A stretch of DNA of 64,000 bases from Lactobacillus melliventris (GTDB taxonomy: Bacteria > Bacillota > Bacilli > Lactobacillales > Lactobacillaceae), in assembly GCF_013346935.1 (NCBI RefSeq), contig NZ_JAAEEB010000001.1:62001-126000 (forward strand), read 5' to 3'. The translations under genes and the position numbers were made by a program. Numbering within the stretch: the stretch's first letter is position 1; every line of letters begins with the position of its first letter. Below, one piece after another: positions 1 to 64,000 of the stretch. The notes beneath the pieces were generated by a model, which did not search any database, had not been told where the DNA came from, and saw nothing but the letters and a program-made list of their open reading frames with translations.

Positions 1-5
1 ATTGC

Positions 6-34
6 TTGACCAATTTATTAAAAAAGGCTAATAT
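6..34 (+). promoter_or_regulatory. Probable sigma-A promoter of glmS
   Basis: TTGACC (6-11) and TAATAT (29-34) are separated by exactly 17 bp, close to the housekeeping consensus. The expected start near position 41 would leave a leader of about 60 nt, too short for a glmS ribozyme, and no ribozyme-like core is visible. Confidence 0.7.
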
Positions 35-102
35 TCCATACGTAAGTTTAATTAACTAATTAATCCAAATTAATTATTTTTACTAGACCAAAGGAGAAGA
101 AT

Positions 103-1914
103 ATGTGTGGAATTGTTGGCATAGTTGGAAAGTCTGCTAGAGAAATTGTTTTAAATGGGTTGTCTAAGCTTGAATATCGCGGATATGATTCTGCAGGAAT
201 TTACCTCAATGATTTGGCAGGAAAAGAATATTTAACTAAAACTGCTGGTCGTATTGAGGACTTGAAGAACAAAATGACTCCAGAAGAGCAGGGTATGATT
301 GGAATTGGTCATACTCGTTGGGCAACACACGGTAAGCCCACTGAAACTAATGCTCACCCCCAATTTGATGAAACTAAGCGCTTTTATTTGGTTCACAATG
401 GTGTAATTGAAAATTACCAGGAAATAAAAAAGCAGTACTTAGATGACGTTACCTTTAAATCGGACACAGATACCGAGGTAATAGTCCAATTAGTTAGCAA
501 ATTTGCTCGTGAAAAAAATGAAGACGCCTTTACGGCTTTAAAGCAGGCTCTACAAGTAATAAAGGGATCATATGCTCTTTTATTGGTAGATAATCAAAAT
601 CCAAATCATATTTTTATTGCTAAAAATAAATCTCCTTTGATGTTGGGACTTGGTAATGGTTTTAATGTGATCGCATCCGACGCTTTGTCTATATTGGATC
701 AAACCAAAACTTTCGTTGATTTACAAGATGGTGAAGTCGGAGACATTACTCAAAACGGTTATCAGCTTGAAACTATTGCAGGTCAAAAGGTTGAACATCA
801 ACCCTATGAGTTAAATATTGACGAAAATGCTGCTTCTAAGGGTACTTATGAATTTTACATGCTTAAAGAAATTTGTGAGCAGCCGAGTGTTTTACGGCAC
901 TTAGATCAACATTATCTTGATCAAAATGGTGACCCTAAAGTAGATGCTAAAATTATTAATGCCCTATCCCGGACAGATAGACTGTATATCTTTGCTGCTG
1001 GTACCAGTTATCATGCGGGCTTAATTGGTAAACAACTTTTTGAAAAGCTGACTAAGATTCCAACTGAAGTAGGATTTGCATCTGAAGCAGGTTACCATTT
1101 TCCAATGATGTCAAAACACCCATTCTTTATTTTCTTATCGCAATCAGGTGAAACGGCTGATTCACGCGTTGTCTTGCAACAAGCGATTAAACGTGGTATT
1201 CCTAGTCTAACTTTGACGAATGTTCCCAATTCTACTTTAGCGCGCGAAGCTAATTATGCCATGTCACTTGAAGCTGGGCCCGAAATTGCTGTAGCTTCAA
1301 CTAAAGCTTATACTGCCCAAGTTGCCGTTCAAGCTATAGTTGCCAAGGCATTAGGTGAAAAATTAGGTGTTAAAGATGCTGCAGCTTTTGACTTGAAAAA
1401 GAATTTCGCTTTAGCTGCAGAAGGAATAGAACAAGTGATTTCCAGTCAAGCCAAAATAGAGCAACTAGCACAAAAAGATTTAATACCTAGTCGCAATGCA
1501 TTTTATATTGGCAGGGGTATTGATTATCCGGTCGCTTTGGAAGCTGCCCTTAAGCTTAAAGAAGTGTCATATATTCAAACAGAAGGTTTTGCAGCAGCGG
1601 AATTAAAGCATGGCACAATTTCATTGATTGAAAAAGGCACGCCTGTAGTCGCTTTAATTAATGACCCTGTTACGGCGGATTTGATGCGGGGAAACATTCA
1701 GGAGGTAATTGCACGTGGAGCAACTGTTATTACTATTGCGCGTAAATCATTAGCTAAACCTAGTGATGATATTGTTTTACCTGAAGTTGATTATTATCTT
1801 TCGCCACTTGTTAGTGTAGTAGCAGCACAATTATTTGCATATTTTGCAGCTAAAGATAAAGGACTAGATGTTGATAAGCCGCGTAATTTGGCGAAAAGCG
1901 TTACTGTAGAATAA
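103..1914 (+). CDS. glmS: Glutamine--fructose-6-phosphate aminotransferase (isomerizing)
   Basis: GlmS makes glucosamine-6-phosphate from fructose-6-phosphate and glutamine, the entry step to UDP-GlcNAc for peptidoglycan and teichoic acids; it is cytosolic. The 603-residue length is usual. The N-terminal glutaminase domain starts MCGIVG, so Cys2 becomes the catalytic nucleophile after Met removal, and GHTRWATHG and HNGVIENY are typical of class II amidotransferases. Two SIS domains follow from about residue 280 (AAGTSYHAG, LSQSGETADS) and the protein ends in the conserved RNLAKSVTVE. AAGGAGAA lies 5 nt before the ATG. The gene stands alone between its own promoter and a terminator. Identification is secure. 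Confidence 0.97.
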   Translation: MCGIVGIVGKSAREIVLNGLSKLEYRGYDSAGIYLNDLAGKEYLTKTAGRIEDLKNKMTPEEQGMIGIGHTRWATHGKPTETNAHPQFDETKRFYLVHNGVIENYQEIKKQYLDDVTFKSDTDTEVIVQLVSKFAREKNEDAFTALKQALQVIKGSYALLLVDNQNPNHIFIAKNKSPLMLGLGNGFNVIASDALSILDQTKTFVDLQDGEVGDITQNGYQLETIAGQKVEHQPYELNIDENAASKGTYEFYMLKEICEQPSVLRHLDQHYLDQNGDPKVDAKIINALSRTDRLYIFAAGTSYHAGLIGKQLFEKLTKIPTEVGFASEAGYHFPMMSKHPFFIFLSQSGETADSRVVLQQAIKRGIPSLTLTNVPNSTLAREANYAMSLEAGPEIAVASTKAYTAQVAVQAIVAKALGEKLGVKDAAAFDLKKNFALAAEGIEQVISSQAKIEQLAQKDLIPSRNAFYIGRGIDYPVALEAALKLKEVSYIQTEGFAAAELKHGTISLIEKGTPVVALINDPVTADLMRGNIQEVIARGATVITIARKSLAKPSDDIVLPEVDYYLSPLVSVVAAQLFAYFAAKDKGLDVDKPRNLAKSVTVE

Positions 1915-1957
1915 ACTTTTTGAGTTTCTGTTTTGTTTTAAAAGAGAATATTTTTTG

Positions 1958-1985
1958 AAAAAGTCGTAAGTAATTACGACTTTTT
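1958..1985 (+). terminator. Intrinsic terminator after glmS
   Basis: Perfect 12-bp stem (AAAAAGTCGTAA / TTACGACTTTTT) with a 4-nt loop; the 3' arm ends in a T run. A TATAAT at 1987-1992 directly after it may be the -10 of the next gene, but no convincing -35 is seen. Confidence 0.85.
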
Positions 1986-2028
1986 GTATAATAAAGAAGA
2001 TAGTGAAAAAGTGCAGGAGGATATTATT

Positions 2029-2844
2029 TTGGCAATAAAATTGATTGCGGTTGATTTAGATGGTACTTTACTTACTACTTCTAAACAGATTTCATCTGAA
2101 ACTGAAAGGGTACTGAAACAAGCTGACAGTCAGGGCATTAAGGTGGTTTTAGCCACAGGTCGACCATTGTCTGGTACAATTGAATTTAATAAACAATTAG
2201 GTTTACAAGGCGCAAGACAATATGACATTGTTTTCAATGGTGCAGTAATCCAGGATCTGGCGGGAAATATTTTAATGAATGAAGAAATGAACTACCGTGA
2301 TTTCTCTAATATGCGTCGCTTGCAAAGATTAGCCCATGTCAACCTTCATTTTGAAACTCCTGAGTGTTACTGGACATGTGATCGTGATATAGGAATAAAT
2401 TTAGCTAGAAATGCTACCTATAATAAAAATGTGATTAAAGTGAGGAAAGCTGAAGAGATACCACAAGATTTTACTTTTAATAAAGTGGGGCTTAGTGTTC
2501 TTGATGATGAACGTGAAGTTGATAAATTGTGGAATAATATCCCTCAATGGGCCTTTGCCAAGTATGATATTGTCCGCAGCTTTTCTTCTATTGTTGAAAT
2601 TAACATTAAAGATGCTTCTAAGGGTAATGCAGTCCAGCAATTAGCCGAGAGACTAAAAATTAAGTCAAGTCAAGTTATGGTTTTTGGCGATCAGGGCAAC
2701 GATATTTCGATGTTTACTAATCCTGATTTCAAAAAAGTAGCCATGGGTAATGCTGTGGAAATGATCAAAGACTATGCAGATTATGTGACTGCAGATAATG
2801 ACAATGACGGAATTGCCAAAGCACTAAAAAAGTTTGTTCTGTAG
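2029..2844 (+). CDS. Cof-type HAD phosphatase
   Basis: A cytosolic haloacid-dehalogenase phosphatase of the Cof/YidA type, which as a family dephosphorylates sugar phosphates or flavin precursors; the substrate cannot be read from sequence. All HAD motifs are present: AVDLDGTLL (nucleophile Asp9, acid Asp11), VLATGRPLSG, the Lys near residue 217 and VFGDQGNDISMF. The TTG at 2029 is chosen because GCAGGAGG ends 8 nt before it; an upstream in-frame ATG at 1984 lies inside the glmS terminator. The product is 271 residues, normal for the family. Two paralogues occur at 20696 and 33794. CopY follows after 24 nt, so the two may be cotranscribed. Confidence 0.85.
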   Translation: MAIKLIAVDLDGTLLTTSKQISSETERVLKQADSQGIKVVLATGRPLSGTIEFNKQLGLQGARQYDIVFNGAVIQDLAGNILMNEEMNYRDFSNMRRLQRLAHVNLHFETPECYWTCDRDIGINLARNATYNKNVIKVRKAEEIPQDFTFNKVGLSVLDDEREVDKLWNNIPQWAFAKYDIVRSFSSIVEINIKDASKGNAVQQLAERLKIKSSQVMVFGDQGNDISMFTNPDFKKVAMGNAVEMIKDYADYVTADNDNDGIAKALKKFVL

Positions 2845-2868
2845 TAAAATAAAACTAGGTTGATTATT

Positions 2869-3306
2869 ATGGTAGAAAAAAATAAAGAACATAATATTTC
2901 CGAAGCTGAGTGGGAAGTTATGAGAATAGTGTGGACTTTAGGAGAAATTCACACTGGTGATGTAATTCAGCAACTGCAAGCAAAAAAGGATTGGTCTGAG
3001 TCAACTATTAAAACTCTGATGGGTCGCTTAGTCAAAAAGGGTCTGCTAAAAACCCGTAAGGACGGTCGCCGTTTTGTATACTCCGCTACTGTTACGCAGA
3101 TAGAGATGATGATTCAAGTCACTAATGAAATGATGTGTCACATGTGTGATATGCATAAAGGTAAGGTAATGATAGCAATTCTGAAGGATATGCCTCTTTC
3201 TCAAGGTGATATTACCCAGATTGAAAAAGAACTTGTTCTAAAAAAGGAGCATGCTCCTGAAATGGTTAATTGTAACTGTCTGGCTTCGGGTCAACATGTC
3301 TGTTAG
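2869..3306 (+). CDS. copY: CopY-type copper-responsive repressor (BlaI/MecI/CopY family)
   Basis: A 145-residue winged-helix repressor. The N-terminal half (ISEAEWEVMRIVW, STIKTLMGRLVKKGLL, RFVYSA) is the BlaI/CopY DNA-binding domain; the C-terminal part would dimerise and bind Cu(I). Cysteines are C90 and C93 (CHMC), C135 and C137 (CNC) and the terminal C145. The classical CopY hook is CxCx4CxC, so this spacing (CxCx7C plus an internal CxxC) is a variant. ATG 2869 is preferred over TTG 2860 because AGGTTG sits just upstream. Its expected targets, two TACAnnTGTA cop boxes, lie 9.4 kb away before the cupredoxin/ATPase operon; none is seen before copY itself. Confidence 0.8.
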   Translation: MVEKNKEHNISEAEWEVMRIVWTLGEIHTGDVIQQLQAKKDWSESTIKTLMGRLVKKGLLKTRKDGRRFVYSATVTQIEMMIQVTNEMMCHMCDMHKGKVMIAILKDMPLSQGDITQIEKELVLKKEHAPEMVNCNCLASGQHVC

Positions 3307-3341
3307 ATTAAACAGTTAATATTTTTTAGGAGGTTAATTAA

Positions 3342-4052
3342 ATGAGAAAATTCGCTAGTATTTTGTTACGGCTAATTTTTGTTGCAGCGGTGGCTGTTTC
3401 CGGTTTTCTAATGATAGAGTCCCCGATAACAGTGAATGTGCAAAATGTTCGTGGTCTGGCTCAAACAGTGATCAAAAAGAGTGTTAACAATACAGGTGAC
3501 TCAAGACTAAAGAGTACATTGAAACTGGCTAAGGACTTTGGTGTTGAAGACAAAATTCTCGAACAATTACCTAAAAAATATCATCATGATATGTCTTATA
3601 CCAGTTTGTACAATTTAGGTGCAAGTTACCAGGAAAATGGTGAAGTGACGGCTAAAAGTTTATCTTTTCCAGAGAATAATGATGTGCAAAAAGCAGTTAG
3701 CAAATTGTTACTAAACAAAATTAACGACGGTTTGAAAGAAAACCAGAATCAGGTTAATCAAAGTATCACTATTTTCCATTATTGCTTTTTTGCCGCAATA
3801 CTAATTTTTATCCTATCCGCTTTGTTAATATTATTTGGTAAATATTGGGCTGCAATTATTTTGTTAATTGCATCTGTGGGAACCTTTGGAGCATTACAAT
3901 TCTTAGCTAACCAATTAGTACAATGGCTGGAAAGTAATGTTGCTCAAGGAATTTCGTTAACTGTTTCTCCAGTGCTGTGGGCAGGATTGGCAGTAGGTGT
4001 GATAACAGCATTGATTTGGCCATTAGTTTTAAAGCTAACAAAAAAAGAATAA
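3342..4052 (+). CDS. Unknown four-helix membrane protein
   Basis: Not recognised. The 236 residues begin with a hydrophobic segment (about 5-25, signal anchor or signal peptide), followed by about 115 mostly polar residues that would lie outside the membrane, then three hydrophobic helices (about 144-165, 168-189 and 207-231), and a KLTKKE tail. AGGAGG ends 8 nt before the ATG, so the start is firm. It lies 35 nt after copY and before a terminator, so it is probably cotranscribed with copY; a role in metal or envelope stress would be a guess from position only. Confidence 0.7.
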   Translation: MRKFASILLRLIFVAAVAVSGFLMIESPITVNVQNVRGLAQTVIKKSVNNTGDSRLKSTLKLAKDFGVEDKILEQLPKKYHHDMSYTSLYNLGASYQENGEVTAKSLSFPENNDVQKAVSKLLLNKINDGLKENQNQVNQSITIFHYCFFAAILIFILSALLILFGKYWAAIILLIASVGTFGALQFLANQLVQWLESNVAQGISLTVSPVLWAGLAVGVITALIWPLVLKLTKKE

Positions 4053-4070
4053 AATATTAATTTTAAAATT

Positions 4071-4110
4071 AAGCATTACCTAAAAAATTAGGTTAATGCT
4101 TATTTATTTT
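4071..4110 (+). terminator. Intrinsic terminator after copY and the membrane protein
   Basis: AAGCATTACCTAA pairs with TTAGGTTAATGCTT with one bulged A and a 4-nt loop, followed by a T-rich tail. Confidence 0.75.
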
Positions 4111-4138
4111 AACGTAACGTAAATACTTATTAAATGTG

Positions 4139-4147
4139 TGCTAAAAT
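4139..4147 (+). promoter_or_regulatory. Extended -10 promoter of the glycosyltransferase gene
   Basis: TGcTAAAAT is an extended -10 element 38 nt before the ATG at 4185. No good -35 is visible 17 bp upstream, as is usual for extended -10 promoters. Confidence 0.45.
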
Positions 4148-4184
4148 TAATAGTGATTTGAATGTATAAATAAAGGACAAATTA

Positions 4185-5708
4185 ATGTACTACTTTTTAA
4201 ACAATAGATTAGACGCAAATAGTTCAGGGATAGAGCACGCAGAAGTAAAAAGATTAATGCTTTTTAAACGCAATCACGTTAAGGCAAAAATTGTTATGTC
4301 AGAGTTTAATCGCTTTGCACATCGTAATTTACCTTTGTATGGCATGACTGATGATGATTATGTCAATATGTTTGACTTCTTTGCCGGTACGGTAAAGTTT
4401 GCTAGTCGCGTTGTCACGATAAAAGATTTACCGATACCAAACTTTAATAAGGTGAAGAAAATCAATAATGGTTATGAAGTGTACGAAGATAATCGTAAAA
4501 CCATGACTATTAATATGTTGCCTAATGGTAGTGTGGACACGATTAAATATTATAACGGAGATGTCAACTGCATTAAGCAGGACTTTTATGATACTCGTGG
4601 GTTTAAAAGCCTAACACAAATTTATGATACAGTGGATGGACATTTAGTCTGTGAATTGTTTTTCCGTCCCGACAATACCATATATTACGAGATTTCATAT
4701 GAAAAAAGACCGAATTCATATCCAGCAACTAACATTCAATTGACTGATATTCAAGGTGTTGTACACTCACTTATGAATAGTGGTCAAGCCTTTACTATTA
4801 TGCTTGATGAATTAAACCAGCAGGATGGGGCTGAAAGGTCAACCTTTATCTCTGATCGCAGTAATATTACCAACGTGCCAATGATTAATATGAAAACGCC
4901 TGCCAGAAAAATCGAACATTTTCATAATATTCACTTCAGAGACTACTGGGATCCTACTTCACCTCTTACTTACAACTCAATTTCTAATAACGAATTACTC
5001 AGTAAAACCGACTTAGTAGTCACTCCTGGAAAACATCAAGCGGATGACATGCGTGAAAGACTAAGAACGCAAGTGCCGATAGTAGCTATACCTGTGGGAA
5101 TAGTACCAGATGAGCAGTTACATGCAGAGCATATCCCAATGAGTGAGCGTATAAAAGGGAAAATAATAATTGTAGCTCGTTTATTCCATGAAAAACGAAT
5201 TGATGACGCGATCAAAGCCTTTAATCAAGCTTATCAAAATAATGATACACTTACTCTAGATATTTATGGTTATGGCAATGGCGCGGATAATTTCAAAGAA
5301 GAAAACATGCTAAAGAAACTGGTGCGAGATCTCGAGTTGGAAAATGTAGTTCACTTTATGGGTTACACCCAAGATATGGATTATGTTTATGACAATGCTC
5401 AACTTTCAATTCTTTCTTCAAGATACGAAGGAGCCCCGCTTTCAATAGTTGAAGCTCAATCACACGGCGTTCCGGTATTTGCATATGATATCAATTATGG
5501 TCCAGCAGACTTGATTGCTGATGGTCAGAGCGGTTTTGTTGTGCCAAGTGGTCATATAGATGACTTAGCAGCTAAAATTAGTGAATTCTTTGCTAGTCCA
5601 AAATTACGCAGGAAAATGAATGAGGGTGCTTATCAAAATGCTAAGCGCTTTTCCAGTGATAATGTTTGGCGTTACTGGCAAAAATATGTGATTAATACAG
5701 ATAAATAA
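4185..5708 (+). CDS. GT4 (GT-B) glycosyltransferase, TagE/GtfA-like
   Basis: A 507-residue retaining glycosyltransferase. The N-terminal SGIEHAEVKRLMLF resembles poly(glycerol-phosphate) alpha-glucosyltransferases and GtfA-type protein O-glycosyltransferases. The C-terminal Rossmann domain has the nucleotide-sugar signature: KIIIVARLFHEKRID, VHFMGYTQDM and EGAPLSIVE, whose E415 and E423 form the EX7E pair. No membrane segment is present, so it acts in the cytosol or at the membrane face. The candidate acceptor is wall teichoic acid or a Ser-rich surface protein; the sequence does not decide which. It is monocistronic, with AAAGGA before the ATG and a terminator after it. Confidence 0.8.
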   Translation: MYYFLNNRLDANSSGIEHAEVKRLMLFKRNHVKAKIVMSEFNRFAHRNLPLYGMTDDDYVNMFDFFAGTVKFASRVVTIKDLPIPNFNKVKKINNGYEVYEDNRKTMTINMLPNGSVDTIKYYNGDVNCIKQDFYDTRGFKSLTQIYDTVDGHLVCELFFRPDNTIYYEISYEKRPNSYPATNIQLTDIQGVVHSLMNSGQAFTIMLDELNQQDGAERSTFISDRSNITNVPMINMKTPARKIEHFHNIHFRDYWDPTSPLTYNSISNNELLSKTDLVVTPGKHQADDMRERLRTQVPIVAIPVGIVPDEQLHAEHIPMSERIKGKIIIVARLFHEKRIDDAIKAFNQAYQNNDTLTLDIYGYGNGADNFKEENMLKKLVRDLELENVVHFMGYTQDMDYVYDNAQLSILSSRYEGAPLSIVEAQSHGVPVFAYDINYGPADLIADGQSGFVVPSGHIDDLAAKISEFFASPKLRRKMNEGAYQNAKRFSSDNVWRYWQKYVINTDK

Positions 5709-5717
5709 ATAGCATTT

Positions 5718-5750
5718 AAAAAGTCACTTTGAAATTCAAGGTGGTTTTTC
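5718..5750 (+). terminator. Intrinsic terminator after the glycosyltransferase
   Basis: AAAAAGTCACTTTGAA pairs with TTCAAGGTGGTTTTT using G-U pairs, followed by T-rich DNA. Confidence 0.65.
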
Positions 5751-5765
5751 TTTGCTTTTAATTTA

Positions 5766-5794
5766 TTGCATTTCAAAAAAATGTGAGTTACTAT
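5766..5794 (+). promoter_or_regulatory. Promoter of the MFS-marR operon
   Basis: TTGCAT (5766-5771), 17 bp, TACTAT (5789-5794). Transcription would start inside the palindrome that begins at 5795. Confidence 0.6.
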
Positions 5795-5826
5795 GGTTAT
5801 TTAGTTAGCTTGCTAACTAAATAACC
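5795..5826 (+). promoter_or_regulatory. Perfect 32-bp palindromic operator
   Basis: GGTTATTTAGTTAGC and GCTAACTAAATAACC are perfect 15-bp arms around a TT spacer. It begins directly after the -10 hexamer and ends directly before the AGGAGG of the MFS gene. This is where an autoregulating MarR dimer would block transcription. In RNA the same sequence would form a stable hairpin touching the ribosome site. That the MarR protein encoded at 7242 binds here is inferred from position. Confidence 0.75.
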
Positions 5827-5839
5827 AGGAGGAATTCGA

Positions 5840-7237
5840 ATGGAAAGAAAATTAGATGCAAAATTAATTTGTTCAATTTTCGCAGCTGGACTGATGTCAT
5901 TTTCAGGTGTGCTAATTGAAACGGCAGGGAACGTTACTTTTCCAGTTTTAATGAATGATTTTCATGTTAATATGGCCACAGTACAATGGATGACAACGGG
6001 CTATTTACTGGTTGCTTCCATTATTATGCTACTATCAGCATATTTAAAAAGAAACTTTAGTTCGAAAAAGCTGTTTGTAATAGCCGCTTCTTTATTTATT
6101 TGCGGATTGGTGATCGACGCAGTTGCTAACCAATTTATTTTTTTAGTTATTGGTCGCGTAATTCAGGGCGCGGGCGCAGGAATAGCTATTCCCTTAATGT
6201 TTAATATCATTTTGGAAAGGACACCGCTTGATAAACTCGGCCTCCTTATGGGAATAGGAACAATGATTACTGCTGTAGCTCCAGCTTTAGGGCCAAGTTT
6301 TGGCGGGTTGGTTGTTAATAATTTAGGCTGGCGTTATATTTTTATCTTTATTATCCCCGTGATGGTAATATCTTTGATCATGGGCTTAACTTCAATAACA
6401 AGTCAAACCGAGAGCATTAAGCATACTAGGCTTGATACTACCGGCTTTCTGAGCATTGCTTTAACGTTTATTGGTTTAATTTTTGCTTTTAGCAACTTGT
6501 CTACAATTTTACAAAAACCGTTCATGTTTATTTTACCTTTAGCATTAGGAATAATCAGTTTAATCATTTTTATTAAGCACTCATTGAAAACTACTAATCC
6601 ATTGATTAATATTCGTGTTTTTAAAAACATCAGATTCACTCAAGGAATTACAGCCTACTTTATTTTCCAGATAAATACCTTGGGTTTGTCTTTCATCTTG
6701 CCTAATTATGTCCAAATTGTCAACCATTCTACTGCGATGACTGCGGGGCTATTACTACTAACCGGTGGGCTCGTAGGAGCAATTATGTCACCAATTAGTG
6801 GCAGGTTACTTGATAACTACGGACCAAAAAAGCCAATTATGACTGGAGCTGTTTTTGAAATAATTGGTGGCATATTATATTGTTTATTTGCTTCATCGTT
6901 AACCTCTGGCAAGATAATCTTGTTTTATACCATTACGATGCTGGGAATAGGTTTAGTAATGGGTGATACTATGACGGCTTCTATTGGTCAACTTGACGAA
7001 AAAGAAAGTACTGATGGTAACGGTCTGTTCAATATGGCACAGCAATTTGCTGGTGCGGTTGGCACTGCAGTTATTTCAGCCATCATGCAATTCGTAGAGC
7101 AGATGAGTAGTCAAAATTCTACTTCTGGAAAATACATTGATGCCGCACAAGTCGGTCTAATTTTTATTCTAATTATTGTCCTTATTGGTGTATACTTACT
7201 TTATCAGGCTACAAAACCAGTAAAAGCAAAGGAATGA
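5840..7237 (+). CDS. DHA2-family drug:H+ antiporter (EmrB/QacA-type MFS)
   Basis: A 465-residue integral membrane exporter with 14 predicted hydrophobic segments. It carries the DHA2 N-terminal signature ETAGNVTFPVLMNDF..VQWMTTGYLL, the conserved GRVIQGAGAGIAIPL of helix 4 and GPSFGG of motif C. Such proteins expel lipophilic drugs or toxic compounds using proton motive force. AGGAGG lies 7 nt before the ATG. The MarR gene follows after 4 nt, so exporter and regulator form one operon behind the palindrome at 5795. A paralogue of 462 residues lies at 51000 without an adjacent regulator. The substrate is unknown. Confidence 0.88.
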   Translation: MERKLDAKLICSIFAAGLMSFSGVLIETAGNVTFPVLMNDFHVNMATVQWMTTGYLLVASIIMLLSAYLKRNFSSKKLFVIAASLFICGLVIDAVANQFIFLVIGRVIQGAGAGIAIPLMFNIILERTPLDKLGLLMGIGTMITAVAPALGPSFGGLVVNNLGWRYIFIFIIPVMVISLIMGLTSITSQTESIKHTRLDTTGFLSIALTFIGLIFAFSNLSTILQKPFMFILPLALGIISLIIFIKHSLKTTNPLINIRVFKNIRFTQGITAYFIFQINTLGLSFILPNYVQIVNHSTAMTAGLLLLTGGLVGAIMSPISGRLLDNYGPKKPIMTGAVFEIIGGILYCLFASSLTSGKIILFYTITMLGIGLVMGDTMTASIGQLDEKESTDGNGLFNMAQQFAGAVGTAVISAIMQFVEQMSSQNSTSGKYIDAAQVGLIFILIIVLIGVYLLYQATKPVKAKE

Positions 7238-7241
7238 AATA

Positions 7242-7667
7242 ATGAAAAGATTAGGATTGGCATTGCAGAGAGTACAAAATACGTTTAACCGCAACGCTGA
7301 TCACTATGCCAGAAAAATAGGTCTTACTGGAACGCAAATGTTGATTATCGAATACTTATCTTCCTTTGCCCAAAATAAGCCAATTTATCAAAAAGACATT
7401 GAGCATGAATTCAATATTAGAAAGTCAACGGCTACCAATGTTTTACATTTAATGGCAGAAAAAGACCTAATTACGAAAAAAGTCAATCCACATGACACTC
7501 GATTAAAAGCAATCATCCTAACCCCTAAAGCTGTTAATTTAGAACAAAAAATTTCTAACTATGTTTTTCAGTCTGAGAATAGTTACGCTGCAATTCTTGG
7601 AACTGAAACTAAAAATGAGTTAGTAGAGAATTTACAGAAACTGAATGACGCTATTTCGGAAAAATAG
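7242..7667 (+). CDS. MarR-family transcriptional regulator
   Basis: A 141-residue winged-helix protein. After an N-terminal dimerisation helix comes the MarR core: LTGTQMLIIEYLSSF, IYQKDIEHEFNIRKSTATNVLHLMAEKDLITKK (helix-turn-helix) and the wing NPHDTRLKAIILT, where the D-x-R is the family hallmark. It starts 4 nt after the exporter stop, with AAGGA inside the end of the exporter gene. It probably represses this operon through the palindrome at 5795-5826, with ligand binding giving relief. The ligand is unknown. Confidence 0.88.
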   Translation: MKRLGLALQRVQNTFNRNADHYARKIGLTGTQMLIIEYLSSFAQNKPIYQKDIEHEFNIRKSTATNVLHLMAEKDLITKKVNPHDTRLKAIILTPKAVNLEQKISNYVFQSENSYAAILGTETKNELVENLQKLNDAISEK

Positions 7668-7675
7668 GATAAATT

Positions 7676-7715
7676 AAAAACTAGTTATTGTTTTGAGGCA
7701 ATAACTAGTTTTTTC
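7676..7715. terminator. Bidirectional terminator between marR and guaB
   Basis: AAAAACTAGTTATTG pairs perfectly with CAATAACTAGTTTTT; A and T runs flank both sides, so it can serve the convergent genes on both strands. Confidence 0.85.
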
Positions 7716-7725
7716 TTAATTTTTA

Positions 7726-8871
<1,146 letters not shown>

Positions 8872-8916
8872 TTAATGCACTCTCCTTTTTAAAATTATTA
8901 AAGTTAAATTGATTAC

Positions 8917-8945
8917 ACTTTACTAGTGATTTTGATCTTGGTCAA
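8917..8945 (-). promoter_or_regulatory. Promoter of guaB
   Basis: On the minus strand, TTGACC (8945-8940) and TAAAGT (8922-8917) are 17 bp apart. The -35 lies within the small inverted repeat ATCTTG-ACC-AAGAT. Confidence 0.55.
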
Positions 8946-9005
8946 GATAAAATCAAAAACTATATTGATAAAAGTATAATATTACTTTGAATCTATTTCA
9001 ACATT

Positions 9006-9018
9006 AAAAGCGAACAAA
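9006..9018 (+). promoter_or_regulatory. PurBox-like CGAAC motif 1
   Basis: AAAAGCGAACAAA differs at two positions from the PurR box consensus AWWWCCGAACWWT of low-GC Gram-positives. It lies about 60 bp upstream of the guaB -35. A second copy in inverted orientation lies at 9135. Confidence 0.35.
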
Positions 9019-9032
9019 TATTCTATATTAGT

Positions 9033-9156
9033 TTTTATTGTAAATAATAAAAGCTAAAATTCTGATTTTTAACATTTTTACATTACTTTATCGTTGGGCA
9101 TTAGCTATTAAAAATCATTTTTATATATCTTGATATTGTTCGCCTTTACAATAAAA
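9033..9156. repeat. Composite inverted repeat in the 497-bp guaB/ABC intergenic region
   Basis: TTTTATTGTAAA (9033-9044) is perfectly inverted at 9145-9156, and TGATTTTTAA (9063-9072) is perfectly inverted at 9108-9117, giving a nested, imperfect 124-bp fold. It could be a decayed small inverted-repeat element, overlapping operator sites or chance in AT-rich DNA. Apart from this repeat, the PurBox-like motifs and the leader ORF, the region 8872-9368 contains no recognisable gene. Confidence 0.4.
9135..9147 (-). promoter_or_regulatory. PurBox-like CGAAC motif 2 (inverted)
   Basis: On the minus strand this reads AAAGGCGAACAAT and shares GCGAACAA with motif 1. In Bacillus PurR sites the two arms are 16-17 nt apart, whereas here they are about 116 nt apart, so a PurR role for guaB is only tentative. 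Confidence 0.3.
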
Positions 9157-9197
9157 TAATAAAGCAATTAAATACTATTTAAAAACAATTAAAACTA

Positions 9198-9206
9198 TGT
9201 TAAAAT
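9198..9206 (+). promoter_or_regulatory. Extended -10 promoter of the leader-ABC operon
   Basis: TGtTAAAAT is an extended -10. A transcript starting near 9213 would carry the leader ORF (9257), the terminator hairpin (9295) and then the three ABC genes. Confidence 0.5.
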
Positions 9207-9256
9207 TATTTCTAATGCTGTTGATTAAATATCTATCTAATAATGAGGTTAAACCA

Positions 9257-9292
9257 ATGGCATTGGCAAAGTATGGTGATTTTGTTCAATAA
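9257..9292 (+). CDS. Putative 11-codon leader peptide MALAKYGDFVQ
   Basis: An ATG with GAGG at 8-nt spacing opens an 11-codon frame ending in TAA, three bases before the stem of an intrinsic terminator. The start codon itself lies in a small palindrome (CCAATG-G-CATTGG, 9254-9266). The arrangement is that of translation-coupled attenuation: a ribosome stalled in the leader could disturb the terminator stem and let transcription reach the ABC genes. Leader-controlled drug exporters of this type are known (bmrB-bmrCD of Bacillus), but the peptide itself is not recognised. Translation is inferred, not shown. Confidence 0.55.
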   Translation: MALAKYGDFVQ

Positions 9293-9294
9293 GA

Positions 9295-9335
9295 GCAATT
9301 ATTAAAGGACACTTTCCTTTGGTAATTGCCTTTTT
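9295..9335 (+). terminator. Attenuator-like terminator before the ABC exporter
   Basis: GCAATTATTAAAGGA and TCCTTTGGTAATTGC form a 15-bp stem (two G-U pairs) with the 5-nt loop CACTT, followed by C and five T. It lies between the only visible promoter and the ABC ATPase start at 9369. Confidence 0.8.
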
Positions 9336-9368
9336 GTGCCGGATTTGATAAAAAATGGAGTTTGAAAC

Positions 9369-10355
9369 ATGGTCGAAAATGCAATTGAAGTACATGATCT
9401 GTCAAAAAAATATGCGGTGGCCACCAGAGGCGAGACTTGGCATGCTATAGCAAAAAATATTTTTAAGCCAGAAAGAACGGTTGTTAATGCCGTTAAATCC
9501 TTAAACTTTACTATTAAACCAGGAGAGAAAGTAGGTTTTATTGGACAAAATGGTGCAGGTAAAACTACTACTATAAAGATGTTAACAGGTACTCTTTTTC
9601 CATCTTCAGGTTACTGCAGGGTCAATGGCTTTGATCCTACCAAAAGGACTAATGATTTTAAAAAATCAATTTCGGTGGTGATGGGAAACAGGTCACAACT
9701 TTTTCCCGATTTAACTCCCAGAGATTATTTAAAGCTCTTACAATCAATGTATGATATTTCTGAAACATCTTTTCAAGAAACAGTTAATAATCTAGCTCGA
9801 GTATTAAACGTTACAAGAAAGTTAGATACTCAAACACGTAAATTATCACTGGGAGAGAGGATGAAAATTGAATTTTTAGCGGGTGTAGCCACCAGACCTA
9901 AAGTGCTCTTTCTAGATGAGCCTACAATAGGGCTTGATGTTTTGGCAAAAAGAGACATCCGCAAATTCCTTTTGCAACTAAATAAAGAAGAAAAACTGAC
10001 CGTCTTCTTGACTTCCCATGATATGGAAGATATTGCGACTATCTGCGACCGCTTAATAATTGTTAATCACGGAGAAATTATGTGGAATGGTCAAAAACAG
10101 GATCTACTAGATAAATTCAGTAGTAATAAATACATTACTTTTGATAAATCAGAAACTTTTGCTGAGAAGAATATTGAGGGTAAAATAATCAATCAGGATG
10201 ATTTAACAATTACCATCAAAGTTCCAAATGAAGAAGTTGATGATATGATTGCATTCCTTGCCAAAAACAAGCAGGGTTCAAATTATCAAATAAATGAACT
10301 GAAGCTGGAAGACATTATCTTAGAATTATTTGCCGAGGAGAATCAAAAATGTTAA
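9369..10355 (+). CDS. ABC transporter ATP-binding protein (COG4586-like exporter)
   Basis: A 328-residue cytosolic ATPase. Walker A GQNGAGKTTT is near residue 59, the signature is LSLGERMKIEF (a variant of LSGGQ), Walker B is VLFLDEPTIGLD and the switch histidine is in FLTSHDMED. A C-terminal extension of about 90 residues after the nucleotide domain fits the DrrA/COG4586 group rather than the short 230-residue type. It overlaps the next permease by 7 nt. With the two ABC-2 permeases downstream it forms a heteromeric efflux system of unknown substrate. Expression appears to depend on the leader and terminator at 9257-9335. Confidence 0.85.
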   Translation: MVENAIEVHDLSKKYAVATRGETWHAIAKNIFKPERTVVNAVKSLNFTIKPGEKVGFIGQNGAGKTTTIKMLTGTLFPSSGYCRVNGFDPTKRTNDFKKSISVVMGNRSQLFPDLTPRDYLKLLQSMYDISETSFQETVNNLARVLNVTRKLDTQTRKLSLGERMKIEFLAGVATRPKVLFLDEPTIGLDVLAKRDIRKFLLQLNKEEKLTVFLTSHDMEDIATICDRLIIVNHGEIMWNGQKQDLLDKFSSNKYITFDKSETFAEKNIEGKIINQDDLTITIKVPNEEVDDMIAFLAKNKQGSNYQINELKLEDIILELFAEENQKC

Positions 10356-11146
10356 AAACATACCGTGCAGTAAGTAAAATTTCCCTCAAGTCTATTTTAG
10401 CGAATAAAAGCAGTGTGGTGATTTTGCTACTGCAAGCTCTTGTGCCAAGTATAGTAATGTTTTATCTGTGGTCTTTAATATTAAATCACGGGCAAACAGT
10501 GGGCGGATTTACTAAAAATCAAATTGTTATTTACTACATTGGCGTTAACTTTATCAATTCCTTTGTCTGGTATGCAATTGATTGGGAATTAAATGATGAT
10601 ATTCATTCGGGTGAATTGTCAAACATTGTTCATCGACCAATAGCAATTGAAAAATATTATTTCGCTAAAATGGTTGGCGACCGATTAGCAAATCTACTTC
10701 TGCTGGCTCCAATACTGATAATTGGAATATTATATATTCTAGTAAAAAATTTATTGCAGATATCACTGATAGTGCTGTTGGAATTTGCCTTTAGCATTAT
10801 TATGTCAGCGGTGCTTTGGTTTCTTTTCTCTTACATCATAGGTAGTGTTGCTTATTGGTTTGATAACCTCTTCTTTGTTTTACTAGTAAAAGAAGTGTTG
10901 GTAAACTTGCTGGCTGGTTTTTATTTTCCCTTAGAAATCTTGCCGCCTTTTTTGGTAAAAATAACCAAATGCTTACCTTTTCAGTATTTTAGTTCTTTTC
11001 CCATAGATACTTTGGTAAAAGGGCTCTCCCTACAATCTTGGCTTAATAATACTGGAATTGAGATTGCTTGGGCAGTTAACTTTTATGTAATTGTACAAAT
11101 AGTTAATAGAAAAGGGCTTCAGAGATATTCTGATGTAATGGGTTAG
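10349..11146 (+). CDS. ABC-2 type permease subunit 1 (COG4587-like)
   Basis: A 265-residue membrane protein with about six hydrophobic segments (from about residues 20, 60, 110, 140, 170 and 230). SSVVILLLQALVPSIVMFYLW and LLAGFYFPLEILP are typical of ABC-2 exporter permeases in the COG4587/COG3694 pair. Its ATG overlaps the end of the ATPase gene, implying translational coupling. No substrate-specific feature is visible. It most likely pairs with the product of the following gene. Confidence 0.78.
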   Translation: MLKTYRAVSKISLKSILANKSSVVILLLQALVPSIVMFYLWSLILNHGQTVGGFTKNQIVIYYIGVNFINSFVWYAIDWELNDDIHSGELSNIVHRPIAIEKYYFAKMVGDRLANLLLLAPILIIGILYILVKNLLQISLIVLLEFAFSIIMSAVLWFLFSYIIGSVAYWFDNLFFVLLVKEVLVNLLAGFYFPLEILPPFLVKITKCLPFQYFSSFPIDTLVKGLSLQSWLNNTGIEIAWAVNFYVIVQIVNRKGLQRYSDVMG

Positions 11147-11148
11147 AT

Positions 11149-11931
11149 ATGAAAAATAAATTTAAACTGATCGGTTCTTTAATCAAGATAGCCTTTTTAG
11201 AGACTATTAGTTTTAGGTTGGATACTGTATTTGGTATTATTTCCTCAGTACTTTGGTTGGGTATCCCAATTGCTTTCTTTAAAGTAATTTATTTAAATGT
11301 TGACACTGTTGGAGGCTGGAGTTTTAAGGAATGCCTCTTATTAGTTGGGGTTTATACTATGCTAGATGGCTTCCTGATGGCCTTCTTAGTCAAATCGATG
11401 CCTAAAATGGAAGCTGATATTAGAGAGGGTACGCTTGATTCGGTGCTCCTAAAGCCAATTAATACTAAACTATTTTATTTTTTAAGTTCCATTGAATTTA
11501 CTCAACTAATAAATTCCGTTTTGGGACTGGTAGTAATTATTTATGCGTGTCAAGGAATAAAAATTAGTCTTATCCAACTAGTTTGTTTCTTATTTTCCTG
11601 TGTATTAGGCTGCATATTGTATTATTCATTATGGTATCTCTGGACAATTTCAGCTTTTTGGTTTCCAACTAATTTTGGCAGAAATGATTTATTTTTAAGT
11701 ATGATACAAATGAGTCGTTATCCTGCAAGTATTTATCGTGGCCTGGGCAATATAATATTTAATTTTATTTTGCCTTTTGGCCTAGTTGCATGCCCCGCAA
11801 CAATTATTCTATTAAGGCCAGAAGAATGGCATATTTTGCTACTACAGCTTTTAGTTGCTTTAATATTTGTAGTACTGGATCATGTAATCTGGAATTTAGG
11901 CCTCAAGAAGTATGATGGAGCTGGTAGATAG
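11149..11931 (+). CDS. ABC-2 type permease subunit 2 (COG3694-like)
   Basis: A 260-residue membrane protein with about six hydrophobic helices. FRLDTVFGIISSVLWLGIPIAFF, the cytosolic stretch EADIREGTLDSVLLKPIN and SRYPASIYRG match the partner permease of COG4586/4587 exporters. It starts 2 nt after the previous stop. No clear terminator follows; the next 440 bp hold a broken antitoxin-like gene and the copper promoter. Confidence 0.78.
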   Translation: MKNKFKLIGSLIKIAFLETISFRLDTVFGIISSVLWLGIPIAFFKVIYLNVDTVGGWSFKECLLLVGVYTMLDGFLMAFLVKSMPKMEADIREGTLDSVLLKPINTKLFYFLSSIEFTQLINSVLGLVVIIYACQGIKISLIQLVCFLFSCVLGCILYYSLWYLWTISAFWFPTNFGRNDLFLSMIQMSRYPASIYRGLGNIIFNFILPFGLVACPATIILLRPEEWHILLLQLLVALIFVVLDHVIWNLGLKKYDGAGR

Positions 11932-12030
11932 CTAAGTAAACTGTTTTCCATAAAGCTTGCACAGCCGTATAAATTTTTTTAGAATATTCCTGTCAGTTTT
12001 TATTTTAAAATATGGGAAAAGGGATAAGCG

Positions 12031-12233
12031 GTGAAAGACGAACTAGTTACAGTTAGTTTAGATAATGCAGTAGTAAAAAATGCTAAGTTTAATTTGGAAA
12101 AATATGGTATTTCAGTTGGTAAATATCTCCAGTTAATGTGCTACTGGCTGCGGAAAATAAAACAGAACTTAAGCAAATAATGTTAGATAAAAATGACCTC
12201 ACTCAATGGTTAAAGCGATTAGATGCCGATTGA
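12031..12233 (+). pseudogene. Frameshifted RelB/DinJ-like antitoxin remnant
   Basis: A GTG after AAGGG opens a frame reading MKDELVTVSLDNAVVKNAKF then LEKYGISVGKYLQLM, similar in layout to the ribbon-helix-helix start of RelB/DinJ antitoxins. It then runs into CYWLRK and a stop at 12178. Shifting one frame near 12136-12141 gives LLAAENKTELKQIM and LTQWLKRLDAD with a stop at 12231, a plausible continuation. The gene therefore looks broken by a small indel. No toxin gene lies next to it. The family call rests on a short match; the two-frame structure is seen directly. Confidence 0.5.
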
Positions 12234-12241
12234 TAGTGCTG

Positions 12242-12273
12242 AAACTTACTGATGTTCTCAGTAAGTTTTTTTT
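12242..12273 (+). terminator. Intrinsic terminator before the copper operon
   Basis: AAACTTACTGA / TCAGTAAGTTT, a perfect 11-bp stem with a 5-nt loop followed by a T run. It insulates the copper promoter from upstream transcription. Confidence 0.85.
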
Positions 12274-12284
12274 GAGCATTTATG

Positions 12285-12313
12285 TTTACATTTGTAGATA
12301 CATAATTTATACT
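12285..12313 (+). promoter_or_regulatory. Promoter of the copper operon
   Basis: TTTACA (12285-12290), 17 bp, TATACT (12308-12313). The -35 overlaps cop box 1 and the initially transcribed region holds cop box 2, so repressor binding would block the promoter from both sides. Confidence 0.75.
12287..12296 (+). promoter_or_regulatory. Cop box 1 (CopY operator)
   Basis: TACATTTGTA matches the CopY operator consensus TACAnnTGTA exactly and overlaps the -35 hexamer. Confidence 0.85.
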
Positions 12314-12323
12314 AAACTTAGTT

Positions 12324-12333
12324 TACAAATGTA
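12324..12333 (+). promoter_or_regulatory. Cop box 2 (CopY operator)
   Basis: TACAAATGTA matches TACAnnTGTA exactly, 37 bp after box 1 (start to start), just downstream of the -10. Paired boxes are typical of cop operons in enterococci and lactic acid bacteria. Confidence 0.85.
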
Positions 12334-12369
12334 GACATTAATAATAAGCTTCATCGGGGAGGAATTATC

Positions 12370-12741
12370 ATGAATAGGATTATTATTTTATGCTTAGGAC
12401 TCGCACTTATTGCCTTTATCGCATGGTGGTTCTTTGGTAAGCACCAAGTAGCAACAGAAAATGCGTCTGTTAGTTCGAATAAGCAAAGTGTTGATATTGA
12501 GGTCAAAGGCGGATATTCTCCAGAAAAAGTTATCTTAAAGAGAGGAGTACCGGCTACCTTAAACTTTAAAAGAACCGATTCTTCTAGTTGCTTAGACCAT
12601 GTTATCTTCTCAGATTTTGGTATAAATCAAAAATTGCCTCAAGGTAAAACTGAACCGATTAAAATAGATACATCCAAAGCCGGCGAATATGAATGGGCAT
12701 GCAGTATGAATATGTTTCATGGTAAGGTTATTGTCAAATAG
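12370..12741 (+). CDS. Membrane-anchored cupredoxin-domain protein
   Basis: A 123-residue protein with an N-terminal membrane anchor (about residues 2-21) and an extracytoplasmic cupredoxin fold. Candidate copper ligands are in SSSCLDHV and in the C-terminal WACSMNMFHGKV (Cys, Met and His residues), as in plastocyanin/azurin-like domains. GGGGAGG lies before the ATG. It is first in an operon with the copper ATPase and downstream of two cop boxes, so it probably binds Cu at the outer face of the membrane and helps export or tolerance. The exact biochemical role in lactobacilli is not established from sequence. Confidence 0.8.
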   Translation: MNRIIILCLGLALIAFIAWWFFGKHQVATENASVSSNKQSVDIEVKGGYSPEKVILKRGVPATLNFKRTDSSSCLDHVIFSDFGINQKLPQGKTEPIKIDTSKAGEYEWACSMNMFHGKVIVK

Positions 12742-12753
12742 ATTGTCAAATAG
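12730..12753 (+). repeat. 12-bp tandem duplication at a stop codon
   Basis: ATTGTCAAATAG occurs twice head to tail, covering the last codons and stop of the cupredoxin gene and then repeating once in the spacer. It looks like a recent slippage event that lengthened the gap to the ATPase gene. Confidence 0.85.
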
Positions 12754-12766
12754 ATAGGGTAAAAGA

Positions 12767-14674
12767 ATGAAAATAACAACACGTTTTTGGACGTCGCTAA
12801 TATTATCACTACCGATGCTAGTTGAAATGATCATTCATCCTTTTACTGGCTGGATGTTGCCTGGCGGAGAATGGACCATGCTGATAGCAACTACGATTAT
12901 TATGTTGATTTCAGCCGGTCCATTTGTTTCCAGTGCTTGGTCTGCATTTAAAAAACATCATTCAAATATGGACACCCTGGTTGCTTTAGGGACATCAATA
13001 ACTTATGTTTATAGCATTTATGCCATGTTTACCGGCAAACCCGTATTTTTCGAAAGTGCGGCTTTAGTCATTACTTTTGTTTTACTAGGGCAGGTTTTAG
13101 AAGAAAAAATGCGGTCTACTGCTTCAAATGCTATGGGAAAGTTACTTAATTTAGGCGCAAAAGATGCTCTGGTTAAAAAAGGTGATCATTTTGTCAGTAC
13201 TCCCATCACTCAGGTAGTTAAGGGCGACTTAATTCAAGTGATGCCTGGACAAAAAGTTCCAGTAGATGGCAAAATTGTTTCCGGCAATTCCAGTGTTGAC
13301 GAATCTATGGTAACTGGTGAAAGCATGCCGGTTAAAAAGATTAGTGGTGACCAAGTTATTGGGGCAACAATTAATCAAACAGGTTCATTTGTAATGGAAG
13401 CTCAAAAAGTTGTCAATGATACCATGTTGGCTCAAATAGTGGCTATAGTAAAAAAGGCGCAGAACAGTCATGCGCCAATTCAAAAATTAACCGATAAAGT
13501 TGCCAATATTTTTGTTCCTACTGTTTTGATTATTGCAATTCTAACTTTTTTAGTTTGGTATATTTTTCTCGGTAAAAATATTGCAACTGCTTTAGTTTTT
13601 GCTGTTGCAGTAATGGTGATTGCCTGTCCTTGTGCTTTGGGTCTGGCTACCCCAACAGCCTTAATGGTAGGAACTGGTCGTGGTGCCAAAATGGGCATTT
13701 TAATCAAAAACGGCGAAATTTTAGAGGCTGCAAACAGCATTGATACTATAGTTTTTGATAAAACGGGAACGATTACCAAAGGTCAACCACAAGTAACAGA
13801 TATTGTTGGAGATAAAGAAAATGTCCTACAATATGCTGCCAGTTTAGAAAAATTTTCTGAACATCCTCTTGCTCCGGCTATTTTAACTACAGCTAAAAAA
13901 GAAAAAATTGATTTTCTACCAGTAGAAGACTTTAAAGTTATTGAAGGGCAAGGTGTGAGCGGCCTTATTAATGGAAAAAAGATTTTGGTAGGCAGACCCA
14001 AAGATCGGGATGCAGTTCTTATTTCACCAGAGTTTAAAGCTAAAGCTGCAGCTTTGACGAATGCCGCTAAAACTGTAGTAGCAGTCGTTGTAAATAATAA
14101 AGTGTTTGGTTTAATTGCAATTCAAGATGCACCTAAAGAAAACGCCAAAAAAGCAATTTCCGATTTACATCAATTAGGACTTAAAACGGTTATGCTCACC
14201 GGTGATAATCAGCAGGTAGCTACGGCGATTGCAAAGCAGGTTGGTATTGATCAAGTAATGGCTGAAGTTTTACCAGTTGATAAAGCTGATACCATTAAAA
14301 AGCTGCAGAAAAAGCATCATGTGGCTTTTGTGGGTGATGGGATCAACGATGCGCCAGCTCTTACCCAAGCAGACGTAGGAATTGCCATGGGTTCCGGTAC
14401 TGATGTCGCAATCGATGCAGGTGGCATCGTATTAATTAAAAACGATTTGGAAGATGTTGTACGCGCTTTGAAACTGAGTCGCAAGACTTTTAACAGAATT
14501 AAGTTAAATCTATTTTGGGCCTTCATATATAATGTTTTAGGCATACCAGTAGCTGCTGGTTTATTTGCTGGGGTAGGTCTTACTCTAAGTCCAGAAATTG
14601 CCGGCTTAGCTATGGCGTTTAGTTCACTATCAGTTGTTATCAGTTCTGTTTTATTAGGAAAAGCAAAAATATAG
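12767..14674 (+). CDS. copB: Copper-translocating P1B-type ATPase (CopB-like)
   Basis: A 635-residue membrane ATPase. Motifs in order: [16 protein letters not shown], the actuator loop TGESMPVKK, the intramembrane CPC (287-289) in [14 protein letters not shown], the phosphorylation site DKTGT (Asp331), SEHPLAP (His of the nucleotide domain) and [10 protein letters not shown]. The C-terminal helices carry YN and MxxSS copper-binding positions. No N-terminal heavy-metal-associated domain or His-rich stretch precedes the first helix, so copA versus copB naming is uncertain. It exports copper from the cytosol and shares the cop-box promoter with the cupredoxin gene. Confidence 0.9.
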
Positions 14675-14688
14675 CATTATAAAAGTAA

Positions 14689-14724
14689 AAGGGCAGTTGA
14701 ATTATATTCAACCGCTCTTTTTTT
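14689..14724 (+). terminator. Intrinsic terminator after the copper ATPase
   Basis: AGGGCAGTTGAAT pairs with ATTCAACCGCTCT with a small internal mismatch, followed by seven T. Confidence 0.7.
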
Positions 14725-14736
14725 ACTGTGTGAACT

Positions 14737-15456
14737 TTAATAATGATGTTTTCCTTTGGCTAAAACAGGCTTGATTTGAATAATATAAGCAAAAATACCA
14801 ATAATAAGCCAAATGAAGGTAATAAATATGCTGTAAGTAAGATTCGCATGACCAGTTTTAATATAAGTAACTGGTTCTGAAAAAGGAAATAATAAAGCAA
14901 TTGCTTTTAACCAATCAGGATAAGCTGAAATTACAACTAGTACTCCTGATATTAATTGGGCTAAACTACTAAAAATATTCTCCAAAAAATAAGGATCATT
15001 CATTTGCCAGGAAATAGCCCAAGATACAAAGCCTAAAGCGCAGCCATAAAGACATAAAAGCGGTAGCATGAGCAAAGCTCGTCCAATAATGTCTAGGGGC
15101 GCACCTACTAAGTACAATAGAAAGAGGTTAATTAGTGCTAAAGTGCAGCCTATAATAATGGCAACAATGCACTTAGTAAGCCAATATCTGAAACTAAAAG
15201 GCTTTTTGGCAATTAATTCAAAGTCAATCTTTAAATTTGCATCGGTAATCACAGCAGAACAAAATGTCTCAAGAGTAAGTACCGCTGCATCTATTGCAAT
15301 TGAACTGATGGCAACATCCCAATTAAACTGATTAGAATACTGCATATTGATTAATACTAACAGGGCTAGATTAATCATGGGTGTGATAAAAAAGTAGGTC
15401 AGCTTTGTCCGCCAATTATTCAAAAATGAAAGGCCTGAGAACTGTGTAGCAAACAT
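14737..15456 (-). CDS. ABC-2 type permease (second subunit of minus-strand exporter)
   Basis: A 239-residue protein with about six hydrophobic helices, beginning FATQFSGLSFLNNWRTKLTYF and ending in a His-rich KGKHHY tail. Its ATG shares one base with the stop of the upstream permease gene (TAATG), which implies coupled translation; its own ribosome site is distant. It belongs with the permease and ATPase that precede it in the operon. Substrate unknown; sodium, drug or peptide export are all possible for this class. Confidence 0.72.
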   Translation of the reverse strand: MFATQFSGLSFLNNWRTKLTYFFITPMINLALLVLINMQYSNQFNWDVAISSIAIDAAVLTLETFCSAVITDANLKIDFELIAKKPFSFRYWLTKCIVAIIIGCTLALINLFLLYLVGAPLDIIGRALLMLPLLCLYGCALGFVSWAISWQMNDPYFLENIFSSLAQLISGVLVVISAYPDWLKAIALLFPFSEPVTYIKTGHANLTYSIFITFIWLIIGIFAYIIQIKPVLAKGKHHY

Positions 15457-16187
15457 TAGATAATTTTCAGAGCTCCTTTCCTTCTTACCAGGTCGTTAAT
15501 TTTTCTGACAATAACCACAATTAATACAATCCAAAGAAGTAAACTGCAGAAATAAGAAGACCAGTTGAGGCTTTTATTATGGGATAAAGCAGCAATTGGT
15601 GCCGTGATTGGAATAAACCATTGTGATACGTTGGTTAATGGTCCTAAAATGGTATTATTGCCGAATAATCCTGCTAATAATAATATTGGGGTTCCGATTA
15701 AACTCTCATAGACCATTGCATTTGGTGACAGAGTTAGAAAAGATGAAATTAAGATGCCCATTACTGAGCACCCGATCCACATTAGAAAAATTAGCAAAAT
15801 CTGGTCCAGAGAAATTTTACCAGTAGCTGCTCCTAATATTTTGGCCAGAATAAATGCAATCGGAAACGAAAATAGGCCATAGCTCGATGCAGGCAAAAGC
15901 AAGGTAATTAAAGAAGCTCGCTCGTCATATTGACTGTTTAGCAAATATGGCAGCGTTCCTTTGTAACGTTCAAAACTAATGCAACCGGCAACGGTTGTAC
16001 AAGAAGTCCACATGCCAAAAATACCGCTTTGGAGCCATATTTGTGTATTAGCCAAATTATGTGTAGCGTACGCCATAATATATTGCATTAAGAAGATAGA
16101 AGTAGTACTTGTGATCGTCAACCAGACAAAATATTGATCTGAAAGATAATCTTTAACATGAAAGAGGAAAAGACGAATAAAACGCAT
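15456..16187 (-). CDS. ABC-2 type permease (first subunit)
   Basis: A 243-residue protein with about six hydrophobic segments. The stretch ISFERYKGTLPYLLNSQY resembles the coupling-helix region of ABC-2 exporters, where a conserved E-x-G-T faces the ATPase. AAGGAGG, encoded within the last codons of the ATPase gene, precedes its ATG, so the operon is tightly packed. It probably forms a heterodimer with the next gene product. Substrate not deducible. Confidence 0.72.
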   Translation of the reverse strand: MRFIRLFLFHVKDYLSDQYFVWLTITSTTSIFLMQYIMAYATHNLANTQIWLQSGIFGMWTSCTTVAGCISFERYKGTLPYLLNSQYDERASLITLLLPASSYGLFSFPIAFILAKILGAATGKISLDQILLIFLMWIGCSVMGILISSFLTLSPNAMVYESLIGTPILLLAGLFGNNTILGPLTNVSQWFIPITAPIAALSHNKSLNWSSYFCSLLLWIVLIVVIVRKINDLVRRKGALKII

Positions 16188-16189
16188 TT

Positions 16190-16954
16190 TTATTTCCTCC
16201 TTAATTTAGGCGCTAAAGCTAAGTAGGCTTCTTCTAAATTTTTAGGTTTTTGATTTATTTCTTTTTCAGCTAAGCCAAAAACAGCATTAATGGTGCCGGT
16301 AAAAAATACTTTTCCTGCACCTAAAATGACTACCCGCTTAGCCAATTTTTCAACTTCGGACATAGTATGACTGGTTAATAAAATACTAATACCCGAATCA
16401 GACAAATTTTTGATTGTATTCTGCACACTTTGTGCAATTTCAACATCAAGACCACTTGTGGGCTCATCCAAGAGCAATAGATTAGGATTATTGAGCAAAG
16501 AGCGTGCTATATGCAGTCTTTGCGTCATTCCTTTAGAAAATTCTCCCACTTTTTTATTGGCAACATTCAGAAGGTCAACAATGGACAGAACCCGTTCAAT
16601 TTCTTTATTCTGCTTGCGCAAAGGTACCTTAGCCAAGTCATCAAAAAATTGTAAATTTTGCTTAGCTGTAGCGTTACGATAAAAACCTAAATCACCACCA
16701 AAAGAAACGCCTATGTTTGGTCTCTTTCGTGCAGTGGTAATATCTTGACCATTTAAAATCACATGGCCGGAAGTAGGGATTAAATAACCGCCAATGATTG
16801 AGACAATAGTAGTTTTTCCAGCACCATTAGGACCTAAAAGCGCCAGTATCTCTCCTTGGTCAATTGTAAAAGAAACATCATCTAAAGCTTGAAATTTCTG
16901 CTTTTTATCCTTATATGTTTCTTTTAAATGTTTAACTTGTAAAATATTATTCAA
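16190..16954 (-). CDS. ABC exporter ATP-binding protein
   Basis: A 254-residue ATPase. Walker A is GPNGAGKTT, the signature is FSKGMTQRLHIAR, Walker B is LLLLDEPTSGLD and the switch histidine is in LTSHTMSEVEKLA. The TTG at 16954 is preferred because TTGGAG lies 6 nt upstream of it; a TTG at 16966 would place that ribosome site inside the gene. First gene of a three-gene minus-strand operon with two ABC-2 permeases. An extended -10 (TGcTATACT, minus strand near 17075-17083) may drive it. Confidence 0.85.
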   Translation of the reverse strand: MNNILQVKHLKETYKDKKQKFQALDDVSFTIDQGEILALLGPNGAGKTTIVSIIGGYLIPTSGHVILNGQDITTARKRPNIGVSFGGDLGFYRNATAKQNLQFFDDLAKVPLRKQNKEIERVLSIVDLLNVANKKVGEFSKGMTQRLHIARSLLNNPNLLLLDEPTSGLDVEIAQSVQNTIKNLSDSGISILLTSHTMSEVEKLAKRVVILGAGKVFFTGTINAVFGLAEKEINQKPKNLEEAYLALAPKLRRK

Positions 16955-17110
16955 TTTTTTCTCCAAAATTAATTTGTAGTAACTTTATCATTTAAAAAGG
17001 AAGGATGATAAATATTTCGTATACAGGTTAATTTGAAGATCTTTTCATGAACATTAAATCTAATAAGAAAAGTATAGCACAACTTTATTTATTTTTTAAT
17101 TTTTTTACGA

Positions 17111-17138
17111 ATAAAAACCTGCTCATTGCGAGCAGGTT
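17111..17138 (-). terminator. Intrinsic terminator after the FtsX-type ABC operon
   Basis: AACCTGCTC / GAGCAGGTT, a 9-bp stem with a 5-nt loop; on the minus strand it is followed by a T run directly after the permease stop. Confidence 0.85.
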
Positions 17139-17142
17139 ATAA

Positions 17143-19935
17143 TTAATCAACCGATTTTAAAGCTTCTAACATATCGAGGTCTTTTAACTTTTTATTAACG
17201 ATAAAACCTAAAATGATAGTGATCACACCAATTACACCTAATGGCCACAGAAAACTTGGAGCAGATAATGCCGGATTAAACATAACATTGTCAGGTGGAA
17301 CAACATAAAGAATGTAGCGATAGAGCAAATCACCAGTTAAATAGCCAACCAATATACCAATGCCTGTTAAAAGAATAGTTTCGCGATAAATATACATTGT
17401 TACTTCATTATCATAGAATCCTAAAACTTTGATTGTTGAAAGTTCCCGTATTCTTTCAGCAATATTAATATTAGTAAGGTTATATTGAATTACGATTGCC
17501 AAAAGTCCAGCAACTACTATCAACACCAGCATAATCAAATTTAAGGATTGAACCACGACATCCAGCTCTTGACTAACAGCTGTATTTTGGACAACACCGG
17601 CCACTCCGGCTAAAGCCATAAATTGGGCAGCTATATTTCTAGTGTTTTTGCGACTAGGATTGTTTAAGTTAACTAAATAGGCGTTAGATTTAAAATTGCG
17701 CTTAAAGATATCCTGATATTGAGTCTTATTCATGAAGACAAAATGTCCCATGTACATTTCCGTAATACCAGCTACTTTCATTCTTCTAGACTTATTATCT
17801 TTGTCCGTGAGCGTTAGATATCCGCCTTTGCTTACTTTAAGCAGAGTTGCCAACCGTTCCGATATGATGACGCCATTATTACTTAAATGCAGAGTTTGTT
17901 TGGTTTTACGATCAGTCAAATGAACGTAATCTTTTAATACCTTGTCAGAAGACGGTGCAATTAACGTAATGTCTTGGGTGTCACCGGTTTTACCGGCAAT
18001 TTTAGACATAGATTCGTAATAAATTGGAGTCTCCGATTTAATATTGTTTTCGTTTAACTTATTATTGAGAGTCTTTTGCTGGTTAACTGAAATACCAGGC
18101 TTTTGGGCGACAATCATGTTGTAATGAATTAGATCGTTGAACTGCCTGTTATTCATGTTAGTAATTGAATTTTTGACAGCGAAACCTGCAAAAAGCATAG
18201 TAGCAGCACCACATACACCAAAGATGGTCATCAGCATGCGTTTCTTATATCGAAAAATATTACGAGCAGTAACTTTATGGGTAAAACTGAGATGGTTCCA
18301 AATGAAAGGAATTTTTTCCAAAAGAATTGTGGATCCGGCAGCCGGAGCTTTTGGTAACAAGAGGGCAGCTGGCTTTTCTCTAAATTCATTCTTCGCAGTT
18401 AAATATGCCGGTAAAACTGAACTAATCCAAGACAATAGGAGAGCTACCAGACTGATCTGCCAGTGAAAGTGTAATTCAATTGGTGGGATCGTTAATGACT
18501 TGTAATATGCATGATAAACAATCTGCGGCATCAAAGTATGGCCTAAATAAACTCCTAAAATGGTACCGATGGTACCTGAGATGAAGCCATATGCCAGAAA
18601 CTTATTGATAATGACATAATCATCATAACCAAGTGCTTTCATTGTGCCGGAATTTATTCTTTCTTCGTCGATAAAGCGATTCATGGTAGTAAATGTAACT
18701 AAAGCCGCAACAAAATAGAGAAAAATCGGAAACACTTTTGCTAAATCTTCAACTACTTGTGCCACAGTTGTATAAACTAAATTACCTTCACCACCAGGAA
18801 CTTCTCGCCGGTTATACACACTATAACTGGGAAGAGCTAACTTATTTAATTGCCTTTTCGCCTTGTTAATTTGCTCTTTACCAGTTTTTATTTTTTTGGT
18901 TGCATTACGTGATTTTAGTGCAAATACTTTTTTCTCTTGTTGGAGTTTTTGTTCCTCAGCAGCTATTTCTTGTTCAGCTCGCTCTAATTGAGCCTGGGCA
19001 GATGGTGGCAAATTTACACCAGCAGCTTTAGCTTGAGCTATTTTTGCATTTAATTTTTCTTTTTGACTGGCTAATTGCTTTGCGGCAGCGTTAATTTGAT
19101 GACTGGCAGCTTTTAATTTTTGTTCAGCTTCATGGATCTTCTTTTCTTGCGGCGCAAGTTTTTTGCCAGCAGCAGAAAGAAACCTTGCTTTTCTTTGATG
19201 GGCAGTATTTTTTAAATCATCCTGTAAAACTCTTTTATGATTCTTAACCTTGCTGGTATAAGTCTTGCCATAAGAATCAAGCCCCCTCAAATCTTTATAT
19301 CTTAAGTTGGCAGTCGTATAAACAGTATGGTTAAAAGCGTCAGGATCGACAACTGCATAACCTTTCAGTTCCCCTGTGCCGCTATTGCTTTGGCCTAAAT
19401 TGACATTGGATAAAATTTGACTAGAGCGCACAAAGCCCACAATTTTAAAACTTTTCCGTTTTAATAGAGTCGTACCTAAAACATTTTTCTTTTCAGTAAA
19501 AGTGATTTTTTGACCAAATTGATATTTATTAGAATAATGGTCTGCTAAAGCAATTTCGTTTGACTTAGTGGGCAGATGACCTTTACGAACTTCATATTTG
19601 CCCACAGAATTGGGCTTAGAAAAAATGCGAAAACTTTCCTGACTGTTTTTGATAACGGTATCCGTCATGTAACCAAACTCCACAGCCTGCAGGCCCTTAG
19701 TTTTCTTGATTTTTTGCGTATCTTTATGATCTAAGCCGTAATTGCAAATAACCGTTAAATCAGCAGTATTGAGCTTTTGTGCATAATGATTGCCAGTATC
19801 ACGCATATCTGGGCCAGTAACCATTAAACCAACTAAAGCAAACGCACCGATCATCATGAGTCCCATGATAGAAATAAATTGGCCCTTGGTATGCTTAATT
19901 GATTGCCAAAAATCTTTTAGAATAACTTTATTCAT
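17143..19935 (-). CDS. Large FtsX-family ABC permease with coiled-coil ectodomain
   Basis: A 930-residue permease. Helix 1 (about 17-38) is followed by a large extracytoplasmic region. From about 253 to 370 this becomes a charged Ala/Lys/Gln/Glu-rich coiled coil (for example KKIHEAEQKLKAA, ERAEQEIAAEEQKL). An FtsX core with three helices follows (about 395-520), then a second MacB-like ectodomain and a final FtsX core with three helices (about 800-915). This size and plan match the MacB/SalX-type exporters with two FtsX domains. It lies 12 nt after its ATPase. The role, export or mechanotransmission at the envelope, is not defined by sequence. Confidence 0.83.
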   Translation of the reverse strand: MNKVILKDFWQSIKHTKGQFISIMGLMMIGAFALVGLMVTGPDMRDTGNHYAQKLNTADLTVICNYGLDHKDTQKIKKTKGLQAVEFGYMTDTVIKNSQESFRIFSKPNSVGKYEVRKGHLPTKSNEIALADHYSNKYQFGQKITFTEKKNVLGTTLLKRKSFKIVGFVRSSQILSNVNLGQSNSGTGELKGYAVVDPDAFNHTVYTTANLRYKDLRGLDSYGKTYTSKVKNHKRVLQDDLKNTAHQRKARFLSAAGKKLAPQEKKIHEAEQKLKAASHQINAAAKQLASQKEKLNAKIAQAKAAGVNLPPSAQAQLERAEQEIAAEEQKLQQEKKVFALKSRNATKKIKTGKEQINKAKRQLNKLALPSYSVYNRREVPGGEGNLVYTTVAQVVEDLAKVFPIFLYFVAALVTFTTMNRFIDEERINSGTMKALGYDDYVIINKFLAYGFISGTIGTILGVYLGHTLMPQIVYHAYYKSLTIPPIELHFHWQISLVALLLSWISSVLPAYLTAKNEFREKPAALLLPKAPAAGSTILLEKIPFIWNHLSFTHKVTARNIFRYKKRMLMTIFGVCGAATMLFAGFAVKNSITNMNNRQFNDLIHYNMIVAQKPGISVNQQKTLNNKLNENNIKSETPIYYESMSKIAGKTGDTQDITLIAPSSDKVLKDYVHLTDRKTKQTLHLSNNGVIISERLATLLKVSKGGYLTLTDKDNKSRRMKVAGITEMYMGHFVFMNKTQYQDIFKRNFKSNAYLVNLNNPSRKNTRNIAAQFMALAGVAGVVQNTAVSQELDVVVQSLNLIMLVLIVVAGLLAIVIQYNLTNINIAERIRELSTIKVLGFYDNEVTMYIYRETILLTGIGILVGYLTGDLLYRYILYVVPPDNVMFNPALSAPSFLWPLGVIGVITIILGFIVNKKLKDLDMLEALKSVD

Positions 19936-19947
19936 GATTAGCCTTTT

Positions 19948-20649
19948 CTACCATTTAACATTTGCAACACTATCTGGATGTGAATTTTCTTCAATTTGGG
20001 TGACCTTACCATCATGGAAATGAATTACCCGGTTAGCAAGAGGAGCCAGAGCACTATTATGTGTAACTATAACTACTGTAGTTCCGTTGTTGCGGCTCAT
20101 ATTAATAATCGTTTGTAAAACACTTTTTCCCGTTTGGTAATCAAGTGCACCAGTGGGCTCATCGCAAAGTAAAATTTTAGGATTCTTGGCAATAGCGCGA
20201 GCGATTGCTACTCTTTGCTGTTCACCACCAGATAATTCTGCCGGAAAATTATTAATGCGGTTTTTGAGACCAACATCAACCAAAGTTTTTACCGGATCAA
20301 GTGCGTCAGGAACGATTTCTGATGCCAGCTCAACGTTTTCTCTTGCTGTAAGGTTTTGAATTAAGTTATAAAATTGAAATACAAAGCCAATATCAGTCCG
20401 GCGGTAACTTGTCAGCTGCCGCTTATTATATTTAGCAATATTATTACCATCGATAATGACATCACCGGAACTGTTAGTATCCATTCCACCTAAAATATTT
20501 AGAATAGTTGACTTACCAGCACCGGATGCACCCAAAATAATGGCCAGTTCACCTTTTTCAACAGTAAAACTAACATCATTATTGGCTAATATTTCTGTAT
20601 CTCCTGTATGGTAACGCTTAAAGTTGTGTCGTACGTCAATATAACTCAT
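19948..20649 (-). CDS. MacB/LolD/SalX-type ABC ATP-binding protein
   Basis: A 233-residue ATPase. Walker A is GASGAGKST, the signature is [14 protein letters not shown] and Walker B is [12 protein letters not shown]; the [16 protein letters not shown] stretch is typical of ATPases that drive FtsX-like permeases. AAGGACA precedes the ATG. It is the first gene of a two-gene minus-strand operon with the 930-residue permease. It has no adjacent two-component system, unlike bacitracin-type Bce modules. Confidence 0.88.
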
Positions 20650-20695
20650 GAAAATTTGTCCTTATCATTTTTAAAACAATATTCATATTCTTATT

Positions 20696-21508
20696 CTAAT
20701 CTAAATAGCTCTCTAATACTTGCAATACGCCCATTTCGTTATTAGACGGTGCCTCATATTTAGCAATTTTTTTAAGGTCTTCATGTCCATTTTTCATTGC
20801 ATAACTATATCCCGCTAATTCGATCATTTCTTGATCGTTTAAACCATCGCCAAAAGCAATTAATTCTTCAGGTTTAACATTAAAATAACGCAGGAAATAT
20901 TTTAAACCCTGTCCCTTATTAACGCCACTCGGCATTACATCTATATTATTAAAACCACTGGTAGTACAATGAATTCTTTCTGGATTTGTCTGATTGAATT
21001 TTAGTTCTAATTCGTGTGCAAGTTCAGCAGAGCATTCTAAGGTCAATTTGGTTAGGCTATCACTTGGAGGAATATTTATAAGGTTGCCAATTTCACAGGC
21101 GTTAGGATAAAAATAATGCATCAAATTTTTAAAGTTGCTTAATGCCTTTTTACTCAGATATGAGTTGTTCAAGCCACTGGCAGCAATTTGAACATAAGGA
21201 TAATTGGTTTGAATAAAATTAATTAATTTTATGCCAGTTTTATAAGTAAACACATGGCGAACTATTATTTGATTGTCTTTCGTTAAAATTGAACCATTAT
21301 CAGCGACAATATCAATCCGATCTAAAAATTCATAAAAATCTTGACGTAAACGTGATAATGGTCTGCCACTGGAGACGATAAAGTGAATGTGTCTTTGGCG
21401 CAATTTAGTTAAGACTTTTTCGAAGCGCTCATGATCAAACTGTTTTTCATCATTTTCAAAAGTTCCATCCATATCTACGGCTACAGCTTTAAAGGGAATA
21501 TTTTTCAT
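20696..21508 (-). CDS. Cof-type HAD phosphatase
   Basis: A 270-residue cytosolic HAD hydrolase. Motif I is AVDMDGTFENDE (an F replaces the common L after DGT), motif II VSSGRPLSR, and motif IV LIAFGDGLNDQEMI; the conserved Lys lies in NKGQGLKYF. The cap is the C2 type usual for Cof proteins. AAGGAGAT precedes the ATG. It appears monocistronic between the ABC operon and the amino-acid permease. The phosphorylated substrate is unknown. Confidence 0.84.
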   Translation of the reverse strand: MKNIPFKAVAVDMDGTFENDEKQFDHERFEKVLTKLRQRHIHFIVSSGRPLSRLRQDFYEFLDRIDIVADNGSILTKDNQIIVRHVFTYKTGIKLINFIQTNYPYVQIAASGLNNSYLSKKALSNFKNLMHYFYPNACEIGNLINIPPSDSLTKLTLECSAELAHELELKFNQTNPERIHCTTSGFNNIDVMPSGVNKGQGLKYFLRYFNVKPEELIAFGDGLNDQEMIELAGYSYAMKNGHEDLKKIAKYEAPSNNEMGVLQVLESYLD

Positions 21509-21640
21509 ATAGATCTCCTTAATTTATTTCAGTCACTACTATTATATAGTAGATATTTGGATATTTTAACCACTGTGGGAGAAATAATATTGAGTACTGC
21601 TATTTTTGAAAGCATTTTTAACTAAATTTTTCTGATATAT

Positions 21641-21670
21641 AAAAACTCCGAAACCAAAATAGTTTCGGAG
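21641..21670 (-). terminator. Intrinsic terminator after the APC permease
   Basis: CTCCGAAAC / GTTTCGGAG, a perfect 9-bp stem with a 7-nt loop; on the minus strand it is followed by five T. Confidence 0.85.
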
Positions 21671-21689
21671 AATAGAGCTAATTTAGAAT

Positions 21690-23351
21690 TTAGTCGCTAA
21701 CTTGAGTAGGCCTTCTTCTGCCGACAAGCCAACAAACTAGGATTGCCAAAATTGTTTCAATAATAATCATGACAATATTTACCCCAATTTTAATTTGACC
21801 AAAATTAATTGCGGCATTGTGAAATAGTGTATTTTTCTCACCAAGGTATAGATCAAAAATAATAGAACCGATTATCAAAACAAAAATAGTTGTCCATTGC
21901 TTCTTGTTAAATGCAATACCGTATTCTTCTTCACGTCTTCTGATACTTGGTAAAATAGCACCTAAGCCGATTAATACAATGATAGCAACAATATTGATTA
22001 TTAATTCATACCACCAGTAGCCACTAAATTTTTTAATGTCCTGAGGTGCGATTCCTAAAATAGTTGCTGCAGCAGTCACTATTAGTAAGAATAAACCAGC
22101 CAGATATCCCAGCTTATCGTTCTTAATAAAAACGTAGTCTGAGGTAAACTTTTGCGAGTTTTTCCTGATCTGCATGAAAGAGAAGAAGATCCAGCAGGTT
22201 ACTCCAGGAGAAATAATTCCATTCAAATTCAGCAGCCAATTAAAGATATCGTTCATATCTGGTAGGAAGATACCTAACAGCATAATAAACGCTGACAAAG
22301 AAACAGTTAAAATGTAGCCATTAATAGGTAGACCGTTTTTGTCTTTTTTCTGTAAAAACTGAGGCATATACTTATCGCCAGTATCAGAAATGAGCATCCT
22401 AGTCATGGCATCAAGAAGAACAGCTAATAAAGCGGCATTATAAAAGACAGATGTCCAGGCCCAAACGTAGAGCAAAGTTTTACCTAAGCCATATTGGTGT
22501 CCTACCATGTCAAAAACGTAATAAGCGCCGTTCATTTTTAAATCATTTGGAATATGGTAGCTATTAAAATATATCCCCAAAGCAAAAGAGCCAAAGACTG
22601 TCAGGAAAATAGTCATTAATGCCAAGGCAATCATTGCTTTAGGAAAATCAGACTTAGGCTTTTTCATCTTAGTCACATAGGGTGCCACCAGTTCACAACC
22701 ATTCAGTGCGTAAATAAGCATTGCAATAGTTGTCCAATAATGCATGTCAAACTTAGGAATAAGTGTCCGCCAGGTAAACGGTTGTGTTGCCATGTGACCA
22801 CCGGATTTTGCTAGTCCCAAGAAAGCCAAGAAAACAAACATCAAGGTCATAATGAGCATTAATCCACCACCAATTGTAGACAGAACTTCCATTGAATGAG
22901 AAAAATAATGTTCAACAATAATAAAAATAATGAACATCGCAAAAGTCATCAAGGCGAATTTGGTATTAGAAATTTGACTTTGAAACTTTTCAGAACCGGT
23001 CAAAGCCCAGCCAATATCAACGATTATTTCGTTAGCTGAATCAACTGCATAAGGAATTGACGCTGCCCAGTATGTCCAGGCAGTAAAATAGCCGAGAAAT
23101 TCTCCGTTAGTTCCACGAACCCAGGATGATAAGCCGCCACCTTCATTATTAAAAACAGACCCCAGCTGGCCCACCATTAATGAATAGGGAATGACATAAA
23201 ACAAGCACATGATAATCCATGAAGTAACAACCGGCATTCCCTGATTTTGAAAGTTGTACATAATATCGTCCAGCCCGATCACGGTACAAAAAGCCATTAG
23301 GGTTAAGACTGGCCAAGATATGTACTTCTTGTTTGAATTTATTTCCTCCAC
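21690..23351 (-). CDS. APC-superfamily amino acid permease
   Basis: A 553-residue transporter with about 12-14 hydrophobic helices. The first helix region (SWPVLTLMAFCTVIGLDDI) and the conserved NNEGGGLSSWVRG segment match the APC superfamily, near the YjeM or glutamate/GABA-antiporter group. Substrate is not clear. GTG 23351 is chosen as the start: AAAGGAG lies 9 nt upstream of it and would be inside the gene if the TTG at 23375 were used. It is monocistronic, with its own terminator. Confidence 0.82.
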   Translation of the reverse strand: MEEINSNKKYISWPVLTLMAFCTVIGLDDIMYNFQNQGMPVVTSWIIMCLFYVIPYSLMVGQLGSVFNNEGGGLSSWVRGTNGEFLGYFTAWTYWAASIPYAVDSANEIIVDIGWALTGSEKFQSQISNTKFALMTFAMFIIFIIVEHYFSHSMEVLSTIGGGLMLIMTLMFVFLAFLGLAKSGGHMATQPFTWRTLIPKFDMHYWTTIAMLIYALNGCELVAPYVTKMKKPKSDFPKAMIALALMTIFLTVFGSFALGIYFNSYHIPNDLKMNGAYYVFDMVGHQYGLGKTLLYVWAWTSVFYNAALLAVLLDAMTRMLISDTGDKYMPQFLQKKDKNGLPINGYILTVSLSAFIMLLGIFLPDMNDIFNWLLNLNGIISPGVTCWIFFSFMQIRKNSQKFTSDYVFIKNDKLGYLAGLFLLIVTAAATILGIAPQDIKKFSGYWWYELIINIVAIIVLIGLGAILPSIRRREEEYGIAFNKKQWTTIFVLIIGSIIFDLYLGEKNTLFHNAAINFGQIKIGVNIVMIIIETILAILVCWLVGRRRPTQVSD

Positions 23352-23488
23352 TAAAACTCTCTCCTTTGAAAACAATTAATGTTTTTATTTTACTAATTAA
23401 ATAAAAAATTGACCAGAGTCAAGGTAAACTTATTTTAATGAAAACGGATTAATTTATGTTAAAAAGTGAAGCTAAATAATTGCTAGTA

Positions 23489-23517
23489 TTGAAATTTGTG
23501 GTGCTATGCGGTAAGAT
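23489..23517 (+). promoter_or_regulatory. Promoter of yebC
   Basis: TTGAAA (23489-23494), 17 bp, TAAGAT (23512-23517), 41 nt before the ATG. Confidence 0.6.
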
Positions 23518-23558
23518 AATATCGTTAATACGCTATCAAAAGAAAGAAGGATTCTTAA

Positions 23559-24287
23559 ATGTCAGGACATTCAAAATGGCACAATATTCAAGGCCGCAAG
23601 AATGCGCAAGACGCAAAGAGGGGTAAAATTTTCCAAAAATTATCTCGTGAAATTTATATGGCTGCAAAGAATGGTGGTCCTGACCCTTCCGGAAATCCTA
23701 ATTTGCGTATGGTAATGGATAAGGCTCATGCAAATAACATGCCTAAATCTAATATTGATCGTGCTATTAAAAAGGCTGAGGGAAATTCAGACGAGCATTA
23801 TGATGAAATTACTTATGAAGGCTATGCTCCAGGCGGTGTAGCAATATTTGTTGAAGCATTAACCGATAATAAGAACCGAACAGCTTCTGCTGTTAGAGTT
23901 GCTTTTACCAGAAATGGTGGCTCTCTTGGTGCTACGGGTTCTGTTGCATATATGTTCAATCGTAGGGGCTACATTGTTATTGACCGCTCAACAACTGATG
24001 CTGATGAAGATCAAATGTTACTTGATGTAATGGATGCTGGCGGTGATGACTTGCAAACCAGCGATGATGCATATGAAATTTACACCGACCCTAAGCAATT
24101 TGCTCAAGTACGCGATGCACTTGAAAAAGCGGGCTATAAGTTAGCCAATGCAGAATTGACAATGATACCTGAAACAACCACTCCAGTTCCAGATGATAAA
24201 AAAGAACAATTCGACCATTTGGTAGATGCTCTGGAAGATGATGATGATGTTCAGAATGTCTATACAGCAGCTGCAGATGAAGATTAA
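23559..24287 (+). CDS. yebC: YebC/PmpR-TACO1 family protein
   Basis: A 242-residue cytosolic protein with the invariant start [20 protein letters not shown], followed by [17 protein letters not shown] and [20 protein letters not shown]. Family members were described as transcription regulators and more recently as translation factors that relieve ribosome stalling at proline-rich or other difficult sequences. Length and motifs are complete. AAAGAAAGAAGG precedes the ATG. It is monocistronic, with its own promoter and terminator. Confidence 0.95.
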
Positions 24288-24334
24288 ATGCTGACTAAAT
24301 ATAGAAGGCCTTTATATTAAATGATCAAAGTAAG

Positions 24335-24377
24335 AAGCATATAAAAGTATGAGTATACTTTTATATGCTTTTTTTAC
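24335..24377 (+). terminator. Intrinsic terminator after yebC
   Basis: AAGCATATAAAAGTAT / ATACTTTTATATGCTT, a perfect 16-bp stem with a 4-nt loop followed by a T run. Confidence 0.9.
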
Positions 24378-24421
24378 CTAAAATTTTATATAGATAAAAA
24401 TAGAATTAGTTTCTTTTTAGG

Positions 24422-24760
24422 TTATTTTTTTAAATCATTAGTCATTTCTGCTTGATCTTCTTCCATAATGAAGCGAAGCATCTTAACATATTTTTCTGGA
24501 ACATTTTGCCCATGATACAACAGTTGAATATTTTCATCAGCTATATCTATGCAGTAATTACTGTTACTTTCTTCTTGACCTAATAAATAGTCAGTCGAAA
24601 CATGGAGTTGTTGAGCTACTTTTGTTAATGATTTAATTGAGGGCTTAATGGTTTTCCAACGATAAATACTATTTTCACCGATATCAGCTTTTCTAGCCAG
24701 TTCTTTAACGGACATTCCATGTTTTTTGGCAGTATCAAAAATACGGGAGTAAACATTCAC
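24422..24760 (-). CDS. XRE-family helix-turn-helix regulator
   Basis: A 112-residue protein. The N-terminal HTH covers about residues 5-60 (RIFDTAKKHGMSVKELARKADI, then SIYRWKTIKPSIKSLTKVAQ and the conserved STDYLLG). The C-terminal 45 residues are acidic and unrecognised. GTG 24760 is preferred over TTG 24778 because AAGGAAG lies 8 nt before it and the protein then starts MNVYSRIF like related repressors. It is divergent from the strong promoter at 24809; the palindromic TACCA-N4-TGGTA in that promoter is a natural candidate operator. Phage-repressor-like, but no phage genes adjoin it. Confidence 0.82.
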   Translation of the reverse strand: MNVYSRIFDTAKKHGMSVKELARKADIGENSIYRWKTIKPSIKSLTKVAQQLHVSTDYLLGQEESNSNYCIDIADENIQLLYHGQNVPEKYVKMLRFIMEEDQAEMTNDLKK

Positions 24761-24808
24761 TTTTAATTCTTCCTTCAAAAAGTATCATAAATGATTGCAT
24801 TTTTGTAC

Positions 24809-24837
24809 TTGACCGCTACCATATGTGGTAATATAAT
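24809..24837 (+). promoter_or_regulatory. Near-consensus sigma-A promoter
   Basis: TTGACC (24809-24814), 17 bp, TATAAT (24832-24837), the strongest-looking promoter in the window. It is followed by only about 85 nt before an intrinsic terminator, with no convincing ORF in between. Confidence 0.8.
24817..24830 (+). promoter_or_regulatory. Candidate XRE operator in the promoter spacer
   Basis: TACCA-TATG-TGGTA, an inverted repeat located between -35 and -10. A related sequence, TATCA-CTTG-TGGTA, occurs at 24941-24954, between the short transcription unit and the adhesin promoter. Binding by the divergent XRE protein is inferred. Confidence 0.5.
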
Positions 24838-24843
24838 AAAATT

Positions 24844-24925
24844 GTTCACGTAGTGGACAGCACAAAAATTTCATTATTGTGTAAGTTAATTAAGTAGCCG
24901 AAGTGTGAAGTCTGACTACTTTTTT
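24844..24925 (+). ncRNA. Candidate short untranslated RNA or attenuated leader
   Basis: Predicted from the strong promoter at 24809 and a terminator at 24892-24925 (AAGTAG / CTACTT stem with an 18-nt loop that may pair further, then six T). The intervening 50 nt contain no ORF with a ribosome site. It could be an independent small RNA of about 80 nt or the leader of the adhesin gene, where read-through past the terminator would be controlled. The exact start is estimated from the -10. Confidence 0.45.
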
Positions 24926-24975
24926 AGCTTACATAAATAGTATCACTTGTGGTAGTTGAAAAAGCAAATAAATGG

Positions 24976-25005
24976 TTGCATAAAGTAATGTAGTCTTTTT
25001 AATAC
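24976..25005 (+). promoter_or_regulatory. Possible promoter of the adhesin gene
   Basis: TTGCAT (24976-24981), 18 bp, TAATAC (25000-25005). A start near 25012 would give a 150-nt AT-rich leader before the ATG at 25162, in which no other gene is seen. Confidence 0.45.
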
Positions 25006-25161
25006 CCAAGAATAGACAGTTCCATTAAATGTTAAAACAATTCATCAACTCATAGCAATGGTTTAAAAAATGAAACAAAATTTTCACAAAAGATCACTTT
25101 GCGTCAAATAAATTATTATTTTAAAAAAATTGTTATTTATAAATTAGAAGAGCGAGAATAC

Positions 25162-27444
25162 ATGAAAAAATCAAGTAAATTCTACAAAGAAGGGAAAAAA
25201 TTCTTATTATCTGGTGCTACTATTGCGCTTTTAGATTTTTGGACTGTAAATAATCAGGAGGTAGTGCATGCAGCTAAAGTACAAAGTAGACAAACTAAAG
25301 TAGCTAAAAAAATTAATGTAGTTTCAAAAACTAACACCTTAAAATTAAAGAAAAGACCTAAAATTATAAAACACCATTTTCAATCTAAAAAAGTAAAAAA
25401 GGAAAACTTAACAGACAAACGTAAAGAAATAACATCGGAGTCTACCGCAAATAAAAAGTCTAAAACTCGAAGCAATTCTTTTAAATCTGAGGTCTTAAAA
25501 AATCAACAGGTGAAGACTGTACAAAATTTATCAGTTCAGGATCAAAATTATTTAAATAGTAAAACAAACGTGGAGAGTAACAAGGATAGTTATGATAATG
25601 ACAATAAATCTGAAGTTATTAATCGGAAAGAAGGTGTCAGTAGTCCCAATACTGTTGTTGTAGATCCCAATAATTATTTAAACTATTTTCAACAAAATGG
25701 TAGTGCAGCTAGGGAAGGAAATTATACCACGTATACGGATAAAGATGGTGCTTCAGTTGGTAAACAAGTTCTAACTAGTGGTAGTAACCAAGCTGGCAAT
25801 GTCACATTTAGGGATCCAATTGACTTGAATCAAGACTTTGTTTTCGAAGGCTCAATGAATTTTGGAACAACGACGACGGTTGGTAATGATACTGGTATTG
25901 CTGATGGTATTGCCTTTGCCTTTTATACTGGAGAAAAAAATCAAGTCGGTCAAACTGGTGGAAATTTGGGTATTAATGGCATACCTAATGCTATAGGTTG
26001 GAAATTTGATACTTGGTATAATGACGGTGTGAATACTGGCCCAGTAAATGGAACTAATGATGTGGAAATTTCATCAAAGGATGAAGCATATGGCGCTTTC
26101 GTTTCTACTGATAAAAATGGACTAGGAAGTGTGGATACAACCAATGCGAGTCTTTTTAAAGTTCCTTTAAGTTATGTTAATCAAGGACAAGATAATCCTG
26201 TTTTATTAAAATATATAGCAAACGATCACACACTTACAGTTACTATAACAATTAATGGACAGAAATATACTTCTTCTAGACAGTTACAGTTTGATAATAC
26301 AAATCAATATCTTTTTTTCACTATATCGGCTTCTACTGGAGTTTTACCAACAAAACAACTATTTACAATTAAAAAATTTATCTATGCAAGTAAGCCACAA
26401 GCTAAGTTTGTGTACAAAGACATTGTAGAAAATAAATGGTTAGATGAATACTCGCATACTGAAATAGGTACTGCAGGAAACGAAATTTTCCCTGATAAAA
26501 ATAATAATAATCATGATAAAACTATTAACCGTTTAGAAGAACTAGGATATGAAGTAGTTTCTGATGAGTTTAAACCAGGTGATAAATTTCAAGATAGTCC
26601 ACAAAATTTCGTTGTCTCTTTGAAGCATAAAACCCAAAAATTCAATCCTGGAGAAAATATACCTGGAACTGATAAAAATGATGATGCCAACCTAATTAAA
26701 GAAGTTAAACAGACCATCAAGTACGTTGGAGATCCAAGTCCATTACCCGCCAATGTTCAGCCAGCCGATAATGTTCAAATAGTGAGGTTTACCCGTTATG
26801 GCACAGTTGACCTAGTTACTCATAAAGTTATTCTGCCGTATGGTCCATGGACTCCAGCAAGTCAGACACTTAAAGATGTTAATTCACCTGCGATTTCAGG
26901 GTATGTGGCAGATCAAAAAGTAGTAGTAGGTACAGAAGTAAATCCAGCCAGTCAAGATATTATTAAGGTTGTTAAATATACCAAAATTCAAGGTGGTAAT
27001 GGTTCATCCAACAGTAGTACTGGTTCGAATGGCAGCAATGGTTCAAACGGCATTAACGGTTCAAATGGCAGCAATGGCTCTAATGGCAGCAATGGTTCAA
27101 ATAGCAGCAATGGCTCTAATGGCAGCAATGGTTCAAATAGCAGCAATGGCTCTAATGGTAGCAATGGCTCCAATAGCAGCAATAGCTCTAATGGCAGCAA
27201 TGGTTCGAACGGATTGAACGGTAAAGTTGATCGTGGAAATAAAGGTGGGTTTAATAATACTGTAAATTCACAAAAGAACAATGATTCTAATAATCCTAAT
27301 GCTGAAAGTCAGAGAAATAAATTACCAAAAACAGGTAAAGAAGAGAGTTCAAATTTATCTTTGCTAGCTTTAGGAAGTTTAATGCTGGTTGGCACATTAG
27401 GAAATGCAGTTTACAGATATATAAAACGAAAAAAAGAAAATTAG
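25162..27444 (+). CDS. LPxTG-anchored lectin/MucBP adhesin with Gly-Ser-Asn repeats
   Basis: A 760-residue surface protein. In order: KxYKxGK-type signal peptide (residues 6-13 KFYKEGKK, cleavage near 37); a Lys-rich region to about 150; an L-type (legume-like) lectin domain about 161-412 (ADGIAFAFYTG, IGWKFDTWYND, VEISS); a MucBP-like module about 413-493 (AKFVYKDIVENKWLDE); a second mucus-binding-type module about 494-609 (VKQTIKYVG, YGPWTPASQTL, ISGYVADQKVV); a Gly-Ser-Asn repeat stalk about 611-683; the sortase motif LPKTG at 721-725, a hydrophobic helix and a KRKKEN tail. The ATG at 25162 starts the signal peptide; an in-frame codon at 25099 would add an implausible basic leader. It probably binds glycans or mucus. 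Confidence 0.87.
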   Translation: MKKSSKFYKEGKKFLLSGATIALLDFWTVNNQEVVHAAKVQSRQTKVAKKINVVSKTNTLKLKKRPKIIKHHFQSKKVKKENLTDKRKEITSESTANKKSKTRSNSFKSEVLKNQQVKTVQNLSVQDQNYLNSKTNVESNKDSYDNDNKSEVINRKEGVSSPNTVVVDPNNYLNYFQQNGSAAREGNYTTYTDKDGASVGKQVLTSGSNQAGNVTFRDPIDLNQDFVFEGSMNFGTTTTVGNDTGIADGIAFAFYTGEKNQVGQTGGNLGINGIPNAIGWKFDTWYNDGVNTGPVNGTNDVEISSKDEAYGAFVSTDKNGLGSVDTTNASLFKVPLSYVNQGQDNPVLLKYIANDHTLTVTITINGQKYTSSRQLQFDNTNQYLFFTISASTGVLPTKQLFTIKKFIYASKPQAKFVYKDIVENKWLDEYSHTEIGTAGNEIFPDKNNNNHDKTINRLEELGYEVVSDEFKPGDKFQDSPQNFVVSLKHKTQKFNPGENIPGTDKNDDANLIKEVKQTIKYVGDPSPLPANVQPADNVQIVRFTRYGTVDLVTHKVILPYGPWTPASQTLKDVNSPAISGYVADQKVVVGTEVNPASQDIIKVVKYTKIQGGNGSSNSSTGSNGSNGSNGINGSNGSNGSNGSNGSNSSNGSNGSNGSNSSNGSNGSNGSNSSNSSNGSNGSNGLNGKVDRGNKGGFNNTVNSQKNNDSNNPNAESQRNKLPKTGKEESSNLSLLALGSLMLVGTLGNAVYRYIKRKKEN
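27006..27212 (+). repeat. Gly-Ser-Asn coding repeats (36-bp period)
   Basis: The codons follow a G-S-N triplet pattern, with S sometimes replacing G. At the DNA level a 36-bp unit (GGCAGCAATGGTTCAAAT and AGCAGCAATGGCTCTAAT) recurs with few changes, so the tract can expand or contract by recombination or slippage in steps that keep the frame. Confidence 0.9.
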
Positions 27445-27471
27445 GTTTAATTTTATTTTAATAATTAAGAT

Positions 27472-27500
27472 AAAGGAGAGAATTAGAAACTCTCCTTTTT
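27472..27500 (+). terminator. Intrinsic terminator after the adhesin gene
   Basis: AAAGGAGAG / CTCTCCTTT stem with a 9-nt loop and a T run. Confidence 0.85.
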
Positions 27501-27540
27501 ATGCTTTATTAGATTGTTACATCAGAACATTTAAAATTCG

Positions 27541-27575
27541 CAAAAGGCTCATATGCTAGCGTGAGCTTTTTTAGT
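27541..27575 (+). terminator. Second terminator before the comG operon
   Basis: GGCTCA and TGAGCT pair through GCTCA/TGAGC around a 10-nt loop, flanked by AAAA and a T6 run. Together with the previous hairpin it isolates comG from the adhesin gene. Confidence 0.6.
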
Positions 27576-27638
27576 TATTAAAAAATTTTATCTCAATTTC
27601 GCGTATTTAATATTAGTACAAAGTAAAGGAGGGAATTG

Positions 27639-28613
27639 ATGAGAATCAAAGACACAGTTAATAATATGATTGAAGAAGCAATAAATAAGCGTGCAAGTGA
27701 CATTTTTTTCTTATTGCAGAGGAATAAGTTAGCAGTTAACTTTAGAACAATTGTAGGAATCAAAAATCAAGCTCACTATCCAGTGAATGAAGGGAAAGAA
27801 ATAATTAATTTTTTGAAATTTAGTGCTCAAATGGATATAGCTGAACACCGGAGACCTCAAGTGGGAGCTTTTGAATATGAGTATAAAAATGTTGTGTACT
27901 ATTTAAGACTTTCCAGCATTGGAGACTTTAATGATAATGAATCTTTAGTTGTTAGGATTATTTATCAAATTGATTCTGGCAAATATTTTTTTAATAGGCA
28001 AATTGAAAAGTTAACAGACTTAACTAGAAGAAGGGGATTGATAATTACCAGTGGGCCAACTGGGTCGGGTAAAACAACTACTATGTATAATTTGGCAAAA
28101 ATAGTAGGTAAAAACCAAATGGTAATGACTATTGAAGATCCTGTTGAAATTCAAGAGGCGGATTTCTTACAAACACAGGTTAATTTAGCAGCTGATATTA
28201 GCTATGAGGGACTACTTGAAGCATCTTTGCGCCATCGACCAGACATTCTGATTATTGGAGAAATTAGAAATAAAGTCACTGCAAGATTAGCTGTAGATGC
28301 AGCTTTAAGTGGCCACCTTGTCTTTGCTACGGTTCATGCCAAAAGCACTTTACAAACTATTTCTAGATTAGAAAGTTTACACGTTAGTACAGCAGATTTG
28401 TATAACTGTTTGACGGCTGTATGTTATCAACGCCTTTTACCTACAGCAGATGGTTTTGCCTGTTTGATGGATATTGATAGCGGCTCCCAATTGCAAGAAG
28501 ATATTAGCCAAGAAAAAAGGGCAGATTTTGTCTCTTGGTCGGAAAATTTAAGTGAGCTCAAAGAAAGAGGAAAAATAAGTGCGCAAATGTTTGAGCAATA
28601 TCAACAAGGATAA
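27639..28613 (+). CDS. comGA: Competence pilus assembly ATPase ComGA
   Basis: A 324-residue secretion ATPase of the GspE/PilB family that powers the competence pseudopilus at the cytosolic face. It has Walker A SGPTGSGKTTT near residue 142, MTIEDPVEIQE (Asp box) and Walker B-like LRHRPDILIIGEIRN, then the His box TVHAKS. It lacks the long N-terminal domain of PilB, as is normal for ComGA. ATG 27639 follows AAAGGAGGG by 5-6 nt. First gene of a seven-gene comG operon with overlapping frames; a recognisable SigX or ComK box was not identified with confidence upstream. Confidence 0.93.
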   Translation: MRIKDTVNNMIEEAINKRASDIFFLLQRNKLAVNFRTIVGIKNQAHYPVNEGKEIINFLKFSAQMDIAEHRRPQVGAFEYEYKNVVYYLRLSSIGDFNDNESLVVRIIYQIDSGKYFFNRQIEKLTDLTRRRGLIITSGPTGSGKTTTMYNLAKIVGKNQMVMTIEDPVEIQEADFLQTQVNLAADISYEGLLEASLRHRPDILIIGEIRNKVTARLAVDAALSGHLVFATVHAKSTLQTISRLESLHVSTADLYNCLTAVCYQRLLPTADGFACLMDIDSGSQLQEDISQEKRADFVSWSENLSELKERGKISAQMFEQYQQG

Positions 28614-29583
28614 ATTAACGAGTAAAGAACGACTAGAGTTTTTAGAATATTTACAAAATAGTTTATCTAACGGCTTTTCCCTTAATGCGAGTTTAGAAAT
28701 GATGCCAGTAATATGGCCAAATCACAAAAATATTTTTATTAGATTGTGTACTGAAATTCAAGCAGGGAAGAAATTGAGTTCAGAAATGTTAAAGTTAGGT
28801 TTTTCTAAAACAATAGTAACTCAAATCGAATTATCAATGGCTCAAGGAAATTTAACAGAGTGCCTGACTCAAATTGCCACACTGGATCGCTTGAAAAATG
28901 ATCAGCTTAAAAAACTAAAATCTGAGCTGACCTATCCATTTGTTTTAGTTTTGATGATGATTTTCCTTTTACTATTTATGCAAACTTTTGTAGCAAATCA
29001 ATTTGCTGAATCTGGTGAACATACTGGCGATTATATGTTGTTAATTTTATTATTTTCCTGCTTAGAAATAATTTATTTTATGAGTAAAGTCTTGCTTTTA
29101 CTAAAAAAACAAGATTATATTTCTCTACGTAAACTGAGGCATTTTCCCATTATTGGGCCCTTAGTGCAAATATACGTGGAATATATTTTAATTTACGATG
29201 TTGGACTTTTGCTTGCGAGTGGGTTCTCTTTACAAAAAATTTGTGATTATGCTGCTATGCAGGTGGAGGGCTCATTACAACAACAAATTGGCTTGAGTGT
29301 GGGTAAGCAGTTGGCTCAGGGAATAAGTCCTGACTTAATAATCAAAAAAGAGGATTTTTTACCGAATGAATTACTTTTGTTATTACAAACCGGTTCAAAG
29401 AAAATAGATTTAAGTAAAAAATTCATGCTTCTAGGACACGCACTTTTTAATGAATTAGCACAAAGAATAGAAAAGTTAATTGTAAATATACAACCTTTTT
29501 GTTTTATTTTAATTGGATTATGCATTATTGGCTTATATTTGAAGCTATTATTACCAATGTATGCAATGATGCAAAAAATTTGA
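28579..29583 (+). CDS. comGB: Competence pilus membrane protein ComGB (GspF family)
   Basis: A 334-residue polytopic platform protein of the pseudopilus with three hydrophobic regions (about 110-135, 155-175 and 295-325) and the GspF-like LLLASGFSLQKI and LPNELLLLLQTG. GTG 28579 is supported by AGAGGA upstream and gives a 35-bp overlap with comGA. Full length for lactobacilli. Confidence 0.9.
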   Translation: MRKCLSNINKDKLTSKERLEFLEYLQNSLSNGFSLNASLEMMPVIWPNHKNIFIRLCTEIQAGKKLSSEMLKLGFSKTIVTQIELSMAQGNLTECLTQIATLDRLKNDQLKKLKSELTYPFVLVLMMIFLLLFMQTFVANQFAESGEHTGDYMLLILLFSCLEIIYFMSKVLLLLKKQDYISLRKLRHFPIIGPLVQIYVEYILIYDVGLLLASGFSLQKICDYAAMQVEGSLQQQIGLSVGKQLAQGISPDLIIKKEDFLPNELLLLLQTGSKKIDLSKKFMLLGHALFNELAQRIEKLIVNIQPFCFILIGLCIIGLYLKLLLPMYAMMQKI

Positions 29584-29589
29584 GGAATA

Positions 29590-29931
29590 ATGATGAAGAA
29601 AAAAATACTAAATTTGATATCGAAAAAGAGTAAAGTTAAGGGATTTACTTTAATAGAAATGGTAGTTGTAGTTGCAATAATTATGATGCTTTTAGTGATT
29701 ATTGCTCCGAACTTAGCAAAACAAAAAAACAATGCAAATAGAAAAACGGATGACGCCTTTAAATCAACTTTACAAACTCAAGTAACTTTATACGAAGATG
29801 ATAAAGATCGTAATGGTAAAACAATCAGTTTTCAGAACATGTTTGAAGATGGTTATCTAACTAAGAAGCAACTGACAAAGTCGAAGGACTATGCTGTAAA
29901 AGATGGTATCGTTGAAAAGAATGCTAAATAA
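29590..29931 (+). CDS. comGC: Major pseudopilin ComGC
   Basis: A 113-residue type IV prepilin. The leader ends VKG and is followed by FTLIEMVVVVAIIMMLLVIIAP, so ComC peptidase would cut after Gly18 and methylate Phe19; Glu23 is the conserved E5. GAGGA lies just before the tandem ATGs at 29590/29593. It forms the main shaft of the competence pseudopilus that takes up DNA. Confidence 0.92.
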   Translation: MMKKKILNLISKKSKVKGFTLIEMVVVVAIIMMLLVIIAPNLAKQKNNANRKTDDAFKSTLQTQVTLYEDDKDRNGKTISFQNMFEDGYLTKKQLTKSKDYAVKDGIVEKNAK

Positions 29932-30343
29932 AGTTAATTTAAAAGGATTTACTCTCGTAGAAATGGTTATTACCTTGGCCATAGCAATAATCATCACAGG
30001 AATAGGTGCAATAGAGTTAAATGCTTATAAAGAAAAATTAATTTTAGAGAATACAGTTGGAGAAATTAGGAGTGCAGTGGAACAAGCCGCTCGTGTTTCA
30101 GCAACAAGTAAACAAGCATGTGTTGTTAGGTATTTTCCAGATTTGAAAGAAATAGAATTTGTCGGAGATAATTACTTTAAATCATTAAAAATAAGCCAGT
30201 CAATACATGTTTATAATTTGTCTAATTTAAAAATATCAACTACCGGTTCAATGGCTCCTCATACTATTACCATCAGTAACGATAAAAATACACGAAAGAT
30301 AAAATTACAAATGACTTGGGGACGTGCTATAAATGATTCATAA
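29903..30343 (+). CDS. comGD: Minor pseudopilin ComGD
   Basis: A 146-residue prepilin-like protein with KGFTLVEMVITLAIAIIITGIG (cleavage after Gly15, E5 at residue 20). The frame overlaps comGC by 29 bp; ATG 29921 is an alternative start that would shorten the leader by six residues. The C-terminal half (TISNDKNTRKIKLQMTWG) is a typical minor-pseudopilin beta domain. Confidence 0.85.
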   Translation: MVSLKRMLNKVNLKGFTLVEMVITLAIAIIITGIGAIELNAYKEKLILENTVGEIRSAVEQAARVSATSKQACVVRYFPDLKEIEFVGDNYFKSLKISQSIHVYNLSNLKISTTGSMAPHTITISNDKNTRKIKLQMTWGRAINDS

Positions 30344-30608
30344 AAAAATGTGTGGCTTTTTAGTAATGGAAAGCATGATTGGATTAATAATCGCATGTAT
30401 TGGAATTACCACTGTAGAATTAATAATTGGGGAAAGTAGACTTATTGAAAGGAAAATTGAGCAAAAAACTGACCGTACTTATGCTTGGAACGTGATGAAA
30501 AAAGCCAACGTTAAACAGGTAATGGTACATGACCGCCTTTATCGTTTTGTAGATAATAAAAAAATTCTCGATGTAAAAAATAATAAAAAATATGAAATTA
30601 AAAAGTAA
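30333..30608 (+). CDS. comGE: Minor pseudopilin ComGE
   Basis: A 91-residue small prepilin-like protein, MIHKKMCGFLVMESMIGLI, with cleavage expected after Gly8 and Glu13 as E5. It overlaps comGD by 11 bp and comGF by 17 bp. Sequence beyond the N-terminus is poorly conserved, so the assignment leans on gene order. Confidence 0.8.
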   Translation: MIHKKMCGFLVMESMIGLIIACIGITTVELIIGESRLIERKIEQKTDRTYAWNVMKKANVKQVMVHDRLYRFVDNKKILDVKNNKKYEIKK

Positions 30609-31101
30609 AGGCTTTATTTTAGCTGAAGCAATGTTCTCAGTTCTTATTACCTTAATTGTAGTATTGATGTTACAAAATTTGTTAAAGACATTGACATTAG
30701 CTAATAAAGCGCACCATAAAACAGATGATGTTGTTTTTTCATATGTGCAATTAAATCGGTTTATAAATGATGAAAAGGGTATAAAGGCTTATACCTTACC
30801 TAAAGATTCAAATTTCTCAAAAGCAGTGTTTGTAAAAACAAATAAGAAGAATGAGACAACTACCTATTATTTGACGCTATACAAAGATATGGTACGCGTG
30901 ACAACACCTAAAGGAGGGCACATGCCTTTATTACTGAATGTTGAAAAAGCTGATTTTCTTACAAAAGATAGGTTGATTAAAATAAATGTAATGGAAAAAG
31001 ATGGTAGAAAGTCTGAATTATACTTTAAATTTAATTCTCGTCCCAATTTGAAGAAGAAGGTAGTAAATGATAAAAAGCAAAAGTTGGAAAATAAGAGGTA
31101 A
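30592..31101 (+). CDS. comGF: Minor pseudopilin ComGF
   Basis: A 169-residue protein with the prepilin signal KSKGFILAEAMFSVLITLIVV (Gly7, Glu12) and a basic C-terminal domain. It lies in the ComGF position, overlaps both neighbours and ends in the Lys-rich DKKQKLENKR. The name rests on position, length and the signal. Confidence 0.82.
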   Translation: MKLKSKGFILAEAMFSVLITLIVVLMLQNLLKTLTLANKAHHKTDDVVFSYVQLNRFINDEKGIKAYTLPKDSNFSKAVFVKTNKKNETTTYYLTLYKDMVRVTTPKGGHMPLLLNVEKADFLTKDRLIKINVMEKDGRKSELYFKFNSRPNLKKKVVNDKKQKLENKR

Positions 31102-31225
31102 CGCACTTTTAAGTAGTGTCTTAGTTTTGACTACCTGTTTGATTTTTATTCAATTTTATTTAGAAGTTTATCAAGAAAGTATGGAAAATAATTTTTTATT
31201 GATTGAATATCTGATTAATAATTGA
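31067..31225 (+). CDS. comGG: Short ComGG-like last pseudopilin
   Basis: A 52-residue frame with AAGG upstream, overlapping comGF by 35 bp. It reads MIKSKSWKIRGNALLSSVLVL, i.e. a basic leader, Gly11 and a hydrophobic helix, followed by a short acidic tail. Position and layout match ComGG, though it lacks the E5 and is much shorter than the Bacillus protein (about 120 residues). It is easily missed because of its size. It could be a truncated ComGG or a lineage-specific short form. Confidence 0.65.
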   Translation: MIKSKSWKIRGNALLSSVLVLTTCLIFIQFYLEVYQESMENNFLLIEYLINN

Positions 31226-31291
31226 TTTGCTTGCTCTTATAACCTTGTTTCTATTAAAATTAAAATGTTTAGGAGATAAGGGGAAGAAATT

Positions 31292-32293
31292 ATGGATAAT
31301 ATAGAAAAACTTTTTAATAATTTTTTGGATTGTGTTAAGTGTTTACAAGTAGCTTTGAATGTCTCTTTGGGTGATGCTCTAGTTGAAACCTTTGACAATT
31401 TAGAAAATAATCAGATAAAAGTTGAGTTGGGAGCTCCTGACAAAGAGACCGTTCAAAAATTGAGTCAAAAGTATGCTAATTTGCACTACGATCAGCTTTC
31501 ACCAAAAATTAAGATACAAATCTTCACTTTGTTAGTTTTAAAAGCTGTTAATGAAGATGGGCTAGATGTTAATCAAATGCCGACTCCACCTGCTATTGCT
31601 ACTGTTATAGCTATGTTTATGCTCAAACTGTTGCCAAAAGAAAAACTAATTATTGCTGACCCGGCAATTGGCACTGGCAATTTGCTATTTTCTGTAGTCA
31701 GACAACTAAAAAATTCCAACCATTCTAAAGCGGATTTTGAACTTTATGGTATTGATAATGATGAAGAAATGCTAAGCTTTGCAGATATTGCAGCCCATTT
31801 GAATAAAATTGATATTGAAATGTTTTGTCAAGATGGTTTAACTCCTTGGATGTTTCCCAGACCAGATGTTGTTGTAAGTGATTTGCCTGTAGGTTATTAT
31901 CCGGTTGATGATAATGCTGCTAATTTTGCTACTAAATCTGTGAAAGGTCATTCGCTTGCTCACCTTTTATTTATAGAACAAATTATTAAGAACCTCAGGC
32001 CAGCTGGTTATGCTTTTCTACTCGTACCACAGACAATTCTTTCTGGTAAAGGCGGCAGTGACTTCATGCCTTGGCTGTCAGAAAAAGTTTTTTTACGGTC
32101 AATAATTGAATTGCCTGACAATGCTTTTCAAAACAAATTTAACCAAAGATCAATTTTAATTTTTCAAAATCATGGAAAAGATGCCAGAAATAGTGAAGTA
32201 TTTCTCACAAAGTTAGACTCGTTTAAAAAGGAAGAAGACCTAATAAAGCTTAATGTTAAACTAAATGAGTGGTATACTAAAAATATTAATTGA
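31292..32293 (+). CDS. Class I SAM-dependent methyltransferase, YtxK-like
   Basis: A 333-residue N6-adenine-type methyltransferase fold. The SAM motif is IADPAIGTGNLLFS and the catalytic (N/D)PPY equivalent is VVSDLPVGYYP, i.e. DLPVGY instead of NPPY. Such a gene lies between comG and ackA in many Bacillus and Lactobacillus genomes (ytxK); its substrate is unknown, and restriction activity is not implied. A helical N-terminal domain of about 115 residues precedes it. GGGGAAG lies before the ATG. Confidence 0.82.
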   Translation: MDNIEKLFNNFLDCVKCLQVALNVSLGDALVETFDNLENNQIKVELGAPDKETVQKLSQKYANLHYDQLSPKIKIQIFTLLVLKAVNEDGLDVNQMPTPPAIATVIAMFMLKLLPKEKLIIADPAIGTGNLLFSVVRQLKNSNHSKADFELYGIDNDEEMLSFADIAAHLNKIDIEMFCQDGLTPWMFPRPDVVVSDLPVGYYPVDDNAANFATKSVKGHSLAHLLFIEQIIKNLRPAGYAFLLVPQTILSGKGGSDFMPWLSEKVFLRSIIELPDNAFQNKFNQRSILIFQNHGKDARNSEVFLTKLDSFKKEEDLIKLNVKLNEWYTKNIN

Positions 32294-32338
32294 TTTGTGA
32301 AAAGTTAAAAATTCAAGTTTATGGAGGGAATTACATTT

Positions 32339-33523
32339 ATGAAAAAAGTTTTAGCAATCAACTCAGGCAGCTCTTCTTTTAAATATAAGTTGTTTGCTTT
32401 ACCAGAAGAAAAGGTTTTGGCAGAAGGAATTGCCGACAGAGTAGGCATTAATGGATCCTCTTTCCAAATTGAACTGGCAAATGGCGAAAAACATACTGAG
32501 AAAGTTGCAATTCCAGATCAGGAAACTGCTGTTAATTTATTGCTTTCGGCTTTGAAGAAATACCATGTTGTTAATGACCTAAGCGAAATTGTTGGTGTAG
32601 GTCATAGAATAGTTGCGGGTGGCGAAGAATTTACCGATTCGGCACTAATTGACAAGGCTAAGTTACAAAAAATTTATGATTTAAAAGAATATGCCCCCCT
32701 TCATAATCCTGCAGAAGGCAAAGGCATTGAAGCCTTTATGAAATTACTACCAGGAGTTCCTGAAGTAGGCGTGTTTGATACATCATTTCACCAAACTTTG
32801 GATCCTGTTCACTACATGTATTCAATTCCTTACCATTATTACGAAAAATATGGCGTACGTAAATATGGAGCCCATGGTACCTCAGTTCGTTATATAGTTG
32901 GTCGTGCGGCTCAAATGCTTGGTAAAGATGCCAAGGATTTGAGACTGATTGTTTGTCATCTTGGTTCAGGTGCTTCAGTTACTGCAGTTAAAGGTGGCAA
33001 GTCTTTTGATACATCTATGGGCTTCACTCCATTAGCAGGCATCACTATGGGTACTCGCTCCGGTGATGTTGATCCATCTGTTTTGCAATATATCATGAAT
33101 AAAGACCATATTGATATTAACGAAATGATTGATATTTTGAATGATAAATCTGGTCTATTAGGTATTTCTGAGATTTCCTCAGATATGCGTGACCTAGAGA
33201 AAAATTCTGATAAAAAAGCTGATCTTGCTAGAGCTATTTTTGTAAATCGTGTCATTCAATATATTGGTTCTTACATGGTTGAAATGAAAGGTGCAGATGC
33301 GATTATTTTCACTGCTGGAGTAGGTGAGCATGATTCTGGTATTCGTGAAAATATCATGAAATCATTTGAATTTATTGGTTTAAACCCTGATTTAGAAGCA
33401 AATAAATCAAATGGTGAGAAATTTATTACGAAGCCAGATTCAAAAATTAAAGCTTTAGTTATTCCAACTGATGAAGAATTAATGATTGAACGGGATGTCG
33501 TTCGTTTAGCTCACTTGAGTTAA
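32339..33523 (+). CDS. ackA: Acetate kinase
   Basis: A 394-residue cytosolic enzyme interconverting acetyl phosphate plus ADP with acetate plus ATP, for substrate-level ATP in heterofermentative or pyruvate-dissipating routes. Motifs: VLAINSGSSSFKYKLF, VFDTSFHQTL, GAHGTSVRY, HLGSGASVTAVKGGKSFDTSMGFTPLAGI and FTAGVGEHD. ATG 32339 follows GGAGGG; the earlier ATG at 32321 would place that ribosome site in the coding region. It is followed by a terminator. Confidence 0.96.
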   Translation: MKKVLAINSGSSSFKYKLFALPEEKVLAEGIADRVGINGSSFQIELANGEKHTEKVAIPDQETAVNLLLSALKKYHVVNDLSEIVGVGHRIVAGGEEFTDSALIDKAKLQKIYDLKEYAPLHNPAEGKGIEAFMKLLPGVPEVGVFDTSFHQTLDPVHYMYSIPYHYYEKYGVRKYGAHGTSVRYIVGRAAQMLGKDAKDLRLIVCHLGSGASVTAVKGGKSFDTSMGFTPLAGITMGTRSGDVDPSVLQYIMNKDHIDINEMIDILNDKSGLLGISEISSDMRDLEKNSDKKADLARAIFVNRVIQYIGSYMVEMKGADAIIFTAGVGEHDSGIRENIMKSFEFIGLNPDLEANKSNGEKFITKPDSKIKALVIPTDEELMIERDVVRLAHLS

Positions 33524-33548
33524 TGATGAAATTTATAATAAAATAGAG

Positions 33549-33580
33549 AAGTTGCTAAGAAAAACTTAGCGACTTTTTTT
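33549..33580 (+). terminator. Intrinsic terminator after ackA
   Basis: AAGTTGCTAAG / CTTAGCGACTT (one G-U) with a 5-nt loop and a T run. Confidence 0.85.
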
Positions 33581-33793
33581 GTTTATTTTTGATATTATAG
33601 TATTCGAAAAGCAAAGCATCATCATAATGAAATATTATATTTGATTGGCAAAAAACAAATTGGCTCAAAAATTTCGAGACAAACTTAATAGTGATGGCTG
33701 AGCTGGTCTGACTATCAAAATAATTTGCAAAAGTATGGTCGGCTGCGATAGAAAATAACTGTAAACCTGAAGGAAATGGTAAAGGAAAAATAA

Positions 33794-34600
33794 ATGATTA
33801 AATTAGTTGCAATTGATGTTGATGACACACTATTAAATAGTCAGGGAAGGTTACTTCAATCTACTATTGAAGTAGTTAAGAAGGCAGTAGCGCGAAATAT
33901 CAAGGTAGTACTTTGCTCTGGACGACCATTAGCTGGTGTGAAGCATTTTTTGAATGAACTAGGAATAGTTCAAGACAATCAATATGTTGTTACTTTTAAT
34001 GGCGCTGTCATTGAGACAGTGACAGGTAAGACTCTTCAACAATTGGGAATTGATCAAACAACTTATGAAAAGATTGACCAATATTCTAAAGAGCATGGCG
34101 TGGCTTACAATGTTGTCGCTGAAAACAGTGCAATCATTACAAGTAATTTAAATGTTAATCGAATTACTATTGTCCAGGCGTGGGAAAATAGTGCTGGTGT
34201 TCTAATCAGAAAGCCTGATGAACTACCTAAAGATGAACAAATAATTAAGGCCGTTTTTGCTGACGAAAAAGTCAAGCTTGACGAAGTTGAAGCTAATGTT
34301 GTAAAAACCTTTGGCAAAGAAAATTATGTGGTGCGAGCAGCCGATAACTTTTTAGAAATAATGCATCCAGATGTTAACAAGGGGGTGGCACTTAAATTTT
34401 TGACAAAAAAACTAGGATTTGAAACTAATGAAGTGATGGCAATTGGGGATGAGCGAAACGATATACCTATGTTTAGGGTTGCAGGAACTTCAGTAGTTAT
34501 GGCAAATGGCTCTTCTGAAGCGAAAAACCAAGCTAACTTTGAAACTGCATCAAATAATCAAGATGGAATTGCCTTGGCTTTTGAGCAATTTGTTTTTTAG
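33794..34600 (+). CDS. Cof-type HAD phosphatase
   Basis: A 268-residue HAD hydrolase, closest in layout to the product at 2029. Motif I is AIDVDDTLLNSQ (DxD with Asp after the second Asp), motif II VVLCSGRPLAG, motif III Lys in DVNKGVALKF and motif IV VMAIGDERNDIPMF. AAAGGAAA precedes the ATG. The 200 bp upstream contain no recognisable gene. Substrate unknown. Confidence 0.86.
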   Translation: MIKLVAIDVDDTLLNSQGRLLQSTIEVVKKAVARNIKVVLCSGRPLAGVKHFLNELGIVQDNQYVVTFNGAVIETVTGKTLQQLGIDQTTYEKIDQYSKEHGVAYNVVAENSAIITSNLNVNRITIVQAWENSAGVLIRKPDELPKDEQIIKAVFADEKVKLDEVEANVVKTFGKENYVVRAADNFLEIMHPDVNKGVALKFLTKKLGFETNEVMAIGDERNDIPMFRVAGTSVVMANGSSEAKNQANFETASNNQDGIALAFEQFVF

Positions 34601-34647
34601 ATAGAATTCAAGGTTCCGCTTTGACATTAGGCAATTTCGCTTTGTTA

Positions 34648-34656
34648 TGCTATAAT
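34648..34656 (+). promoter_or_regulatory. Extended -10 promoter of the tmRNA gene
   Basis: TGcTATAAT, a perfect extended -10, ends 15 nt before the first base of the mature RNA. TTGACA at 34621 is too far (24 bp) to be a normal -35 partner. Confidence 0.65.
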
Positions 34657-34671
34657 TGTATTACCCAAAGC

Positions 34672-35034
34672 GGGGGTGTTTTGGGATTCGACAGGCGTAG
34701 ATTCGCATTGACTGCGGTTCGTAGGTCACGTCTACGTAAAAACGTCACAGTTTTATAACTGCAAATAAAGAAAATTCTTACGCATTAGCTGCCTAGTTTA
34801 GGCGCATGTGTTGCTTGTTTTCGGATTACTCACGTCTGAATTCAAGTATCAACTTAGTGAGTTACGTTTGACTACCTCATCTGAATAGTTAAAAAGAGTC
34901 ATTCCAGGTTAGCTAGTCCATACTAGCCCTGTTATATGGCGTTTTGGACTAGTGAAATTCAAATAATATAACTATGATCGTAGATGTCAGTGACGGAGTG
35001 CGTTTGGACAGGGGTTCAATTCCCCTCACCTCCA
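34672..35034 (+). ncRNA. ssrA: Transfer-messenger RNA
   Basis: A 363-nt tmRNA that rescues stalled ribosomes with SmpB. The tRNA-like ends pair as GGGGGTG (34672-34678) with CACCTCC (35027-35033), followed by discriminator A. GGATTCGACAGGC and GGTTCAATTCC (T arm) are the conserved tRNA-like parts. The tag frame at 34761-34796 reads ANKENSYALAA then TAG. CCA is not encoded (A is followed by TA). Pseudoknot-like pairings occupy the middle. A terminator follows at once. Confidence 0.96.
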
Positions 35035-35047
35035 TAAATATATTAAT

Positions 35048-35085
35048 AAAGCCCTATGAATAAAGCGTTCATAGGGCTTTATTTT
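35048..35085 (+). terminator. Intrinsic terminator after ssrA
   Basis: AAAGCCCTATGAA / TTCATAGGGCTTT, a perfect 13-bp stem with a 7-nt loop and a T-rich tail. Confidence 0.9.
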
Positions 35086-35297
35086 ACTTTTGTATGGTTA
35101 AAAAAATTAAACTGGAATTTTTATTTTTTTAGTAGGAATTATAAACTTCTATGTTCTTTTACTAGGCTACGATTTATTCATTAATTTTTATAGTACGACT
35201 GTTATTTTTTAATATAAAAACAATAAAAAATCCAACATCTGCCTACTATTTAACATTTAACTTAGCTTTAACAGTCATTTTTTGCAGAATTAGCTCA

Positions 35298-35466
35298 GTG
35301 AATATAACAAAAGAAAGTTTTTTGAATGATTATGAAACAATTAATTATGTAGCAAAAATGCTAATTAACTATATAGACAAAGGAAACAATAACGTATTAT
35401 GATAAAAGAGTGGCGGAAAAAGACCAAGAAGTAAAAACGAATATCTTAATTCCTTGTGTTAGCTGA
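35298..35466 (+). pseudogene. Possible decayed small gene in the ssrA-35.7 kb gap
   Basis: From GTG 35298 a frame runs 34 codons (includes FLNDYETINYVAKMLINYID) to TGA at 35400. In the next frame the text continues YDKRVAEKDQEVKTNILIP to a stop at 35464, as if one frameshift split a small helical, charged protein. No family is recognised. The rest of the 664-bp region 35035-35698 shows only an AT-rich hairpin and nothing else I can name. Confidence 0.25.
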
Positions 35467-35491
35467 CAAGTAACTAGTATAAAATAAAAGA

Positions 35492-35522
35492 AATGAAAAA
35501 TAAGAACTATTTATTTTTCATT
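35492..35522 (+). terminator. AT-rich perfect hairpin
   Basis: AATGAAAAATAA / TTATTTTTCATT, a perfect 12-bp stem with a 7-nt loop after the possible pseudogene. No T run follows on the plus strand, so terminator function is doubtful. Confidence 0.35.
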
Positions 35523-35698
35523 GAGCTTTCAAAAATGGTGATTGTATAAGCATATCTAACTACGTTTCAATTTTGTTTCGTGCTTAAAACAGATAAACTT
35601 TCACAAAACAGTTTTAAAATGAAAAGTTATTTAAGTTATTTTATTATCGACCCTACGAAATTATATAAAAGTTGTTTGATGACTAGAAAGTTGAAGAA

Positions 35699-35908
35699 AT
35701 GGATCCACATAAAATGACATTGCAAGAGTTAGGAAAATATTTTTATGGTCGCAATGTTGAGTTTACGTTGAAAAATGGTCAAAAGAAGGAAATTTTTGTT
35801 CAGGATATATTGAATGAAGATGATGACGAACCAGAATTAACTTTTCTTGGAGGTTCTGTTGAAAATGAAATTAAAATCTCGGATATTTTGAGTGCTCGTG
35901 AAATTTAG
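35699..35908 (+). CDS. Small hypothetical protein (69 residues)
   Basis: Not recognised. The 69 residues are acidic and lack hydrophobic helices. The alternation LQELGKYFYGRNVEFTLKNGQKKEIFVQDI suggests a small beta-rich fold, and a D/E-rich loop (EDDDEPE) lies in the middle. The ribosome site is weak, so ATG 35714 is an alternative start. It is followed 48 nt later by a 30-codon membrane-peptide ORF with a strong ribosome site. Confidence 0.55.
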   Translation: MDPHKMTLQELGKYFYGRNVEFTLKNGQKKEIFVQDILNEDDDEPELTFLGGSVENEIKISDILSAREI

Positions 35909-35956
35909 CATTAAAAAGATCTGGAGTATCAAGCTATAGAAAATAGTGGAGGAAAA

Positions 35957-36049
35957 ATGAGAAAGAATACAGCATGGACTATCATTTTAATTTGTTCACT
36001 TGTTGTTATTGTTCTTAGAATTCTAATAATGGCAGGGAGCAAATTATAA
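35957..36049 (+). CDS. 30-residue single-helix membrane peptide
   Basis: GTGGAGGAAAA lies directly before an ATG that opens a 30-codon frame: MRKNTAW, a hydrophobic helix of about 18 residues (IILICSLVVIVLRIL), then MAGSKL. The strong ribosome site and the positive-inside N-terminus argue for translation. Small single-helix proteins of this kind can be regulators, type I toxins or subunits of larger complexes; none is indicated here. Nothing else is seen in 36050-36143. Confidence 0.55.
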   Translation: MRKNTAWTIILICSLVVIVLRILIMAGSKL

Positions 36050-36143
36050 TCGCTAAAAAGGTCGAAGTTAAAAATAAGTTTGTCTATTTTGTATATATAG
36101 TATATTCAGAATATTTAAAGACTAAATCACTTTGAAATTTGCT

Positions 36144-36172
36144 TTATCTAATGCTTTTTTGTGCGCTATAAT
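36144..36172 (+). promoter_or_regulatory. Promoter of the 36.2-kb MFS gene
   Basis: TTATCT (36144-36149), 17 bp, TATAAT (36167-36172), 36 nt before the ATG. Confidence 0.5.
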
Positions 36173-36208
36173 AAAGTACACATAGTTTGAATGAGCAAAA
36201 AATAAACA

Positions 36209-37411
36209 ATGAAAAAATTAACACAAAAGTCCAAGTTACTAATAGGTTATGCTATTTCAGGACTTGGCGATCAGTTTTATACTTTTGCAATTCCACTTTT
36301 GATGTTGTCGAGAACACATTCATCAATAATAATGGGACTGTTAACGGCAGTCGAATATTTGCCTACAGCATTATTTGGACTAACAATTGGACCAATTTTT
36401 GACATGTATTCTCGTAAAAAAATCATGCTTTTTTCTCTGATTATACAAATGGTGCTAATTATAATTGCACCATTTTTGGTTATAAGAAACGTCTCAATAT
36501 ATTGGCTGCTATTGGTCATTTTCCTACTTGGCAGTTTCGACTTAATCACTTGGACAGGCTACCAGATATTTATTGCAGAATCGGTAAAAAAAGAAGAATT
36601 ATCATCTGTTTCGGGCCAAGTTGGTTTAATTTCGTCTGTGCAAAAAACTTTCGGCCCAGGCATTGCAGCTGTCATTATTAATTTGATCAATTATATTGGT
36701 GGTTTTTTATTAGATGCTTTAAGTTTTGGCTATTTAACTTATGTTATTAAAGACTATGAACCTTTACAAACAGAAAATGGGGCAATGAAAAAAGAAAGTT
36801 CCTTTAACAAAAGTGCTAAAAAGGGGATTTCCTTTTTATTTGCTCATCATGACATTAAATGGCTGCTTGCAAGTTTTTTTGTTGCTAATGTTGGTTTTCA
36901 AGCAGTCGTTCCCATGTTAACGTTTTTATTAAAACAGGAAATGAAAGTTTCAGTTAACCTAGTAAGTGTTTTTTACACAGTAGCTGCAGTTGCCAGTATT
37001 ATTGGCAATTTCATCTACCTGCGTATCAACAAGAATATGAAACTTGGTACACAGATGATTATGATTGGACTTCTAATAATGTGCGGCTTTATGATAATGC
37101 TAAATGTTCAGTCTTTCTTTTGGGTTACCTTTGGTTATGCAATAGTGTCCTTTGGTTGTGTTTGGTCACAAGCAAACTTTTTTACCATTATTCAAGCAGA
37201 AACACCGCCTCAATTTAAAGGAACAATAACATCAATTTCTACATCACTTACCCGAATAATTGGGCCCATTATGTCATTAATTAGTGGTTTCTTAATTAAA
37301 GCAGAAGTTCACTCCATCTTTGTTGTAGCTTCTGTTTGCATGTTTCTTTCTGTATTTATTTCCCTAGTTACTGGTTTAGGCGAATTAGGTAAACTGGAAA
37401 AGCTGCATTAA
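36209..37411 (+). CDS. MFS transporter, MFS_3/macrolide-efflux-like
   Basis: A 400-residue 12-helix transporter. The N-terminus SGLGDQFYTFAIPLLML, PTALFGLTIGPIFDMYSRKK (motif A-like) and VSGQVGLISSVQKTFGPGIAA resemble the MefA/enterobactin-exporter MFS_3 group. It exports small molecules; substrate unknown. The ribosome site is poor (GAGCAAAA), so translation may be weak or the start may differ slightly. It is convergent with a LysR gene 18 bp after its stop, with no clear terminator between them. Confidence 0.8.
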   Translation: MKKLTQKSKLLIGYAISGLGDQFYTFAIPLLMLSRTHSSIIMGLLTAVEYLPTALFGLTIGPIFDMYSRKKIMLFSLIIQMVLIIIAPFLVIRNVSIYWLLLVIFLLGSFDLITWTGYQIFIAESVKKEELSSVSGQVGLISSVQKTFGPGIAAVIINLINYIGGFLLDALSFGYLTYVIKDYEPLQTENGAMKKESSFNKSAKKGISFLFAHHDIKWLLASFFVANVGFQAVVPMLTFLLKQEMKVSVNLVSVFYTVAAVASIIGNFIYLRINKNMKLGTQMIMIGLLIMCGFMIMLNVQSFFWVTFGYAIVSFGCVWSQANFFTIIQAETPPQFKGTITSISTSLTRIIGPIMSLISGFLIKAEVHSIFVVASVCMFLSVFISLVTGLGELGKLEKLH

Positions 37412-37429
37412 TTGCAAAAAAGCAAAAAC

Positions 37430-38308
37430 TTATTTTTTAGACAAGCAATGGTCTAATAAATTACAAATAGCTGGATTTTTATAAATTGCCACAACATCAT
37501 ATTTTAGTTTTGGTAAGTTGGGTAAGTAAGTAACGCATTTAGCATAAGTTTCTGGCAATGGCAGTTCTTCTGGATAGATAGCCATACCATAATCTAAAAC
37601 AACATTCGATAATGCCGCGTCGAAACTGTCTAAATAAATAATTTGTTCATAACAAATGTTCTTTTTGGCCAAAATTTTTTTAATTTTTGTTTGTACATCA
37701 TTCTTATCTGTAGCAGTCCATTTTTGCAAGAAAAGGGGCTGCTTTTTTATAACATTCCTTTTTAGCCTACCATCTTGATTAACAGCTTTTTTGCTCAGTA
37801 AAATCCCAAAATTGGCAGTTCCGATTTTCTTAACATGAATATTCTTAATTTTACTTACCGCTGTTGAGAAACCAATCAGCACATCGTAATCCTCTGCATC
37901 AAGTTTCGGTATACTAGTAGCAAAATTTTCGGTATCTAATTGTAATTGTAAGCCTGAATTGTTTTTTGTAAGTAATCGCGCTAAGCTAACGGCCCAATAA
38001 TCAAAACCATGTAAATAATGTACTCTCAACGTTTGAAATGAATCATTTAACTGACCAATTTTTTCATTAAATTCATAATATTTTTTAAGTACCGGTACTG
38101 CACAGTGATACAGATTAATGCCCGCTAAAGTAACTTTAAAATGGGAAGTTGAACGATCAATCAGTTGCACGCCTAAATCTTCCTCTAAATTTTTTATTGC
38201 GTTACTAATGGCTGTTTGAGAAACAAAATTTCTCTTAGCGGCCGGAGTAAATCCTTGAGTTTCTACAACATCTATAAAATATTTATATGCTAATAGGCTA
38301 TATTTCAT
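37430..38308 (-). CDS. LysR-family transcriptional regulator
   Basis: A 292-residue regulator. The N-terminal winged HTH is visible (YKYFIDVVETQGFTPAAKRNFVSQTAISNAIKNLEEDLGVQLIDR), followed by a periplasmic-binding-like effector domain from about residue 90. The helix-turn-helix matches the LysR signature. ATG 38308 or GTG 38311 can start it, with AAAGGA upstream. It is divergent from glpK (145 bp between starts), so it may control glpK-glpO, but a LysR T-N11-A site was not clearly identified. Confidence 0.83.
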   Translation of the reverse strand: MKYSLLAYKYFIDVVETQGFTPAAKRNFVSQTAISNAIKNLEEDLGVQLIDRSTSHFKVTLAGINLYHCAVPVLKKYYEFNEKIGQLNDSFQTLRVHYLHGFDYWAVSLARLLTKNNSGLQLQLDTENFATSIPKLDAEDYDVLIGFSTAVSKIKNIHVKKIGTANFGILLSKKAVNQDGRLKRNVIKKQPLFLQKWTATDKNDVQTKIKKILAKKNICYEQIIYLDSFDAALSNVVLDYGMAIYPEELPLPETYAKCVTYLPNLPKLKYDVVAIYKNPAICNLLDHCLSKK

Positions 38309-38360
38309 CACATTTTGTCCTTTTACTTATAACTTTATCTAATAAGTTATCATCATTATA

Positions 38361-38374
38361 TGTTAGCGCTTACT
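38361..38374 (+). promoter_or_regulatory. cre site (CcpA) before glpK
   Basis: TGTTAGCGCTTACT matches the catabolite-response consensus TGWNANCGNTNWCA at all but the last position. It lies upstream of the glpK promoter, consistent with carbon catabolite repression of glycerol use. Confidence 0.65.
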
Positions 38375-38391
38375 AAAAAGCGAGGGTAAAA

Positions 38392-38421
38392 TTGAATTGT
38401 AACGACAGTTACCTTTACTAA
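38392..38421 (+). promoter_or_regulatory. glpK promoter with internal inverted repeat
   Basis: TTGAAT (38392-38397), 18 bp, TACTAA (38416-38421). The spacer contains GTAAC-GACA-GTTAC (38399-38412), a candidate operator for a glycerol-responsive regulator. Confidence 0.45.
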
Positions 38422-38434
38422 ATTAGTTTTGTAA

Positions 38435-39967
<1,533 letters not shown>

Positions 39968-40000
39968 TTAACAGTTTTACTAAAAGAAAGAGGTTATACC

Positions 40001-41743
40001 ATGGCGTTTTCAATTAAAACCAGACAGGAAGAAATTGAACGTTTAAAAAATGAAAAATTAGATTTATTGGTTATCGGTGGCGGTATTACTGGAGCTGGCG
40101 TTGCATTGCAAGCTAGTGCAGCTAAGATGAAAACCGGTTTAATCGATATGCAGGACTTTGGTGGCGGAACTTCATCACGTTCAACCAGGTTAGTTCATGG
40201 TGGTATTCGCTATCTTAAGACTTTTGATGTCCAAGTAGTTTCTGATACTGTCAAGGAACGTGCAATAGTTCAGCATATTGCTCCTCATATGACTAGGCCT
40301 GACCCTATGATTTTGCCGATTTATGATGAACCGGGAACAACCTTTACCATGTTTTCGGTCAAAGTAGCAATGGATTTATATGATCATTTAGCTGGAATCG
40401 AGGGTGACTCTCCTTTAATTAAGTATGCCAACTATACAATGGATAAAGCAGAAACTTTAAAACGTGAGCCACAATTAAACAGTGAAAATTTACAAGGCGC
40501 GGGCGTTTACCTTGACTACCAAAACAATGATTCCCGTTTAGTAGTAGAAAATGTCAAAAAGGCACATGAATTGGGATGCTTGGCTGTTAGTCGCCTGAAA
40601 TGTATTGCGATCCTTCATAACGAGCAAAAGCAGGTTAACGGAGTACGCGTCCATGATAACTTAACCGGTGAAGAATTTGAAATTCATGCAGATGTAGTTA
40701 TTAACACCTCCGGGCCTTGGTCCGACTTAGTAAGACAGGAAGATAAAGCAGTTTATAAGAAGCCACGTCTGCGTCCTACAAAGGGTGTTCACTTAGTAGT
40801 TGACCAATCACGCTTAACTGTGCCGCAACCTACTTACTTTGGCTCAGGTACAGCAGACGGTCGTATGATTTTTACTATTCCAAGAGAAGGTAAAACCTAT
40901 TTTGGCACTACCGATACCGACTTTACCGGTGATTACGCTCATCCAACTGTTGAACAAAGCGATGTCGATTACTTGTTAAATATTATTAATAAGAAATATC
41001 CTTCCGCTCATTTAACTATTGACGATATTGAAGCCAGCTGGGCTGGAGTGCGTCCCCTAATTGAAGTCGAAGTTGAAGGCAATGAAGCAGCAGATGCAGC
41101 AACTGGTGCCAGTGTCTCTGACAGTACTTCGGCACCGTCCGCTGTCTCTCGCGGTAGTTCATTAACTGAAGCTGAGGATGGCTTAATTACTCTAGCTGGT
41201 GGTAAATTAACAGATTATCGTATTATGGCTAATGGTGCCATGAAGAAAATACAGCAAAAGCTTCATGACAAGTTTTCTAAGAACTTTACTTTACAAAATT
41301 CTGCTGAAATTAAAGTTGCAGGTGGTGACTTTGATTCAGACCATGCAGAAGAAGAACTTGCTCGGATTGCTAAAGATGGCGTAGCAGCTGGAATTACTGC
41401 TGATGATGCCAAGGAAATTGCCAACTTGTTTGGCTCACAAGCAGAGCAAATCTATGACTATGCAAAAACGATTAAGCCCGCTGCAGGATTAAGTCTGGGC
41501 GAAACAGCAGCCCTTGATTATTCACTAGCTGAAGAAATGACATTGACACCTGTTGACTATCTCTTAAGGCGTACTTATCACATTTTATTCAAGAGTGATA
41601 CTTTAAACCAGGTTAAAGAAGGTGTCGTTAACCATATGTCTGATTACTATGGCTGGGATAAAGAGCAAAAGACTCAATATGTACATGATTTAGAGCAGGA
41701 AATAGCACAATCACGACTAGATAAACTAAAGAATAAAAAATGA
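40001..41743 (+). CDS. glpO: Alpha-glycerophosphate oxidase
   Basis: A 580-residue FAD enzyme oxidising glycerol-3-phosphate with O2 to dihydroxyacetone phosphate and H2O2. The FAD site is VIGGGITGAGVALQA and the conserved TSSRSTRLVHGGIRYL follows. PSAVSRGSSL within a Ser/Ala-rich insertion (about residues 361-392) is diagnostic of the oxidase as opposed to GlpD dehydrogenases. The insert is shorter than the roughly 50 residues of streptococcal GlpO, which explains the lower total length (580 versus about 608). Second gene of the glpK operon. Confidence 0.92.
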   Translation: MAFSIKTRQEEIERLKNEKLDLLVIGGGITGAGVALQASAAKMKTGLIDMQDFGGGTSSRSTRLVHGGIRYLKTFDVQVVSDTVKERAIVQHIAPHMTRPDPMILPIYDEPGTTFTMFSVKVAMDLYDHLAGIEGDSPLIKYANYTMDKAETLKREPQLNSENLQGAGVYLDYQNNDSRLVVENVKKAHELGCLAVSRLKCIAILHNEQKQVNGVRVHDNLTGEEFEIHADVVINTSGPWSDLVRQEDKAVYKKPRLRPTKGVHLVVDQSRLTVPQPTYFGSGTADGRMIFTIPREGKTYFGTTDTDFTGDYAHPTVEQSDVDYLLNIINKKYPSAHLTIDDIEASWAGVRPLIEVEVEGNEAADAATGASVSDSTSAPSAVSRGSSLTEAEDGLITLAGGKLTDYRIMANGAMKKIQQKLHDKFSKNFTLQNSAEIKVAGGDFDSDHAEEELARIAKDGVAAGITADDAKEIANLFGSQAEQIYDYAKTIKPAAGLSLGETAALDYSLAEEMTLTPVDYLLRRTYHILFKSDTLNQVKEGVVNHMSDYYGWDKEQKTQYVHDLEQEIAQSRLDKLKNKK

Positions 41744-41779
41744 TAGATTAGCAAAAAGAAAGTAGTAAATTATTCCCCT

Positions 41780-41814
41780 AAAAAGCCCGTCAAGATAAAC
41801 TGGCGGGCTTTTTC
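41780..41814 (+). terminator. Intrinsic terminator after glpO
   Basis: AAAAAGCCCG / CGGGCTTTTT stem with a partly paired loop (TCA/TGG) and a T run. Confidence 0.85.
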
Positions 41815-41902
41815 TTGCCCTTTTTTAAGCACACTATTACAATTAAATTATTTTATGTGAGCAGGGGCTAGCAAAAAGTATTATTATAACAATAATAAAT
41901 GT

Positions 41903-41931
41903 TGTCATATTTGAAAAAATAGTTTTAAATT
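41903..41931 (+). promoter_or_regulatory. Promoter of the manA operon
   Basis: TTGTCA (41903-41908), 17 bp, TTAAAT (41926-41931), 40 nt before the ATG. Confidence 0.5.
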
Positions 41932-41970
41932 TACATCTTAAAAGATTAAACTAATAGAGAGGTGATTAAA

Positions 41971-42933
41971 ATGGAGCCAATTTTTCTCACTCCTTATTTC
42001 AGACCAAAAATTTGGGGTGGACGCAAATTGAAAACAATCTTTAATTATAATATCCCAGATGGCAAGGTAGGAGAAGCTTGGGTAATTTCCGGCTATAAAG
42101 AGGATGCTTCTACAGTAATCAATGGTCAGTTTAAAGGGCAAAGTCTGCGTCAGGTTTATCAAGAAAATCCGACGCTATTTGGCAACCCTGAAAGTAAAGA
42201 ATTTCCGCTGCTTGTTAAGTTCCTGGATGCAAATGATAATTTGTCTGTCCAGGTTCATCCCAATGATGAATATGCTCGCAAAGTAGAAAATGATAGCGGA
42301 AAAACTGAAAGCTGGTATGTTTTACAGGCTGATCCTGGATCATATCTAATTTATGGGCATACTGCCAAAACTCGCTCAGAACTGACTGAAATGATAGAAA
42401 AGGGAGAATGGGATAAACTTTTACGCAAAGTACCTGTAAAAACTGGTGATTTCTTTTATGTCCCCTCAGGAACAATCCACGCACTTACTAAGGGGATACT
42501 AGTTATAGAAACCCAACAATCTAGTGATGTGACCTACAGGTTGTATGACTATGATCGTGTTGACCAAAAAACCGGTAAGAAACGCGAACTACATACCCAA
42601 AAATCAATCGCTGTTACACAGGTCCCACATGTTGATCCTAAACTGGATATTAAAACAGATCACGTGCAGGATGCTACTATAAAAACTTTGGTTGCACCAC
42701 CCGTTTCACCTCATTTTTATTTGTGGCAAATAGATTTAGCTGGACAATGGCGCACTGGTTTAAATAGTCACCCCTACTTATTATTAACAGTTATTAAGGG
42801 AACGGGCACTCTTCAAATTGAAAGTAAATCATATGACCTAGCAATTGGAACAAATCTGATAATTCCTAATAACATTAAAAAATTTACATTCACAGGTAAT
42901 ATGAAATTGGTTATTTCTACGCCTAATAATTAA
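41971..42933 (+). CDS. manA: Mannose-6-phosphate isomerase (class I)
   Basis: A 320-residue Zn enzyme interconverting mannose-6-P and fructose-6-P. The N-terminus FLTPYFRPKIWGGRKLKTIF, the metal ligands in QVHPNDEYA and TESWYVL and the active-site GTIHALTKG are clear. AGAGGTGA precedes ATG 41971; the in-frame GTG at 41962 is part of that ribosome site. It is followed after 15 nt by an SdpI-like gene and a two-component system, an unusual partner set for manA. Confidence 0.94.
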   Translation: MEPIFLTPYFRPKIWGGRKLKTIFNYNIPDGKVGEAWVISGYKEDASTVINGQFKGQSLRQVYQENPTLFGNPESKEFPLLVKFLDANDNLSVQVHPNDEYARKVENDSGKTESWYVLQADPGSYLIYGHTAKTRSELTEMIEKGEWDKLLRKVPVKTGDFFYVPSGTIHALTKGILVIETQQSSDVTYRLYDYDRVDQKTGKKRELHTQKSIAVTQVPHVDPKLDIKTDHVQDATIKTLVAPPVSPHFYLWQIDLAGQWRTGLNSHPYLLLTVIKGTGTLQIESKSYDLAIGTNLIIPNNIKKFTFTGNMKLVISTPNN

Positions 42934-42948
42934 GGAGAATAATAAAAT

Positions 42949-43344
42949 ATGATCTATATAGTTTGTGGCTCAATTATGTTAATAGTTGGGCTATTATGGC
43001 TCATTTCACCTCCGAAAAGACCTTGGCCGTTTTACGGATATTATTCGTACTTGGCCACAGTGAATAAAGCAAGTTTTAAATTTGCTCAGCATAAAGCAGG
43101 TGGTTATTTTATTATATTTGGTTTAATGCAATTATTATTAGGAGTTGGAATCCATTTACTTAAATGGGATCGTTACTTTTTACTTTGGCTGCTGACATTT
43201 TATCTTTTCATTATCTTTCCAATCATGGCTACTGAAAAAAGTCTTAAAAAATTTTTGATAATTCGTCATGAATTGCCGGCAGATTATATAGACCCTGACA
43301 AAGTAAAAAAGGAGAGAACAAAAGGATTTAGGGACAGAAAATGA
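42949..43344 (+). CDS. SdpI-family-like small membrane protein
   Basis: A 131-residue protein with three or four hydrophobic helices (about 2-20, 52-70, 76-95). PFYGYYSYLATVNKASFKFAQ followed by a Gly and a hydrophobic helix resembles the SdpI/YhfL signature (GYRT..S..S...W..A...G). In Bacillus, SdpI is an immunity and signalling protein for the SdpC toxin. Here the gene stands between manA and a response regulator and overlaps the latter by 4 nt, which suggests a signalling or self-protection role. The family match is weak. Confidence 0.6.
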   Translation: MIYIVCGSIMLIVGLLWLISPPKRPWPFYGYYSYLATVNKASFKFAQHKAGGYFIIFGLMQLLLGVGIHLLKWDRYFLLWLLTFYLFIIFPIMATEKSLKKFLIIRHELPADYIDPDKVKKERTKGFRDRK

Positions 43345-44060
43345 AACTGAAAATTTTAATGGTCGAGGATGATCAGTCGGTTGCAGAAATGATGGGGATG
43401 TTTTTCGAAAAAGAAGGATGGTCCATGGATGTTGCCACTGATGGGGAACAAGCCGTTAAAATGTTTGCTGAGAATCCTGATCAATATGATTTGATCACTC
43501 TAGACCTTAATTTACCTAAAAAAGATGGCATAGAAGTTGCTAAAGAAGTTTGTGCAATCTCACCATCAATTCCAATCATTATGCTTACTGCGCGCAGCAG
43601 TGAAGAAGAACAAATTCAAGGATTTAATGCTGGTGCCGACGACTATGTATCTAAGCCATTTAGTCCTTTGGCACTAATAGCACGTATTAAGGCTTTGCAA
43701 CGCAGAATCAGAATTGATGATAAGCAGGAACAAACCAAAACAGCAGAATCCGGAGAAAAATTTGATGTGGTAACTAATCATATAAAGATTTCCACAAGCA
43801 GACGTGAAGTATTATATGACAATAAACATGTTCAAAATATTACCCCCAAAGAATTTGATTTGTTATATACCATGGCCCAGAAGCCAAAGCAGGTCTTTTC
43901 TCGTGAACAATTATTAGAATCTGTTTGGGGTTATAATTATTATGGTGAAGACCGAACCGTGGATGCACATATTAAAAAATTGCGCCAAAAATTGGAAAAA
44001 GTAGGTGCAAATGTCATCCAAACCGTTTGGGGTGTTGGCTATAAATTTGATGATTCGTAG
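43341..44060 (+). CDS. OmpR/PhoB-family response regulator
   Basis: A 239-residue two-domain regulator. The receiver domain has acidic pocket D10/D11, phospho-acceptor D55 (TLDLNLP) and the conserved Thr/Lys in MLTARSS and VSKPFSP. The C-terminal winged helix (TPKEFDLLYTMAQ, REQLLESVWGYNYYGEDRTVDAHIKKLRQKL) is the OmpR type. Its ATG overlaps the SdpI-like gene (ATGA). The histidine kinase follows after 8 nt. Confidence 0.93.
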   Translation: MKLKILMVEDDQSVAEMMGMFFEKEGWSMDVATDGEQAVKMFAENPDQYDLITLDLNLPKKDGIEVAKEVCAISPSIPIIMLTARSSEEEQIQGFNAGADDYVSKPFSPLALIARIKALQRRIRIDDKQEQTKTAESGEKFDVVTNHIKISTSRREVLYDNKHVQNITPKEFDLLYTMAQKPKQVFSREQLLESVWGYNYYGEDRTVDAHIKKLRQKLEKVGANVIQTVWGVGYKFDDS

Positions 44061-44068
44061 GCTTTATT

Positions 44069-45520
44069 ATGAAGTTGATTTATCAGCATATGCTTAGTTT
44101 TTTACTAATCATTATTACTACGGTATCAATAATCGGTTTTTCTGAAATTAATAATACTACTCAACAATCGTACGAATATAATTATCGGCGAATGGAAGAT
44201 TTTGCCGCGGCATTAGGTACTTTGGCTACAAATGATAAAAAGGACGGAGCAGCAATGCTGAATCCCAAATTTTTAAATAAGCTGGAATTTGTCCTTCATA
44301 GCGATAGGGTGTATCTTAGCGTTTTTAATGCACATGGTTCACAAGTTTATCCTCAAAGAAATGACAAAATTAAACTTACCCCTCATCGCCTGGGGCAGTT
44401 AAAACATGGCAAGAAGTTACGTATTAAAAATAATAACGAAGCACTCTCCAGCTTAGGCTATAAAAAGGATGCTTGTACTGGTGTACTTTTACCCTGGAAG
44501 GATAAGGGAAAATTTATTGGTGCAATGTGGTTAGGAGTCAGAATTGCCCAAGTAGAGCGACCTGTAAGAATCGCCAAGCAAAATCTCTTCAACGCGTTAG
44601 TTTCTACCATTATTGTAGGTTTAGTACTCAGCTTGATTCTTTCTTTTTATGCAACCAATAGAATTAAAAAGTTATCTGTCGCTACCAAAAAAGTTACAGC
44701 AGGTGACTTTGATGTGCAGACACATTACTGTGGTCATGATGAAATAACTCAGCTGGCAGATAACTTCAACCAGATGGTTCGGACTTTAAAAAAATCAAAT
44801 CAAGAAGTGAAAGAGCAAGAAAAAAGGCGAGACCAGTTTATGGCTGATGCTGCTCATGAAATGCGCACACCTTTGACTACGATCAATGGTATTTTAGAAG
44901 GCTTACAATATGATGCAATTCCTGATAAAGCTAAGCCCAAGTCTATTGCCTTGATGAGTAGAGAAACTAAGCGGTTAATTCGTTTAGTTAATGAAAATTT
45001 GGATTATGAAAAAATTCGTAATAACCAAATAAATTTAGTTAAAACGCGCTTTAATGCCAGAAAGACATTTGAAGATGTAACAATGCAACTTAAGCAAAAT
45101 GCTGCTAAAGCTGATGATACAATCTTTATCACTGCTCCAAAAAATCTGCCTGTTTATGCAGATAAAGATCGTTTTACCCAAATAATGGTTAATTTGGTGC
45201 AGAATGCAATTCAGTTTACAGCTAACGGTAAAATTGAAATTAGCGGTTATAGAATTGCACACGCAACGGTAATTATGATTAAAGATAATGGTATCGGAAT
45301 GAATCAGCAACAAATTAAATACGCTTTTGAAAGATACTTTAAGGCTGATCCTTCACGCAGCCGCTCTGGTAAAGGAGAATATGGTTTAGGATTATCTATT
45401 GTATCCTCTTTGATCAAACAGCATGGTGGCAAAATTAGTGTCCAATCTGCAATCAATCAAGGAGCGGAATTTACAATCATACTTTTTGACCAGGGTTATG
45501 AACAATATCTTGAAGATTAA
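44069..45520 (+). CDS. Sensor histidine kinase
   Basis: A 483-residue membrane kinase. Helix 1 (about 8-25), an extracytoplasmic sensor of about 145 residues, helix 2 (about 171-192), a HAMP domain, then the H-box MADAAHEMRTPLTTI (His263), N-box VNLVQNAIQF, G1 DNGIGM and G2 GLGLSIVSSLI. This is the HisKA/HATPase_c layout. It probably responds to an envelope signal, and may work with the SdpI-like protein. The target genes are not known. Confidence 0.9.
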   Translation: MKLIYQHMLSFLLIIITTVSIIGFSEINNTTQQSYEYNYRRMEDFAAALGTLATNDKKDGAAMLNPKFLNKLEFVLHSDRVYLSVFNAHGSQVYPQRNDKIKLTPHRLGQLKHGKKLRIKNNNEALSSLGYKKDACTGVLLPWKDKGKFIGAMWLGVRIAQVERPVRIAKQNLFNALVSTIIVGLVLSLILSFYATNRIKKLSVATKKVTAGDFDVQTHYCGHDEITQLADNFNQMVRTLKKSNQEVKEQEKRRDQFMADAAHEMRTPLTTINGILEGLQYDAIPDKAKPKSIALMSRETKRLIRLVNENLDYEKIRNNQINLVKTRFNARKTFEDVTMQLKQNAAKADDTIFITAPKNLPVYADKDRFTQIMVNLVQNAIQFTANGKIEISGYRIAHATVIMIKDNGIGMNQQQIKYAFERYFKADPSRSRSGKGEYGLGLSIVSSLIKQHGGKISVQSAINQGAEFTIILFDQGYEQYLED

Positions 45521-45552
45521 AAAAATCATTTCCACAAAAGGAAATGATTTTT
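45521..45552. terminator. Bidirectional terminator between kinase and SPFH genes
   Basis: AAAAATCATTTCC / GGAAATGATTTTT, a perfect 13-bp stem with a 6-nt loop, starting right after the kinase stop and usable on both strands. Confidence 0.9.
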
Positions 45553-45564
45553 TATTTGTGTGAC

Positions 45565-46431
45565 TTATTTGTCATTTTTACTTGTTTCGTGCCAAACTTT
45601 TGCAGTTACAGGAATTGAACCAAGATTAGTCATTTCATCTTTTCCTACCACAATTAGATTATTGGGACCTTTAGCTAAATTATTGAAACTGTCTAAGCTT
45701 TGATTCTTAAAATAGCCATCACTGGCTTTTGCTAAGGTCAATTGTAACTGGTTAATGCGATACGCTTCTGCGTCTGCTTCGGTTTTAACAGCTTCAGCTT
45801 TGGCCTTTGCTGTAGCAATCAGAGCGTCATTTTTAGCTTTGGTAGTTAATTCAATATTTTTAGCTTCACCTTCCGCCTTTTCAATAGCTGCTATTTTTTC
45901 ACGGTCTGCAGTAAGCTGCTTATCCATTGCTCTTTGAATCTCTGGACTAGGTAAAAGTTCATCAATATTGACCCGAACGACCCGAATGCCATAAATGTCT
46001 GTTAAATCGCCAATAGCTTCTGAAAGTTGAGTGTTAATGCTGCTAGTTGAGCCTAAGGCGTCGTTTAAGTCCATTCTTCCAATGATGTCACGCAAGTGTC
46101 CTCGAATGAGTTCGACCATAGATTTGACCGAATCCGTGTTGTTGTAAAAATACTTGTAAGAATCTGTTACCAAATAATTTAGAGTTAGACTGGTAGTGAT
46201 TTCTGCATTGTCTTTAGTAATAATTGAATATTTTGAGATTTCTGCGGGAAACATTGCCAGTGAGACCTTACGTAATCTCTGAATTACTGGAATAATCAGT
46301 ACCAATCCAGCCTTTACAGTTCTGGAATACTTTCCCAGTGTTTCTATTAAGCCTTCATTATTTTGAGGTACAACACGGCAGCAGGAGAGTAATAAAAGTA
46401 CAATAACTAAAATAATCACTACATAAAGCAT
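45565..46431 (-). CDS. SPFH/stomatin-like membrane protein
   Basis: A 288-residue protein of the stomatin/prohibitin/flotillin group. An N-terminal helix (about 2-17) is followed by the SPFH core (VPQNNEGLIETLGKY, PAEISKYSIITKDNAEI, RGHLRDIIGRMDL) and an Ala/Glu-rich coiled coil (AEGEAKNIELTTKAKNDAL). These proteins oligomerise in membrane microdomains and often act with NfeD or proteases; no nfeD adjoins here. GGAGGAT precedes the ATG. It lies 26 nt after the LTA-synthase-like gene, so the two are probably one operon. Confidence 0.88.
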   Translation of the reverse strand: MLYVVIILVIVLLLLSCCRVVPQNNEGLIETLGKYSRTVKAGLVLIIPVIQRLRKVSLAMFPAEISKYSIITKDNAEITTSLTLNYLVTDSYKYFYNNTDSVKSMVELIRGHLRDIIGRMDLNDALGSTSSINTQLSEAIGDLTDIYGIRVVRVNIDELLPSPEIQRAMDKQLTADREKIAAIEKAEGEAKNIELTTKAKNDALIATAKAKAEAVKTEADAEAYRINQLQLTLAKASDGYFKNQSLDSFNNLAKGPNNLIVVGKDEMTNLGSIPVTAKVWHETSKNDK

Positions 46432-46457
46432 TTTAATCCTCCAAAGATTCCGAATTC

Positions 46458-48659
46458 TTATTTTTCTTTATTATATGACTTTTTATTCTTTTTACTAGAT
46501 TTATTTTTCTTTTCAGTTAAGTGATTACCAGAAACAGATTCAGGAATGGTAGTAATTTCCTCCTCACGTCCCTTTAATTCGATGGCATCTGTCTTATACA
46601 AACCGGTAGTAGATTTGCGGTGTTTACTTATCAGCGCGGTTGATTTATTGTTTAACTGCTGTCTAATATCTTCCATTTGTTTAAAATTAGTTAAGTAGTC
46701 AAACTCATTTGGGTCAACTGGTTTAAAACCGCTGGGAGTGTAAAACCGCAATAAATTATGATTATTTAATAAATCTGAATATTTTAATGATTTTTTACCT
46801 TCTTTTGCTAACTTGTTTATTTCATATTTTTCTTGTTCATTAAAATTGATAATTTGCTTGCCGCTTTTACGGTCATAGACTACTCCCTTAAGACCCTTAC
46901 CACCGATAATGACATACTTTTGACTGACAATCGTGCCATTCCTAAAAACAACCCACGGACGATATTTGGGAGCTAACAGATCATGGCCAAATTGAATATA
47001 ATTACGGTTAGAAATGCCTAAAAGATGAAGTATTGTTGGCAAAACATCAATTTCACCAGCGACTTCGTGTTTAATTTTTCCTTTGAGATTGGGTGCGTGG
47101 ATCATAAAAGGCACGCGTTGCATTTGTACGTTATTGAAAGCATTCCAGGTATCAGAGCTTTCACCAACAATCGGTGCTAAAGTTTCATTCTCCGAATTAG
47201 TTAAGCCGTAATGATCACCGTATATTACTACCATAGTGTTTTTGATTAAACCGGATTTCTTTAAGTAATCGAAAAATTCGCGAATAGATTGATCCAGATA
47301 ATGGGCTGTTTCAAAGTAGTTGTTAATTGACTTGTCCGCAGTATCACTGGTTTTAAACGTTGGATCCAGATCTTCTTCATCCATATCAAACGGCGTGTGA
47401 TTAGTTACGGTGATGAATTTAGTATAAAAAGGTTGCTGCATTCTTTCTAAATATTTAATACTTTCAGCAAACAATATTTTGTCTTTAATACCGTAGCCAA
47501 TGTGGTCGTTTTTATCATGGCTAAAGTAATTTTGGTCAAAGAAATAATTATAACCAAGATTTTTATAAACATCATCGCGATTCCAAAAAGAACCTACATT
47601 ACCATGAAATACCGCTGACGTATAGTTGCCGTGTTGACGTAAAATCTGTGGTGCAGCCTGAAAGGTGTTTGAACTGCCCATCGCTGTAAATAAAGAACCA
47701 TCAGAAATACCGTATGTGCCAGTTTCCAGCATGTTCTCCGCATCACTGGTACGACCAATACCGACTTGATGGTAAAAATTGGCAAAACTCAAAGTGTGTT
47801 TGTCGTGATAAATTGAATTGAGGTAAGGTGTGACCTCTTTTCCGTTAATTTTCAGATCAATCAAAAATTGTTGAAAGCTCTCAAGATGAATAATAATAAC
47901 ATTTTTGCCCTTTTCTTTACCGAAGTACTCTGGATTTGCGGGCAATTTATTTCTTTGGTTATAAGTCAAAATTTTGTTTAAATCGGCAGTATTGGCATTT
48001 CTATTTACCTGTTCCGTTTGTTCATTCTTAATACCATCATAGACAGTATAAGTATTAATACCGAGGTACTTGACAATGTATGAACGATCAAAAGTTGTCC
48101 CTAATAACCTTGGTCTGGATGATTCGGCCAGAAAAATATTTAGTACCAAAACCAAACTACCGACAGAAGTAACAGCAAAAGGGGTAAGAAGGCCAAAAGA
48201 TTTCTGATCAATTTTTATTTTGTGAGTGATTAATAGTGTAACTACAACGATAAGATCAAGCCACAATAATAGATCGGAAGGCTGAAGTAGTGCTACAGCG
48301 CTTTTTCCTAAGCCAGGAGCGACTTTTCCAGCATTAGTTATGGTCTTGACGGTGATAAAATCAGAGAATTGACGGTAATAAAGAATATTTGCAAATAACA
48401 ATCCTGAATTTGCAAAATCAAGCAGCAGCATGGCACAATAAGAAACAAGCGGCTTAGAAAAATAAAGTCCAATGCTAATAAGTAAAATAGCACTGCCAAC
48501 CGGACTCAGCCACATTATAAAATGTTGATAGGGGTCGGAAATACCCAAGTTGAAATCATGATAGGCAGCAAAAATGTATTTCAGTGTAAATAAAACAACC
48601 AGAAGGCAAAAAAAGCCTATACGAGTCTGAATGAAATTGGTCAGATTTTTTTTATTCAA
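46458..48659 (-). CDS. LTA synthase family protein (phosphoglycerol transferase)
   Basis: A 733-residue membrane enzyme. Five N-terminal helices (to about residue 178) precede an extracellular sulfatase-like domain with metal ligand Glu260 (IHLESFQ), catalytic nucleophile Thr304 (IGRTSDAEN) and VIYGDHYGLT. LtaS-type enzymes add glycerol-phosphate from phosphatidylglycerol to lipoteichoic acid. The C-terminal tail of about 100 residues is Lys/Ser-rich and ends KKSYNKEK. Start is TTG 48659, with AGGGAG at 9 nt. Whether it is the main LtaS or a paralogue (for example the LtaP primase type) is not decided by sequence. Confidence 0.9.
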   Translation of the reverse strand: MNKKNLTNFIQTRIGFFCLLVVLFTLKYIFAAYHDFNLGISDPYQHFIMWLSPVGSAILLISIGLYFSKPLVSYCAMLLLDFANSGLLFANILYYRQFSDFITVKTITNAGKVAPGLGKSAVALLQPSDLLLWLDLIVVVTLLITHKIKIDQKSFGLLTPFAVTSVGSLVLVLNIFLAESSRPRLLGTTFDRSYIVKYLGINTYTVYDGIKNEQTEQVNRNANTADLNKILTYNQRNKLPANPEYFGKEKGKNVIIIHLESFQQFLIDLKINGKEVTPYLNSIYHDKHTLSFANFYHQVGIGRTSDAENMLETGTYGISDGSLFTAMGSSNTFQAAPQILRQHGNYTSAVFHGNVGSFWNRDDVYKNLGYNYFFDQNYFSHDKNDHIGYGIKDKILFAESIKYLERMQQPFYTKFITVTNHTPFDMDEEDLDPTFKTSDTADKSINNYFETAHYLDQSIREFFDYLKKSGLIKNTMVVIYGDHYGLTNSENETLAPIVGESSDTWNAFNNVQMQRVPFMIHAPNLKGKIKHEVAGEIDVLPTILHLLGISNRNYIQFGHDLLAPKYRPWVVFRNGTIVSQKYVIIGGKGLKGVVYDRKSGKQIINFNEQEKYEINKLAKEGKKSLKYSDLLNNHNLLRFYTPSGFKPVDPNEFDYLTNFKQMEDIRQQLNNKSTALISKHRKSTTGLYKTDAIELKGREEEITTIPESVSGNHLTEKKNKSSKKNKKSYNKEK

Positions 48660-48800
48660 AATGAACTCTCCCTTATCAGACTATTTTAAAAGTTTCTGGA
48701 CTTTTAGACAATCTTTTCCAAATAGTTAGACCTTTTTTAATAATTAAACAGGAAATTTGAGTATAATTTAAATGAACTCTATTTTAGGAACTGAACCAGT

Positions 48801-49427
48801 ATGATATTTTTAGGACCAATATATAACCAGCTTTCACAACTTTATGCGACCAAAATAAATCATTTTGCTTTGATTAAGCTAATCATGTTGGCACTTGATA
48901 AAACTCTTTTTTACTTTTTATTTTTTATGGTAATGCGTTTAATTTGGCTGATGACTATTAGAAGCAGACGCACTGTAAAGTCAGAAGCAGCAGTATGGCT
49001 ATTTGCTTTTTATTTGATATTAGTTTTAATGTTGACGACCTTTCGCAATACGTATTTTCCTTGGAATCTAACCTTAAACCTTCACAGGCCTCTTAATGAA
49101 ATTAATTTTGTCTTTCTCAGGGAAACGTGGAAAATGTATCACGCTCAAAGTAGGCTTGATTTTTTTTATAATTCTTTGGGTAACATTCTTTGTTTTGTAC
49201 CTTTTGGCTTTTTGTCACCATTTGTTTTTCCCAAAAAGCAAACGTTCTGGCGGGTTTTATTAGCCGGAATTATTTTTTCGGTTTTCATTGAAGGGATGCA
49301 ATTTTTGCTTGAAACTGGAGTGACCGATATTGATGATGTGTTCTTTAATAGTTGCGGCACGGCGGTTGGCTATTTTGGTTACTTATTGGTTATGTTAATC
49401 AGGAGAAAGTCTCGTAAAACTAACTAA
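48801..49427 (+). CDS. VanZ-family membrane protein
   Basis: A 208-residue membrane protein with about five hydrophobic segments. The VanZ-like signature is seen as NSLGNILCFVPFGFLSPF and FSVFIEGMQFLLETGVTDIDDVFFNSCGTAVGYF. VanZ proteins give low-level teicoplanin resistance in enterococci; most homologues are of unknown role. The ribosome site is weak (AGGAACTG). It is divergent from the LTA-synthase-like gene. Confidence 0.82.
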   Translation: MIFLGPIYNQLSQLYATKINHFALIKLIMLALDKTLFYFLFFMVMRLIWLMTIRSRRTVKSEAAVWLFAFYLILVLMLTTFRNTYFPWNLTLNLHRPLNEINFVFLRETWKMYHAQSRLDFFYNSLGNILCFVPFGFLSPFVFPKKQTFWRVLLAGIIFSVFIEGMQFLLETGVTDIDDVFFNSCGTAVGYFGYLLVMLIRRKSRKTN

Positions 49428-49453
49428 AAGGTCTGGCATTTATAAAATAAGAT

Positions 49454-49462
49454 TGCTAAAAT
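49454..49462 (+). promoter_or_regulatory. Extended -10 promoter of pgi
   Basis: TGcTAAAAT lies 45 nt before the pgi ATG, in the short gap after the VanZ gene. Confidence 0.5.
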
Positions 49463-49506
49463 GTTCTTGTGAAAGAAGTATTTAATTCAGTAAGGAGAGC
49501 GTAAAT

Positions 49507-50856
49507 ATGAGTTTAATTAAATTTGATAGCACCAAATTAACCCCATTTGTTCATAAAAATGAACTAAGTGAAATGCAGGCTATTGTTGATGCTTCTGCTA
49601 AAGAGCTTAAAGATGGCACAGGTGCAGGCAATGATTTTCTAGGCTGGATTGATCTGCCAGTTAATTATGACCAAGATGAGTTTGCCAGAATTAAAAAAGC
49701 CGCTAAAAAGATTCAAAGTGATTCTGAAGTATTGGTATGTATCGGAATAGGTGGTTCTTACTTAGGTGCTCAAGCTGCCGTTGAATTTTTGAATGGTGCG
49801 TTTTACGGTAAGGGTAAAGAAAAATATCCTACTATTGTTTTTTGCGGCAATTCATTGTCCGGCTCATACTTACATGACTTAATCGAGTGGGTTGGCGATA
49901 AGGACTTTAGCGTAAATATTATTTCTAAGTCTGGTACAACTACTGAACCAGCTGTTGCTTTCCGCATTTTTAAAGATAAATTAATTAAAAAGTATGGTGA
50001 AGAAGAGGCTAAGACCAGAATTTTTGCTACCACCGATAAGGCTAAGGGAGCATTGAAGACTGAGGCAGACGCTGAAGGCTACGAAGAATTTGTTGTGCCG
50101 GACGATATTGGTGGTCGTTACAGCGTTTTGTCGGCTGTGGGTCTTTTACCAATAGCTGTTTCTGGAGCTGATATTGATCAGTTGATGAAAGGTGCTGCTG
50201 ATGCCAGAGCCGATTACACCAATACAGACTTGAGTAAAGCAACCCCTTATCAATATGCTGCATTGCGTAATATTTTGTATCGCAAGGGTTACACTACTGA
50301 AATAGTTGAAAATTACGAACCAACTTTAAGAATGTTTAGTGAATGGTGCAAACAATTAATGGGTGAATCTGAAGGTAAGGATAATAAAGGTATTTGGCCA
50401 GCAAGCGCCAATTTTACTACCGACCTTCATTCATTAGGACAATATATTCAAGAAGGCAGAAGAAACCTCTTTGAAACTGTTATTAGAGTTGAAAACCCCA
50501 CAAATGATGTCGAAATTCCTTCTGATGATCGCAATTTAGACCAGCTGAATTTTTTATCCGGTAAGAGTTTAAACTTTGTTAATGAACGTGCTTATGAGGG
50601 TGTTGTTCTGGCTCACACAGATGGTGGAGTACCGGTAATGACAGTTAACATTCCAGATCAAACTGAACATACTTTAGGCTACTTAATTTACTTCTTTGAG
50701 TTGGCTATTGCTGTTTCTGGTTATGTCAATGGCATTAATCCATTCAACCAGCCAGGCGTTGAAGAATATAAGCGTAATATGTTTGGTTTGCTTAACAAAC
50801 CAGGTTATGAAGAATTACACGATGACCTAGCTAATAGATTTAAACAGGAAAACTAA
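49507..50856 (+). CDS. pgi: Glucose-6-phosphate isomerase
   Basis: A 449-residue glycolytic enzyme interconverting glucose-6-P and fructose-6-P. Motifs: [46 protein letters not shown] (PGI signature), [17 protein letters not shown] and [14 protein letters not shown]. Length is normal for firmicute Pgi. AAGGAGAG precedes the ATG. It supplies fructose-6-P to glmS and connects the sugar loci of this window to glycolysis. Confidence 0.97.
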
Positions 50857-50950
50857 TTTTTATTTATTGCAACTTCTTTTAAATAAGACTAACATAAATA
50901 TATAGAGATTAACCTGTACATCATATATAGTGATATTTAATCATAATGGA

Positions 50951-50986
50951 AAGGGTAAAAGTTTATGACTTTTAACCCTTTTTTAT
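50951..50986 (+). terminator. Terminator directly before the second DHA2 gene
   Basis: AAGGGTAAAAGT / ACTTTTAACCCTT with one bulge and a 5-nt loop, then TTTTTT. It ends only a few bases before the AAGGAG of the MFS gene. It may simply end pgi, but then the MFS gene needs a promoter upstream of or within it, so attenuation is possible. Confidence 0.75.
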
Positions 50987-50999
50987 TAAGGAGAAATAT

Positions 51000-52388
51000 A
51001 TGGAAGAAAAAAGAGAGACACCAAAACGGGTTTTGGCGATTATCAGTTGTGCTTTAATGGCTTTTGTTTCAATACTAACTGAAACTAGCTTAAATGTTAC
51101 TTTTCCCACTTTAATGAAACAATTTCATATCGGTTTGGGTTTAGTTCAGTGGACTACAACTGGGTACTTACTGACAATTTCTGTAATTATGGTTGCGAGT
51201 TCATATTTGAATGATCGTTTTTCCGCGAGACAATTATTTTTAACTGCTGCAATTGCTTTTATTGCCGGATCGGTTGTAGCGGGCTTTGCGACTAATTTTG
51301 GGGTCTTACTGGCAGGTCGCTTAATTTCGTCAATCGGTGCCGGTCTTTCAATTCCATTAATGTTCAACATGGTTGTTGAACTGATGCCGCAAGAAAAATG
51401 GGGTTTTTACATGGGACTAACTGGCTTAGTTATTATACTTGCACCATCTTTGGGGCCAACCTTTGGTGGCACTGTGGTTTACTATTTTGGCTGGCCACTA
51501 ATTTTTGAAATTGTAGCTATAATTGCAATAATCATCATGATCTTGGGCCTATTTGTGGTAGAGCAATACCATGAAAAAAAGCATCCCAGCTTTGACTGGT
51601 TAAGCTATATCGTTATTGCCAGTGCAATGATTATTTTTAACTTAGGCTTTAATCGCATTAGTAATGGTTTAACAGATGTCGGCTTTTGGCTCAGCATGGT
51701 AGTAGTGGCGATTTTAGTATACGTATTTATTAAACTTTCACGCTCAAGTAAGAAGAAATTAATAAACTTGAGTATTTTCAAAAATAAGCCCTTTATTTTT
51801 GCCATGATTTCCTATCTGTTACTTCAGTTTATTAATATTGGCACTAGTTTTGCCGTTCCTAACTACGTGCAGATTGTTAATCACGCTAGTTCTCTTGTTG
51901 GTGGTTTAGTTTTACTTCCGGGATGTATTATTAGTGGTATTTTAAATCCGTGGTTTGGACGTATTTATGATAAAAAGGGTGCACCGTTACCTTTGTTGAC
52001 CGGAACAGTATTTTGTTTAACAGCATGTCTGCTTTTTGCGATTTTTAGCTTAAAAATTAGTACAGTGATGGTCGGTGTCTTTTACGGAATTATGATTATT
52101 GGTCGCCAAATGGCGTTTAACAACACAATGGCAGAGGCCTCAAAACTGCAACCAGAAGAATTGCATACTGATGCTACCGCAGTCTTTCAAACTGGCCAGC
52201 AATATGCTGGCTCAATGGGGACTACAGTAATGGCTGCCATTATTTCTTCTTGGCAAAAAAGACCGGGCAATTATGCTGCACTCACTGCTCAAGGAAGTCA
52301 AGAAGCCTTTCTATTTTTGACGTTTGTCAGTGTCATAATTTTACTAAGTTATTTAAACTTGTTTAGACTTGAGCAAAAAATGAGATAA
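51000..52388 (+). CDS. DHA2-family drug:H+ antiporter (second paralogue)
   Basis: A 462-residue, 14-helix MFS exporter, related along its length to the product at 5840 (ETSLNVTFPTLMKQF..VQWTTTGYLL, GRLISSIGAGLSIPLMFNMV, GPTFGG, TTVMAAII near the end). AAGGAG precedes the ATG. No regulator is adjacent, unlike the first copy. Substrate unknown. It has its own terminator downstream. Confidence 0.87.
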   Translation: MEEKRETPKRVLAIISCALMAFVSILTETSLNVTFPTLMKQFHIGLGLVQWTTTGYLLTISVIMVASSYLNDRFSARQLFLTAAIAFIAGSVVAGFATNFGVLLAGRLISSIGAGLSIPLMFNMVVELMPQEKWGFYMGLTGLVIILAPSLGPTFGGTVVYYFGWPLIFEIVAIIAIIIMILGLFVVEQYHEKKHPSFDWLSYIVIASAMIIFNLGFNRISNGLTDVGFWLSMVVVAILVYVFIKLSRSSKKKLINLSIFKNKPFIFAMISYLLLQFINIGTSFAVPNYVQIVNHASSLVGGLVLLPGCIISGILNPWFGRIYDKKGAPLPLLTGTVFCLTACLLFAIFSLKISTVMVGVFYGIMIIGRQMAFNNTMAEASKLQPEELHTDATAVFQTGQQYAGSMGTTVMAAIISSWQKRPGNYAALTAQGSQEAFLFLTFVSVIILLSYLNLFRLEQKMR

Positions 52389-52416
52389 ATAATTAAATAG
52401 TTTCGTTAATTGCTGT

Positions 52417-52449
52417 AACTTCATTTGCAATAAATGAAGTTATTTTTTG
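52417..52449 (+). terminator. Intrinsic terminator after the second DHA2 gene
   Basis: TAACTTCATTT / AAATGAAGTTA stem with a short loop and a T run. Confidence 0.85.
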
Positions 52450-52504
52450 CCAGATAATTAACATTAAAATAAATTAACATTTTAGTGTACATTTTTAAAT
52501 AAAA

Positions 52505-52513
52505 TGATAAAAT
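52505..52513 (+). promoter_or_regulatory. Extended -10 promoter of the uORF-PfoR unit
   Basis: TGaTAAAAT, 34 nt before the small ORF; TGTACA lies 16 bp upstream of the hexamer as a weak -35. Confidence 0.45.
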
Positions 52514-52546
52514 ACTTAATAATTAATTTTAAGGGAGGAAAAAGCA

Positions 52547-52615
52547 ATGAGACGAATTAGCAATCAGCATATTTCGATTTTGTCACAAATTATTTTGCTG
52601 ACAAAGCATACTTAA
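52547..52615 (+). CDS. Putative 22-residue upstream peptide
   Basis: AAGGGAGGAAAA, one of the strongest ribosome sites in the window, precedes an ATG that opens a 22-codon frame, MRRISNQHISI to LLTKHT, ending in TAA 27 nt before the PfoR-like gene. It is basic with a hydrophobic middle (ILSQIILL). No family is known to me. It could be a regulatory leader peptide for the next gene or a small membrane-active peptide. No terminator stem is seen between it and the next ATG, so control, if any, would be at translation. Confidence 0.5.
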   Translation: MRRISNQHISILSQIILLTKHT

Positions 52616-52642
52616 GAACTATTTAATTAAAGGAGTATAAAT

Positions 52643-53731
52643 ATGGCTGATACAACCAACACCAATAAACTAACAGTAAAAACTTTTCTTAATAAGATTT
52701 TAGCCGGAACCGCAACTGGAATTATTGTGGGGCTGATTCCCAATGCAGTTGTCAGCGCAATTTTAAAGTTATTTGGACAAAATCCGGTGACTGCAACTAT
52801 TAATCAAGCGCTTTTGATCTTTCAATGTGCTACGCCACTATTGATTGGTGCGTTAATTGCGATTCAATTTAAAATGGAGCCACTCGATGTTGCTATTGTA
52901 GGAGCTGCCGCATATGTTGGTTCTGGGGTAACCAAGTTTGTGCCACAGATCGTTAACCCAGCCACTAAAGCTCAAGGAGTTTTTGTATCTGCAGGAACAG
53001 GCGATCTGATTAATACGATGATTACAGCTGCTACAGCTGTGGGACTTTTGCTATTAGTTGGACAACATTTTGGCTCTGTCAAAATTGTTGCCGCACCGAT
53101 TTTTGTGGGTGGTGGAGCTGGTCTAATTGGCATGTTAATTTTGCCTTATGTTAGTAAAATTACCACTTGGCTGGGCACTGTAATTAACTCCTTTACTAAC
53201 CTGCAACCAATATTAATGTGTATTTTAATTTCCTGTATGTTTGCAGTCTTAATCATTTCGCCAATATCAACTGTTGCTATTGGTATGGCTATTCAGTTAA
53301 ATGGTATCTCCGCGGGAGCAGCTGCGATGGGAGTGGCCGCAACCACTTTGGTATTAGTAGTTCATTCTTGGCGCACTAATAAATCTGGAGTTACCATCGC
53401 CATAGCACTGGGAGCTATGAAAATGATGATGCCTAATCTTTTCAGATATCCAATTATCGTTTTGCCAACCTTAATTACTGCAGTTCTTTCTGCTATTCCA
53501 GTAGCTTTATTCCATGTTAGTGGCACACCAGCTTCTGCTGGTTTCGGTCTTGTTGGCTTAGTTGGCCCCCTTGCCGCATTAGACGCTGGTAAAGCAAGCA
53601 TTAATATTGTAATGGCGCTAATTGTCTGGATAGTATTTCCGGTTGTAGTAGCAATGATTTGTCGCTTTCTTTTTGAAAAAGTATTTCATCTTTATGATGA
53701 AAAAGTTGCCTTTGCTTATTTAGGCGAATAA
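52643..53731 (+). CDS. PfoR/PTS_EIIC_2-like membrane protein
   Basis: A 362-residue protein with about ten hydrophobic segments, Gly/Ala-rich (GTATGIIVGLIPNAV, GGGAGLIGMLILPYV, PISTVAIGMAIQLNGISAGAAAMG). This matches the PfoR/'PTS transporter subunit IIC' group (PF13303-like), whose members lack EIIA/EIIB domains and whose transport substrate is unsettled. AAAGGAG precedes the ATG. It is preceded by the 22-codon ORF and lies convergent with the pgmB operon. Confidence 0.72.
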   Translation: MADTTNTNKLTVKTFLNKILAGTATGIIVGLIPNAVVSAILKLFGQNPVTATINQALLIFQCATPLLIGALIAIQFKMEPLDVAIVGAAAYVGSGVTKFVPQIVNPATKAQGVFVSAGTGDLINTMITAATAVGLLLLVGQHFGSVKIVAAPIFVGGGAGLIGMLILPYVSKITTWLGTVINSFTNLQPILMCILISCMFAVLIISPISTVAIGMAIQLNGISAGAAAMGVAATTLVLVVHSWRTNKSGVTIAIALGAMKMMMPNLFRYPIIVLPTLITAVLSAIPVALFHVSGTPASAGFGLVGLVGPLAALDAGKASINIVMALIVWIVFPVVVAMICRFLFEKVFHLYDEKVAFAYLGE

Positions 53732-53788
53732 TTATTTCTGTCATTAAAAAACCAATCCTTACTTACATCAATTTATTTTAAACATCAA

Positions 53789-53828
53789 AAAACTCGTGAA
53801 AAAATATTATTTTATTCACGAGCTTTTA
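53789..53828. terminator. Bidirectional terminator between the PfoR-like gene and pgmB
   Basis: CTCGTGAA / TTCACGAG with A-rich and T-rich flanks on both sides and an AT-rich loop of 14 nt. Confidence 0.7.
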
Positions 53829-53836
53829 TTTTCTAA

Positions 53837-54505
53837 TTATTTTTCTAAGCTAAATTTTTTCCAGGCAGTTTCGATTTGCTTATAGTTTAAAGCTGCTGTT
53901 TTAGGGAAAAGGACTTTAGCATCTTTGAGGTCTTTCTTAGAGCCAACACCAACGGATAATGCCCCTGACTTATTAATTGCAGTGATGCCAGCAATTGAGT
54001 CCTCAATACCAACGCAGTCTTGTGGCTTGAGCTTTATGGCCGCGGCTGCAGCAATAAAGATATCTGGAGCAGGTTTACCAGCAGCTACTTTACTAGGATC
54101 GGCAATAGCATCGAATGCATCTGTTAATTGTAATTTTTCTAAAATAAAGGGGCCATTCAGACTCGCCGAAGCCAAGGAAAGTCTGACATTATTCTTCTTA
54201 AAGGAAGAAATCAATTCATTAATTCCAGGCAAGATATTTGCGGGTGTTAAATTGGCCAGCAAATTGCGGAAAATATTATTCTTCTCATTAGTCATTTCAT
54301 TAAACTGTTCTTTTGAAACGGAGATAGCTAAAAAGTTTAAAATTGCTTTTAAAGAATCACTGCGATTAACGCCTTTAGTTTGCTTTTCCAGTTCATCCGG
54401 CAACTCAAGATTGAAATGATTTTTAATTAATTTGCGCCATGCTTGGAAATGATAGATGGATGTATCTGCGATGACTCCATCTAAATCAAAGAGAACGCCT
54501 TTCAT
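53837..54505 (-). CDS. pgmB: Beta-phosphoglucomutase-like HAD enzyme
   Basis: A 222-residue HAD-family mutase. GVLFDLDGVIADTSIYHFQAWRKL contains the nucleophile and acid Asp pair (Asp8 and Asp10) and the cap residues typical of beta-PGM; SLASASLNGPFILEKL and VGIEDSIAGITAINKSG complete the active site. Beta-PGM converts beta-glucose-1-P, produced by disaccharide phosphorylases, to glucose-6-P. No phosphorylase gene is here; instead it overlaps the GH78 gene by 20 nt, so a related substrate is possible. Confidence 0.85.
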   Translation of the reverse strand: MKGVLFDLDGVIADTSIYHFQAWRKLIKNHFNLELPDELEKQTKGVNRSDSLKAILNFLAISVSKEQFNEMTNEKNNIFRNLLANLTPANILPGINELISSFKKNNVRLSLASASLNGPFILEKLQLTDAFDAIADPSKVAAGKPAPDIFIAAAAAIKLKPQDCVGIEDSIAGITAINKSGALSVGVGSKKDLKDAKVLFPKTAALNYKQIETAWKKFSLEK

Positions 54506-57305
54506 TTAAAAACTTCCTTTCACTTGCTACAGGTGTTGTGTCAAGTATTTTATTAATTTGGGTAAAATCTTCGTCTGCGATATTAATAAATGGCAACAAA
54601 TTATTTAACTTCACAAGGGAATTTTCGCCAAATTTTGCGAGATTATCAGGATCTTGCAAAAAATCAAAGACTGGATTAATTGACTTTAATTGTTTAACAA
54701 GCTCTGAATCTTTCATTAGTTGTTTGGCAGGCATGTTGATATTGTAGTATTCGATATAACTTCTTTCAGGTACATAAGAGATTGTAAAGTCACCATTAGT
54801 TAATTCCAATGGCATCGATGCTGGCTGACCATTAAGTTCTACTTTATTCTTCACTCTAGGTAATTTTACGGTTACTTTTTGACCAAAAGGAATGCTGAGG
54901 TTGACCTTGATAGTGTGCCGAGCATCAGTTTCAAGTTGGTATGCCATTTTGAGGTCACCATATGAACTGTGGTAGTGACCAGAAATCTTTTTAAACCGAT
55001 AATCAAATTGAGGCGCAAAAAGAACCTTTTGGTAACCATAAGTTTGCTTTCTTAATCCCAAAATTTGTTGATAAACCCATTGCATAATTGCACCGATTGA
55101 ATAGTGGTTAAGAGAATTCATTCCTTCAGGATTCATTGAGCCATCAGGCAGCACGGAGTTCCAACGTTCCCAAATAGTAGTGGCACCCAAATTAACTTCA
55201 TAGAGCCAGCTTGGAAAATCTTCGTTTAGAAAAATTTGTGTCGCTAATTTATGTTCGCCATTTTCAGATAAAACCTGACAAATAAAAGGCGTTCCAATAA
55301 AGCCAGTTTGCAAATGGTTGTGATCCTTATTTAACCTTTGAACTAAATCTTTAACTACACGTTTTTTCTGTTTTTCTGGTACTAAATCGAAATGAAGGGC
55401 TAGGGCGTATGCAGTTTGTGTGTCAATTGCCAGCCGGCCATTTTTAGTAATAAATTCGTCTTTGATGGCTGTTTTAATAGCTTGAGCTTGTTGTTCATAT
55501 TTCTTAGCATCACTGGCATTACCTAAAATTTTAGCTGTTTGAGCAACAATCCAACTGGAATAGGCGTAATAAATTGAAGCAATATAATCTTCGTCAGTCT
55601 TTCCACTAGGCAGCGCTGGGTTTTCACCATCTAAAGACAGCCAATCACCGAATTGAAAGCAACCAGTCCAAAGATTCTTGGTAGTGGTTGCTTGACCAAT
55701 CCAATCTACCCAGGACTTCATACTGGAATAATTTTGTCTTAAAATAGCTGAATCAGCTGTTGCTTGGTATGCTGTCCAAGGAATAACGGTTGCGGCATCT
55801 CCCCAAATTGCTGCGCCACCACTATTATTGCCCATTGCAGGAGCATACATTGTTAGCATTCCATTGTGTGCAGCCTGTTCAATTTTCATATCTTTAGCAT
55901 ATTTTTTGAAAAAGGCGTAAGCATTCATGTTTAAAATGGCAGTGCTGGCAAAGATGTCGGCATCACCGGACCAGCCTAAACGCTCGTCTCGTTGCGGACA
56001 GTCTGTTGGGACATCAAAGAAGTTGCTTTTTTGACTCCACAAAACATTCTGGAGCAGGTGATTAACTTTGGTATTAGTAGTTTCTATACCACCAGTAATT
56101 TCAAGATCGGAATAAATTACCGCTGCCCTGAAATCATCTTTTCCTAAAGGTTTTGAATTGCCGGAAACTTTAACATAGCGGTAACCGTAGTAGGTGAAGT
56201 GTGGTCTAATCCATTCTTTTTTACCATTCGAAATATAATGAAAGGCAGCACGAGCTTCTCGAAGATTATCCCGGTAAAAGTTACCATCTTGCAGAATTTC
56301 GCCCACTTGTAAATCAATTTCGCTGCCTGAAGGTTCCTGATTTTTAAATTCTGGCCAACCAGCTTGATTTTGACCGAAATCAAGAACTGTTTCACCTTTA
56401 GGAGTATGAATAATTTCTTTAACAGGTAAATATTCTTTTATTTTTAATGGTAGGCTTAAACGGTCGTGCAATATTTCTTTAGTATGGTGTAATACGATTA
56501 CCGGTTGCCAATTAGTTATTTTCTTGCTAGCGTCAAAGTCTTCACCATAATAAATGGCTGATTTGGTAATTTTTCCAGCAGTAGTTTTCCAAGAAGAGTC
56601 TGTGTTTATCACTTCACTACTACCATCATCATATGCGATATGCAGTTCAGCAATGGCCATTTGCTGGTCGCCATAAATGCAATCTTTACCACCATCAAAG
56701 CCAAAGTTGCCTTTGTACCAACCATCACCAAGGGAAATCAAAAGTTCTTGCTGCGATTTTTCCGCCAGCATTGCGGTAACATCATAAGTTTGAATTTGTA
56801 CTAGCTTGTCATATGCAGTGACGCCGGGGGTAAGAAACTCATCACCAATTTTTTGCTTGTTCAAATAAGCTTCGTAAACCCCTAAACCGCTAATATAAAG
56901 ACGTGCATTAACAACTTCCTTAGGTACAGTAAATTCTTTCTTTAAAAGAGTATTTTGAATGTTTTTATCTTGATTACCGATCCATTCGGCAGTGAAAGGC
57001 TCATTCATCTTACCAGTTTCAAAGAAGCTTTTTGCGCTTGTTTGAGTATCAGCGCTTTTTAACCAAACAGTAACGTCATATCTCGTGCGCGGTTTAAGCT
57101 CCAATTTAAAGTCAAAGTAATTGTTATCATATTGTTGCCACTGACTGTCAAAAATTGGTTCATTTGCATCAATTGTTATTCTTTTTTGAATATTGCTTGA
57201 AATCTGACTCGCTTCAGCGCTGAATTCAATTCTCAAATGGTTGTCTAAATCATAACCAAGAGGCTCAGCATAATGATTGACTAAAATATCTTTAATTTTT
57301 AACAT
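54486..57305 (-). CDS. Alpha-L-rhamnosidase (GH78)
   Basis: A 939-residue intracellular glycosidase (no signal peptide). The N-terminal beta domains (YDVTVWLKS, AEWIGNQ, YISGLGVYEAYLNKQKIGDEFLTPG) precede the (alpha/alpha)6 catalytic domain with DCPQRDERLGWSGDADIFASTA, where Asp and Glu residues form the GH78 active site. A C-terminal helical extension of about 80 residues lies beyond the usual beta-sandwich end. It would remove terminal alpha-rhamnose from plant glycosides such as flavonoids or saponins. AAGGAGG precedes the ATG. It lies 12 nt after the GH3 gene and overlaps pgmB. Confidence 0.9.
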   Translation of the reverse strand: MLKIKDILVNHYAEPLGYDLDNHLRIEFSAEASQISSNIQKRITIDANEPIFDSQWQQYDNNYFDFKLELKPRTRYDVTVWLKSADTQTSAKSFFETGKMNEPFTAEWIGNQDKNIQNTLLKKEFTVPKEVVNARLYISGLGVYEAYLNKQKIGDEFLTPGVTAYDKLVQIQTYDVTAMLAEKSQQELLISLGDGWYKGNFGFDGGKDCIYGDQQMAIAELHIAYDDGSSEVINTDSSWKTTAGKITKSAIYYGEDFDASKKITNWQPVIVLHHTKEILHDRLSLPLKIKEYLPVKEIIHTPKGETVLDFGQNQAGWPEFKNQEPSGSEIDLQVGEILQDGNFYRDNLREARAAFHYISNGKKEWIRPHFTYYGYRYVKVSGNSKPLGKDDFRAAVIYSDLEITGGIETTNTKVNHLLQNVLWSQKSNFFDVPTDCPQRDERLGWSGDADIFASTAILNMNAYAFFKKYAKDMKIEQAAHNGMLTMYAPAMGNNSGGAAIWGDAATVIPWTAYQATADSAILRQNYSSMKSWVDWIGQATTTKNLWTGCFQFGDWLSLDGENPALPSGKTDEDYIASIYYAYSSWIVAQTAKILGNASDAKKYEQQAQAIKTAIKDEFITKNGRLAIDTQTAYALALHFDLVPEKQKKRVVKDLVQRLNKDHNHLQTGFIGTPFICQVLSENGEHKLATQIFLNEDFPSWLYEVNLGATTIWERWNSVLPDGSMNPEGMNSLNHYSIGAIMQWVYQQILGLRKQTYGYQKVLFAPQFDYRFKKISGHYHSSYGDLKMAYQLETDARHTIKVNLSIPFGQKVTVKLPRVKNKVELNGQPASMPLELTNGDFTISYVPERSYIEYYNINMPAKQLMKDSELVKQLKSINPVFDFLQDPDNLAKFGENSLVKLNNLLPFINIADEDFTQINKILDTTPVASERKFLNERRSL

Positions 57306-57317
57306 TGATCTGCCTCC

Positions 57318-59021
57318 TTATAAGTGAGTCTCAAAGCGGCCACAGAAAGGATCAACAGGACTATGTCCACTAAATTTATCATTGCCCATCATTTTTTCCA
57401 GAAGAGCATCAATTGTGACATCATTGCCTGTATAAGCATTAATATAAGTTGAAACCATTGGAATATCGAATAGGTGATAGGGATTGCAAGTGGAAACAAA
57501 AACAGTAGGGATGTCCTTCATAAACCACGGAGCGTCTGCTGCCATTAGATGAATCCAATCAAGTCTTGTTGTCGTTTGATTACTTGCCGTTTCAACGTTA
57601 GCAACGTAAAATGCCAGGTCAAATTGATCTTTTTCATATTGCACTCCACCTTCGAAAACCTCTTTAAAATTAAGATTTTTCCGATCAAAAACTGTAACTT
57701 TAAATCCTTTTTCTGTCAGTTTCTCTTTAAATTTTGCGGTTACTTTACCGCCTTCCTTAAAACCACCATCGTCTGTATCACCTAAAACGACTAAACGAAC
57801 ACGAGGATATTTTTCTGGTGTAATCGGTAGCAGTTTGTCACGATCTTTAACTAAAGTAACAGATTCTTGTGCTACTTTGGCGGCCAGTTTTTCGTGTTCA
57901 GCTAACTTTAAATTAATTTCTTGCGATGCGGGTTCGCAAAGGTTATTTTCTGTATTCATTACGCCTTGTGCAATTTTAGTTGCAATTATTCTGGTAACAG
58001 CTTCGTCTACTCTTGCCATAGAAATCTTGCCACTTTTGACTGCGTCAGTCACAAATTGATAGTCTTCATCGATATCCTTGTTGAATAAGATCATGTCGAT
58101 ACCCGCATTAATGGTTGCAGGTAAGGCTTCTGAACGTGGCAAAATTGCATTGTATCCGATCATTGGTGTGGCATCAGTTATTGTGAGACCATTAAAATGC
58201 AAAACAGTGCGCAAAAGGCCATCAATTAGCAATTTGGAAGTAGATGCAGGACGTAAATCCTTATCTTCAATACCAGGTTGTAAGCGACGTTCCCAAGCTG
58301 GTTGCATAATGTGGGCAATCATGACAGCAGGCAGACCATTTTGAATTAAATGATGATAGATTTGCCCGTAAGATTCCATCCATTTGTCAGCGGGTAGGGA
58401 GTTAATTGAGCTCAAGAGGTGTTGGTCGCGTTCATCAACGCCATCCCCAGGAAAGTGTTTAGCTACAGGAATAACATGATTAGCCTTAAGACCTTTGATT
58501 TGTGAATCAGACATTCTGATAACACGCTCTTCGCTACTACCATATGTGCGCACATTCATGATCGGGTTGCGGAAGTTTTGGTCTAAATCAACAATTGGTG
58601 CAAAAGACATGTTGCCGCCAACTTGTTTTGCTTCATAGCCTGATACATCACCCAAATTATATGCATTCTGTTCGTCATCCGTAGCGGCAACCTGTAAGGG
58701 TCTGCCAAACCATGTGCCTTCAGTTAATAAACCATTGCCGCCAGCTTCCAAATTAGCAGCAATGAACAGGGGAGTTGCACTTGCTTTTTGAGATACTGCT
58801 ATTTCATGTTGCAATTTTTGGGCTTTATCAGGCCGGTACATGATGCCACCTGGTTGATATTTTTTAACAAACTCTGTTAAGTCAGTGTTGTCTTCATCCT
58901 CACCAATTACAAAGAAAAGCTGTCCTATTTTAGCAGAAAGTGGCATATTTGCCACTTTGTTTTTGATAAAATCAATTTCTGCGCTCGATAAGTTATAAGG
59001 CTTTTTTGTTAGATCTGTCAT
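57318..59021 (-). CDS. GH3-family glycoside hydrolase
   Basis: A 567-residue GH3 protein without signal peptide. The TIM-barrel part shows PGGIMYRPDKAQKL, the conserved KHFPGDGVDERDQH (the K-H...D-H motif of NagZ-like GH3) and ITDATPMIGYN, where Asp is the likely nucleophile region. A second alpha/beta domain begins near residue 385 (ESVTLVKDRDKLLPI). Candidate activities are beta-N-acetylhexosaminidase or beta-glucosidase; the sequence alone does not settle it. GGGAGG precedes the ATG. First gene of a GH3-GH78-pgmB operon divergent from an AraC regulator. Confidence 0.86.
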   Translation of the reverse strand: MTDLTKKPYNLSSAEIDFIKNKVANMPLSAKIGQLFFVIGEDEDNTDLTEFVKKYQPGGIMYRPDKAQKLQHEIAVSQKASATPLFIAANLEAGGNGLLTEGTWFGRPLQVAATDDEQNAYNLGDVSGYEAKQVGGNMSFAPIVDLDQNFRNPIMNVRTYGSSEERVIRMSDSQIKGLKANHVIPVAKHFPGDGVDERDQHLLSSINSLPADKWMESYGQIYHHLIQNGLPAVMIAHIMQPAWERRLQPGIEDKDLRPASTSKLLIDGLLRTVLHFNGLTITDATPMIGYNAILPRSEALPATINAGIDMILFNKDIDEDYQFVTDAVKSGKISMARVDEAVTRIIATKIAQGVMNTENNLCEPASQEINLKLAEHEKLAAKVAQESVTLVKDRDKLLPITPEKYPRVRLVVLGDTDDGGFKEGGKVTAKFKEKLTEKGFKVTVFDRKNLNFKEVFEGGVQYEKDQFDLAFYVANVETASNQTTTRLDWIHLMAADAPWFMKDIPTVFVSTCNPYHLFDIPMVSTYINAYTGNDVTIDALLEKMMGNDKFSGHSPVDPFCGRFETHL

Positions 59022-59157
59022 TATTTTCCTCCCAAATTCTGAAATGTCTTGCTTTGTTCTTCATTTTAACTTAATGTAAAAAGGTAAACTATTGTTAAAT
59101 TACATAATAAAACTGTTTATTTCACAGAATCTTTTTCATAAGCTTAAAGGTATCAAA

Positions 59158-60168
59158 ATGCACGAAAAAATAATTCAAATGTTACGTCAGAATAATAGCT
59201 TTCGAGATTGGAATACAATGTTGCAAGATTTTAAAAATGGTGATTTCAAATTAAAAGTTGCTGGTCATATTAATAGTGAACCTGTTTATGAATTCTTCAA
59301 TACTTATTCTGATAACTTAGTGCTAAACAGTAGTTCAATTACAATATCAGTTCAACCCGTAGAATCATATATTCCATTTCATATACATGATTATGTAGAA
59401 ATTAACGTTCCCTTGGTGGGTAACTGTGTCTTAGTAACTGAACATGAACGTATTAAAGTTAAGCAGGATAATATGATTTTTGTAGGTGTCAAAACACCTC
59501 ACAAAGTGGAACCGATTAGCAAAAATGGTGTAGTTTTAAATATTGAATTGCGTACATCTGCTTTTTCTTTGAACGAACTGGATTTTTTGCAATCAAAAGG
59601 AAAAGGCATTTCAATTTCAAGTTTACTTTTTTCTTTATTGTCAGATGAAGATCATGGTGAAGGACGATACAGTTTATTCGAGATTGATCATGATCCTAAA
59701 ATTACTGCTGTCATATACGATATCATTGATGAATATTATGGTGCTCGAATACAATCAGATCAGATTATCAAATTGGAAATGCTGACTATGTTTTCCTTGC
59801 TAATACGAAAAACATATTATCGAGAAGCATCGGTCACTGACTCAAAAAAGAAAAACAATAATTTACTTTCTTTGCTACTGTATATTGAAAAAAATTATTC
59901 TAAGATCACATTGGATCAGATGGCGCAGCATTTTGGCTTTAATCCTAATTATTTATCAGATTATTTAAAAAATGAAACTGGTTTGTCATTTATTAAGTTA
60001 GTCCAGCTGCAAAGAGTGAATGTAGCAGCAAAATATCTGACATACACTAAGGTTTCGATTGAAAAGATTGCCACGAGAGTGGGATATGAAAATGCATCCT
60101 ATTTTTATAAAATTTTCAAACAATATTTTGGCATTTCTCCAGCAAAATACCGTTCTAATACCAGATAA
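59158..60168 (+). CDS. AraC-family regulator of the glycosidase operon
   Basis: A 336-residue regulator with an N-terminal cupin-like sensor (PFHIHDYVEINVPL, a sugar-pocket with His) and a C-terminal double HTH (ITLDQMAQHFGFNPNYLSDYLKNETGLSFIKLVQ, ISPAKYR). ATG 59158 follows AAAGG; an upstream in-frame codon at 59092 adds an unlikely 22-residue leader. It is divergent from the GH3-GH78-pgmB operon with 136 bp between the starts and is the obvious candidate activator of it. Confidence 0.87.
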   Translation: MHEKIIQMLRQNNSFRDWNTMLQDFKNGDFKLKVAGHINSEPVYEFFNTYSDNLVLNSSSITISVQPVESYIPFHIHDYVEINVPLVGNCVLVTEHERIKVKQDNMIFVGVKTPHKVEPISKNGVVLNIELRTSAFSLNELDFLQSKGKGISISSLLFSLLSDEDHGEGRYSLFEIDHDPKITAVIYDIIDEYYGARIQSDQIIKLEMLTMFSLLIRKTYYREASVTDSKKKNNNLLSLLLYIEKNYSKITLDQMAQHFGFNPNYLSDYLKNETGLSFIKLVQLQRVNVAAKYLTYTKVSIEKIATRVGYENASYFYKIFKQYFGISPAKYRSNTR

Positions 60169-60181
60169 TGGTATTTTTTTA
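60157..60181 (+). terminator. Short terminator after the AraC gene
   Basis: AATACC / GGTATT stem overlapping the stop codon, followed by a T run. Confidence 0.6.
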
Positions 60182-60265
60182 TGTCTTCTTTTTTAATAAA
60201 ATCTGTGAAATCAACATAATTTGTCTAGCTTTTGCATATTGTTTGCCTACTATAACAATCATATA

Positions 60266-60301
60266 CTTTATTAAAATTAAAGCGCTTTAATTTTAATAAA
60301 G
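60266..60301. promoter_or_regulatory. Perfect 36-bp palindrome
   Basis: CTTTATTAAAATTAAAGC is followed directly by its exact reverse complement, without a spacer. The centre TTAAAGCGCTTTAA looks like a LacI/CcpA-family operator core. It lies just after a possible -10 (TATAAC, 60251) and about 360 bp before the GH1 gene. RNA from it would also form a strong hairpin, though without a T run. Confidence 0.8.
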
Positions 60302-62076
<1,775 letters not shown>

Positions 62077-62077
62077 A

Positions 62078-63364
62078 ATGAATAATGAAATATCTATTAA
62101 GTTGGGTAAACTAAGTGATAAAGTAAGCAAAAATAAAGTAATACAAGGACTATCAAACGGTGTAATGGGAACTTTCCCATTGATAGTAGTTGGCGCTTTT
62201 GCAAGTCTTTTTAATGGACTACGAATTCCTGCTTGGCAGAGTTTTATTCAAAGTACAGGTGTTGCTGCATCATTATCTATGATAACTAATTCAACAACTA
62301 ATTTTTTGGGAGTATTAGTTGCATTTACTTGCGCTTCCAGTTTTGCCGATGAGTATGATGTGAAGTATAAACATATTGGATTGTTATCAATAATGTTTTA
62401 TTTAATTTTACTACCAACATATTTAATGAAAAAAGGAGCAGTTGCTTATCTTACTTACGACTATTTAGGACCAGCAGGAATGATCACTGCTATAATTGGC
62501 TCCTGGATTGTAGTGAAGTTATATAAATTTGTTGTTAATGATCACAATTGGACAATTAAAATGCCAAAAGGAACGCCACCATATGTTTCAAATTCATTTA
62601 GCGCTTTAATTCCTGGTTTCGTAATTGCATTTGTAGCCTTTGTTCTCAGAATGATTTTTTTGGCTACTCCATTTAAATCGGCATTTGATTTGATTTATTA
62701 CTTATTGCAAACTCCTTTAAACGCAATTATTGGAAATAATATTTGGTCAATCGTTTTAATTAACATAGTAGTGCAATTGCTTTGGGTTTTTGGTATTCAC
62801 CCGGGATTTGTGGAATCAATTTTAGGTACTATCTTGTTTCAATTAGATGCTGTTAATCAAGCTGCCTATGCTGCAGGTAAATCAATTCCTAACATTATTG
62901 GTTTTACCTTTAATTATAGTCTTACAGTCGCAGTATTTTATCCTGCTTTTGCTATAGCTGTTTTAATTTTTGCCCGTTCAAAGCGAATGAGAACAGCAAG
63001 TAAAATAGCTATTGTACCTGCACTTTTTGGCATTTCAGAGCCAATGAATTTCGGCTTTCCAATTATATTTAATCCAGTCTTAGCAGTTCCTTATATTATT
63101 GTACCTGCTTTAAACGCTTTTATTGGATACTATGTAATCAAAACAGGAATAGTTGCACGTTATGCTGGAATACTAGTAACTAATGTTCCTTTGGGCTTTA
63201 CGGGAATTATAAATGGCAGTTTTTCACTAGCAATTTTAGAAGTAGTACTATTTATTTTAGATATATTCATTTGTATGCCGTTCATTAAAGCATATGACAA
63301 GACTATTTCAGCTGAAGAAGCAAAGGAAACGGATGGAAAAATAAGAAGTAAAATCGAAGATTAG
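62078..63364 (+). CDS. PTS permease EIIC, cellobiose/lactose family (CelB-like)
   Basis: A 428-residue membrane component of a phosphotransferase system with about ten helices. Features include GVMGTFPLIVVGAFASL, VQLLWVFGIHPGF (conserved His), FGISEPMNFGFPIIFNPVLAVPYI (the EIIC Gly-x-x-E-P motif). TTGGAGG precedes ATG 62078, one base after the GH1 stop, so start and coupling are firm. EIIA and EIIB are not in the window; they must come from elsewhere in the genome. With the GH1 gene it suggests uptake of cellobiose or aryl-beta-glucosides. Confidence 0.9.
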   Translation: MNNEISIKLGKLSDKVSKNKVIQGLSNGVMGTFPLIVVGAFASLFNGLRIPAWQSFIQSTGVAASLSMITNSTTNFLGVLVAFTCASSFADEYDVKYKHIGLLSIMFYLILLPTYLMKKGAVAYLTYDYLGPAGMITAIIGSWIVVKLYKFVVNDHNWTIKMPKGTPPYVSNSFSALIPGFVIAFVAFVLRMIFLATPFKSAFDLIYYLLQTPLNAIIGNNIWSIVLINIVVQLLWVFGIHPGFVESILGTILFQLDAVNQAAYAAGKSIPNIIGFTFNYSLTVAVFYPAFAIAVLIFARSKRMRTASKIAIVPALFGISEPMNFGFPIIFNPVLAVPYIIVPALNAFIGYYVIKTGIVARYAGILVTNVPLGFTGIINGSFSLAILEVVLFILDIFICMPFIKAYDKTISAEEAKETDGKIRSKIED

Positions 63365-63397
63365 AATTTTAAAGGAAAAAATTAAGATATATTTTGT

Positions 63398-63430
63398 AAG
63401 TAAATAGTCAGAAACTATTTACTTTTTTAT
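63398..63430 (+). terminator. Intrinsic terminator after the PTS gene
   Basis: AAGTAAATAGT / ACTATTTACTT, a perfect 11-bp stem with a 5-nt loop and a T run. Confidence 0.9.
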
Positions 63431-63751
63431 GCAAAAAATAAAATACAGTTGTTTATACATATTAGAGAGGCAACATATAATCAATTTATAGTTTAGAAAA
63501 CCTAATTAAAGTTTTATCCTATTTGAATTTAATAGTCGTTATTACAAGCAAGGAAATCCAGAATTCATAAACTTATTTTTAATTGAAATTGATTAAGCCA
63601 TATCCAATCTTTTTTCAAAGCTTAAAAGAATAGCTTTAGCTAATATTAACTATGTATCAATTTTATGATGCAATAATGCTGATTTTATTCTAGTTGTATA
63701 GTTATTATTACAAAATTTAAACTAATAAACTTAACCAAATTAATTTTTGCT
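63431..63751. other. Noncoding or remnant stretch
   Basis: These 320 bp are AT-rich with frequent stops in all frames. A short plus-strand reading (RYYKQGNPEFINL near 63535-63573) looks protein-like but cannot be assigned. No RNA gene or repeat is recognised. Confidence 0.4.
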
Positions 63752-64000
63752 TTATAAACGTTTAATGTCTTGATTTTCTAAGGATAAAAATACAGTCTCT
63801 CTAAAATTTCTGCGATATGCGCTGGGTGTGAGGTGGAGTATAGTTTGAAAACTTCTTTCAAAGCTGTTGACTGAACTGTAGCCAACTTGTTCGCTGATGC
63901 TATTGATACTTTCATCCGTATATTTCAGTAAATTGCAGCTTTTTTGTATGCGGTAGTAGTTGCGTAAATAGTTAAAAGAATGTCCTGTCTTTTTAGAAAT
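63752..64000 (-). CDS. AraC-family regulator, C-terminal part (runs off the window)
   Basis: The last 82 codons of a minus-strand gene. The visible part is the end of a double helix-turn-helix: TGHSFNYLRNYYRIQKSCNLL, then SINSISEQVGYSSVNSFERSF and LTPSAYRRNF, the AraC/XylS hallmark. The rest lies beyond position 64000. It may control the GH1-PTS operon that faces it, but that is a guess from position. Confidence 0.85.
   Translation of the reverse strand: MSKKTGHSFNYLRNYYRIQKSCNLLKYTDESINSISEQVGYSSVNSFERSFQTILHLTPSAYRRNFRETVFLSLENQDIKRL

What the first reader, a model, noticed from the sequence alone, without database searches (positions are those of the whole stretch)
9198..11931. Leader peptide plus terminator in front of an ABC exporter: candidate attenuation system
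Promoter, an 11-codon ORF with a good ribosome site (MALAKYGDFVQ), a 15-bp terminator stem starting 3 nt after its stop, then three ABC exporter genes. The leader start codon sits in its own small palindrome. This is the layout of drug- or amino-acid-sensing attenuation (compare bmrB-bmrCD), but the peptide is unknown to me. Inference: ribosome stalling in the leader would release the terminator.
Basis: partly seen in the sequence, partly recalled or inferred. Interest (0 to 1): 0.72.

Follow-up and report, generated by a model that had tools for sequence, protein, structure and literature searches.

The report
Terminator-gated leader before ABC exporter
In a Lactobacillus related to a bee-gut species, a drug-exporter-type operon has a likely built-in off switch in its own RNA: a hairpin that stops transcription early and that a ribosome working on a tiny upstream reading frame could hold open, a known style of control in a new place.

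Summary
The layout is real. It has an extended -10 promoter (9198-9206), an 11-codon ORF with a ribosome site (9257-9292), a 15-bp terminator (9295-9329) and then an ABC ATPase plus two ABC-2 permeases. The gene upstream diverges, so as far as the ORFs show the terminator acts only on the exporter's own transcript.

Nine of the 11 genus orthologues at 63% identity or more carry the promoter, leader and terminator, one copy per genome. One of the other two lacks it and one is cut off at a contig end. I rate a transcription attenuator as strongly supported.

The leader-peptide claim is weaker. The amino acids are not conserved. In sister species the ORF runs into or through the terminator, and in L. 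helsingborgensis it breaks after five codons. What is shared is an RNA stem that pairs the 5' end with the ORF's start codon; it covaries, but it is a minor fold in six of the nine. No antiterminator was found.

Best reading: a ribosome at the leader's end covers the terminator's 5' arm (as in MsrDL), or translates into it (as in bmrB), with initiation damped by the 5' hairpin. The trigger is unknown. A new member of a known kind.

The parts
9198..9206 (+). extended -10 promoter element (TG-T-TAAAAT); transcript start inferred near 9212-9214
   Evidence: consensus scan; TGnTARAAT kept in 9 of 9 leaders; start site is inference
9212..9266 (+). 5'-terminal hairpin (stem I): 9212-9223 pairs with 9255-9266, burying the leader AUG, with the SD in its upper part
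   Evidence: (-12.9 kcal/mol, z -3.45); RNAalifold; pair counts; in the six clade B leaders the mean probability of its pairs is only 0.17-0.30
9245..9248 (+). Shine-Dalgarno GAGG of the leader ORF
   Evidence: AGG kept in 8 of 9 leaders, lost in L. helsingborgensis
9257..9292 (+). leader ORF MALAKYGDFVQ-stop (11 codons)
   Evidence: MALAKYGKYVQ-stop in G038 (read)
9295..9335 (+). intrinsic terminator, 15-bp stem 9295-9329 and T-run 9331-9335
   Evidence: (-16.7 kcal/mol); a hairpin with T-run in 9 of 9 leaders
9369..10355 (+). ABC exporter ATP-binding protein (DrrA-like, below the DrrA cut-off)
10349..11146 (+). ABC-2 permease, PF06182 ABC2_membrane_6
11149..11931 (+). ABC-2 permease, PF06182 ABC2_membrane_6
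7726..8871 (-). divergent neighbour, IMP dehydrogenase / GMP reductase family (context: the terminator does not serve an upstream gene)

Best explanation
A ribosome-controlled transcription attenuator of the exporter operon. Transcription starts near 9212 and by default ends at the hairpin 9295-9335, 33 nt before the exporter's start codon. The 5' end of the RNA pairs with the leader's start codon and keeps leader translation low. When a ribosome does load and dwells at the end of the leader, in the window species on the last two or three codons or the UAA, it covers up to 9 of the 15 bases of the terminator's 5' arm, the hairpin cannot form and RNA polymerase runs on into the exporter genes. 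In sister species the ORF reads into or through the terminator, so a moving ribosome would have the same effect. No alternative antiterminator hairpin is needed. Shown: the parts, their conservation, the geometry. Inferred: transcription start, termination in vivo, leader translation, gating by the hairpin. Unknown: the signal; translation stress from ribosome-targeting compounds is the likeliest by analogy.
For: Promoter, leader and terminator stand in front of 9 of the 11 genus orthologues at 63% identity or more (one cut off at a contig end, one lacks it), as a single copy per genome. The upstream gene diverges in the window, G038 and L. helsingborgensis. Masking a ribosome with its P-site at codon 9, 10 or 11 reduces the window terminator from -16.7 to -10.5, -7.3 and -4.4 kcal/mol; at codons 1-8 nothing changes. 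In G030 the ORF runs through the terminator and P-sites from codon 11 onward dismantle it. In L. helsingborgensis an inner ORF, with GTTCAA in the same frame, also runs through it. Stem I pairs in 98.6% of cells with 4 pairs changed on both sides; 0 of 500 shuffles reach the covariation score (4 of 500 reach the count of pairs changed on both sides), and slid controls pair in 25-57%. Precedent: MsrDL, stalled at its UAA, obstructs a terminator (PMC10314930, abstract and passages); bmrB has its terminator inside the ORF (PMC4191407, sections 14, 15 and part 1 of 17).
Against: The leader's amino acids are not conserved, and between window and G038 the leader changes faster than the ATPase gene. 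L. helsingborgensis has lost the SD and its first ORF is 5 codons; the inner ATG has no clear ribosome site by eye. In clade B stem I is not the preferred fold (mean pair probability 0.17-0.30), and opening the start costs no more than in shuffles in G030 (181 of 400); G038 is not significant either (57 of 400). The terminator's covariation is weak (39 of 500 shuffles as good). No NusG-type TTNTTT pause motif lies before the T-run in four of the five leaders checked; only L. helsingborgensis has one, near its 5' end. How a ribosome would arrive in time is therefore open. The four more distant orthologues (50-64% ATPase identity) lack the leader. No expression data were available.
Confidence: 0.5

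Rival explanations
1. One reading: the leader is a drug- or amino-acid-sensing peptide that stalls the ribosome at defined codons and so releases the terminator.
For: An ORF with ribosome site ends next to the terminator in window and G038. VQ (GTTCAA) lies at the same place, just ahead of the terminator, in the open frame of every lineage (read; in L. helsingborgensis only in the frame of the inner ORF). Exporters and resistance genes are known to use such leaders.
Against: The residues before VQ differ between lineages (DF, KY, II, IG, IY; read). No run of one amino acid and no rare codons: Met aside, the codons used make up 17-80% of their synonymous sets in 11 window genes. The frame is broken in L. 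helsingborgensis. No +x+ motif of the kind given for MefAL and ErmDL (motif; the leader was compared by eye).
Confidence: 0.2
2. An RNA-only switch: stem I is the sensor (bound by a protein or small molecule, or two competing folds) and controls the terminator without leader translation; the ORF is incidental.
For: Stem I is kept while SD and ORF decay in L. helsingborgensis. In clade B two folds of the 5' part lie within 0.7 kcal/mol. 410 of 5000 shuffled leaders hold an SD-ORF anyway.
Against: No structure was found that excludes the terminator: the best upstream partner of its 5' arm is no better than shuffles (487, 118, 290, 253 and 206 of 500 as good), and it forms in 12 of 12 ribosome-masked full-length folds. 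No Rfam family at its gathering score. A plain A-U-rich stem is not aptamer-like (judgement).
Confidence: 0.15
3. No regulated switch: a leaky terminator that merely sets a low constant level, or a separate short RNA gene of about 125 nt whose read-through feeds the exporter.
For: Promoter, structured RNA and terminator would also fit a small RNA gene. No antiterminator. The peptide is not conserved.
Against: Only 31-34 nt separate the T-run from the conserved exporter ATG (read), too little for a separate promoter unless its -35 lies in the terminator. No site of 9 of 12 or better is there. The one weak candidate I saw by eye in the window (TTGCCT-17-TAAAAA, 8 of 12) would start transcription at about the exporter's SD. 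The start-codon region can pair with the 5' end in all lineages.
Confidence: 0.13

Closest known systems
msrDL-msrD attenuator of streptococci (PMC10314930; abstract and passages seen)
   Same: Very short ORF ending in UAA just ahead of an intrinsic terminator, resistance-type gene downstream, terminator blocked directly by a ribosome at the stop codon; no antiterminator is named in the passages seen
   Different: MsrDL (MYLIFM) is a proven macrolide-stalled peptide; here the peptide varies, stalling is untested, the start codon is in a 5' hairpin and the gene is an ABC-2 exporter rather than an ABC-F factor
bmrB-bmrCD of Bacillus subtilis (PMC4191407; abstract, sections 14 and 15 and part 1 of 17 seen)
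   Same: Leader ORF controls an intrinsic terminator before an ABC multidrug exporter; the terminator lies inside the leader ORF, as in clade B and the inner ORF of L. helsingborgensis here
   Different: bmrB has 53 codons and a proposed antiterminator and anti-antiterminator; none found here; AbrB control not examined; drug induction not tested here
vmlR leader of Bacillus subtilis (PMC9226507; abstract and sections 18 and 23 seen)
   Same: Tiny uORF sits inside the first stem-loop, and two of three natural peptide variants tested work at least as well as the wild type
   Different: There stem-loop 1 is an anti-antiterminator opposed by an antiterminator; no such pairing here; vmlR encodes an ABC-F factor
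Predicted 'ABC-leader' upstream of a multidrug export operon in L. gasseri and L. johnsonii (PMC2965389; section 9 and passages seen)
   Same: A terminator-based attenuator predicted before a multidrug exporter in Lactobacillus
   Different: Described as able to form an antiterminator, with no leader ORF named in what I saw; alignment and locus not seen, so relatedness could not be tested

Membership tests
Ribosome-mediated transcription attenuators (leader-peptide type) | intrinsic terminator between the operon's own promoter and its first gene | tested here: met
   9 of 11 genus orthologues; promoter activity itself not measured
Ribosome-mediated transcription attenuators (leader-peptide type) | short translated ORF whose ribosome position can decide terminator formation | tested here: inconclusive
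   geometry met in window, G038 and G030, the three leaders examined; translation not measured; first ORF broken in L. helsingborgensis
Ribosome-mediated transcription attenuators (leader-peptide type) | stalling by a specific drug or amino acid shortage | not testable with these tools
   needs toeprinting or ribosome profiling; no regulatory codon run in the leader
bmrB/vmlR subtype with antiterminator | antiterminator that excludes the terminator | tested here: not met
   5 leaders tested; 6 leaders folded with ribosome masks
msrDL subtype (ribosome itself obstructs the terminator) | stop codon so close that a ribosome there covers the 5' arm | tested here: met
   9 stem bases covered in window and in G038; in clade B the ORF goes into the stem instead
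msrDL subtype (ribosome itself obstructs the terminator) | conserved stalling peptide | tested here: not met
Known Rfam riboswitch or leader families | covariance-model match at the family's gathering score | tested here: not met
   only a tmRNA in the window; nothing at gathering score in 9100-9420
DrrA-type ABC-2 exporters | ATPase at or above the TIGR01188 cut-off | tested here: not met
   196 bits against a cut-off of 312; the substrate is therefore not assigned

The most novel reading that the evidence does not exclude
A peptide-blind attenuator: the 5' end of the RNA competes with initiating ribosomes for the leader's start codon, and the mere passage or dwelling of any ribosome over the leader, not a sensed peptide, opens the terminator. 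Selection keeps the start-codon hairpin and the reach of the ORF into the terminator while the amino acids, the stop position and even the start site drift between sister species.
Probability: 0.27. Interest if true: 0.6.

Novelty: new member of a known kind. Interest (0 to 1): 0.42.

Why it matters
It adds a likely ribosome-controlled attenuator to an ABC exporter in Lactobacillus, where the only comparable case in the listings I saw is a 2010 prediction. It also gives a natural comparison, the same terminator with the ORF ending before it, inside it or beyond it in sister species, for asking whether such leaders sense a peptide or simply ribosome traffic. If it responds to antibiotics, bee-associated lactobacilli would have an RNA-level sensor for drugs given to hives (antibiotic use in apiculture is in the abstract of PMC7519052, seen as a search listing; the link is inference).

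Tried and rejected
Terminator of an upstream gene: rejected for window, G038 and L. helsingborgensis, where the neighbour diverges. In the four clade B neighbourhoods fetched of six a gene lies upstream on the same strand; its G030 copy is an adenosine deaminase, the other three were matched to it by eye. In G030 it is followed by its own A-U hairpin, 9 bp and -5.6 kcal/mol. For the second clade B locus I gave the wrong strand, so that row says nothing.

Antiterminator: looked for by ribosome-masked folding in 6 leaders (the terminator forms in 12 of 12 masked full-length folds) and by duplex search against shuffles in 5; nothing above chance. An apparent compensated pair between the loop of stem I and the terminator arm in window and G038, noticed by eye, is covered by that result.

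RNA thermometer: in five leaders the start-codon opening cost falls smoothly between 25 and 50 degrees with no switch.

Amino-acid attenuation: no run of one codon.

Regulon: the leader model finds nothing else convincing in 75 genus genomes (next best E 0.027) or 301 family genomes (best other E 0.007); it gave no leader match in the distant orthologue loci L071-L074 (best E 0.56, a piece of L073 beyond the operon's end). Both genome scans used stricter filters that lose some weak matches.

Leader search by DNA alone found 8 of the 9 leaders; it missed that of L. helsingborgensis, whose listed hit lies elsewhere. The remaining hits are 20-45 bases long; of these L056 was read and by eye lies in coding sequence.

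More strains: a viral-contig scan found none.

Pattern search was mis-spaced and is uninformative. One search was a first alignment with some coordinates truncated; replaced. In one search loci on the minus strand had not been turned; corrected. In one search the printed stem I energies are not comparable for window, G038 and helsingborgensis because their inner pairs differ from the consensus; I use only the pair probabilities and the clade B energies. Terminators upstream of 18 paralogous ATPases were listed and not followed up. PDB searches gave general ABC ATPases for the ATPase and nothing for the second permease.

Dropped rows: one search counts 8 distinct of 9 sequences; model R1 was built from 8 of the 9 (G064 left out; its row in A2 equals G028's).
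Full report
What is there. The finding's coordinates hold. On the + strand the window has an extended -10 element (TG 9198-9199, TAAAAT 9201-9206), a Shine-Dalgarno GAGG at 9245-9248, an 11-codon ORF at 9257-9292 (MALAKYGDFVQ, UAA), a 15-bp hairpin at 9295-9329 followed by T-run 9331-9335, and three genes at 9369-10355, 10349-11146 and 11149-11931. The first gene encodes an ABC ATPase (PF00005; nearest curated family DrrA, 196 bits against a cut-off of 312). The other two are ABC2_membrane_6 permeases, PF06182. No curated model assigns a substrate. The hairpin folds at -16.7 kcal/mol with none of 200 shuffles as good. The divergent neighbour is an IMP dehydrogenase / GMP reductase family gene. 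Rfam has nothing in the stretch at gathering score.

Is it more than chance? As single matches the promoter and the ORF are unremarkable. Promoter-like sites are common here (30 found against 19.6 +/- 4.4 in shuffles), 410 of 5000 shuffled leaders contain an SD-preceded ORF of at least 9 codons, and 165 of 5000 have one that ends beside the stem position. The combination is unique in the window. One search found 75 terminator-like stems; of the 55 that do not lie inside a same-strand ORF of 100 codons or more, only this one has no such ORF ending just upstream, an ORF start shortly downstream and a short SD-ORF ending at the stem.

Relatives. In 75 genomes of the genus (window's own included), 22 have an ATPase match at E 1e-40 or better, and 11 of these are orthologues at 63-100% identity. 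Nine carry the promoter, leader and terminator. One (G063) is cut off 27 nt upstream of the start codon and cannot be judged. One (G074, 63%) lacks it. Three more orthologues, found by permease 2 in 397 family genomes (4 of 397 matched, window's own included), and G074 have ATPase identities of 50-64%. They give no leader match to the model and show no comparable layout upstream. A covariance model of the leader finds the same nine genomes at E 1e-16 or better, once each on the leader strand (in six of them the terminator's reverse strand also scores weakly), and nothing else below E 0.027 in the genus or below E 0.007 among 301 family genomes. The element therefore appears confined to one branch. 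Its only named cultured member here is L. helsingborgensis, genome G017 (that this species lives in bees is recalled); G038 is an uncultured Lactobacillus MAG.

The terminator serves the exporter's own transcript. In window, G038 and L. helsingborgensis the upstream gene diverges. In the four of six clade B neighbourhoods that I fetched (G028, G030, G025, G019) another gene lies upstream on the same strand; the G030 copy is an adenosine deaminase, followed by its own A-U hairpin and then by the conserved promoter. Between T-run and the conserved exporter start lie 31-34 nt (read), with no promoter of 9 of 12 or better in the window. In G030 an in-frame ATG lies 12 nt further upstream, so the exporter's true start there is uncertain.

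The ORF is not conserved as a peptide. G038 has MALAKYGKYVQ-stop: 4 of 33 bases differ, giving 1 synonymous and 2 non-synonymous codons. The ATPase gene differs at 28 of 984 bases, with 25 synonymous and 3 non-synonymous codons. In the six clade B genomes the ORF begins MTVSKCMMI(I/G)VQNLKQFC and runs into the terminator (read). In G030 it is 33 codons and goes right through it, and four others read the same way. In G019 an extra T in the 3' arm ends it there after 24 codons. In L. helsingborgensis the SD is gone and the first ORF is MTFPN-stop. An inner ATG opens a 28-codon ORF, with the invariant GTTCAA in the same frame, that also runs through the terminator to 3 nt before the exporter's start. 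The residues before VQ differ between lineages. This fits selection for an ORF that reaches the terminator better than selection for a peptide sequence, but the sample is small: window/G038, clade B and L. helsingborgensis.

The 5' stem. RNAalifold on nine leaders finds, besides the terminator, a stem pairing the first bases of the RNA with the leader's start codon. On that structure 98.6% of cells pair and 4 pairs change on both sides (4 of 500 shuffles reach that count). 0 of 500 shuffles reach the covariation score, and sliding the partner by 1-3 columns leaves 25-57% paired. The caution is that these changes come from few evolutionary events. Taken alone, the stem is clear in window (start-region opening cost 9.0 kcal/mol, 13 of 400 shuffles as high) and L. 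helsingborgensis (7.8, 14 of 400), not significant in G038 (7.1, 57 of 400), and not special in G030 (4.0, 181 of 400). In clade B it lies 0.7 kcal/mol above a competing fold, with mean pair probability 0.17-0.30. I treat it as a real but partly metastable structure.

How the switch could work. I searched for an antiterminator as in bmrB or vmlR. The best upstream partner of the terminator's 5' arm is no better than in shuffles in any of five leaders (487, 118, 290, 253 and 206 of 500 as good) and much weaker than the terminator itself. In six leaders folded full length with a ribosome masked at two early positions, the terminator forms in 12 of 12 folds. What remains is direct obstruction. 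With an assumed footprint of 14 nt behind to 16 nt ahead of the P-site (a 16-nt edge is reported by toeprint in PMC9226507), a ribosome at codons 1-8 leaves the window terminator intact, while at codons 9, 10 and 11 it falls from -16.7 to -10.5, -7.3 and -4.4 kcal/mol. G038 behaves alike. In G030 codons 11 onward dismantle it. That is the MsrDL arrangement in window and G038 (PMC10314930) and the bmrB arrangement in clade B and L. helsingborgensis (PMC4191407). The 5' stem would damp leader initiation and so favour termination by default; this step is inference. No TTNTTT pause motif precedes the T-run in window, G038, G028 or G030; L. helsingborgensis has one near its 5' end. Timing between ribosome and polymerase is open.

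What is known. Ribosome-mediated attenuation of a multidrug ABC exporter is established for bmrCD. A tiny uORF inside the first stem-loop, tolerant of different peptides, is established for vmlR (PMC9226507, sections 18 and 23). A uORF that senses several drugs, with tetracycline stalling ribosomes at its start codon, is established for toiL (PMC12121999, abstract and one section). A 2010 prediction lists an 'ABC-leader' before a multidrug export operon in L. gasseri and L. johnsonii (PMC2965389, section 9); I could not compare sequences. Seven literature searches (titles and abstract starts of the listed papers) showed no report of this leader.

Verdict. Attenuator: strongly supported by anatomy and conservation (my estimate 0.85). 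Control by leader translation: more likely than not. Drug sensing by a specific peptide: weak. A new member of a known kind, with a start-codon hairpin and a drifting ORF as its points of interest.

Noticed in passing
L075, L076, L078, L080 (genomes G028, G030, G025, G019): An adenosine deaminase gene (G030 copy; others matched by eye) sits between the IMP dehydrogenase family gene and the exporter leader in these clade B genomes but not in the window, G038 or L. helsingborgensis: gain or loss at a conserved site.
   Followed up: partly
9284-9289 and 9331-9339, and the equivalents in the relatives: GTTCAA before the stem and TTTTTGTGC at and just after the T-run are invariant in all nine leaders although the flanks vary; RNAalifold pairs the two. 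The reason is unknown.
   Followed up: partly
5840-7667: An EmrB-type MFS efflux gene followed by a MarR-type regulator gene lies just beyond the divergent neighbour, so two drug-transport-type units flank it.
   Followed up: no
12031-12239: A possible small gene or remnant (GTG start, 49 codons, by eye) between the exporter and a cupredoxin gene followed by what looks like a P-type ATPase gene (by eye), with a terminator-like stem at 12242-12268; the 49-aa piece has no Pfam match.
   Followed up: partly
34672-35037: tmRNA gene with tag ANKENSYALAA.
   Followed up: no
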